Assembly (NCBI GenBank): GCA_024281115.1
Contig: JAMXLI010000154.1
Coordinates: 1 to 35,274 of the forward strand
DNA length: 35,274 nt
From: Terriglobales bacterium
GTDB lineage: Bacteria; Acidobacteriota; Terriglobia; Terriglobales; Acidobacteriaceae
Direction of reading: 5' to 3'
Made by a program: the position numbers and the translations under genes. Below the pieces are notes generated by a model. The model made no database searches. It saw only the letters and a list, made by a program, of their open reading frames with translations, and had not been told where the DNA came from. Of this stretch, positions 1 through 35,274 are shown piece by piece (positions within the stretch are counted from its first letter, which is position 1; each line of letters starts with the position of its first letter).

Positions 1-299
1 AGGTCTTCCGCGGGCGCTTCCGCAACAGCTTCGACAAACCGGGGCCGCTCGTGCCCAACCAGGTCACCGAATACAAAATTGACCTGCACACCAACGATCA
101 CGCCTTCCTGAAAGGCCATCGCATCATGGTGCAGGTGCAGAGCACCTGGTTCCCCCTCATTGACCGCAATCCGCAGAAATTCGTGCCTAACATCTACCAG
201 GCGTCGGATGCGGATTACCAGCCGGCAACGCAGCGGATTTACCGCTCCGCCGATCACGCCTCGTATGTTCAACTGCCGGTTGTGCCCGCGGAGCCCTGA
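1..299 (+). CDS. CocE/NonD family hydrolase, C-terminal end (partial)
   Basis: The 5' end lies outside the window. The frame is open from base 3 and ends at TGA 297-299, giving about 98 residues. The visible segment runs from FRNSFDKPGPLVP through TEYKIDLHTNDHAFLKGHRI, QVQSTWFPLIDRNPQ and IYRSADHASYVQLPVVP. This is the conserved end of the galactose-binding-like C-terminal domain of X-Pro dipeptidyl-peptidase/CocE-type serine hydrolases. The catalytic alpha/beta-hydrolase part is not in the window. Such enzymes hydrolyse esters, amides or acyl-dipeptides, and many are secreted. It is followed by 126 bases before the next + gene, so it is probably not tightly co-transcribed with it. Family assignment is fairly secure; the substrate is unknown. 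Confidence 0.85.
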   Translation, partial: VFRGRFRNSFDKPGPLVPNQVTEYKIDLHTNDHAFLKGHRIMVQVQSTWFPLIDRNPQKFVPNIYQASDADYQPATQRIYRSADHASYVQLPVVPAEP

Positions 300-385
300 T
301 CGGCTCAGTGATCGCTGGCAGTACCGCGCCCAGGGCGTCAATTCGGCCGCCATCTTCGCGGGAGCGCAGCGCGTGCCCGCCTTTC

Positions 386-415
386 TGGACAATTCGCCCA
401 CGCCCTCACTACACT
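386..415 (+). promoter_or_regulatory. possible sigma70 promoter for the FAH-like gene
   Basis: TGGACA (386-391, 5/6 to consensus) and TACACT (410-415, 4/6) are separated by 18 bases. The start codon at 426 is only 10 bases downstream of the -10 box, and no Shine-Dalgarno sequence is visible before it. If this is the promoter, the transcript would be nearly leaderless. This is weak pattern evidence only. Confidence 0.3.
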
Positions 416-425
416 TCTCTGACGT

Positions 426-1454
426 ATGCGACTGGTAACGTTTCACAACCCGGCGGGGCAAAGCCGCATTGGGGCGCGCACCGCGTCCGGCGAGATCGTG
501 GACCTGAACTCGGCATGCGGCCTGTACCTGCGCGACCAGGAGCACGAAGCCGCCTTCGCCCGCCTGGCCGATGCCCTGGTTCCTGCGAACATGCGCGCAC
601 TCTTCGAGGGGGGCGATACCAGCCTGGAAGCGGCGCGCAAGGCTTTCGACCATGTTCAGGCGCTGGGGCCGGAGGTTCGCGGCATCCGCAGCGAGCCGGT
701 CACCTACGCAGAGTCGCAGGTGACGATTAAGGCGCCCATTATCCCCAAGAAGTTTTTTCACACCGCCGGCAACTTTCGCGAGCACCACGAGGAGGCGCAG
801 CGTGCGAAGTTTTCGCACCCCGTGCGGCCGTGGATCGTCTTCTTTCAGAATATTGACGCCATCATCGGTCCCGACGAGCCGGTTATTATCCCGGACCACC
901 TGACCCAGGAAGTGGATTACGAGCTTGAACTCGCGGTCGTGCTGAAAAAGTCGGGCAAGCACTTCAGCGAGGCGGAGGCGGGCGACTACATCGGCGGCTA
1001 CGTGATTTTCAACGACGTGACCGCGCGCGACATTCAGCGGGAAGAGATGAAGTCGGGAGTGTTCAGCTTCTGCAAAGGCATTGACAGCTTCTGCCCGCTG
1101 GGCCCGCACATCGTGACCGCCGACGAGATCAGCGATCCCCACAATCTGGCCATGGAGTTGCGGGTCAACGGGGAACCGCGCCAGCGCTCCCATTCGGGCA
1201 AAATGTCAGTGAAGATCCCGCAGATCATTGCGCACTATTCCTCCATGGGCTACAGCGCGGGCGACGTGCTCTCCACCGGCACAGTTTCGGGCGTGGCCGC
1301 GTTCAGCGCCGATCCCAAGGCCTGGTATCTGAAACCCGGTGACGTCATGGAGTGTGAAATCGAGCAGATCGGCGTGCTGCGCAACCCAGTGATCTCATGG
1401 GAGCAGGCGTATGGCAAGAAGCCTGAGCCAGTGCTGGCCCGCCAGAGCGCATAA
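426..1454 (+). CDS. fumarylacetoacetate hydrolase (FAH) family protein
   Basis: This 342-residue protein has the C-terminal FAH catalytic fold, from about residue 105 to 330. Expected metal ligands are visible: E166 and E168 in DYELELAVV and D197 in VIFNDVTARD. K217 in FCKGIDSF and the late STGTVSGVA loop also fit. The family hydrolyses C-C bonds of beta-diketo acids such as fumarylpyruvate and acylpyruvates, or decarboxylates, isomerises or dehydrates related 2-oxo acids in the cytoplasm. The N-terminal ~100 residues form the small extra domain common in FAHD-like bacterial proteins. The stop is two bases before the next ATG, so it is co-transcribed with the HMGL-like gene. That pairing suggests a late ring-fission or 2-oxo-acid catabolic step. 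ATG at 426 is the first good start; exact substrate unknown. Confidence 0.9.
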   Translation: MRLVTFHNPAGQSRIGARTASGEIVDLNSACGLYLRDQEHEAAFARLADALVPANMRALFEGGDTSLEAARKAFDHVQALGPEVRGIRSEPVTYAESQVTIKAPIIPKKFFHTAGNFREHHEEAQRAKFSHPVRPWIVFFQNIDAIIGPDEPVIIPDHLTQEVDYELELAVVLKKSGKHFSEAEAGDYIGGYVIFNDVTARDIQREEMKSGVFSFCKGIDSFCPLGPHIVTADEISDPHNLAMELRVNGEPRQRSHSGKMSVKIPQIIAHYSSMGYSAGDVLSTGTVSGVAAFSADPKAWYLKPGDVMECEIEQIGVLRNPVISWEQAYGKKPEPVLARQSA

Positions 1455-1456
1455 CC

Positions 1457-2656
1457 ATGGACGGCAAGGGCGGCAAGATCTGGGTAAGTGAGTTGAACGC
1501 GCGGCCCGAAATCCGCGGCCGCTTCCGCCGCTCGCAGCCGGTCCACTTCTACGACACCACGCTGCGCGATGGCGAGCAGACAGTAGGCATTGTCCTGTCG
1601 CCGCAGCAGAAGCTGGAAATCGCCCGCCAGCTCGACCAACTGGGAATCAGCCGCATCGAGGCGGGATTCCCGCGCGTTTCGCCCGATGACGCTGAAGCCA
1701 TCCGGCTGATGACGGCGGCCCACCTGCGGGCCGAACTGTGGGGCTTCTCGCGCGCGGTGCGCGCCGATTTGGAGGAACTGGTGCGGCTGGGGGTGCGCGC
1801 CAGCGTTGTCGAGGCCCCCACCAGCGACATCAAGCTGCGGGCGTACGGGATCTCGCGCGACGAGGTGCTGCGCCGCATCCGCGAGGCGGTCACGTTTGCC
1901 CGCCAGAACGGCATCCGGGTGGCTTATTTCGCGGTGGACGGCACCCGCACCGAGCTCGAGTTCCTGAAGACGGTGTACCTCTCGGCGCTAGAGGCGGGCG
2001 CGGCCGAGATTGTTGTGGTCGATACCATCGGCGCCTGCGGCCCGGAAGCCGCCGAATTCCTCACCGCCGAGGTCTGCTGTTGGGTGGGCCCGGACATCCC
2101 CGTGCACTGGCATGGGCACAACGATTTCGGGCTGGGCACGGCGGCAGCGATTGCGGCGGTGCGGGCCGGCGCCTCCTGGGTGCAAGGCACGATCAACGGC
2201 ATGGGCGAACGCGCAGGCAATGCCGACATCGGCGAGATCGCGCTGGCGCTGCGCTGCCTCTACGACGTGCCGGTAGCGCTCGATCTGAGCAAGGTGCGCC
2301 AAGTCTCGGAGGTGGTCTGCCGCGCCGCCGGGTACGAACTGGAAGCGTGGAAGCCGCTGGTGGGAGAAAACCTGTTCATGCGCGAGAGCGGCGCGGTCGC
2401 CAGCCAGTTCCACATTCCGGAGGCCATTGAGCCCTACTCCGCCGAACTGGTGGGTGCGGATCGGCGTGTGGTGCTGGGGAAAAAGAGTGGGCTCGATTCC
2501 ATTGAAATCAAGGCGGGCGAACTCGGGCTTCCATTACCCGCGGAGGCGCGCGCCTCGGTGCTGGCAGAGGTGAAAAAGCGCGCCATCGCCAAGGGCGGCC
2601 TGCTCAGCGACGAAGAATTCCGCGAAATCGTGGGCTCGCTGGCGCCGGCGCGCTAA
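1457..2656 (+). CDS. HMGL-like / homocitrate or isopropylmalate synthase family enzyme
   Basis: This 399-residue TIM-barrel enzyme carries the signature YDTTLRDGEQ (residues 32-41). It also has metal histidines in HWHGHNDFGLG (H219, H221) and the second family signature NGMGERAGNADIGE (247-260). These enzymes condense acetyl-CoA with a 2-oxo acid, or cleave the reverse type of bond, using a divalent metal. It has a short C-terminal helical tail (GKKSGLDSIEIK onward) but no ~120-residue LeuA regulatory domain. It is therefore closer to homocitrate-synthase-like or catabolic members than to feedback-regulated LeuA. It starts two bases after the FAH-like stop, indicating one operon. No leucine or lysine-aminoadipate genes lie nearby, and lysine genes of the diaminopimelate type are present at 30.8-34 kb. 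A role in the local catabolic cluster is therefore preferred by inference. Confidence 0.85.
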   Translation: MDGKGGKIWVSELNARPEIRGRFRRSQPVHFYDTTLRDGEQTVGIVLSPQQKLEIARQLDQLGISRIEAGFPRVSPDDAEAIRLMTAAHLRAELWGFSRAVRADLEELVRLGVRASVVEAPTSDIKLRAYGISRDEVLRRIREAVTFARQNGIRVAYFAVDGTRTELEFLKTVYLSALEAGAAEIVVVDTIGACGPEAAEFLTAEVCCWVGPDIPVHWHGHNDFGLGTAAAIAAVRAGASWVQGTINGMGERAGNADIGEIALALRCLYDVPVALDLSKVRQVSEVVCRAAGYELEAWKPLVGENLFMRESGAVASQFHIPEAIEPYSAELVGADRRVVLGKKSGLDSIEIKAGELGLPLPAEARASVLAEVKKRAIAKGGLLSDEEFREIVGSLAPAR

Positions 2657-2661
2657 GTCCG

Positions 2662-2684
2662 TCGCCGGGGAAACCGGGCGGCGA
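2662..2684. terminator. stem-loop between convergent genes, possible bidirectional terminator
   Basis: TCGCC (2662-2666) pairs with GGCGA (2680-2684), with two further G-C pairs inside and a small bulge. It fills the 37-base gap between the HMGL-like stop and the stop of the opposing LLM oxidoreductase. No T-tract follows on either strand, so intrinsic termination is only a suggestion. Confidence 0.25.
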
Positions 2685-2693
2685 ACCAGCCGC

Positions 2694-3782
2694 TTAGCGT
2701 TTGGCCGCCATCCCGACGAAATGCGGCAGGACCGCGTCGCCGAACAACCGGGCCTGCTGCTCGCGGTCTTCTCCCCACAGCTCCAGCAGGATGTGCGTGC
2801 ATCCCGCGGCGCGGTACTGCTCGATGGCGGCAATGCACTCATCCGGCGTGCCCGCGATAGGGCAGACTTTTTGCAGAATATCGTCGCTGACGGCCTGCGC
2901 CGCCGCCCGGCGGCCGCCTTTCTCCATAGCTTCGGCAATGGGCGCAATTTCTTCCGGCGCCAACCCGGCATTCTTCAGGATCTCATCGGCGGACCCGCGA
3001 ATATTCTGGACTTTGTTCGCCAGGTACATGGCGGCCATCTCGCGCGCGCCTTCCCGCCCACGCCTGGCATCTTTGGCGATGCTGCCCACGATCACCGAGC
3101 CCAGGTCGAGGGCGCCAACGTCGCGGCCCGCTTTGCGCGCCCCTTCTTCCATGTTCTGGCGGGAGTAGCGCACGAAGCCGGGCGTGGTGATGGAGGCAGT
3201 CAGTAATCCGTCGGCGATCGAGCCCGCCATCTTTTGCAGCACCGGCCCAGTCGCGCCGATGTAAAGAGGCGGCATCCAGCGCGGCACGTGCGCGTCGTCC
3301 TTAAGTGCGGGGGCAAAGGCCGAGAACGCCTTGCCCTGGTACTCGACCGCTGTGCCGCTCAGCATGGCCTTAACGATCTCGATGCTCTCGCGCATCACCA
3401 CGGCGGGGCCGACTTCTTTGCCTTTCTCGCCCTCACCGATCTCCTTCATAAAGATCTTCGAAGCGCCCAGCCCGAGGAGGAAGCGGCTCTCGCCGGCGGC
3501 CTCCTGTATGACCCGCGCCTCCATGGCGATCTGCACCGGATGGCGCGTGTAGGGCGAGATGATGCCCCAACCGACGGCGATGCGCCGGGTCTCGCGCGCC
3601 AGAATGGCGGCGATGGCGGTGGAAGAACGCGCTTCCATGGAATGTTTGCGCCACCACGGGTAGGCCTCGGCCAGCCAGAACGCGTCGAAGCCGGCCGCGT
3701 CGCAGGCCTTGGCCATGCGAACCGTCTCTTCCAGCGGCTCCATGCTCAGTTGCAGGACCCCAATGCGAAAAGGAACGCTCAT
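2694..3782 (-). CDS. LLM class flavin/F420-dependent oxidoreductase
   Basis: This 362-residue protein is of the bacterial luciferase-like monooxygenase superfamily. Its N-terminus (FRIGVLQLSMEPLEETVRMA, then GFDAFWLAEAYPWW) is the first beta-alpha unit of the TIM barrel. RIAVGWGIISPYTRHPVQIA and FLLGLGAS follow the pattern of F420-dependent methylenetetrahydromethanopterin-reductase-like and FMN-dependent members. PLYIGATGPVLQKMAG and ADGLLT match the cofactor-binding end. The family oxidises or hydroxylates small organics with FMNH2 or F420H2. It is the last gene of the long minus-strand operon, 92 bases after the preceding gene, and ends 37 bases from the convergent + operon. Whether FMN or F420 is used cannot be decided here. 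Confidence 0.85.
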   Translation of the reverse strand: MSVPFRIGVLQLSMEPLEETVRMAKACDAAGFDAFWLAEAYPWWRKHSMEARSSTAIAAILARETRRIAVGWGIISPYTRHPVQIAMEARVIQEAAGESRFLLGLGASKIFMKEIGEGEKGKEVGPAVVMRESIEIVKAMLSGTAVEYQGKAFSAFAPALKDDAHVPRWMPPLYIGATGPVLQKMAGSIADGLLTASITTPGFVRYSRQNMEEGARKAGRDVGALDLGSVIVGSIAKDARRGREGAREMAAMYLANKVQNIRGSADEILKNAGLAPEEIAPIAEAMEKGGRRAAAQAVSDDILQKVCPIAGTPDECIAAIEQYRAAGCTHILLELWGEDREQQARLFGDAVLPHFVGMAAKR

Positions 3783-3874
3783 GATCCTTCCTTCGGGTGC
3801 GATAAGTGTGTTGCCGCCATTGCGAACCCTGCCACCTTCGGCCTCAGCCCGCTTCCTTCATGGCCGCGGCCGTT

Positions 3875-4795
3875 CTAAGGATCCCTCCACCCATGCTCCA
3901 GGCCCTTGATGAGCGCCCAGAGCGCGCGGTTGAGGGGCGTAGGCACTCCCGTCTTTTCGCCCCAGCGCACGATGGCGCCATTCATGAAGTCCACCTCGGT
4001 CGGTCGCCTGGCCAGCACGTCCTGAAGCATGCTGGCCTTGTGCTTGCCGGGCGCGCTCGCGCCTTTCTGCACCAGGGCGCGCGGGTCGCCGTGCAGCGCG
4101 ATATTTAACGCGCGGGCCACGGCTTCGCCTTCCGCGATCAGGTCTTCAAAAAGCTGACCCGTGGGCGGGAAACGCGTGGCTGCCCCGTGATGCAAAAGAG
4201 TGAGCGCGCCCACCGGGTTCGTGGAGGCATTAAAGATGAGCTTGGTCCATTGCGCGCCGCGCGCGTCCGCTAATGCGATGGTGTTCATGCCCGCGGCCGT
4301 AAGGGCGGCCGCGAGTTCCTCCACCTTCGCCATGGGCGTTGCGGTCGGCTCAAACGGCCCCATCCAGGTGTCGCCCTTAATGTCGTAGCCGATGTGCCCG
4401 GGAGCGATGGGGTGCCCGGCGGGAAACGTGGTGCCCCGAATGACATACTTCACGTGCTCGGCGATGAGTTCTTCGTTGCCGACGCCGTTTTGCACGGAGC
4501 ACACTGCGCTCTGATCGTCGAAGGCGCGCGCCGCCTGCGCGATCGCCGACTTGGTATGGATGGCCTTGGTGGCGACAATGCCGTAGTCGCAGCGCGGAAT
4601 TTCGCCAGGATCGCTGGTGGCGTTCACCTGGACCGTGAAGTCTGCCGCCCCGGAAAGGCGCAGCCCACGCTCGCGCATCGCCTGGGTGTGCTCCTTCCAC
4701 ACGTCGTAGGCCCACACCTCGTGGTCCCCGGAACGCGCCAGGTGGGCCGCAAACAGGCTGCCTACCGCGCCGCAACCGATCACGCAGATTCTCAT
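3875..4795 (-). CDS. 2-dehydropantoate 2-reductase family protein (paralogue 1)
   Basis: This 306-residue PanE/ApbA-family protein starts with a Rossmann motif GCGAVG (7-12). It has QNGVGNE with N103, the presumed catalytic lysine K185 in WTKLIFNAS, and E267 in RPTEVDF of the C-terminal helical domain. These correspond by eye to the essential Lys, Asn and Glu of E. coli PanE. The family reduces 2-oxo acids with branched hydroxyl chains using NADPH. A second copy lies at 8562-9530. Both share GDTWMGPFEP-like, KLIFNAS and PTEVDF segments and are clearly paralogues. No pantothenate genes are nearby, and the operon setting with M24, M20 and molybdenum hydroxylase genes suggests oxidation or reduction of a pathway-specific 2-oxo or 2-hydroxy acid rather than CoA synthesis. 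The start ATG at 4795 leaves a 56-base gap to the upstream gene. Confidence 0.85.
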   Translation of the reverse strand: MRICVIGCGAVGSLFAAHLARSGDHEVWAYDVWKEHTQAMRERGLRLSGAADFTVQVNATSDPGEIPRCDYGIVATKAIHTKSAIAQAARAFDDQSAVCSVQNGVGNEELIAEHVKYVIRGTTFPAGHPIAPGHIGYDIKGDTWMGPFEPTATPMAKVEELAAALTAAGMNTIALADARGAQWTKLIFNASTNPVGALTLLHHGAATRFPPTGQLFEDLIAEGEAVARALNIALHGDPRALVQKGASAPGKHKASMLQDVLARRPTEVDFMNGAIVRWGEKTGVPTPLNRALWALIKGLEHGWRDP

Positions 4796-4851
4796 CGTCA
4801 GCCGTTCAGCACCAGGAATGAACAGACTTTCGGATTTCTTGCACCATAGGC

Positions 4852-5994
4852 CTACGTCAGCGCCGACTCGCGGGTTTCCCTGCCGCTAAAGAACTTCCAG
4901 GGCACATCCGCCAGGCACTCCCCCGCATTCTTGCCGATGCGGTAGGTGTCCTGGGTGTACAGGCAGATTTTGCCGTCCTGGTCTACCACCTGCGGGTGCA
5001 GGGAGAAAATCATGTTTTCTCGAAGCGGCACTTCGCTCCGGGCGCCGATTGCCGGGTACTCGATCATGGTGGCGCCGATTGAGTGTCCTGACAGGTGCCC
5101 CAGGGAAAACCCATAGCGCGCGAAGGTATCGGCCACGGCGCGGTGCACGGTGCTGGCGAGCTCGCCTTCCTTCATGAGCGCGCGGGCCGCCTCCAGGGCT
5201 TCGGGATAGGCCTGCGCCATGCGCTCGGTGACGCGACTGGGCTTGGACTGGATCAGGGGACGTGAAAACTCCACCCAGTATCCGCCCGCCCCGGTGATCT
5301 CGAGCGAGTACAGCAGCAGGTCATCGCTCTGTACCATGCGGTGCCCAGGGACCTTGAAATACGCGTCGGCCTCGCCGCGCTCGCCGGAAAGCAGGATGTT
5401 CATCATGCGGGGACCTGCGCCGCGCGCGAAGAAGCGCTCGACTGCGGGCGCCATGATCTCGGCCTCGGTCTTGCCCGGCCGATAAGCCTCCACCAATGCC
5501 CAGAAACCGTCGAGGATGATGTCCATGGCGTCGCGGACTTCCGCCAGTTCCTCCTGGCTTTTGACGGCGCGCGCCATATCAAACTGGAAGTCGAACGGGA
5601 CCAGTTCCGCCGGGCCGCGCTCCAGTTGGCGGTAGTCGCGCACCGCCATCACGAAGTCCAGTCCGTACACGCCCAGCCGCTTCCAGTTCCCGTCGGCGGC
5701 GCGCTGCCGGATCCACTCTCCGGGAACGTCGGGCCAGACCTGGTCGCGCACCCAGGGTTTTGCCTTATCGCCGATCCAGCGCGCTTCCCGGGGAAATACC
5801 AGGGTGGGCTCCCCCTTCAACGGAAACAGCACATATACGTAGCGGTGCACAATCTCGAAGCCCGACATGTACAGCACCGCGCCCTCGAACCCGGCGTACT
5901 GATTGCCGCACACGATGAGCGCATCCAGTCCCTCGGCGCGCATGGCCTCGCGGACGTTGTGGTACCTGCGTTCAATTTCCTGCCGGCTAGGCAT
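4852..5994 (-). CDS. M24 (creatinase/aminopeptidase P-like) family protein with altered metal ligands
   Basis: This 380-residue pita-bread protein has an N-terminal creatinase-type domain (1-140) and a C-terminal M24 domain. At the five positions expected to hold Asp, Asp, His, Glu, Glu in M24 metallopeptidases it seems to have E232 (LEITGAGGYW) and E242 (VEFSRP). The remaining three are H304 (SGHSIGA), H333 (FSLHPQV) and Q348 (YTQDTYRI). A normal dinuclear metal site is therefore unlikely. Known metal-free relatives such as creatinase are amidinohydrolases, so a non-peptidase hydrolase acting on a small N-substituted acid is plausible. It lies 76 bases after the M20 gene and 56 before the reductase in the same operon. 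The alignment was done by eye, so ligand assignments have one-residue uncertainty. Confidence 0.8.
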   Translation of the reverse strand: MPSRQEIERRYHNVREAMRAEGLDALIVCGNQYAGFEGAVLYMSGFEIVHRYVYVLFPLKGEPTLVFPREARWIGDKAKPWVRDQVWPDVPGEWIRQRAADGNWKRLGVYGLDFVMAVRDYRQLERGPAELVPFDFQFDMARAVKSQEELAEVRDAMDIILDGFWALVEAYRPGKTEAEIMAPAVERFFARGAGPRMMNILLSGERGEADAYFKVPGHRMVQSDDLLLYSLEITGAGGYWVEFSRPLIQSKPSRVTERMAQAYPEALEAARALMKEGELASTVHRAVADTFARYGFSLGHLSGHSIGATMIEYPAIGARSEVPLRENMIFSLHPQVVDQDGKICLYTQDTYRIGKNAGECLADVPWKFFSGRETRESALT

Positions 5995-6070
5995 GATTCA
6001 TTAGCTCGTAGTCCCTGTCCCTTCGCAACGACTGGCTCGGTCCGACGGCTCAACCCTTTCCGTCAACGTC

Positions 6071-7354
6071 TCAGGCGTCGCCGGCCACGGAACCGCACAA
6101 CTCGGCCGCGGTCAGCGCATAAATCCTGGTCATATCCACCAGCGTTTTGATGGCCACCTTCTCCCCCTGCCGATCGCGGGGCCCGCTGGAAGGGCCGTAA
6201 TTCACCGTGGGGACGTCGAAGCGGGTGAGCACAGAGGCATCCGAGCACCACAGGACCGTGTCGTACCTGGGCACGCTGCCCATGACGCGAGTGTGGTTGG
6301 CTTCGATCGCCTTGATCATAGGGTGATCGGCGGCGATGCGTGCTCCCGGCACCGAGACAAAGGTTTCGAACTCAAGCTCGTAAGCGGGATACTTCCGGCG
6401 CAAATCCTCGAACATCGCCCGAACGTGATGCCGCACCTCGTCCATTTTCATCCGTGGCGGCACGCGCACATCCAGGAACAGGTCGGCGCGGTCGGGCGTG
6501 CGGCTTACCCGCCAGGGATATCCGGCCTGCACACAGCCGATATTGGCCACGCCCTGGTGTCCGCCGTACGCCGTCTTCTTCTCCCATTCGTCGCACCACT
6601 GCACCACATCCGTGAAGATGCGCTGCAGACGGCGAGTGGAAGTCTGGTCCGCCCGCCCTTCGGCAAAGGCGCTGTGGACATAAATGCCGTGCGTGGAGAG
6701 GCGCACCCACAGGGATCCGTAGTGCTCCAGCACGATCTGCATATCGGTGGGCTCGCCCAGGATGCACATATCGGGCACGATGCCGTGCGCCACCATGTAA
6801 TGCGTGCCCACGCCATAGCCGCGATACTGTTTGCCCTGGTACTCGCCCCACTGGGTTTTTTCGATTTCGCCCGCGACCGCGCCAATCACCACGTCGCCCC
6901 GCAGCCGCACCCCCGCGCGCTGCAGCGCTCGCAGCGCATGCGTGTAGCAGGCCAGCGCGCCCTTCATGTTGTAAATGCCAAGCCCGAAGATCATGCCTTC
7001 CTGAATGACGGCTTTGGGCTTGTATCCCGGCCCGGTGAGGAAGGGCTCCGCGCCCGTGTTCGAAGTATCCATGTGGCCGTTGAACATCAGGGTTGGGCCG
7101 CCGCCCTCGCCCCGCCAGCGGCCGATCACATTGGCCCTGCCTTCCTCAATTTCCTGCCAGGTGATCTCCAGCCCCAGCGGCTCGAAGGCGGCACGCATGT
7201 ATTCCGCCATGCGCAATTCCTCCCCCGTGGGGCTGGGAATATTGACCAGGTCGCAGCACATCGCCACCAGCGCCTGCTCATCTACTTCCGCGGCGATCCG
7301 GTCCACCAGCTTGGGACTCAATGCGGCCTTGCTAGCCATGGGAATCGAAGTCAA
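6071..7354 (-). CDS. M20 family hydrolase (ArgE/DapE-like), atypical metal site
   Basis: This 427-residue protein has the M20 catalytic and lid domains. It keeps the first metal His and catalytic Asp in FNGHMDTSN (H94, D96), the acidic pair region AGEIEKTQ (E163/E165) and the GEPT glutamate (E201). Two expected ligands look replaced: the bridging Asp of the usual DMKG motif is Asn129 (IYNMKGALA), and the final His before the C-terminal glutamate appears as Asp394 (GPRDRQGE). M20 enzymes deacylate N-acyl amino acids or cleave small peptides and carbamoyl acids. The 15-residue stretch after E165 is longer than in ArgE. The start is two bases after the upstream M24 stop, implying tight co-expression. 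Function as a hydrolase of an amide intermediate is inferred; retention of activity is uncertain. Confidence 0.82.
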   Translation of the reverse strand: MTSIPMASKAALSPKLVDRIAAEVDEQALVAMCCDLVNIPSPTGEELRMAEYMRAAFEPLGLEITWQEIEEGRANVIGRWRGEGGGPTLMFNGHMDTSNTGAEPFLTGPGYKPKAVIQEGMIFGLGIYNMKGALACYTHALRALQRAGVRLRGDVVIGAVAGEIEKTQWGEYQGKQYRGYGVGTHYMVAHGIVPDMCILGEPTDMQIVLEHYGSLWVRLSTHGIYVHSAFAEGRADQTSTRRLQRIFTDVVQWCDEWEKKTAYGGHQGVANIGCVQAGYPWRVSRTPDRADLFLDVRVPPRMKMDEVRHHVRAMFEDLRRKYPAYELEFETFVSVPGARIAADHPMIKAIEANHTRVMGSVPRYDTVLWCSDASVLTRFDVPTVNYGPSSGPRDRQGEKVAIKTLVDMTRIYALTAAELCGSVAGDA

Positions 7355-7356
7355 GC

Positions 7357-8550
7357 CTATGCCGCCGCCTTGCCGGCCAGGCGGAAGTCGTCAGGATACG
7401 TACACAGCTTCTCGCTGCCTTTCTCCTTGATCAGGAAATTATCTTCCAGGCGCAGCCCGCCGCCTTCAGGCCAGTAGATGCCCGGCTCGATGGCGAGCAC
7501 CATGTTCTTGCGCATTTTGCCCGTGCCGGCCTGGTGGGCATAGGGCGGCTCGTGCGCGCGCGCGCCCACGCCGTGGCAGATCGGGTGCGACGGCTGTCCC
7601 GGATAGCCACCCTCGCTGATGCGGGCCCGCACCATGCGGTCCAACTCGGGGAAATCGGCGCCCTCCTTGGCGAAGGCGACTGCTTCGTTGAACACCTTCA
7701 GCAGGAGATCCAGCAGCTTCTGGTAGCGCGGACTCAACTCGCCCGGGCAGATGTTCTTGGTGAGGTCGGTCCAGTACCCGTCGGCGCACACCCAGATTTC
7801 GAGCAGCGTGGGCTCGTCCTTCTGCACCGGCCGGTCGCCGGTGGCGGTGAATGTCCGGATCCCCGGCCCCGACCAGACCAGGGTGAAAGCACGCGCCATC
7901 TCCACCTTGCCGTGGTACCCGACGCCCATGCCGTGCACGAAGCCTTCATACATCGCGCCCACTTCGCTTTCCTTCATCCCCGGACGGATGTGGGCGCGCG
8001 TGTGCTCCATGGCCAGCGCGGCCAGCTCATTGGCCAGGCGCATGCGCTCAATCTCCTGCGGAGTCTTGATGGAACGTGCCTCCACCAGCAAGGGGGTCGC
8101 GTCCACCACCTGTCCCGCAGCCTTCTTGAAGGCGTCGAAGAAGTTCTGCGTGGGCGTGGTCGGCTCGCCCACCATGCGGTCGGCCGATTGCGTTCCCATG
8201 TTTAGCTCGATGCCGACTTTGTCCGCGCATCCCCGCTCTCGCAAGACCGCCAGCGCCAGGTCGAGGGCGCGGTACTGAGGAGGGCGAGGATCGCGCGCAT
8301 CGTACCCCCCGAACAGGCGCAAGTCCCGGGTCCAGGAATTGCGCTCAGCGTCGGCCTGTTGCGGCTCCAGCGCGATCAGGACCGGCTCGCCCTCGCGGGG
8401 AAACACGACCGCGTCGTACCCCTTCATGCACCAGTAGTTGGTGAGGTACAGGATGTTGTCGGGCGCGCGCACCACCAGCGCACTGATGTCCTGATCCTTC
8501 ATGAGCGCCCGCACACGCTCCAGTTTCGGCTTGTCAACCGGATAAGGCAT
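7357..8550 (-). CDS. M24 family metallohydrolase (Xaa-Pro aminopeptidase-like)
   Basis: This is 397 residues from ATG at 8550. The frame stays open to 8802, but that extension lies inside the upstream reductase gene and encodes low-complexity residues, so it is rejected. An AGGA sequence a few bases upstream supports 8550. The C-terminal M24 domain shows E251 (LLEIWVCADGYW, where Asp is usual) and D262 (WTDLTKN). It also shows H326 (CHGVGARAHEPP), E355 (AIEPGIYWP) and E369 (GLRLEDNFL). A metal site is therefore essentially present, with one Asp-to-Glu change. Enzymes of this type cleave X-Pro peptides or small amides, and some (ectoine hydrolase DoeA/EutD, for example) are catabolic non-peptidases. 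Gene spacing is 11 bases from the reductase and 2 bases to the M20 gene, giving a tight reductase-M24-M20 unit. Confidence 0.85.
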   Translation of the reverse strand: MPYPVDKPKLERVRALMKDQDISALVVRAPDNILYLTNYWCMKGYDAVVFPREGEPVLIALEPQQADAERNSWTRDLRLFGGYDARDPRPPQYRALDLALAVLRERGCADKVGIELNMGTQSADRMVGEPTTPTQNFFDAFKKAAGQVVDATPLLVEARSIKTPQEIERMRLANELAALAMEHTRAHIRPGMKESEVGAMYEGFVHGMGVGYHGKVEMARAFTLVWSGPGIRTFTATGDRPVQKDEPTLLEIWVCADGYWTDLTKNICPGELSPRYQKLLDLLLKVFNEAVAFAKEGADFPELDRMVRARISEGGYPGQPSHPICHGVGARAHEPPYAHQAGTGKMRKNMVLAIEPGIYWPEGGGLRLEDNFLIKEKGSEKLCTYPDDFRLAGKAAA

Positions 8551-8561
8551 GGTCCTGGTCG

Positions 8562-9530
8562 CTAGGGTTGGGACTGCGCCGCCTCCACCGCGCGGTTCTC
8601 GTCCGCGAACTGCCACGAAGCTTCTTTGGCCTTGATCAACCGGTACATGGCCGCGTGCAGCGGCGCCGCAACGCCGGCCCGTTCGGCCTGGCGGGCGATC
8701 GCACCGCTGAGAAAATCCACTTCCGTCGGGAGCCGCCGCCGGACATCGTAGAGCATGGACGGCGGATGGTTCGTCTGCGCCCCCAGCTTGTTCATCTCCC
8801 AAGGGTCCTCGTGCAGTTGGATGCCCGAGGCCCGCGCCACCGCTTTCCCTTCCTCGATCAGCGCGTGCAACAAGTTTCCCAGGGACGAAAACTCGGTTTC
8901 ATCGGCGAAGTGGGGCGAATGCGGCAGCTCCGTGAGCGCGGAAACCGAGTTCACCGAGGCATTGAAGATGAGCTTCGACCACTGCGCCGGGCGCGCGTCC
9001 TCCAAGGCCTCGGCTTTCAGGCCCGCCGCCACCACCAGGTCCGCCGCCTGCTGGACGACTGCAAAGGGCGTGCCGCGCGGCTCAAAGGGGCCCATCCAGG
9101 TGGGCGTGTCCAGCTCATATTGCACGTGCGTATCGGAATGGCGCGTGCCGCTCATGAATGTAGTTGCCCGGACCACCCAGCCGCGCGTGTGCTCCGCCAG
9201 GATCTCTTCGCTGCCCAAACCGTTCTGGGCCGAAATCACCGCCCCGCGATCAAACAGATGTCCCACGGGCGCGAATGCATCTTCCGTCTGCGTCGCCTTG
9301 GTGGCCACGATTCCGAGATCGAATTCCGGCATGGCGCGCGCGCTGGCGGAAGCCTGCACCCGCGCCGTGAAGTTGTGCGCGTCCTTGCCGCTCACCCGCA
9401 AACCCTGTTCATTCAGGGCGCGGGCCTGAGCCTCGCGCCGCACGAACACGTGCACCTCCGCCACCCGCGCCAGGTGCGCCGCGTACAGGCTGCCAATTGC
9501 GCCGCACCCGACGATGCACACTCGTTTCAC
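8562..9530 (-). CDS. 2-dehydropantoate 2-reductase family protein (paralogue 2)
   Basis: This 322-residue PanE/ApbA-family oxidoreductase has a Rossmann motif GCGAIG (9-14) and AQNGLGSEE with N103. It also has K186 in WSKLIFNAS and E270 in LPTEVDFLSG. It is a paralogue of the protein at 3875-4795; they share the segments around TWMGPFEP, LIFNAS and PTEVDF. A C-terminal tail of ~20 polar residues is unique to this copy. It sits between the molybdenum hydroxylase large subunit (37-base gap) and the M24 gene (11-base gap). Having two copies in one operon makes a housekeeping pantothenate role unlikely; each may act on a different 2-oxo acid of the pathway. NADPH preference is typical of the family but not demonstrated here. 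Confidence 0.85.
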   Translation of the reverse strand: MKRVCIVGCGAIGSLYAAHLARVAEVHVFVRREAQARALNEQGLRVSGKDAHNFTARVQASASARAMPEFDLGIVATKATQTEDAFAPVGHLFDRGAVISAQNGLGSEEILAEHTRGWVVRATTFMSGTRHSDTHVQYELDTPTWMGPFEPRGTPFAVVQQAADLVVAAGLKAEALEDARPAQWSKLIFNASVNSVSALTELPHSPHFADETEFSSLGNLLHALIEEGKAVARASGIQLHEDPWEMNKLGAQTNHPPSMLYDVRRRLPTEVDFLSGAIARQAERAGVAAPLHAAMYRLIKAKEASWQFADENRAVEAAQSQP

Positions 9531-9567
9531 GGCCGCGGCGTGGCCTCCGCTCCAGGGAGGGCGGAGA

Positions 9568-12045
9568 TCATCGCTTTCCGCCCGGTGTTTTCACCCGCGA
9601 CTCGACTTTCACGTTCTTCGCCGACTGTGCCGCGTTCTGCAGCAGGTGGAAGATGCGGTCGCCATTGTTGAACGAGTCTTCGATGATAACGCCCTTGGCG
9701 AACAATGCATCCTGCAGGGCCGCCGAAAGCGTATGAATGGGAGCCGCCCCGCCCTCGCCCATGCCCTTGGCTCCGCTGTAGCTGTGGGGCGAAGGCGTCT
9801 GCAGATCGCCAAATTTCACATTGGGCATGTTCACCGCGGTGATGGGCGTGTAATCGCTGAAGGTGCTGGTCAGCATATTGCCCACCTCGTCGTAGGCGCA
9901 CGTCTCCAGCAAAGCTGCGCCAATGCCGTGCGCCGTAGCGCCGTACACCTGGCCTTCCACGATGGGCGGATTGATGACGGTGCCGCAATCGTCCACCGCG
10001 GCATAATCCAGAATGCGGGGGATGCAAGTGTCCGGCTCGACTTCCAGCACGGCGATGTGCAGTTGGGAAGCGTAGGTCAGGGTCAGGTTGCCGTATTTCT
10101 TCACCTTATCCGGCACTTTGAAGGGGGCGCGCCAGATGTAGCGGCAATTCAGCGTAATCTCGTGCAGCTCTTCCGGCAGCACGGCGCTGTTCACGTTGAC
10201 GATGTTGGCCAGTCCCCAGTAATTGATAGAACGGTCGCTTCCGCGCACCCGCAGCTCCGGCCCTTGCGCGCCCATGCCAAACTCTATTTCGTCTTCCTTC
10301 GCGCTAAGCGCAAAGGCTGCTAGCCGCTGCATCTCCTTGCGCAGCTTTTGCGCGGCGCCGTGGACCGCGGAGAGCCCCGAGACGGCGAACTGGCTGGCGT
10401 AGGTGCCGGAAAACCCGGTGTGAACGTTGCGCTCGGTGTCGAAGCCGGTGCGCACCGCGATCACGTCGGGGCTGATCTGGAGCACGTCGGCGACTACTTG
10501 CGCGGCGGTGGTTTCGTGGCCCTGGCCCTGGGGGCAGGAGCCCACGGCCACGACCACCTCGCCATAAATATCCAGTTTGACGTTGGCGCCTTGCGAGTTG
10601 CCGGAAAAAGGCGCGTTGGGATTCACGATCTGCGACTGGCCGAAGTTGTTGGTGCCGGAATCGAGCGTGGTGCCGATACCCATGCCCAGCAGTCGGCCCT
10701 GCTTGCGCCCGGCCTCGATCTTCTTCTGCCAATCGTCCCAGCCGATCAGTTTCTTGCCCTTCTCCAGCATCCCCGGATAGTTGCCCGAGTCGTACACGCA
10801 CCCGTTGGGCGTCAGGTAGGGGAACTCTTCCGGCCGCACGTAATTGCGCAGGCGCATTTCGTCGTTGGGAATGCCCAACTGGTGCCCGCAGATGTCCACC
10901 ACGCGTTCCAGGAACCAGAGGTGCTGCATGCGCGAGTAGCCGCGGTTGGGCCCCACGGGGCACTTGTTGGTGACCACCTGCGAGAAGTCAATCCGCGCGT
11001 TCTTGAAGCGATACACACCGGGAAATACCTGCGACCAGATGACGCAGCCCAGCGGCTCGTAGCGCGGGTAGGCGCCGCAATCGTCGATGTGGCGGGAGGC
11101 GATGGCGGTGATTACGCCCTTTTCGTCCAAGGCCACGCGCGTGTCGCGAAACACGCGCTCATTGCCGTGCGCGCTCGCGGTCATGTGCTCGGTGCGCGTT
11201 TCCACCCACTTAACCGGGCGGCCACCGCATTTCCGGGAAGCCAGCGCGCACACCGCCATCTGTGTGTAGTTGGTGATCTTGATCCCGAAGCTGCCGCCAA
11301 TGTCGAACGTCTGCACCCGGATCTGGTCAATATGAATGCCCAGGTGCGGCGCCAGGAACTGGATAGCGAACGAAGGGAACGAATTGTTGCACCAGTAGTA
11401 CAGGCGCCCGTCCTTGTGGTCCCACTGCGCGATGATGACGTTGGGTTCCAGCGGTGTGCTGGAGAATCGGTGGAAGTGCATGTGGTCAATCTCGACCACG
11501 TGGGCGGCCTGCTGGAACGCCTTTTCGACGTCGCCGTATTCGAATACGCCGCGCCAGACCAGGTTAGTGCCCGCTTCCTCGTGCAGCACGCTGCGATCGC
11601 TAAGCGCGTCCTCCGGATCCACCGCCGGAGGCAACGGGTCATACTCCACCTGCACCAGTTCGGCGGCATCCTGGGCGAGTCCCGGGGATGCCGCAACCAC
11701 CGCCGCGACCGGCTCGCCCTGGTAGCGCGCCTTCTCCACCGCCATGGGGTAATCGGCGATTTTCTGGCATTGCTCGGGCCCAATCTCGATGAAAGGATGG
11801 GTCAGAGCCTTCACCTCGCTGCCCGTAAGCACGGCGATGACGCCCGGCAACTTTTGGGCTGCCGAAAACTCCACGTTCAGCACACGGGCGTGCGCGTAGG
11901 GCGAGCGCACGAAGGCCAGGTGGGCCATGTCGCGCAGCTTGATATCGTCAATGAACTTGCCCTGCCCGCGCAGCAGACGGTCTTCTTCCTTGCGCCGTAC
12001 CGGCTGCCCGACCCAGCGTCTCCCGTTTTTTCCGTTCTCCGCCAT
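9568..12045 (-). CDS. molybdenum hydroxylase, molybdopterin-binding large subunit (xanthine/CO dehydrogenase family)
   Basis: This is 825 residues from ATG 12045. A GTG at 12093 would add 16 basic residues and leave 8 bases to the upstream stop. The N-terminal domain begins RRWVGQPVRRKED. Cofactor motifs follow: GGSFGIK (250-256), PQGQGHETTA (505-514) and, near the C-terminus, GMGEGGAAP, whose glutamate (E764) is the conserved catalytic base. The substrate loop reads VGPNRGYSRMQ (about 364-374), not the AYxCSFR motif of true aerobic CO dehydrogenase. The enzyme is therefore a xanthine-dehydrogenase-family hydroxylase or aldehyde oxidase that inserts water oxygen into a C-H bond of an aldehyde or N-heterocycle. 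It partners with the FeS and FAD subunits encoded immediately upstream. No MoCo-sulfuration or nucleotidyltransferase maturation genes are in view. Confidence 0.92.
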   Translation of the reverse strand: MAENGKNGRRWVGQPVRRKEEDRLLRGQGKFIDDIKLRDMAHLAFVRSPYAHARVLNVEFSAAQKLPGVIAVLTGSEVKALTHPFIEIGPEQCQKIADYPMAVEKARYQGEPVAAVVAASPGLAQDAAELVQVEYDPLPPAVDPEDALSDRSVLHEEAGTNLVWRGVFEYGDVEKAFQQAAHVVEIDHMHFHRFSSTPLEPNVIIAQWDHKDGRLYYWCNNSFPSFAIQFLAPHLGIHIDQIRVQTFDIGGSFGIKITNYTQMAVCALASRKCGGRPVKWVETRTEHMTASAHGNERVFRDTRVALDEKGVITAIASRHIDDCGAYPRYEPLGCVIWSQVFPGVYRFKNARIDFSQVVTNKCPVGPNRGYSRMQHLWFLERVVDICGHQLGIPNDEMRLRNYVRPEEFPYLTPNGCVYDSGNYPGMLEKGKKLIGWDDWQKKIEAGRKQGRLLGMGIGTTLDSGTNNFGQSQIVNPNAPFSGNSQGANVKLDIYGEVVVAVGSCPQGQGHETTAAQVVADVLQISPDVIAVRTGFDTERNVHTGFSGTYASQFAVSGLSAVHGAAQKLRKEMQRLAAFALSAKEDEIEFGMGAQGPELRVRGSDRSINYWGLANIVNVNSAVLPEELHEITLNCRYIWRAPFKVPDKVKKYGNLTLTYASQLHIAVLEVEPDTCIPRILDYAAVDDCGTVINPPIVEGQVYGATAHGIGAALLETCAYDEVGNMLTSTFSDYTPITAVNMPNVKFGDLQTPSPHSYSGAKGMGEGGAAPIHTLSAALQDALFAKGVIIEDSFNNGDRIFHLLQNAAQSAKNVKVESRVKTPGGKR

Positions 12046-12101
12046 TGGTGGAAGTTCCGCTTGCCGCTTTCGCGCGAGGAGCCGCGCGTTCACCGCCGCC
12101 G

Positions 12102-12572
12102 CTAACCTGCGACTGGGTTCTCGGCGGGTTTGTTCAGCGCCCCCTCCAGGGAATCGATCAGCTTCTGAACGTTCTTCTTGGCCAAGGGTTCCAGCAGCCC
12201 GCCCGCGATGGAGGCAAGTTTGCCAAACACCTGCGCCTCGCCGCTCCAGGCCACCTTGGTTTGGCCGTCGCCCGCCTCGGAGAGGTCGAATCCCGCCACC
12301 ATGCTGGTGCCGCCGCCACCTACGCTGCCCTGCCCTTTATATTTCGCATGATTGGGGCGTCCCGCCTCGGTGAGTTCCATCTTCACGTCGGCTACGCCCT
12401 TGATATAGCTGATGCCCACGTTGACTTTCACCGTGAAATGCGTCAGGTCCTGCACCGCGACGCTCTTGAAATCGGGCAGCAGCGGCGCAAACCGGTTGGG
12501 GTCAGTGAGGAAGTCGTACACCTCTTCCCGGCTCTTTCTGACCGTGAACTCACCGCCGAACTTGATTGCCAT
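12102..12572 (-). CDS. CoxG-like SRPBCC domain protein
   Basis: This 156-residue START/SRPBCC (CoxG, CO dehydrogenase subunit G) protein shows the fold's usual FTVRKSREEVYDFLTDPNRF start, where the first strand leads into the lid helix. Its end is amphipathic (LEPLAKKNVQKLIDSLEGAL). CoxG proteins are associated with membrane recruitment or maturation of molybdenum hydroxylases rather than catalysis. The start ATG directly follows the TAA of the 2Fe-2S gene with no gap, and the large-subunit gene follows. Its place inside the structural gene set (order FAD, FeS, CoxG, Mo) supports a dedicated accessory role for this enzyme. The glycine-rich GSVGGGGTS turn (about residue 84) is ordinary for the family. 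Confidence 0.9.
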   Translation of the reverse strand: MAIKFGGEFTVRKSREEVYDFLTDPNRFAPLLPDFKSVAVQDLTHFTVKVNVGISYIKGVADVKMELTEAGRPNHAKYKGQGSVGGGGTSMVAGFDLSEAGDGQTKVAWSGEAQVFGKLASIAGGLLEPLAKKNVQKLIDSLEGALNKPAENPVAG

Positions 12573-13073
12573 TTACCCTTCCTTGCTCAGCTTGGCGGCC
12601 ATGCGAATGGCCTTAAAGACGTTCATGTACCCGGTGCAACGACAGGTGTTCCCGGCAATTGCCTTGCGGATCTCCTTCTCGCCCGGGTCTTTCTTATGTT
12701 GCAGCAGCTGGTAGGTCGAAAGCAGCAAACCCGGAGTGCAGTATCCGCACTGCAAGCCGTAGGACTCGCCGAAGGCCCGCTGAATAGGATGGAGCTTGCC
12801 GTCCTGGGCCAGTCCTTCGACGGTCAGGATTTCGCCGCCGTCCGCTTGCGCCGCCAGCACGGTGCAGGACTTCACCGCGCGCCCGTTCAGCAGCACGGTG
12901 CAGGCGCCGCAGTAACTGGTGTCGCAGCCCACGTGGGTACCGGTGAGGTCCAGGGTCTCGCGCAAGAGCTCCACCAATAACAGCCGCGATTCGATTCGGG
13001 CAGTGTGCTCTGTGCCATTCACCTTGACCCGGAGGGTGACGCGATCGCCGGTTTCCGCCACGGTCTCAGGCAT
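12573..13073 (-). CDS. molybdenum hydroxylase 2Fe-2S subunit
   Basis: From ATG 13073 the protein is 166 residues, the usual length for CoxS/XdhC-type subunits. The plant-ferredoxin cluster motif is GCDTSYCGACTVLLNG plus a later Cys (C-x4-C-x2-C-x11-C). The second cluster has QCGYCTPG and CRCTGY in the helical domain. These carry electrons from the Mo centre to FAD. The frame is open upstream to 13250, but that extension is arginine-rich shadow of the FAD-subunit gene. The ATG at 13073 has an excellent GGAGGT 11 bases upstream and overlaps the FAD-subunit stop by 8 bases, which fixes the start. It is immediately followed by the CoxG-like gene. Confidence 0.93.
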   Translation of the reverse strand: MPETVAETGDRVTLRVKVNGTEHTARIESRLLLVELLRETLDLTGTHVGCDTSYCGACTVLLNGRAVKSCTVLAAQADGGEILTVEGLAQDGKLHPIQRAFGESYGLQCGYCTPGLLLSTYQLLQHKKDPGEKEIRKAIAGNTCRCTGYMNVFKAIRMAAKLSKEG

Positions 13074-13959
13074 AGATATGGCTGACCTCCACGCGCTCGC
13101 CCCGCGCCCGTTTCGCCGCCGCCCCAATGGCCCGCTTGACCAGGGCCGCCACCAGCGCCTTTTTGTACTCAGCCGAGCCGCGCATGTCCGGCTGCGGATC
13201 TGCAACCGACCGTGCCGCTTCCGCCGCCCGCTCGATCGCTTGAGGTTCAAGCACCTTGCCGCGCAGCTCGCCTTCGGCAGCGGCGGCGCGCAGAGGCGTC
13301 AGGCCCACCGCGCCCAGCACGATGCGCGCCTCCCGGCAGGTGTCACCTTCCAGGGCCAGCTGCACTGCGGCACTCGCGCTGGCATACACCGGCGCCGAAC
13401 GCTTGAATGCGAGATAAGCGCCCCCGCTGCCCGGAGCCGGCGTCTTCACCCGGATTTCGCTTACCAGCTCGTCGGGCGCAAGGGCCGAGGTGTAGGCATC
13501 GAGGAAGAATTCCTCAATAGGCACGGTGCGCTCGCCGCGTGGTCCAAGGCAACGCACCGAGGCGGGCAAAGTCATCAGGACGGCTCCCCAATCGCCACTG
13601 GGATCAGCCTCGGCCACCGAGCCGCCAATCGTCCCGCGGTTGCGGATCTGGACATCGGCAATGCCGGCAGCGCAATCGTGCAGGATGGGGATCTGCGCCG
13701 CGACCTCGGACTCCTCGATGTCGGCGTGGCGCGCCATCGCGCCCAGGCGCAGGCCACCATTCTCGGCACGGATGTAGGCTGCGTCGGAAACAAAGTTCAG
13801 ATCTACCAGATGGGCGGGACGGGCCAGGCGCAGCTTCATCAGGGGCACCAGGCTTTGGCCCCCGGCCAGCAACTTGGCCTCCTCACCGAGTTCGGCCAGC
13901 ATGGCGGCCGCTTCTGCCAACGAACTGGCGCGGTGATAGTGGAATGAGTGCGGAAACAT
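13066..13959 (-). CDS. molybdenum hydroxylase FAD-binding subunit
   Basis: This 297-residue CoxM-type protein has FAD-binding motifs LLAGGQSLVP (31-40) and IRNRGTIGGSVAEADPSGD (about 106-124). The CO_deh_flav_C domain follows (ECF-type VSEIRVKTPAPGSGGAYLAF). It passes electrons from the 2Fe-2S clusters to the final acceptor. It is the first gene of the minus-strand catabolic operon: a promoter-like pair lies 48-76 bases upstream of ATG 13959. It overlaps the FeS gene by 8 bases. The FAD-first gene order is common to catabolic molybdenum hydroxylases. No clear Shine-Dalgarno sequence is visible before 13959. Confidence 0.93.
   Translation of the reverse strand: MFPHSFHYHRASSLAEAAAMLAELGEEAKLLAGGQSLVPLMKLRLARPAHLVDLNFVSDAAYIRAENGGLRLGAMARHADIEESEVAAQIPILHDCAAGIADVQIRNRGTIGGSVAEADPSGDWGAVLMTLPASVRCLGPRGERTVPIEEFFLDAYTSALAPDELVSEIRVKTPAPGSGGAYLAFKRSAPVYASASAAVQLALEGDTCREARIVLGAVGLTPLRAAAAEGELRGKVLEPQAIERAAEAARSVADPQPDMRGSAEYKKALVAALVKRAIGAAAKRARGERVEVSHIYA
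13085..13090 (-). promoter_or_regulatory. Shine-Dalgarno site of the 2Fe-2S subunit gene
   Basis: The minus strand reads GGAGGT here, 11 bases before ATG 13073 and inside the end of the FAD-subunit gene. It rules out the 59-residue longer start and suggests translational coupling. Confidence 0.6.
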
Positions 13960-14006
13960 GAAGGCAGCGCCCGAAACCAGGTCCCGCCAACTGTCGCGGG
14001 CCGATA

Positions 14007-14035
14007 ACTGTACCGCCGCGTCCGCTTCTTTTCAA
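14007..14035 (-). promoter_or_regulatory. predicted sigma70 promoter of the molybdenum hydroxylase operon
   Basis: On the minus strand TTGAAA (14035-14030, 5/6) and TACAGT (14012-14007, 4/6) are separated by exactly 17 bases. The pair is oriented towards the FAD-subunit start, with a leader of about 40 bases. The -35 box lies inside the palindrome at 14031-14043. Confidence 0.5.
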
Positions 14036-14043
14036 CTGTTGAA
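14031..14043. promoter_or_regulatory. palindrome overlapping the -35 box, candidate operator
   Basis: TTCAACTGTTGAA is a perfect inverted repeat with 6-base arms around one base. It covers most of the -35 element of the predicted promoter. The position suits a dimeric repressor. No regulator gene is found in this cluster, so the binding protein is unknown. Confidence 0.4.
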
Positions 14044-14061
14044 CAATGCTGATGGGCGGCA

Positions 14062-14095
14062 CTCAGGCGGGTACGCGCTTTCCCGCGTGCCTGAG
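14062..14095 (-). terminator. long stem-loop after pcm, possible terminator
   Basis: CTCAGGC (14062-14068) pairs with GCCTGAG (14089-14095), and ACGCG (14073-14077) pairs with CGCGT (14084-14088). The result is a 12-pair stem with a four-base bulge and a six-base loop. It starts 14 bases after the pcm stop in the pcm direction. No T-run follows, so it could also be an mRNA-stabilising or insulating hairpin between the two minus-strand operons. Confidence 0.4.
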
Positions 14096-14108
14096 CGTGG
14101 CAGCGCGT

Positions 14109-14777
14109 TCAACCGGCGCCGGGAAAGCCTTCGGCACCCACCAGGGGCACGAAGCGACATGGGTCCAGGCGCGTGGTACTGGCTTTTCCATTTACCTTTT
14201 GCACCAGGTGCAATTCCTGCGCTTGCGGGGTGCCCACGGGCACAATGATGCGGCCCCCTTCCACCAACTGCTCGAACCACGCGGGGTTCACCCGCGGCGC
14301 GGCTGCGGAAACGATCACGGCGTCAAAGGGAGCCAGTTCGGGCAAGCCGGCGCTCCCATCGCCCGTAAACACGGTAATGTTGCGGTAGCCGAGGCGCCCG
14401 AGCACGCCGCGCGCCGGCGCCGCCAGGGCCTCGAACCTCTCAATGGAATACACGTGTGCCGCCAGTTCGGCCAGCACGGCGGTCTGGAACCCGGAGCCGG
14501 TGCCAATCTCGAGCACCAGGTCGCGCGGCTGCAGCCGTAGATTCTGGGTCATGGCGGCCACGATATAGGGCTGGGAGATGGTCTGGCCCTCGCCGATGGG
14601 CAGCGGATAGTCGCTGTAGGCGTCGTCGCGGTGCTCGGCGGGCACAAACTCGTGGCGCGGCACACGGCTGAAGGCGGCCAGCACGCGATCATCGTCGATG
14701 CCGCGGGCGCGCAGCTGCTCGGCCACCATTCTTGCGCGCGCCGTCGCGAAGGCTTCCGCATTGTTGCTGCCGATCAT
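14109..14777 (-). CDS. pcm: protein-L-isoaspartate O-methyltransferase
   Basis: This 222-residue protein shows the PCMT family pattern. RVPRHEFVPAEHRDDAYSD (about 43-61) and IGEGQTISQPYIVAAM (66-81) form the substrate end. LVLEIGTGSGFQTAVLAEL is SAM motif I, and VYSIERFEAL and GDGSAGLPELAPFDAVIVSAA are motifs II and III. It methylates isoaspartyl residues in aged proteins, starting their repair, in the cytosol or periplasm. No signal peptide is present, so it is cytosolic. It follows the TamB-like gene by 74 bases on the same strand and is probably the last gene of that envelope operon. A stem-loop lies just after it. Length is normal (E. coli Pcm has 208 residues). Confidence 0.93.
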   Translation of the reverse strand: MIGSNNAEAFATARARMVAEQLRARGIDDDRVLAAFSRVPRHEFVPAEHRDDAYSDYPLPIGEGQTISQPYIVAAMTQNLRLQPRDLVLEIGTGSGFQTAVLAELAAHVYSIERFEALAAPARGVLGRLGYRNITVFTGDGSAGLPELAPFDAVIVSAAAPRVNPAWFEQLVEGGRIIVPVGTPQAQELHLVQKVNGKASTTRLDPCRFVPLVGAEGFPGAG

Positions 14778-14851
14778 GGAACAAGCCGATCAATGAGGAA
14801 TGCTGGCAGGCGCGATTCAGCCCGGGCGGCCCGGCTACCCACGCCTACGGA

Positions 14852-17800
14852 TCATTTCTTACGGCGACGCAGGCGAACGTCGAACCCCAACACCCCGTTT
14901 TGATCGCGCACCGCGATGATGGACAGGTTCTTGGTAACGTAGTATTCCGCCTGAATGATCTGCTGTTGCGCCTGCGACACGTTGGTGATGTAGGTAAGGG
15001 TCAGGTTATTCGAGACCTGCTGCTCCACGGTAACCCGCGTCCCTGCCGTGTTGTTCTCTGCCCCGCCTGCCTCGGGGTCAATTTTGATGCGGCTCACGCC
15101 AAAAATTTTTTCCAGACGATTGCTGACCGTCTGATTCAGGGCCTCGCCCAGGATGGCGTTGGAGGTGCTTTGCGCGAAATTTTCCGTGCTCTGCGACTGC
15201 AGCACAGCCGATTCTTCGCGCGTACGCCCCACCGCCAGCAGCGCGATGATGTCGGCCGTGGGCAGCGGCGGATCGGAACTGTATGTGGTGCTCAGTTTAT
15301 CCACGGGCCCGTGGAAGCCAAGCGTGATGTCGTAGTCGCGCACCCGCGCCGTGGCTTCCAGATCGAACACCGGCTCGATGCTGACCGGATTGCTGAAAGT
15401 GATATCGCCGCGCTCCAGTTCGTACTTGGTCCCGTTGAAGGAACCTTGTCCCTGCGTGATGTTCACCCGCCCCAGCACGGCCGGATGCGTGCCCGTGCCA
15501 CGCACGCGCAGGTCCACATCGCCACTCAGCTTGGCGCTGCTGGTCTGCACCTGCAATTCCGGAGTGGAGGTAACGTGCACGTCGATTTTCAGGTTGTTGA
15601 GCGGCGAGTTGGGCGGCGTCAACGGCGCGGCCTGCTTGCTACGCGCCATGTACACGGCAAAATCGAAGTCGGGATTGAAAGCAAAGCGAGTGATGAGGAT
15701 GTCGCCGGAAAGCACCGAGCTGGCCAGCGATCCCAGGAGTCGCACATCCAGATTGGCGGTGGAACTGATGCCCGGCGGATAGCGAAGGCGAACGTCCTTG
15801 CCGCGGGCGGTGAGGTCGAAATTGACCTTGCGCCCGTACGTGATGTAACCACCCAGGGTGAGCGCGCCGCCCCCGGTGCGCGCGGTCAGCGACTGCACGC
15901 TCAAACGGTCGCGGTCGAAGGTCATGACACCATTGATTTCGCTGAGCCCGCTAGGCAAATCAATGTAGCTGAGGCCGCCATGCGCGATCTGCAACTCGCC
16001 CTCAAAATCCGGGGAAAAAAGGGTGCCGCCCGCGCGCATGGCAACGGTGACCAATCCGTACGACAGGTAGTCGGGATTCAGCGTCTCCAAAATACGCAGG
16101 TTCACCCGACCGTCCGCGCGCAGGTCTAAGCGCCAGGGGTCGGCCAGCTGCACCGTGCCGCCGGCCGAGAGATCGGTGCCGTCGCCCACCAGCCGAAAAC
16201 TCTGGATGGCGAGCAGGCGATCGTGAATGGAAGCGCGAATGGGACCATCGTTCTGAATCTTGGCGTTCTCGATGTCGGCGAAGAACTGGTCCAGGTCGAT
16301 GGTGCCGTTCAGCTCGCGGGGACGCAGCAGGGGTCCGGCGACGTGGAGCGTGCCCTCGGTGGAGGAGTGCCCGGTGATGCGGCCGCGCAGGTAAGCGTGC
16401 AGCAAGGGATCGATGTCCAGCCGGCTGAAGCGCAGCGTCAGGTCGGAGGGAAAGTCCTCCCGCATGCGAATGTTGCCGTCGAGGGCGAGATTGGCATGCT
16501 CGAATACCGAGCGACCGGTGAGCTTCAGGTCGGGTCCGCGGGTGGTGAGGTCGGCGGTGAACTGGCCTTCGCGTTCGCCGTTCAGCACCAGGTCGCGCAG
16601 CACCAGGGTGCCATTGATGACGGGCGCCTCGCGAGTGCCGCTGCCCTCGACGGTAAAGTTCATCGTGCCCGCCACCGCCAGGCGCGAACTCTGCAGGCGC
16701 TGCACGCGTGCAAGATCGAGGTCCGTGCTGCGGAAGTTGAAGTGAAATGCGGTGGTGTTCAGGTTGTAGGCTGCCGAACCGCTGATGGTGGCCTGCCGGT
16801 GCACCAGCAACACATCGTTGAACTGCGCTTCGTGGCGGTTGAAGGCAAGGGTGGCGGTGGCGCGTTCGAATAATTCGCCGTAAATTCGGGCGCGGGCGAT
16901 CTCGACCTTTCCCTGCCCACCGGGGTCGAGACGCGTGCCGTGCGCCCGGAAAGAAAAGTTCACGGTGCCGCGAATGGGATAGGCGGTTCCGGCGAGCGAC
17001 TGCACATCGTCCAGCGAGGCGTTGCTCACGTCGGCGGCGGCGGTCACCGGGCTGGAATCCGTAAACTTCAAATGGTCCAGTCCGGCGCTCAAGCGAAAGC
17101 TCATCTGCGCGGCACCGCGCCGCAGTACGCCCTGCTCAGCCTCCACCTGATGGGACGAAAACTGCAGTTCCGTGGACAATGAGTCCCAATGGAGTTGGCG
17201 CGTTCCGGCTGGGCCGCCCAGCAGCGTGTCGAAGTTCGAGATCTGCAGATGCCCGGCCAGCAGGGGATCGAACCACGGTCCCGACGCTGTGCCCTGGAAC
17301 CCCGCCTGGCCGTGAACACGCACGGGAAGCTGATGGACCAGCTCAAGCCTTTGCAGCAAGGGCTGGAATTCTTCCAGATTGGACGAGCTGGCGGTCAACT
17401 TCAAGTTGGCGTTGTCGCTGCCCAGTGTGCCCTGCGCCGCAAAACTGCTCGCTGCGGTCGCAAGCTGCAGGTCATCCACCTGCAGAATCCTCGTGCGTCC
17501 CCGGTACGTTCCCTGCAAGCGGCCCCCCACCGAGAGTTCGCCTGGTTCCGGGTGGCGCATTGGATTGATGGTGAGCCCAATTCTGGCGGTGGCCAATTGC
17601 GGCGCGCCCGTCCACTCGGCGTCTACCGTCCCTGAGGCCAGCCCCGCTAGTTGCAAGCTCTCCGCGGGAAGGCGCCGGGTGGAAATTGCCCGAGCCATTT
17701 GCCGCAGGGACAAGGCATTCAGGCGGAGGTGTGCGAGGCCGCGCTGCGGCCGCCCCGGCGGTGAATCCGGGCCCAGCGAATTCCAGTTGATCAGCCGAGC

Positions 17801-18844
17801 ATCGCCGGTTAGCGTGCCGCCCAAGGCGCTGCCGCTCAAATGGGAAAGCGTGAGCACGTCGTCCGCAATGTCGTAATTCGACCGCATCTCGACCTGGCGC
17901 ACGCGCAGCTCCGGCCCGGTGTATGCGAACTGCCGCAGCTCTGCTTGGCCCGAAGTTTCGTAGCCGTCGCGCCGGTAGATTCCCCGGCCCTCGGCCACGA
18001 CCACCCCCGACATCAGGGTCGGTACGCGGGTGATGGCGCGCGCTTCCGCCAGGTCGAGCGTGGCGCGGTATTGCAGTTCCGCGCGCGGGTTATTGAAGTC
18101 CGTTACGCGCCCGGAAGCCAGCAGGCGCGACTTGCCGGAAAACTGGACGGACTTGAAGTCCAGATGATCCGGAAAGAGGGTAAATTCCACGGTGGCGGTG
18201 GACGCGATCGGCCTCCAGTGCTCAAAGACGGTGTCAACCTTGCCCGCCTGAAGGCGTCCCTGGTAGCGCTGAGGCGCACTCAGCAGGACGGCGGAGGCGG
18301 CAACGTCGGCGGCGGTGAAATCGAGCGGTATGCGGCGGTCGTGAAAGCGCAATTCGCCGCGCGTAACTTCCAGCCGGTCGGTGGTGATGCTGAACAGCTC
18401 CTGGATGGAACTGCCGCCCGAGGGCGCGGCCGAAAAGGTTGGCTCCTGGACGACAGGATTGGTAATCAGCTCGAAATAGGGCCGGTCAATTCGCAGACGC
18501 GCCAGGCTGAGCGCGCCGTGCAGCAGGCTGGCGAACTTCAGCTCCGCACGCAACCGTTCCACGTGAATCGTGGCGGCGCGCCCATAAACCTGGGGACGGT
18601 GAACGGAAAGATCTCCGACGTCCACCTGCAGGCGCGACAGGCGCCAGCGAAAACTGCCCACCTGCACATCGCCCCCGGTGGCGTTCCGCAGGCTGGCGAC
18701 AAAACGACCGCGCAAGTATTGGTTGAAGCTGGAACTGGAGAGATAGGCGAGGGCGATTAATAGGAGCAGCAGCAGCCCTGCAACCGCCAGCACCGCGGCC
18801 AGGGCCCAGCGGCGGAGGCGCGGAACGGGATCCGCGCCGTTCAT
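14852..18844 (-). CDS. tamB: TamB-like translocation and assembly module protein (AsmA/DUF490 family)
   Basis: This 1330-residue protein has an N-terminal membrane anchor (about residues 13-36, LAAVLAVAGLLLLLLIALAY). A very long beta-rich repetitive body follows, with recurring pattern LxG-x-L-x-I/V. The last ~350 residues form the TamB C-terminal domain (INGVMTFDRDRLSVQSLTAR, GSFNGTKYELERGDITFSNP, TADIIALLAVGRT, VSNRLEKIFGVSRIKIDP). It spans the periplasm as a lipid- or protein-conducting bridge and works with a BamA-family outer-membrane protein. Its gene overlaps the SurA-like gene by four bases (ATGA), and the BamA-like gene lies upstream, matching the tamA-tamB arrangement. It is slightly longer than E. 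coli TamB (1259 residues). Charged end RLRRRKK is ordinary. Confidence 0.92.
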   Translation of the reverse strand: MNGADPVPRLRRWALAAVLAVAGLLLLLLIALAYLSSSSFNQYLRGRFVASLRNATGGDVQVGSFRWRLSRLQVDVGDLSVHRPQVYGRAATIHVERLRAELKFASLLHGALSLARLRIDRPYFELITNPVVQEPTFSAAPSGGSSIQELFSITTDRLEVTRGELRFHDRRIPLDFTAADVAASAVLLSAPQRYQGRLQAGKVDTVFEHWRPIASTATVEFTLFPDHLDFKSVQFSGKSRLLASGRVTDFNNPRAELQYRATLDLAEARAITRVPTLMSGVVVAEGRGIYRRDGYETSGQAELRQFAYTGPELRVRQVEMRSNYDIADDVLTLSHLSGSALGGTLTGDARLINWNSLGPDSPPGRPQRGLAHLRLNALSLRQMARAISTRRLPAESLQLAGLASGTVDAEWTGAPQLATARIGLTINPMRHPEPGELSVGGRLQGTYRGRTRILQVDDLQLATAASSFAAQGTLGSDNANLKLTASSSNLEEFQPLLQRLELVHQLPVRVHGQAGFQGTASGPWFDPLLAGHLQISNFDTLLGGPAGTRQLHWDSLSTELQFSSHQVEAEQGVLRRGAAQMSFRLSAGLDHLKFTDSSPVTAAADVSNASLDDVQSLAGTAYPIRGTVNFSFRAHGTRLDPGGQGKVEIARARIYGELFERATATLAFNRHEAQFNDVLLVHRQATISGSAAYNLNTTAFHFNFRSTDLDLARVQRLQSSRLAVAGTMNFTVEGSGTREAPVINGTLVLRDLVLNGEREGQFTADLTTRGPDLKLTGRSVFEHANLALDGNIRMREDFPSDLTLRFSRLDIDPLLHAYLRGRITGHSSTEGTLHVAGPLLRPRELNGTIDLDQFFADIENAKIQNDGPIRASIHDRLLAIQSFRLVGDGTDLSAGGTVQLADPWRLDLRADGRVNLRILETLNPDYLSYGLVTVAMRAGGTLFSPDFEGELQIAHGGLSYIDLPSGLSEINGVMTFDRDRLSVQSLTARTGGGALTLGGYITYGRKVNFDLTARGKDVRLRYPPGISSTANLDVRLLGSLASSVLSGDILITRFAFNPDFDFAVYMARSKQAAPLTPPNSPLNNLKIDVHVTSTPELQVQTSSAKLSGDVDLRVRGTGTHPAVLGRVNITQGQGSFNGTKYELERGDITFSNPVSIEPVFDLEATARVRDYDITLGFHGPVDKLSTTYSSDPPLPTADIIALLAVGRTREESAVLQSQSTENFAQSTSNAILGEALNQTVSNRLEKIFGVSRIKIDPEAGGAENNTAGTRVTVEQQVSNNLTLTYITNVSQAQQQIIQAEYYVTKNLSIIAVRDQNGVLGFDVRLRRRKK

Positions 18845-19518
18845 TGCGCGCGGACTCCGGCTCCGTTCTCGCCTTTCAGGCGAATTTCACTTTGTCCACG
18901 CAGGTCCCGGAGCCACGCCGTGAGCAGTTCGTTGACGCGCTTTTGCGCCAGCAACTCTTCGATTTTCGGGGTCACTGCAACGAGCGGGATATCCTGCACG
19001 CCAGCCTGGCGCAACTGCGGCAAAAATTCGCTGCGGTAATACGCTTCGATGCTGCCGGCGTCCACGCGAACGTTGGGGCGCAAGCGGATTTCGATGAGGC
19101 GCGCCAGGTTGATTTCCAGGCGGACGTGCCGTTCCAGGCTGCGCGGGCTCAGGCCGTAGCGCGCCAGATCGGAGGCCCAGGCCGCATCGTTGCGGGCGGC
19201 GTGCTGCTGGCGCAACTCGCCCACTCGCTTGGCAATCTCCTCCGGCTGAGCGCGGTCGAAGTCGGAATCCTTCATCTGCTCGCGCAGGAGTTCCTGGTCA
19301 ATCAGCCGGTCGAGCGCTTGCCGGCGTTCCAGAGGTCCCAGGGTGTCCAGGGACACGCGGTTCACGAAGGCTTCGTACCGCAAAGCTTCATCCCAGTCGC
19401 TCTGCAGGATGGGATGGTTGTTCACCGTGGCTACGATGCGCTCGATAATCTCGCCGCCCTGGGCCGCCGCAAAGCCCAGCAACGCGACCACCACGAGTTG
19501 AAGAAGCCTGCGTGCCAT
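18841..19518 (-). CDS. SurA N-terminal-like periplasmic chaperone, no PPIase domain
   Basis: This 225-residue exported protein has signal peptide MARRLLQLVVVALLGFAAAQ, cleaved near residue 19-20. It then matches the SurA N domain: EIIERIVATVNNHPILQSDWDE, RRQALDRLIDQELLREQMK. A helical segment follows, and the last ~40 residues (PKIEELLAQKRVNELLTAWL) form the C-terminal swapped helix of the same domain. The parvulin peptidyl-prolyl isomerase domains of SurA are absent. It probably escorts unfolded outer-membrane proteins to the BamA-like partner encoded just upstream. Its ATG overlaps the bamA stop by one base (TGATG) and its stop overlaps tamB by four, so translation is coupled. Confidence 0.85.
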   Translation of the reverse strand: MARRLLQLVVVALLGFAAAQGGEIIERIVATVNNHPILQSDWDEALRYEAFVNRVSLDTLGPLERRQALDRLIDQELLREQMKDSDFDRAQPEEIAKRVGELRQQHAARNDAAWASDLARYGLSPRSLERHVRLEINLARLIEIRLRPNVRVDAGSIEAYYRSEFLPQLRQAGVQDIPLVAVTPKIEELLAQKRVNELLTAWLRDLRGQSEIRLKGENGAGVRAQ

Positions 19519-22500
19519 CAGAAAGTCTGGCCGATGCTAAAGAAGAAGTTGAAGCGCCGTGCGGTTTCGATGTGCGGCAAGGGATTGATGTCGTCCCCCT
19601 TCAGCACCGGAAACGTGGGCGGATTGAGGTTGTAGCCCAAATCCAGCCGCACCGGGCCAATCGGAGTCTTGTAGCGAAGCCCGGCCCCCACCGCCTGCAC
19701 AATATAGTTGAAGTCGCAAACCGCCGACGGATTTAGTGTCTCACATCCGCTCTTGTCCTGCGACAGCCGGCTGAGCCCCCGAATCATGTTGTGGGAAGTA
19801 CTAAAGACATTGCCCGCATCGTGAAAAAGGACAAAGCTCAGGTTGTTTTCGAGAAAGGGCATATAGACCGGCGGAAAACGTAACTCCAGATTGTTCAAGA
19901 ACAAAGCCTGGCCGCCCAGCGGGGCGCCGCTGAACTGGTCGCGCGGGCCCGCCTGGTTCAGGGCAAAGCCGCGCAAAGAATTTCCACCCCCCGCCAGGAA
20001 GCGCTCGGGAAGCGGAATGATTTCGCAACTGGTGGGCGCGGTCGAACCGGACGGGCACAGGCCGGGCGAGATGGTGTTCTTGCCAAAAAGATTTTCCACG
20101 CCGATGCGGGTTTCGCGGGCAAACACAAACTTCTTCTTGAAGCCATGGTAGGTCGTGTTCTGCGCCAGCACCCGGCTGAAGTTGGCTTGCGAGCCGAAGA
20201 ATCCCGCGGCCACGCCGGCGTCCACCGTGGTGTAGAAGCCCTTGGTCGATTCCAGCGGGTTGTCGCGCTGATCGCGAATATAGGTAAATGAAGGTATGCC
20301 CACGCGGACGGGCTGCGAAAGCAACGGGACCAGTTGCGGCTCGATGACCAGGTTGGTGGCCTGCACCCGGCGATAGGTGAAGCGGTAGAGCAGCGTGGTC
20401 GCCTTGCTCACGGTCTGCTCGGCCTGCACCGAGCCCTCCAGCCGCTTGGAAGTGAAGGTCAGCACGTCCAGAGTGTTGTCGTAAAAAGCGGTAAAGGTAA
20501 GCCGCAGGTTGTCGTTGTCCATCCAGCGTTGCGCGTCGTAGCTGACCAGCGCCCGCTGTTCCAGGCGGCCCAGGTGAGACTTGAAGGAAATGGTGTGCGC
20601 CCGCCCGCGAAAGTTCAGGCGGGTCAGGTCAAATGAAACCCGCGGGCTTACGCCGGTGGCGCCTTGCGGCTGGGTGGGACCGGAGGGCTGCCCGGTCTGG
20701 GCTTCCAGTCCCAGACCGTAGGTAAAGGTATAGCGCTTGGCTTCCTGCATGCGGAACAGCACGTTTTTCTCGCGCGCCGCCCCCTCCGGGTTCTGCACCG
20801 CCGTGTCTACCTGGTTGAAGATGCCCAGGTCATAGAGCCGCTGCTGGGAACGCAGCAGATCGTTTTGGCTCAAGGGCGCCCCCGGCTCAACCTGCAGTAC
20901 GCGCCGCACTACTTCCGGCCGGGTGTGCTCCAGGCCGGAAACCAGCACCTGATCCACAAAGACTTCCTGGCCTTCGTTCAAGGTGTAGGTGAGGTCCATG
21001 CGGTTGGGCTGGTCTTTCAATGGATGAGCTGAGAACGTGAACTGGGCATTGGGGAATCCATGGTTGAAATAATCCCCCAGGATGGCATCGCGGTCGGTGG
21101 CCACGTTGTACTCGGAGTAGGGCTGGCCCTCGGTTTGCGTCAACAAACCACGCAGTTCGTCTTCCGGAATGCTGGTCGCTCCAATGACGTGCAGCGCTCC
21201 TACCACCTGCTGCGGCCCTTCCTCGATCGCCACCTTGATCCCGAGCTGGCCGACCAGCCCCTGGTAGTCGTCGAGGACGTTGCTGGTGACCTTGACCTGC
21301 GAAAACCCGTTCGACCGGTAGAGCTCGGAAATGGCGGTCACGTCGCCGCTTAACAGCGAAGCGCTGTACAGCCCGTGGGAAAACACCCGTCCGGCGGGCT
21401 GCACCCGCATGCGCTCGCGAATCACCGGCGCGAGAAAGTACTTGTTGCCGGAGATGTCCACGGCTGCCACTTTATGGCGCGCACCCCGTTCCACCACGAA
21501 GATCACGTAGAGCACGCCCAAACTCTCTTCGTTTTCGCGTCGCACATTGACGCTGGCTTCAAAGTATCCCTGCTGCTGGAAATAGTCGCGCAGGTTGCGC
21601 CGGCCTTCATTCAGCAGGTCGTCATCCACGGAGTTTTCCTGGTAGATGGGAATGTATCGCTTCATTTTCGACCGGCTAAGGCTCGCGCCTTGCACCCGTA
21701 CCTCCACCAAGGGGCCGGGGTCGATGCGGAAGGTGTAGTCCACAGCGTTCTGCTCAGCCCGATAAGCGCTGTTGAGGATGGAGATCTGCGACTCCAGATA
21801 GTTGTTCTTCTGATACCGCTTGCGGAGCCGCTGCAGCGCTCCATTGATGGCCGCCGAGGTGACGCGGTCGCCGGGCCGCAAGCGCGCGATGCGGTAGATC
21901 TCCTCCGCGCTCAGTCCTGGCTCTCCCGTGATCGCGATCTTCCCGACCCGCGCCTGTTCTCCGGGCTGGACGTGGAAGGCAACGCTGATCTGCTGCGTGG
22001 GCGGATCGCGCTGCTCGGTGGCGGTGATGACGGCGCGGTGATATCCGTTCCCGGTCAACAGCAGATGCATGCGATCCATGGACCGCTGCAGCAGCTCCTG
22101 GGTGAAGACTTCCCCCAGTTGCAGCTTGCCCGCATTGATCAGTTGGTTGGGCGTGAGTTCGGGAGGCACCCCGTCCACCGAAACCGGCCCCACGAAGTAG
22201 CTGGGCACGGCAATAAACACCAGCGCCACCTGGTTTCCCGGGCGCCGGTCCGCCTCCACCTGCACGTCGGAGAAGCGGCCTGTGGCATACAAGGCGCGCA
22301 CGCTGTTGCGAATGGAGATGCGATCCAGAGGCTGGCTTATTTTTTGCGCCAGTAACGTACGTAAGCCGGCGAGATTGCCGCTTTCCACGCCGCGAAACTG
22401 GATTTCGCTAACCACCAGTCCCTGGTAATCGAAGAGAGTTCCCAGCGCGGAGGGCGCCGGCCGCGTGCTGACGTCCTCGGCTGTCTCGAGTTCCTGAGAC

Positions 22501-22670
22501 GAGGAGGCCTGCGGGGCCTCTTCCATGGATTGGCGGGACGCCGCGGTGGACGCGAACAGGATGTGGGCGCCGGCCAGGGCGAGCGCCAGCGCGGCCGTTC
22601 GCACCGCTGCGAAGCGGCGCGTGCGTGGCCTCGACTCCGCGGGTGGGGCGTTGAACTGGCCCAAAATCAA
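19518..22670 (-). CDS. BamA/TamA family outer membrane assembly protein
   Basis: This 1050-residue Omp85 protein begins with an N-terminal signal sequence (basic RRFAAVRT, then about ALALALAGAHILFASTAA, residues 26-44). Around five POTRA repeats follow (residues ~70-640, for example VVSEIQFRGVESGNL, RVGKIAITGEPGLS, HKVAAVDISGNKYF, VFVDQVLVSGLEHTRPEVV). The C-terminal 16-strand barrel has the lid-loop motif SLRGFALNQAGPRD and ends in ...FFFSIGQTF with a terminal Phe, as outer-membrane barrels do. It is longer than E. coli BamA (810 residues) because of an N-terminal extension and extra loops. It starts with TTG at 22670, supported by AAAGGA 5 bases upstream. It opens an operon with surA-like and tamB-like genes, so it may be the TamA partner. 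BamA and TamA cannot be separated from sequence alone. Confidence 0.93.
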   Translation of the reverse strand: MILGQFNAPPAESRPRTRRFAAVRTAALALALAGAHILFASTAASRQSMEEAPQASSSQELETAEDVSTRPAPSALGTLFDYQGLVVSEIQFRGVESGNLAGLRTLLAQKISQPLDRISIRNSVRALYATGRFSDVQVEADRRPGNQVALVFIAVPSYFVGPVSVDGVPPELTPNQLINAGKLQLGEVFTQELLQRSMDRMHLLLTGNGYHRAVITATEQRDPPTQQISVAFHVQPGEQARVGKIAITGEPGLSAEEIYRIARLRPGDRVTSAAINGALQRLRKRYQKNNYLESQISILNSAYRAEQNAVDYTFRIDPGPLVEVRVQGASLSRSKMKRYIPIYQENSVDDDLLNEGRRNLRDYFQQQGYFEASVNVRRENEESLGVLYVIFVVERGARHKVAAVDISGNKYFLAPVIRERMRVQPAGRVFSHGLYSASLLSGDVTAISELYRSNGFSQVKVTSNVLDDYQGLVGQLGIKVAIEEGPQQVVGALHVIGATSIPEDELRGLLTQTEGQPYSEYNVATDRDAILGDYFNHGFPNAQFTFSAHPLKDQPNRMDLTYTLNEGQEVFVDQVLVSGLEHTRPEVVRRVLQVEPGAPLSQNDLLRSQQRLYDLGIFNQVDTAVQNPEGAAREKNVLFRMQEAKRYTFTYGLGLEAQTGQPSGPTQPQGATGVSPRVSFDLTRLNFRGRAHTISFKSHLGRLEQRALVSYDAQRWMDNDNLRLTFTAFYDNTLDVLTFTSKRLEGSVQAEQTVSKATTLLYRFTYRRVQATNLVIEPQLVPLLSQPVRVGIPSFTYIRDQRDNPLESTKGFYTTVDAGVAAGFFGSQANFSRVLAQNTTYHGFKKKFVFARETRIGVENLFGKNTISPGLCPSGSTAPTSCEIIPLPERFLAGGGNSLRGFALNQAGPRDQFSGAPLGGQALFLNNLELRFPPVYMPFLENNLSFVLFHDAGNVFSTSHNMIRGLSRLSQDKSGCETLNPSAVCDFNYIVQAVGAGLRYKTPIGPVRLDLGYNLNPPTFPVLKGDDINPLPHIETARRFNFFFSIGQTF

Positions 22671-22675
22671 CGTGA

Positions 22676-22681
22676 TCCTTT
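22676..22681 (-). promoter_or_regulatory. Shine-Dalgarno site of the BamA-like gene
   Basis: The minus strand reads AAAGGA, five bases before the TTG at 22670. It supports this uncommon start codon, which gives a complete signal peptide. Confidence 0.5.
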
Positions 22682-22726
22682 GCCGGTCGCCAGTTGGATC
22701 AGGCTGCTGCTTGAGTTGCTGGCTCC

Positions 22727-22732
22727 TATAAT
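22727..22732 (+). promoter_or_regulatory. consensus -10 box in the divergent thiF/bamA intergenic region
   Basis: A perfect TATAAT lies 24 bases before ATG 22756. No good -35 is found 16-18 bases upstream. The minus strand reads TATTATAGG here, so the AT-rich patch could serve both directions. The rest of the 85-base gap is GC-rich. Confidence 0.4.
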
Positions 22733-22755
22733 AAGCATGGACGGTGCAGACGGGA

Positions 22756-23778
22756 ATGTCTGGCGATTTCGACGAACGCTATTCGCGGCAGGTTTTGTTT
22801 GCCGGCATCGGCCGGGAGGGCCAGCGCCGGTTATCGCGGGCGCGGGTGGCCATCGTAGGATGCGGGGCCACGGGATCGGCGGCTGCGGCCCTGCTGGCAC
22901 GCGCCGGAGTCGGCACGCTGCGCATCATTGACCGCGATTTTGTCGAGCCCAGCAACCTGCAGCGACAGAGCCTCTTTGACGAAGCCGACGCCGCCGCTTC
23001 CCTCCCCAAAGCGGTGGCTGCCGCCCGGAAGATCGCCTCCTTCAATTCCGGAATCGTGGTGGAACCCGAAGTCGCCGATCTCACGCCGGAAAAGGCGCGA
23101 GACCTGCTGCGGAACCCTGACGTCGTCCTCGACGGCACCGACAACTTCGAAACGCGCTACCTGATCAACGATTTTGCCGTCCGTGAAGGCGTGCCCTGGA
23201 TCTACGTCGCCGCCGTGGGCAGCTATGGGGTGACCATGAACGTGCTGCCGGGGAAAACCGCTTGCCTGGCCTGCGTGTTCCCCGAGCCGCCGCAAGGCGC
23301 GCTGGAGACTTGCGACACCGCGGGCGTGTTGAACTCGGCCGTGAATGCCGCGGCCTCACTGGCGTCGGCCGAGGTCTTGAAGCTGCTCGTGGGCGCGCCT
23401 GAGCGCCTGCGGCGCACCCTGCTTTCCTTCGACGTTTGGACCAACCATCGTTCGGAAGTGCAAGCGGGAGAGCCGCGTCCGGGATGCCGAGCCTGCGATC
23501 GGCGGGATTTTGTTTACCTGGCGAGCGGAGCGCGCTCGGATCTTACACTCTGCGGCCGCAACTCCGTACAGATCAGCCGCGGTGGAGGGCAACTCAGCTT
23601 TGCCGAACTCTCTGACCGCCTCAAGCCCCACGGCATTGTCCGGCACAACGAATTTGTCCTCAAATTCTGGCACGAACCTTATGAAATGACGCTATTTCCT
23701 GATGGCAGGGCCATTATTAAGGGGACCACCGATACGGCGGTAGCGCGGAATCTATACGCCCGATTCGTAGGAAATTAG
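22756..23778 (+). CDS. ThiF/MoeB/HesA family adenylyltransferase
   Basis: This is 340 residues from ATG 22756; a GTG at 22744 would add four. The E1-like ATP-binding motif is IVGCGATGS (33-41), with acidic D60 and NLQRQSLF (67-74) in the nucleotide loop. LDGTDNFETRYLIND spans 125-139. Zinc is bound by CLAC (170-173) and CRAC (244-247). The presumed catalytic cysteine is C186 (LETCDTAGVL). It adenylates the C-terminal glycine of a ThiS/MoaD-type sulfur carrier in thiamine or molybdopterin synthesis. A C-terminal extension (LCGRNSVQIS, then FPDGRAIIKGTTD) is seen in MoeB/ThiF-like proteins of several phyla. The sulfur carrier gene is not adjacent. It is divergent from the BamA-like gene. Confidence 0.9.
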   Translation: MSGDFDERYSRQVLFAGIGREGQRRLSRARVAIVGCGATGSAAAALLARAGVGTLRIIDRDFVEPSNLQRQSLFDEADAAASLPKAVAAARKIASFNSGIVVEPEVADLTPEKARDLLRNPDVVLDGTDNFETRYLINDFAVREGVPWIYVAAVGSYGVTMNVLPGKTACLACVFPEPPQGALETCDTAGVLNSAVNAAASLASAEVLKLLVGAPERLRRTLLSFDVWTNHRSEVQAGEPRPGCRACDRRDFVYLASGARSDLTLCGRNSVQISRGGGQLSFAELSDRLKPHGIVRHNEFVLKFWHEPYEMTLFPDGRAIIKGTTDTAVARNLYARFVGN

Positions 23779-23842
23779 CGTCAAGAGTAGAGGTAATGCT
23801 TTAAGATAGACGCCAGCGGTAGGGCTCTCGGGAGGTCTAGCC

Positions 23843-24424
23843 ATGAGGAATTGGGCCGTCGCAGTCGGCATCCTGCTGCTCGCCAGCTTGGCGGCGGCAC
23901 AAACCAGCGTTACCCCTTCCTGGTTCGCAACCAATCGCAATGACTGGAGCGCCACCGCGCCCCTGATCAACGCACCCGTCATTCAATTGGCTGCGCCGCC
24001 GGACCAAGTGGGAGCGACCAGCGGAACTGCAGGCAACACGGTGGGCGCAAGTGCCAGCGCGCCTCTCAATTTGGGCGTCACGGGAAGCGCGGTCATGATG
24101 CCCGGCATTTGGACAACCTCGGCCTACAGCCTGGCTGAAGCGCCGCCGAGCGGTTCCAGCCAAGGCCTTACGACAGAAGCAGGCAGCCGCGGTCTCAACC
24201 TGGGCGCAGCTGCGTTCGACTCCGCGTACGACTTTCCCGACCTCGGGCAGGCCAGCCTCGCCCAGTTTGCATCTCGCGCGAAGAAGAACGAACAGCACCA
24301 CTCTGCCAAGGTGTACACCAACGACGACGTGCAGCGGCTGAAGGAGCAGCAGGAAACCGCAGGCAAGCCAAGCGCGCCGCAGCCGCCTTCCACGCCGCAG
24401 GCGCCTTCCACGCCACCGCAGTAG
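23843..24424 (+). CDS. secreted protein of unknown function, Pro/Thr-rich tail
   Basis: This 193-residue protein starts at ATG 23843, six bases after a strong GGAGGT. The first 19 residues (MRNWAVAVGILLLASLAAA) form a signal peptide with likely cleavage at AAA-QT. The mature part is small-residue rich (Gly, Ser, Ala, Thr), has no cysteine, and looks largely disordered. Near the end is a charged stretch RAKKNEQHHSAKVYTNDDVQ, then a tail APQPPSTPQAPSTPPQ. YTNDDVxxL-like segments occur in exported acidobacterial proteins, but I recognise no family or function. It sits between an adenylyltransferase and a permease with which it shares no obvious task. The gene looks real because of its ribosome site and signal peptide. 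Confidence 0.7.
   Translation: MRNWAVAVGILLLASLAAAQTSVTPSWFATNRNDWSATAPLINAPVIQLAAPPDQVGATSGTAGNTVGASASAPLNLGVTGSAVMMPGIWTTSAYSLAEAPPSGSSQGLTTEAGSRGLNLGAAAFDSAYDFPDLGQASLAQFASRAKKNEQHHSAKVYTNDDVQRLKEQQETAGKPSAPQPPSTPQAPSTPPQ
24384..24414 (+). repeat. short direct repeat coding for the Pro-rich tail
   Basis: CGCCTTCCACGCC occurs at 24384-24396 and 24402-24414, an 18-base (six-codon) period at the very end of the secreted protein. It encodes two PST-P units. Confidence 0.6.
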
Positions 24425-24475
24425 CGCACCTTTGAGCTGAACAGCGGGCTCCGCGTGCCAGGTTCCAGCCCGTAC

Positions 24476-24504
24476 TTGGGCGCGGATAGGCCTTCTGGTA
24501 TTCT
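24476..24504 (+). promoter_or_regulatory. possible extended -10 promoter for the APC permease
   Basis: TTGGGC (24476-24481) and TATTCT (24499-24504) are 17 bases apart, and TGG directly precedes the -10 as in extended -10 promoters. It lies 27 bases before the TTG start at 24532. Confidence 0.35.
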
Positions 24505-24531
24505 CAACCGCCTTACGGCGCGAGAATCCCT

Positions 24532-25995
24532 TTGACCACTGCATCGGGTCCCGACATCCCCGCCAAAGCGCAGTTGCGCCGCGAGATGGGCTTCTGGGAC
24601 GTCCTGCTGTTTAACATCGCGGCCGTGCTCGGGCCGCGGTGGATTGCAGCGGCTGCGCACAATGGCACCTCTTCCATCAGCTTGTGGGCATTGGCGGCGG
24701 TGTTTTTCTTTATGCCCACCGCGCTCATCATCGTGGAACTCTCCACGCGTTTCCCGCACGAAGGCGGTCTCTACATCTGGACGAAAGAAGCCTTCGGCGA
24801 TTTCAACGGCTTCATCGCCGGCTGGTGTTACTGGATTTACACGTTTTTCTATTTTCCCGGGTTGCTGGTTGCAAGCGTGGCCATGTCCGTCTATATCGGA
24901 GGCCCGAAATACGAGCATCTGGCCCATCAACCCGAGTATCTTGTGGGCGCGTCGCTGGTAGTCCTGCTCGCAGCCGTGGTGCTGAATATCGTGGGCCTGA
25001 ATATCGGCAAGTGGCTGCAAAACGCGGGCGGAGTCGGAACCTACGTTCCGTTGCTCATGCTGGTGGCCATGGGCGCCTACCTGGCGCTCACGCGCGGCTC
25101 AGTGACCGACTTCCACTGGCGCGACACGTTGCCCCGGTGGGACCTGGACACTGTGAACTTCTGGTCGCAGATCGCGTTCGCCTTCACAGGCCTGGAACTG
25201 GTCTGCGCCATGGGCGAGGAGGTGCACGATCCGCGGCGCACTTTTCCGCGCGCCATCTTCGGTTCCGGGGTGCTGATCGCCGTCATTTACATGCTCGGCA
25301 CCCTGGCTGTGCTTGCCATCCTCCCTGCGTCCAGCGTCGATACCCGCAACGGGGTGTTCCAGGCGATGGGCCATGGATCCCAGGCCATGGGATGGGCTGC
25401 CGTGGGAATGATTGCGGCCGTGCTGGTGACGGTCGGCAATGCCGGCGGGGTGGGCGCCACCGTGGCGGGAGTTTCGCGCGTGCCCTTCGCCGTGGGGATT
25501 GACAGCTATTTGCCGCGCGCGTTCGGCGCGATCCATTCCCGTTGGCGTACACCCTGGATCGCTATCCTGGTGCAAGCCGTAATTTCCGGAATCATCCTGG
25601 TGCTCTCGCAGGTGAACGAAACCGTGCTGGGCGCCTACCAGATCCTGGTAGACGCCACCATCATCATTTACTTCGTCCCGTTCCTGTATATGTACGCGGC
25701 GGTCATCAAGCTCGCGTATCGTCCCGATCGCACCCGCAACGCGAATGCGGTGCTGATTCCCGGAGGGAAGGCCGGCGCCTGGATCGCGGGCGCTCTGGGG
25801 TTCGCGGTGACGGCATTTGCCATTGCCTTGTCCGTGATCCCGCCGAAAGAGGTTTCGAACATTGCTAGCTTCGAGTGGAAGGTGGTCGGAGGAACGCTGA
25901 TTTCTATTGTGATAGGGTTGCTGCTGTACTGGCGGGGCGCGCGGCGTAAGCGGGCGGAACTCGCAGAGAGCAACGCTCCCCATGCAACTCGCTGA
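24532..25995 (+). CDS. APC superfamily amino acid permease
   Basis: This 487-residue inner-membrane protein has about 12 hydrophobic segments. It begins with the APC pattern REMGFWDVLLFNIAAVLGPRW in helix 1. The IVELSTRFPHEGGLYIWTKEAFGD and FNGFIAGWCYWIYT segments in helices 2-3 follow. Helix 6 carries FWSQIAFAFTGLELVCAMGEEVHDPRRTFPRAI, the substrate-binding and gating segment of this family. The C-terminus is cytoplasmic and basic. It imports or exchanges amino acids or amines by proton coupling or antiport. TTG 24532 is the first start that includes all of helix 1; an ATG 54 bases later (residue 19, MGFW) would remove the N-terminal tail. It is a single gene; its substrate could be related to the catabolic cluster, but nothing in the sequence shows this. 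Confidence 0.9.
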   Translation: MTTASGPDIPAKAQLRREMGFWDVLLFNIAAVLGPRWIAAAAHNGTSSISLWALAAVFFFMPTALIIVELSTRFPHEGGLYIWTKEAFGDFNGFIAGWCYWIYTFFYFPGLLVASVAMSVYIGGPKYEHLAHQPEYLVGASLVVLLAAVVLNIVGLNIGKWLQNAGGVGTYVPLLMLVAMGAYLALTRGSVTDFHWRDTLPRWDLDTVNFWSQIAFAFTGLELVCAMGEEVHDPRRTFPRAIFGSGVLIAVIYMLGTLAVLAILPASSVDTRNGVFQAMGHGSQAMGWAAVGMIAAVLVTVGNAGGVGATVAGVSRVPFAVGIDSYLPRAFGAIHSRWRTPWIAILVQAVISGIILVLSQVNETVLGAYQILVDATIIIYFVPFLYMYAAVIKLAYRPDRTRNANAVLIPGGKAGAWIAGALGFAVTAFAIALSVIPPKEVSNIASFEWKVVGGTLISIVIGLLLYWRGARRKRAELAESNAPHATR

Positions 25996-26112
25996 AAGCA
26001 AAGCTGCTGGATGAATGTCACGCCCGGATAAACGCAAGGTTTTCTCCTAACCGATACAACGCAAAGTATTTAGTGTGCATCCCACTGTGCCAGAGAGGCG
26101 ACACCGAAAAAC

Positions 26113-26715
26113 GTGGCTCAAGCAAAAGCAATCACGGCGCTCGGCATAACCGAGACAGAAGCGATTGATAAGGCGAAGGGCGGCGATTCCGCCTCCTTCG
26201 AAGCGTTGTACAACCTGCATAAGCGCCGCGTGTACTCGCTGTGCTTGCGCATGACCGGCAACACCGCGGAGGCTGAAGACCTGACGCAAGAGGCCTTCCT
26301 CCAGCTCTACCGGAAGATCGGAACTTTCCGCGGCGAGTCGGCGTTTTCCACTTGGCTGCATCGCTTATCGGTGAACGTGGTGCTGATGCACCTGCGTAAA
26401 AAGGGACTGCCGCAGGTTTCGTTGGAAGAAACCTTAGAGCCGCAAGAGGACGGTCCGAAACGCGAGGTGGGCATGCCGGACCCGATGCTGAACGGGTCCA
26501 TTGACCGGGTAAACCTGGAGCGTTCGATCGAGAACCTCCCGCCGGGCTACCGCGTCATATTCGTGCTGCACGACATCGAAGGGTATGAACATAATGAGAT
26601 CGCCGACCTGATGGGTTGCTCCATCGGCAACAGCAAATCGCAGCTGCACAAGGCGCGCATGCGTTTGCGAGAGCTGCTGGTGAACAGCAAACCGGAACGG
26701 GGCGGCGGCAGTTAG
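26113..26715 (+). CDS. ECF-type RNA polymerase sigma factor
   Basis: This 200-residue sigma70-family protein has region 2 at about residues 25-95: [20 protein letters not shown], the core-binding [19 protein letters not shown], and the -10-recognition part [19 protein letters not shown]. Region 4 is about 135-188, with the helix-turn-helix [21 protein letters not shown]. It lacks regions 1 and 3, as extracytoplasmic-function sigmas do. GTG at 26113 is the start in frame; no Shine-Dalgarno sequence is well placed. A zinc-finger anti-sigma gene follows 27 bases downstream and a DUF4097-like exported protein follows that. The pair is therefore a sigma/anti-sigma switch probably controlling an envelope-stress regulon and its own operon. 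No clear AAC-type -35 was found in the 117 bases upstream. Confidence 0.93.
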
Positions 26716-26742
26716 GAGTTGGGCTTTCGGGGAGATGCAATT

Positions 26743-27369
26743 ATGACCTGCGCAGAATTTCAAAAGGTTCTGCCTTACATTATCGATACTGGTGGCGAGC
26801 CGGAGCAGAAAGAACACCTGCGCGATTGCAAAGCATGCTCCGAGCTGGTTTCCGACCTGCAATACATTGCCGACCAGGCCAAGCTCCTGGTCCCTATGAT
26901 TGAGCCGAGCCCCCGGGTGTGGAAGCAGATTCAGACCTCGTTGAAAGACGAAGGCCTGGTCCGCAAGACCTCCCGGGGGAAGCTTCTAGGACTCAAACCC
27001 GCAAGCCGCGCCAGCCCCACGCGGGGACTGCCCATAATCGCGGTAATGCTGTTGTCGCTGGGCCTGGCCTCGTATTGGAGCAACCTGCAGCGCAAGGACG
27101 GTACCGCGAGTGCGCCGCAGATGCGCGTCTCGTCCGTTGCCCCGGCGGTTGGCGACGATCAGCATTTCCTGGCCGGAATTGCCGCACGGCATCCTGAGAG
27201 ACGCGCCCGCTATGAGACGGGAGTGCGGGCCATCAATAACTACATCTCTGAAGCCCGGCGCTTCGCCGAGCAGAACCCCGGCGATCCCGATGCGGAGCAG
27301 TACCTGCTGCACGCTTACCAGCAGAAGTCGGTCCTCTATAGCCTGGGTGAGCAGCGGCCCATCGAATAA
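26743..27369 (+). CDS. membrane-bound zinc-finger anti-sigma factor
   Basis: This is 208 residues from ATG 26743, eight bases after GGGGAG; a TTG at 26719 gives a longer frame without support. The N-terminal domain has the ZAS zinc motif H25-x3-C29-x2-C32 (EHLRDCKAC), which binds the ECF sigma factor. A transmembrane helix is predicted at about 95-112 (GLPIIAVMLLSLGLASYW). A periplasmic region of ~95 residues follows, including a helical segment (YETGVRAINNYISEARRFAE). It holds the sigma factor encoded just upstream at the membrane until a signal triggers release. Orientation is N-in, C-out. Confidence 0.88.
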   Translation: MTCAEFQKVLPYIIDTGGEPEQKEHLRDCKACSELVSDLQYIADQAKLLVPMIEPSPRVWKQIQTSLKDEGLVRKTSRGKLLGLKPASRASPTRGLPIIAVMLLSLGLASYWSNLQRKDGTASAPQMRVSSVAPAVGDDQHFLAGIAARHPERRARYETGVRAINNYISEARRFAEQNPGDPDAEQYLLHAYQQKSVLYSLGEQRPIE

Positions 27370-27391
27370 ACGAGGCCGGCCCACAAGACCG

Positions 27392-28219
27392 ATGAAGATT
27401 GCTCCGCGGTCCTTTTGCCTGCTGGGCGCCGTCGCAGTTTTCTGGGCTTCTGCGATGGCCTCTCCCGCTACAACCAAGGAATTTCATTACACGGTGGCTG
27501 CAAACGCCATCGTGACGCTCACCAATCCTTCCGGCGTGGTGCGTATTGCCCCCGGAAATCCTGGCAACGTGAACGTGACCGCGACGCTGCATTCACAGCA
27601 GCTGCAGGTCGATGCGACACAGCACGGAAATTCCATCGAACTGGTCACCCATGCCCCCGCGAACAATGCCCCAGGGCCGGAGCAGGTGGATTACGTGCTC
27701 GAGGTGCCGTCCGACGGCTCCCTCAGTGTGACCGACGATGACGGGCGCATTGACCTCAGTGGTTTTCGCGGAACGGCCACTCTGCAGGGCGATTCTGTGG
27801 AGATTTCCGCGGAAGACATCCAGGGCGCGCAGCTCCGGATCCGCACCCTGACTGGGGGGGTAAAACTCAACAACGTCCGCCAGGCCGAGATTGACGTGGT
27901 TTCCGTGAGCGGACCGGTAGAAATGAAGCAGGTCAGCGGCGACCACGTGAACGTGAATACCGCCAGCGGGCGCATCGCTTACACCGGCGACTTTGCCGGG
28001 GGCGGCTCGTATTCGCTGGAGACCAACGACTCCGAGATTGTGGTGAACCTGCCGGTGGGCGCGGCGGCGGACGTCTCTGCGCGCTCCCTGCGAGGAGCCG
28101 TGGAAAATGAAGGAACGCCGCTCACGGGTCCGGCCCACTTAACCGGTTCTCCCGATCTGGGTACGGCAAAAGTAGTTCTGCGCTCGGTCTCTGGTACAAT
28201 CCGCGTCAAGAAACAGTAA
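27392..28219 (+). CDS. exported DUF4097-like beta-solenoid protein
   Basis: This is 275 residues from ATG 27392; the open frame to 27110 lies over the anti-sigma gene and is rejected. Signal peptide: MKIAPRSFCLLGAVAVFWASA. The mature protein repeats short strands with the pattern of DUF4097 adhesin-like sheets: TLTNPSGVVRIAPGN, SLSVTDDDGRIDLSGFRGT, KLNNVRQAEIDVVSVSGPVE, VNVNTASGRIAY, KVVLRSVSGTIRVKK. Such proteins are common downstream of ECF sigma/anti-sigma pairs in Acidobacteriota and are thought to sit in the envelope. Molecular function is unknown. It starts 23 bases after the anti-sigma stop, so it is in the same operon and may be a sigma target or sensor. Confidence 0.8.
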   Translation: MKIAPRSFCLLGAVAVFWASAMASPATTKEFHYTVAANAIVTLTNPSGVVRIAPGNPGNVNVTATLHSQQLQVDATQHGNSIELVTHAPANNAPGPEQVDYVLEVPSDGSLSVTDDDGRIDLSGFRGTATLQGDSVEISAEDIQGAQLRIRTLTGGVKLNNVRQAEIDVVSVSGPVEMKQVSGDHVNVNTASGRIAYTGDFAGGGSYSLETNDSEIVVNLPVGAAADVSARSLRGAVENEGTPLTGPAHLTGSPDLGTAKVVLRSVSGTIRVKKQ

Positions 28220-28257
28220 AGTTTCACGTGGGTTGCGCGCGCTCGCACGCGCCCTTT

Positions 28258-28827
28258 ATGAAGCGCGGTCCCGCCCCAACGAGAAACCGTGTTCCCCGTC
28301 GTGCTGCACTGGTTTTGCTGGTCGGGTTTATGGGTTCCGGCAAAACCTCGGTAGGAGAGACGCTGGCCCGGGAACTCGGCTGGACTTTCCTGGACCTGGA
28401 CCGGCAAATCGAAGCGGTCAGCGGGCATAGCATCCCGGAGCTGTTCCGGAGCGCCGGCGAAGACGAGTTCCGGCGGCAGGAACGACGGCTGCTGAGCGAA
28501 GCGCTAGCCGCGAGCAGCGGGAACCGGGTCATCGCCCTGGGAGGGGGCACGTTCGCGCAGCCTGGGGTCCCGGAAATGGCCCGCCGCGCGGGCGCAATTT
28601 CCGTCTTCCTTGATGCCGGCGTGGATGAACTCTGGGAACGGTGTTGCGCCGACCTCCGGGCGCGTCCACTGGCCCTGGATCAGAACCAGTTCCGCCAATT
28701 GTATGGGGCGCGACGGAGGCGTTATATGAAGGCTGATCTGCGCGTTTCCAGCTCCGGGAAAACTGTGCGCCAGGTGGCGGAAAGCGTGCGCGCACGGCTG
28801 CAGGGAGTGTGGGATGGGGAGAGATGA
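28258..28827 (+). CDS. aroK: shikimate kinase
   Basis: This is 189 residues from ATG 28258; GTG 28228 would add ten. The P-loop is GFMGSGKTS (23-31). The shikimate-binding DLDRQIE follows at 46-52, with FRSAGEDEFRRQE (63-75) and GGGTF (95-99). The lid carries CCADLRARPLA, containing the conserved Arg. It phosphorylates shikimate at the 3-hydroxyl in chorismate synthesis. Other aro genes are not near. It follows the DUF4097-like gene by 38 bases and overlaps the next gene by 14. An N-terminal ~15-residue basic extension precedes the first strand, so the true start may be internal. Confidence 0.92.
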   Translation: MKRGPAPTRNRVPRRAALVLLVGFMGSGKTSVGETLARELGWTFLDLDRQIEAVSGHSIPELFRSAGEDEFRRQERRLLSEALAASSGNRVIALGGGTFAQPGVPEMARRAGAISVFLDAGVDELWERCCADLRARPLALDQNQFRQLYGARRRRYMKADLRVSSSGKTVRQVAESVRARLQGVWDGER

Positions 28828-29554
28828 AGTGCACAGCAGGGGATGGCGAATCATCGCGCTGGTGCTGGCGGCAGCCGGCATTTGCCTGGCGGGAACCGGG
28901 TCCGGGCAAAACGTAGACTCGGGAAGCTTTAGTGTATTCGTGGACGGAAAACGCGTAGCCACGGAGAAATTCAATATTCAGCAGCGCGGCGCCGGCAGCG
29001 TCGCTACCGGCGAGGTGCGGGTGGGCGATGCCGGGGGGGCGCCCAGCCAAACTTCAGAGTTGCAGTTGACCAGCAGCGGCGAACTCAAGCGCTACGAGTG
29101 GCACGAGCTCAGCCCGTCGCAAGCCGAGGCCGTGGTTACCCCTAATGAGCCGTTCCTGGTGGAACAACTCACCACCGCGCCGGGCAAGAAGCCGATGCAG
29201 CAGCCGTTCATGGTGCCGGTGACCACCATGATCCTGGACAACAACTTCTTCTTCCAGCGGCAGATCCTGGCCTGGCGCTACATGGCGAGCGGCTGCAAGC
29301 CGGTGAACGGCCGCACTGAATGCCGGCTGGCGCCTACGAAGTACGGCGTCCTGATCCCCCAGGACCTCACCTCGGCGCAGGTAACCGTGGCCTACAGCGG
29401 AAAAGAGAAGGTCAACCTGCACGGCAGCGAGCGTGAACTCTACCGCCTGAATCTAAGCACCGAGGGCGCGGAATGGGCCTTGTGGCTGGACGACAACTAC
29501 AAGCTGCAACGCGTGGTCAAAGCCGGGGAGAACACCGAGGTGGTGCGCGACTGA
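28814..29554 (+). CDS. exported protein of unknown function (DUF-type, beta-rich)
   Basis: This 246-residue protein has ATG 28814 inside the end of aroK, with GGGAG about eight bases upstream, so translation is probably coupled. A hydrophobic segment (residues ~11-31, WRIIALVLAAAGICLAG) looks like a signal peptide with a longish N-region. The mature part is beta-rich: FSVFVDGKRVATEKFNIQQ, then ELQLTSSGELKRYEWHE, and a late VNLHGSERELYRLNLSTEGA and WALWLDDNYKLQRVVKAGEN. The pattern suggests a lipid- or sugar-binding barrel-like domain of unannotated DUF type. Two Cys (GCKPVNGRTEC) may form a disulfide. I recognise no named family and assign no function. Confidence 0.7.
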   Translation: MGRDEVHSRGWRIIALVLAAAGICLAGTGSGQNVDSGSFSVFVDGKRVATEKFNIQQRGAGSVATGEVRVGDAGGAPSQTSELQLTSSGELKRYEWHELSPSQAEAVVTPNEPFLVEQLTTAPGKKPMQQPFMVPVTTMILDNNFFFQRQILAWRYMASGCKPVNGRTECRLAPTKYGVLIPQDLTSAQVTVAYSGKEKVNLHGSERELYRLNLSTEGAEWALWLDDNYKLQRVVKAGENTEVVRD

Positions 29555-29590
29555 AACGCGCGCCCCGGACCGGCTGAACGGAGCGGGACA

Positions 29591-30673
29591 TTGGCGCTGT
29601 TGGATGCACGCACGTCGCGGGTCCTGTTGACCGGTCTGGCCTTTGCCTTAGGCCTGGCTTTCCTTTACCTGGCGCGGCATACGTTAATCATTTTCCTGTT
29701 CGCCATCTTCTTTGCTTACCTGCTGGAACCGCTGGTGTCGTGGCTGCAGGCGCGGGTGCGTGGACGCGGGCGCGCCATCGGCGTTATCTATCTGCTCCTG
29801 CTGGGCCTGGTGATCCTGTTCTTTTCCTTTGTGGGCCCCCGCATCGTGCGGGAAACCGAGAAGCTCACCGAGAGTTTCCCCAGCCTGGTGGACAAGGTGA
29901 GTTCCGGGCAGATTGCCAAGCAGATTGGCTCGCAGCGGGGCTGGAGCGGGCGCACGCAGGAGCGCCTTCAGGAATTCCTGCGCACCCACCGCTCCCAGAT
30001 CACCAACCTCGGCAGCCGCGTGGGGCTGCGCGTGGCCGAAGCCGCGCAGAACGTCTGGTGGCTGGTGCTGATCCCCATCCTGGCCGCCTTCTTTTTGAAG
30101 GATGGGGCGCGTTTTACTCAAGGGCTGCTGGCCATGGTGCACGCCCGCCCGCAGCGCGAGTTTCTTCAGGGCGTGCTGCACGATTTGAACAACATGCTGG
30201 CGCATTTCATCCGCGCCCAGCTCACGCTGGCGGCCCTGGCTATGGTGGTGTACCTGATATTCCTGTCGCTAATGCGCGTGCCCTACGCGCTGGTGCTGGG
30301 GACCAGCGCCGGCGTGATGGAGTTCGTGCCCGTCGTCGGGCCCCTCACGGCGGGCGTCGTCATCCTGGGTGTCGCCTTTCTGCTCAGCTATCCCCACCTG
30401 CTCGTACTGCTCCTTTTCCTGCTGGGCTGGCGGCTGGTGCAGGACTATGTGACCTCGCCCCGCATCATGGGAAGAAGCGTGGAACTGCATCCGCTGGCCG
30501 CCATCTTCGGAGTGCTGGCCGGGGGCGAAATTGCCGGCGTGCTGGGTGTCTTCCTCTCCATCCCGGTAATGGCGAGCCTGCGTATCGTGGCGCGCCGCTG
30601 GCGGGTGTACGCGGACAAGAGAAAGTTCGGCCCGCTGGAGACTTACGTCAGCGTGCCGGAAGGCCGGCTGTAA
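29591..30673 (+). CDS. AI-2E family transporter / permease
   Basis: This 360-residue integral membrane protein of the PF01594 type has N-terminal helices from residue ~10, including LIIFLFAIFFAYLLEPLVSWL. A long amphipathic middle region follows (residues ~90-150), and about five more helices contain the family motifs LMRVPYALVLGTSAGVMEFVPVVGP and SPRIMGRSVELHPLAAIFGVLAGGEI. TTG 29591 has GGAG seven bases upstream. Members include TqsA-like exporters of autoinducer-2 and Na+/H+ antiporters; most are of unknown substrate. It follows the unknown exported protein by 36 bases and may be the last gene of the operon that starts with the sigma factor. Confidence 0.88.
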   Translation: MALLDARTSRVLLTGLAFALGLAFLYLARHTLIIFLFAIFFAYLLEPLVSWLQARVRGRGRAIGVIYLLLLGLVILFFSFVGPRIVRETEKLTESFPSLVDKVSSGQIAKQIGSQRGWSGRTQERLQEFLRTHRSQITNLGSRVGLRVAEAAQNVWWLVLIPILAAFFLKDGARFTQGLLAMVHARPQREFLQGVLHDLNNMLAHFIRAQLTLAALAMVVYLIFLSLMRVPYALVLGTSAGVMEFVPVVGPLTAGVVILGVAFLLSYPHLLVLLLFLLGWRLVQDYVTSPRIMGRSVELHPLAAIFGVLAGGEIAGVLGVFLSIPVMASLRIVARRWRVYADKRKFGPLETYVSVPEGRL

Positions 30674-30747
30674 CTCCACTCGCGGCGATCCCCAAAACCC
30701 CTGGAAGCATTCAGCCCTTTTTGCGGCCGTAGCGATTGCGATGGCAC

Positions 30748-30773
30748 GCGGCGGGCGCGGCGTTGTCCGCCGC
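30748..30773. other. GC-rich stem-loop upstream of asd
   Basis: GCGGCGG (30748-30754) pairs with CCGCCGC (30767-30773) around a 12-base loop, 31 bases before the asd start. There is no T-run. It may end the upstream transcript or lie in the asd leader. Possible -35/-10 boxes here (TTGTCC, TAGAAT) have only a 14-base spacer, so no promoter is called. Confidence 0.3.
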
Positions 30774-30804
30774 AGTGTAGTGTAGAATCCGAACCAAAAT
30801 TCCC

Positions 30805-31860
30805 ATGCCAAGCGGAAAAATTCCAGTTGGAATTCTGGGCGCGACCGGGATCGTGGGGCAGCGTTTCGTGCAGATGCTCGAGGGCCATCCCTGGTTCGAG
30901 TTGACCTGGCTGGCCGCGTCGGAACGTTCGGCGGGGAGGTGCTATGGCGAAGCCGCGCGCTGGCAATTGAAGACGCCTCTGCCCCTGCGCGCGGCCGCGA
31001 TGCAGTTGTCGGTGGCCGCTCCCGACGGCGCTCCCAAGGTCATTTTTGCCGCGCTGGACGCTGCCGTCGCCGCCGATCTGGAGCCGCAGTTTGCCCAGGC
31101 GGGTCACGCCGTGATTTCCAATTCCAGCGCCCTGCGAATGCACCCGCAGGTTCCGCTGGTCATCCCCGAGGTCAATCCCGGCCACCTGAAGATGCTGGAG
31201 TGCCAGAAGTGGCGGCGCGCATCGGGTGGGTTCGTGGTAACCAATCCCAACTGCTCCGCGATCGGGCTGGTGCTGGCCCTCTGCCCTCTGCACCAGCGCT
31301 TTGGGCTGCGGCAGGTGATAGCGGTCACCATGCAGGCCGTGAGCGGGGCAGGTTATCCGGGCGTGCCGGCTCTCGATATCCTCGGCAACATCATTCCCTA
31401 TATCGCCCGGGAAGAGGAAAAAATGGAGGAGGAGGCGCGCAAGCTGCTGGGTGGAATGGACCAGGGCGGGTTTCGCCCGGCGGAGTTCGCCATGAGCGCG
31501 CAGTGCAACCGCGTGGCGGTGGAGGACGGGCACACGGAATCGGTAGCGGTGAAATTGGGAACGGCGGCGACGGCCGAGCAGGTGCTGGCAGCCTGGCAGG
31601 AATTTCGCGGCATCGCCCAGCAACGCGCCTTGCCCAGCGCGCCGACGCAACCCGTCGTCTATCTCGAGGCCGGGGACCGTCCGCAGCCGCGCTTTGACAG
31701 CGGCCTTGACGGCGGCATGGCGACCAGCGTGGGACGCCTGCGCCCATGCGGCGTGCTGGATTGGAAGTTCACCGTGCTCTCCCACAACACCATTCGCGGG
31801 GCCGCGGGCGCGGCTCTGCTCAATGCGGAGCTGCTCAAGTCCGAGGGCTACTTGGACTGA
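30805..31860 (+). CDS. asd: aspartate-semialdehyde dehydrogenase
   Basis: This 351-residue protein has an NADP-binding motif [13 protein letters not shown] (9-21) and catalytic cysteine C150 in [10 protein letters not shown]. It also has the active-site [10 protein letters not shown] (177-186) and R236/H243 in [12 protein letters not shown]. The insertion around [15 protein letters not shown] and the spacing of motifs match the archaeal/fungal-like subgroup rather than the E. coli type. It reduces aspartyl phosphate to aspartate semialdehyde, the branch point to lysine, threonine and methionine. It is followed by lysC (25 bases) and dapB, so the three are one operon. dapA is not among them. 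ATG 30805 is supported by the position of the Rossmann strand. Confidence 0.94.
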
Positions 31861-31885
31861 TCATGCCGCTGCCCTACGGCTCCGC

Positions 31886-33259
31886 ATGATCGTGATGAAG
31901 TTTGGCGGCACGTCCGTCCAGGACGCGCCCGCAATCACACGCGTGGCTGAGATCGTCGCTGGCCGGCTGAAGCAGCAGCCCACCGTAGTGGTGAGCGCCT
32001 TCGCTCGCGTCACCGACACGTTGCTGGCGACGGCGCGCGCGGCCGGTTCGGGCGATGGCGGCAGGGCGCTGCAACTTTCCCGCGAGCTGCGCGAGCGCCA
32101 TTACAACGTTGCGGGTGAACTGCTGGGCACCGGGCTGTTTACCCACTTCCACTCCGAGTTGGAGCAGGACTTCGACGCCCTGGACGAACTGCTGCGCGGC
32201 ATTGCCGCCGTGGGCGAGCTGACCCCGCGCACCAGCGACCTGGTGGTCTCCTACGGCGAGCGGCTGTCCAGCAAAATTGTTCACGCGGCATTCCTGGCCT
32301 GCGGCCTGCCGGCGCGGCTGGTGGACGCGCGCCAGTGCATTGTGACGGACGCGACGCACACGCGAGCAGTGCCGCAAGTAGACGAGACCAACGAGCAGCT
32401 GCAGCGCCGCCTGCAGCCTGCCCTCGCGGCGGGGACGGTGCCAGTGCTCGGCGGTTTTATTGGCGCCACCCGCGCCGGCGTGACCACCACCATCGGGCGC
32501 GGAGGGTCGGACTTTTCCGCCGCCCTGGTGGGGGCGGGGCTGGGCGCCGAGCGCATCGAGATCTGGACGGATGTGGACGGCATGATGACCACCGACCCGG
32601 CCCTTTGCCCGGACGCGCACCGCATCCGGCAAATTAGCTTTGAAGAGGCGGCCGAACTCTCCTATTTCGGCGCCAAGGTCCTGCACCCGGCCACGGTTGT
32701 GCCTGCCATCCAGAAAAATATTCCCGTGTACATCCTGAACTCGCGCAATCCTGAGTGCGAGGGTACGCGCATCACGGCGCGAGGCGCGCGCTGCCGCAAT
32801 GTTTTTAAAGCGATCGGCGCCAAGAAACGCATCACCATCGTCGATGTGGTGGCGACGCGCATGCTCATGGCGCACGGCTTTTTGCGCTCAATCTTCGAGG
32901 TGTTCGACCGCCATCGCTGCCCGGTGGACGTGGTCTCGACCTCCGAGGTCAGCGTCTCGCTGACCGTGGACTCGAACGAAGCCATCCCGGCGGTGGCCGC
33001 GGATCTGGCCGCTCTGGGGGACGTGAAGTACGAGGGACGCAAGGCCATTGTTTGCCTGGTGGGCGACAATCTGCGTGGGACGCCGGGCATCGCGGCGCGC
33101 ACTTTCAACACCCTGGGCGACATCAACGTGCGCATGATTTCGCAGGGAGCCTCAGAAATTAACCTGACTTTCGTGATCGACGAGGACGACGTACCCGAAG
33201 CCGTGCGCCGGCTGCATGCCGCCTTCTTCGCCGATCTTGATCCGGAGGTCTTCGCTTGA
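31886..33259 (+). CDS. lysC: aspartate kinase
   Basis: This is 457 residues from ATG 31886; the open frame to 31694 overlaps asd and is rejected. The amino-acid kinase domain carries KFGGTS (5-10), VSYGERLSSKI and LGGFIGATRAGVTTTIGRGGSD; WTDVDGMMTTDP is the ATP/aspartate site. Two ACT domains follow at about 315-380 (with VDVVSTSEVSVSLTVD) and 387-457 (GIAARTFNTLGDINVRMISQGASEINLTF). The layout is that of a LysC-type monofunctional enzyme, and such enzymes are usually feedback-inhibited by lysine or threonine through the ACT pair. It is not fused to homoserine dehydrogenase. It lies between asd and dapB, 13 bases before dapB. Confidence 0.94.
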   Translation: MIVMKFGGTSVQDAPAITRVAEIVAGRLKQQPTVVVSAFARVTDTLLATARAAGSGDGGRALQLSRELRERHYNVAGELLGTGLFTHFHSELEQDFDALDELLRGIAAVGELTPRTSDLVVSYGERLSSKIVHAAFLACGLPARLVDARQCIVTDATHTRAVPQVDETNEQLQRRLQPALAAGTVPVLGGFIGATRAGVTTTIGRGGSDFSAALVGAGLGAERIEIWTDVDGMMTTDPALCPDAHRIRQISFEEAAELSYFGAKVLHPATVVPAIQKNIPVYILNSRNPECEGTRITARGARCRNVFKAIGAKKRITIVDVVATRMLMAHGFLRSIFEVFDRHRCPVDVVSTSEVSVSLTVDSNEAIPAVAADLAALGDVKYEGRKAIVCLVGDNLRGTPGIAARTFNTLGDINVRMISQGASEINLTFVIDEDDVPEAVRRLHAAFFADLDPEVFA

Positions 33260-33272
33260 AACGACCGCTGCC

Positions 33273-33953
33273 ATGAATATCGTGGTTCTAGGGGTTGGAA
33301 AAACCGGGTCGCTGGTGGCCGCCGTGGCGCGCGAACGCGGGCACGCGGTTCGCACGATGGCCAGCCGCGAAAATGCCGGCGCCCGGGCCCTGACGCGCGA
33401 GGCTTTAGCCGGCCAGGACATAATCGTGGATTTCACCACCCCAACCGCGGTGCTGCCCAACATCGAGGCGTGCGCCGCCGCCGGCAAGAACATGGTGGTA
33501 GGCACCACCGGCTGGTATGACCAACTGGAGCGCGTGCGGCATATCGTGGACGCAGCGGGAAGCGGCTTCCTCTATGGATCGAACTTCTCCATCGGCGTGA
33601 ACCTGTTTTTCGAAATCGTAAGGGCGGGGGCGGCCGCGCTGCGGCACGGCTACCACGGCCATCTGTTCGAGCGCCACCACGCGCGCAAGCAGGACGCGCC
33701 CTCGGGAACGGCGGTGGTGCTGCGCAACATTATTCGCGAAGCGGCCGGGATCGACCTGGAGATCACCTCCTTTCGCGAGGGAGAGGTGGTTGGCATGCAC
33801 GAGCTCGAACTCGATTCCCCGAATGACTGCTTGTGGCTGGCGCACGAGTCCAAGTCGCGCCGGGGTTTTGCGGAAGGAGCGGTACGCGCGGCTGAGTGGC
33901 TGCAGGGGCGGCAAGGCTTCTTCGATTTCCACGACGTGTGGAAAGAGGTCTGA
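33273..33953 (+). CDS. dapB: 4-hydroxy-tetrahydrodipicolinate reductase
   Basis: This is 226 residues from ATG 33273; the frame extending to 33216 lies in lysC. NAD(P)-binding LGVGKTGS is at 6-13, VDFTTPTAV at 52-60 and VGTTGWYDQ at 76-84. SNFSIGVNLF is at 103-112, and the catalytic segment ERHHARKQDAPSGTA at 133-147 has H135, H136 and K139. It reduces the dihydrodipicolinate precursor in diaminopimelate/lysine synthesis. It is shorter than the E. coli enzyme (273 residues), mainly in the N-terminal half, as in other compact DapB proteins. The glycine motif GVGKTG deviates from the common GxxGRMG. It is the last gene of the asd-lysC-dapB operon and ends 51 bases from the convergent yifB fragment. 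Confidence 0.92.
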   Translation: MNIVVLGVGKTGSLVAAVARERGHAVRTMASRENAGARALTREALAGQDIIVDFTTPTAVLPNIEACAAAGKNMVVGTTGWYDQLERVRHIVDAAGSGFLYGSNFSIGVNLFFEIVRAGAAALRHGYHGHLFERHHARKQDAPSGTAVVLRNIIREAAGIDLEITSFREGEVVGMHELELDSPNDCLWLAHESKSRRGFAEGAVRAAEWLQGRQGFFDFHDVWKEV

Positions 33954-34004
33954 AGCCGAGTGCGCAGGAGTTTCGGGCAGCCTAGCTTCGCCTTGTTCGA
34001 GCGT

Positions 34005-34574
34005 TTAACTCCAGAACGTGCGGTCCAGCGTGCGGTATTGGATGGCCTCGGCGATGTGCTTGCTTTGCACGGCGCCGCCACCTTCCAGGTCGGCAATGGT
34101 GCGCGCCACCTTCAGGATGCGGTCATGCGCCCGCGCGGTCAGGCCCTGCTGGGTCATGGCGCGCTCCAGCAGGCGCTCGCAGTCGGCTGATAACTCGCAG
34201 TGCGCGCGGATCTGCGGCGAGCTCATCTGCGCGTTACAGTAAATGCGGGCGCTGGAGGAGCCAAAGCGGCCAAGCTGGATCTCCCGTGCCCGCATCACGC
34301 GGTCGCGGATTTCCGTCGAGCCCTCCGGTCCCGACGCGCTGCGCAGTTCCTTGTAGTTCACCGCGGGAACATCCATGTGAATGTCAATGCGGTCCAGCAG
34401 CGGCCCGGAGATCTTGGAAATGTACCGCTGGATCATAGGGGGGGTGCAGTGGCATTCACGCGTGCGGTCGTTGAAGTAGCCGCAGGGACAGGGATTCATT
34501 GCCGCTGCCAGCATGAAGCGTGACGGGAAGGTTAACGACATGGCAGCTCGCGAGATGCAAACGGTGCCGTCTTC
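34005..34574 (-). pseudogene. comM: yifB/comM AAA+ ATPase, 3' fragment interrupted by an element
   Basis: About 190 codons of the C-terminal end of a Mg-chelatase-like AAA+ protein (YifB/ComM) are recognised. They run from [17 protein letters not shown] through [36 protein letters not shown] and [15 protein letters not shown], to [13 protein letters not shown]. The cysteine set of CPCG and CHC is intact. In complete family members the segment before EDG reads like VLRQPL; here the upstream codons encode unrelated residues (FYRDAR). Homology therefore stops at about 34574. The N-terminal S5-like and Walker A/B parts are missing and should lie beyond the integrated element. ComM is a helicase that helps branch migration in natural transformation; the fragment alone cannot bind ATP. 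No frameshift is visible within it. Confidence 0.85.
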
Positions 34575-35274
34575 GCGTGCGTCCCGATAAAACAATCAAG
34601 CGGAATGCTCATCCCATCGATCACATAATTTGCTGCTTTGATCTGCGGTTCCAGCGCTCCTAGCAGGCGCCGCTTGTCCTCGCGGTTCAGGAATTTCCAG
34701 CGCATGAACGGAGCGAACGCCCTCGCCAGGCCGACAGGATCAAGGCTCGCGCTTGGCGCTTCGGCCGCTAGTTGGTCCATTGCCTGTCTAAGCTCGCGGT
34801 CAATCTGCGCTAATCGGAATGCGCGATCATCACGGCTCAGCTCGCCATCAATAAACAGGTCCATGATGCGCTGGCGCTGCCCTTTCAGCTTGGCAATCTG
34901 ATCGCGAAGCCGCGCAATCCGGGCCTCGGCGCCGTGGCGCTCAGCCTTCGCCATCTGATAATCGAATATCCGACGCAAAAACGCTCGCTCAGTCAGTCGC
35001 TCAGCGAAAATCTCATCCAGCATCGGCTCCAATCGGTCGCGGTTCATGAAGCTGGAATATTGGCAAAGCGCCTCTCCCGCCTCGTTGTGGCGTTTCTTGT
35101 TGGAGCAAATGTAATAGTAGCGATCAAAGTTGTTGCGGTAAGTGTGCAGGCGATCAGCACATTTCGAGCACCACAAGAAGCCGTTGTAGGTGAACAGGCC
35201 GACTTTCCGCCGCTCTTTGATGTGGTGCTGCGCCTTCCGCTGAATAATCTCCTGTACTCGGGCGAAATCAGCCG
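34532..35274 (-). CDS. large serine recombinase, C-terminal part (partial at window edge)
   Basis: The frame is open to the window end with no stop, giving ~247 codons. N-terminal of the part seen is the end of the Recombinase domain ([20 protein letters not shown], then [13 protein letters not shown]). Next is the zinc beta-ribbon ([11 protein letters not shown] and [20 protein letters not shown]). After that is a long coiled-coil region ([20 protein letters not shown]) and a C-terminal helix-rich domain typical of phage/ICE integrases of the phiC31/TP901-1 class. The catalytic serine domain lies outside the window. The stop (34532-34534) is inside yifB-homologous sequence, so the last ~13 residues ([13 protein letters not shown]) come from target DNA read in a different frame. 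It is likely the integrase of the element. Confidence 0.9.
34565..34584. other. presumed attachment-site junction (attL/attR half)
   Basis: The yifB homology stops within a few bases of 34574, where the minus strand reads ACGCACGCGAAGACGG. Serine integrases cross over at a central dinucleotide of a short core; the precise dinucleotide needs the other element end or an empty site. Position certain to about ten bases only. Confidence 0.5.
34575..35274. mobile_element. left end of an integrated element carrying a large serine recombinase
   Basis: This is DNA from the breakpoint of yifB homology to the window end. It contains only recombinase sequence so far. Its base composition looks less GC-rich than the flanking genes, for example around 35090-35160. 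The rest of the element and the 5' part of yifB must lie to the right. Confidence 0.8.

Follow-up and report, generated by a model that had tools for sequence, protein, structure and literature searches.

The locus raises the question of whether the right end of this contig carries one junction of a mobile element integrated into comM (yifB), and whether excision of such an element would rebuild the gene and act as a switch on DNA uptake. The window, i.e., the whole stretch of DNA that was analyzed, consisted of the entire contig C154 (35,274 bp) of a draft genome with 349 contigs, 98.9% completeness, and 5% contamination, and it ended inside a mobile element at position 35274. The right end very probably represents the attL of an integrated element, either a temperate phage or a genomic island, which was inserted by a large serine recombinase (LSR) with its attB in comM. 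On the minus strand, the 3′ part of the LSR gene was followed by the 3′ part of comM, and the following features could be assigned, with the partner junction residing on contig C234.

34005..34574, minus strand: 3′ part of comM (yifB), from the sensor-1/NPCPCGY region to the C-terminal domain, with the frame intact to the stop (Pfam, tblastn, and junction comparison)
34568..34574, minus strand: 7-bp core GAAGACG (attL core), common to both ends, with crossover predicted at the dinucleotide GA, 34573-34574 (the core recurs at the comM 5′ junction of C234)
34584..34596, minus strand: attP inverted-repeat arm ATTGTTTTATCGG, with the partner arm CCGATAAAGCAAT on C234 (12/13 match centred on the core)
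34532..35272, minus strand: 3′ part of the LSR gene, comprising zinc ribbon, coiled-coil, and C-terminal tail, with the final codons out of frame within comM DNA; open at the contig end
34575..35274, no strand assigned: visible portion of the mobile element at the end of C154 (GC 0.56 against 0.64 for the contig)

The two halves of comM and their junctions

The first-pass annotation had described YifB homology that stopped abruptly, with a serine-integrase gene taking over, and this could be confirmed. Minus-strand homology to ComM occupied 34008 to about 34580, starting inside ...QPLED/GTV, where the match ends and the 3′ part of the LSR lies directly beyond. The placement of the junction before EDGTV needs correction, as the core at 34568-34574 puts the E and D codons in sequence common to both ends. 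The comM part in the window corresponded to residues 324-517 of the 517 in intact ComM with 74% identity (tblastn), and Pfam gave strong matches to Mg_chelatase_C and to positions 127-206 of the 207 in Mg_chelatase.

The 5′ half of comM, on whose presence the annotation had made its reading depend, was found on contig C234 of the same genome by a search with the ComM N-terminal domain. On C234, comM breaks after ...EVMRQPLED and enters foreign DNA with a stop three codons on, and the 5′ and 3′ parts are broken at the same codon. A whole-genome search revealed a single 5′ half and a single 3′ half of comM, whereas no intact gene was found. The gene order on C234 (dnaJ-rsmE-uvrD-thiolase-comM) was the one seen beside intact comM in relatives; the 3′-side genes dapB and lysC did not lie beside comM in the ten relatives compared, which counts against the insertion reading. 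The GC of the host part of C234 (0.644) was close to that of the window (0.636), and the element parts were lower. While the element is integrated, a 331-aa ComM fragment is left, in which Walker A (223) and Walker B (304) are kept and the sensor 1/NPCPCGY motif and the C-terminal domain are lost. Lacking these parts, and with its 3′ half detached, ComM would be expected to be inactive as long as the element stays in place.

The junction on C234 (CAGCCCCTG-GAAGACG-CCTGCCGATAAAG) and that of the window (CGGGACGCACGC-GAAGACG-GCACCGTTTGC) were complementary, matching to the base. When the outer flanks were joined in silico, an attB (...CAGCCCCTGGAAGACGGCACCG...) was obtained and the comM reading frame was exactly restored without a break. 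Joining of the inner flanks produced a reconstructed attP (...ATCGGGACGCACGCGAAGACGCCTGCCGATAAAG...) with the arms ATTGTTTTATCGG and ATTGCTTTATCGG, one arm per contig. The arms formed a 12/13 inverted repeat around a 20-bp spacer centred on GA, the first bases of the core. By the contiguous-arm score, a repeat of equal quality appeared in 19 of 20,000 trials in which the right flank was randomised, with the random right flanks drawn from the same two contigs, C154 and C234; this score replaced an earlier all-pairs symmetry score over 28 positions, which was weak (137/2000). A core common to attL and attR and an attP inverted repeat about it are the marks of LSR elements, and the LSR gene adjoined the att site, its 3′ end overlapping attL. 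Two junctions, a shared core, an attP inverted repeat, and an in-frame attB were thus all found, and they support the earlier prediction that excision would restore comM.

A mechanism can be proposed on the basis of established serine-integrase knowledge and the anatomy of this locus. Serine integrases catalyze integration between attP and attB, and excision requires a directionality factor. The LSR would have recombined the attP of the element with an attB located in comM, in its conserved Walker-B/sensor-1 region, and the element would now lie between C154 and C234. Integration would have split comM into the 331-aa fragment and the detached 3′ half, and the LSR together with a directionality factor would excise the element and rebuild comM exactly.

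Related recombinases and insertion sites in comM

A related LSR was present in four other genomes among 150 related genomes, and it adjoined a comM half in all four (G023, G089, G140, and G149). The same arrangement could be observed in a fifth close relative, G155, found in a family-wide search. An alignment-based scan of 84,980 named genomes revealed nine loci with a related LSR, every one of which abutted a comM half; the two sets overlap, as three of the nine are apparently the same records as G023, G089, and G149. The relatives in named records were nearly all Acidobacteriota (Terriglobia, Angelobacter, and Acidiferrales), which makes it most likely that the source genome belongs to this phylum as well. 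When the window LSR alone was used as query, no relatives were retrieved from genome records, IMG/VR, or phage or plasmid collections; they were found by the alignment query. A more distant LSR was located in G297, a genome with intact comM. Judging from these sequences, this LSR clade is devoted to comM. Three insertion sites in comM were distributed within about 35 codons:

EDG/TV: source genome and G140; L153 lies close to this site
CPCG/Y: G023, G089, G149, and G155; in G014 and G072, comM 3′ halves likewise carry a matching element end
NPC/P: G111 (L054:6931-7629), only a few codons from the window site, with an LSR not closely related to that of the window and convergent with comM

Both orientations of the element relative to comM occurred at CPCG/Y. 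The ends of the G089 element at this site formed an inverted repeat (GGCAACGAAGATACCCGCA / GGCAACGAGAGTACCCGCA), and its two core copies differed by one base (CCG vs CCC), which would be expected from recombination between two sites and not from target duplication. The empty-site comparison that had been suggested earlier could be made for a relative, G089, with its near-sister G222, in which one comM copy reads uninterrupted through the site where that of G089 is broken, the 5′ half of this copy being 99.4% identical to that of G089 at the amino acid level. Three full comM matches (L112, L115, and L118) were contained in the G222 bin, probably due to contamination by sister species.

Several further loci were recorded in the related genomes. 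In G140, the two comM halves are embedded in long contigs (L048, C20:65192; L015, C8:278562-280332) with element sides of at least 24 kb and 278 kb, so that the island must be very large or, alternatively, the chromosome has been rearranged between att sites. On contig C16 of G155 (L108), the interrupted comM 3′ half was frameshifted in its last 15 codons, through decay or sequence error. Contig C264 of G083 (L053:1-583) begins about 20 bp before the comM EDG site, and no 5′ half was found in that bin; this may be another insertion at the EDG site.

The recombinase, the element, and the fate of comM

The visible LSR frame consisted of 246 codons with no stops or frameshifts and ran off the contig end. 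Its zinc ribbon scored 24.1 bits (E 4.6e-5), just below the Pfam cut-off of 25.3 bits, and the LSR part in the window was 30-38% identical to complete LSRs of 500-530 aa having all three LSR domains. Full-length relatives contained the Resolvase, Recombinase, and Zn_ribbon_recom domains, and a full-length relative matched the A118 and TP901-1 integrases (PDB), with A118 among the best solved-structure matches. The contig stops at 35274, short of the catalytic N-terminal part. The LSR tail at 34532-34567, like that at L015:10097-10148 in G140, is read from out-of-frame comM DNA when integrated, and on excision it is predicted from sequence to change from 16 residues to THAKTPADKAMAERFYLPIAACL.

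The visible 0.7-0.8 kb at each element end contained only the LSR and a small serine resolvase. The latter, at the C234 end, is a complete small serine recombinase (225 aa) followed by another gene, and its relatives, up to 74-82% identical, occurred in viral contigs without comM or a close relative of the window LSR. A recombinase-only minimal element had been considered upon an N-terminal resolvase match on C234, and was rejected when the match proved to be this complete, separate protein. A direct join of C154 to C234 was rejected as well, since their ends share no overlap and the bin has no contig that extends one of them or bridges the two. The LSR catalytic domain and the element interior were absent from the assembly, which counts against one continuous element.

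A larger portion could be seen in G023, whose element is at least 44 kb long (18 kb on C74 and 26 kb on C81) if both contig arms are all element. It encodes a GmrSD-type protein, a ZorB-like motor protein, and a tubulin-like protein, a content that suggests a defence-carrying island. At the element end in comM on C81 (L090:10210-15847 and L046:844-7447), genes for tubulin-like, long coiled-coil, ZorB-like MotB/OmpA, and GmrSD-type proteins stand in a row, possibly a Zorya-related defence cluster with a tubulin-like part. Some members of the clade are apparently phages, because LSRs of the clade occur, away from comM, on two IMG/VR phage contigs that also have genes for endolysin and replication. 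In the viral contig L155 (6295-6345), an inverted repeat (18/21) was present at the 3′ end of a clade LSR as an apparent intact attP.

The LSR of the window is presumed to be active and the element able to excise. A degenerate, immobile remnant, in which either the LSR or the opposite end no longer works and comM is lost for good, is the most serious alternative and keeps a low probability, as the catalytic domain and the middle of the element are unseen and both contigs end within the element. However, a frame open over 246 LSR codons, two matching att halves, and a nearly perfect attP repeat argue against decay.

The annotation had gone further and suggested a switch on DNA uptake, which is not supported: no excised form or regulated excision could be seen in these data, relatives seem to have acquired their insertions recently and independently, and the role of ComM lies in recombination once DNA has been taken up rather than in uptake itself. 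In Gram-negative bacteria, ComM is the helicase canonically responsible for branch migration during transformation (PMC11612176), and Acinetobacter lacking it still transforms, though at a lower level (PMC11472951). ComEC and DprA were present in the source genome, so that parts for uptake remain. Since ComM works on DNA already taken up, its loss would make divergent DNA recombine less, while uptake would not be blocked. A reversible switch, in which the element excises conditionally, comM is restored, and the element is retained, as with the Listeria prophage in comK or with skin in sigK, is improbable. The exact restoration of the frame in silico and the presence of ComEC and DprA would suit it, as would the open frames of both comM halves and their low dN/dS against relatives (0.02-0.05 for both halves between G023 and G089, both interrupted). 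However, comM is intact in three of the five species of genus g24 and in G222, the near-sister of the interrupted G089; with insertions that are probably recent and independent, unspoilt halves are expected without any switch, and the 3′ half of G155 is frameshifted near its end. The silent-site divergence of the G023 and G089 LSRs was about that of neighbouring genes. A long-lived insertion under selection, considered on account of this divergence and the low dN/dS, was set aside, as the intact G222 (dS 0.38 to G089) points to recent independent insertions; for the same reason, dN/dS says nothing on a switch. Slightly less probable again is the broader proposal that a soil-bacterial clade of phages or islands homes in comM and toggles it by excision, whereby the element would control the recombination of incoming DNA and the comM-read LSR tail could mark the integrated state.

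A Tn7-like (AbaR/Tn6022-type) transposon with the 7-bp core as target duplication is very unlikely: comM is the classic AbaR island target (PMC11472951) and a short direct repeat flanks the insertion, but the junction holds an LSR gene, attP has palindromic symmetry about the core, the core copies of the sister element in G089 differ, and no tni/tns transposase genes occur in the visible sequence at the two ends. An assembly chimera or contaminant at 34574, a possibility raised by the annotation itself, has hardly any probability despite the fragmented and partly contaminated assembly, because the halves restore the frame exactly, the C234 junction is complementary to the base with the other attP arm beside it, the genome has one comM only, the gene order is as in relatives, and many independent genomes show this LSR-comM joint too.

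Comparison with known systems

An LSR-mediated insertion at an attB in comM, the preferred reading, belongs to a kind already known and frequent in this gene family, to which the present case adds a further example. It represents a clean case from Acidobacteriota in which comM is a repeated integrase landing site for related and unrelated LSRs at several sites within about 35 codons, and it supplies predicted attP/attB pairs for LSRs beyond the groups that have been studied in depth. By itself it reveals no new mechanism, and it agrees with the view that mobile elements benefit when the host can no longer recombine them out.

Listeria phage A118 is inserted in the competence gene comK, and its regulated excision is established. 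Its integrase is an LSR of the same broad family (PMC3556126), whereas the target gene differs, being comK there and comM here. In Acinetobacter, comM is likewise interrupted by mobile elements, namely AbaR/AbGRI and other islands, some of which carry defence systems (CBASS and Zorya) and the removal of which raises transformability (PMC11472951, PMC7508600); the AbaR insertions arise by Tn7-like transposition, while an LSR would have acted here. The serine recombinase prophage of Wolbachia phage WO (sr1WO) splits the same magnesium chelatase gene with portions of the gene flanking the element (PMC9203015), but the host phylum differs and the present element is known from its ends alone. Another parallel is given by the LSR elements of Durrant et al. 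2022 (PMC10083194), which show site-specific LSR integration in the same gene family: 12.4% of the predicted site-specific LSRs target magnesium chelatase/ATP-dependent protease (comM/yifB) genes, and competence genes are enriched as targets. In comparison, the present recombinases form a clade from Acidobacteriota that uses at least two attB sites within comM and inserts in two orientations.
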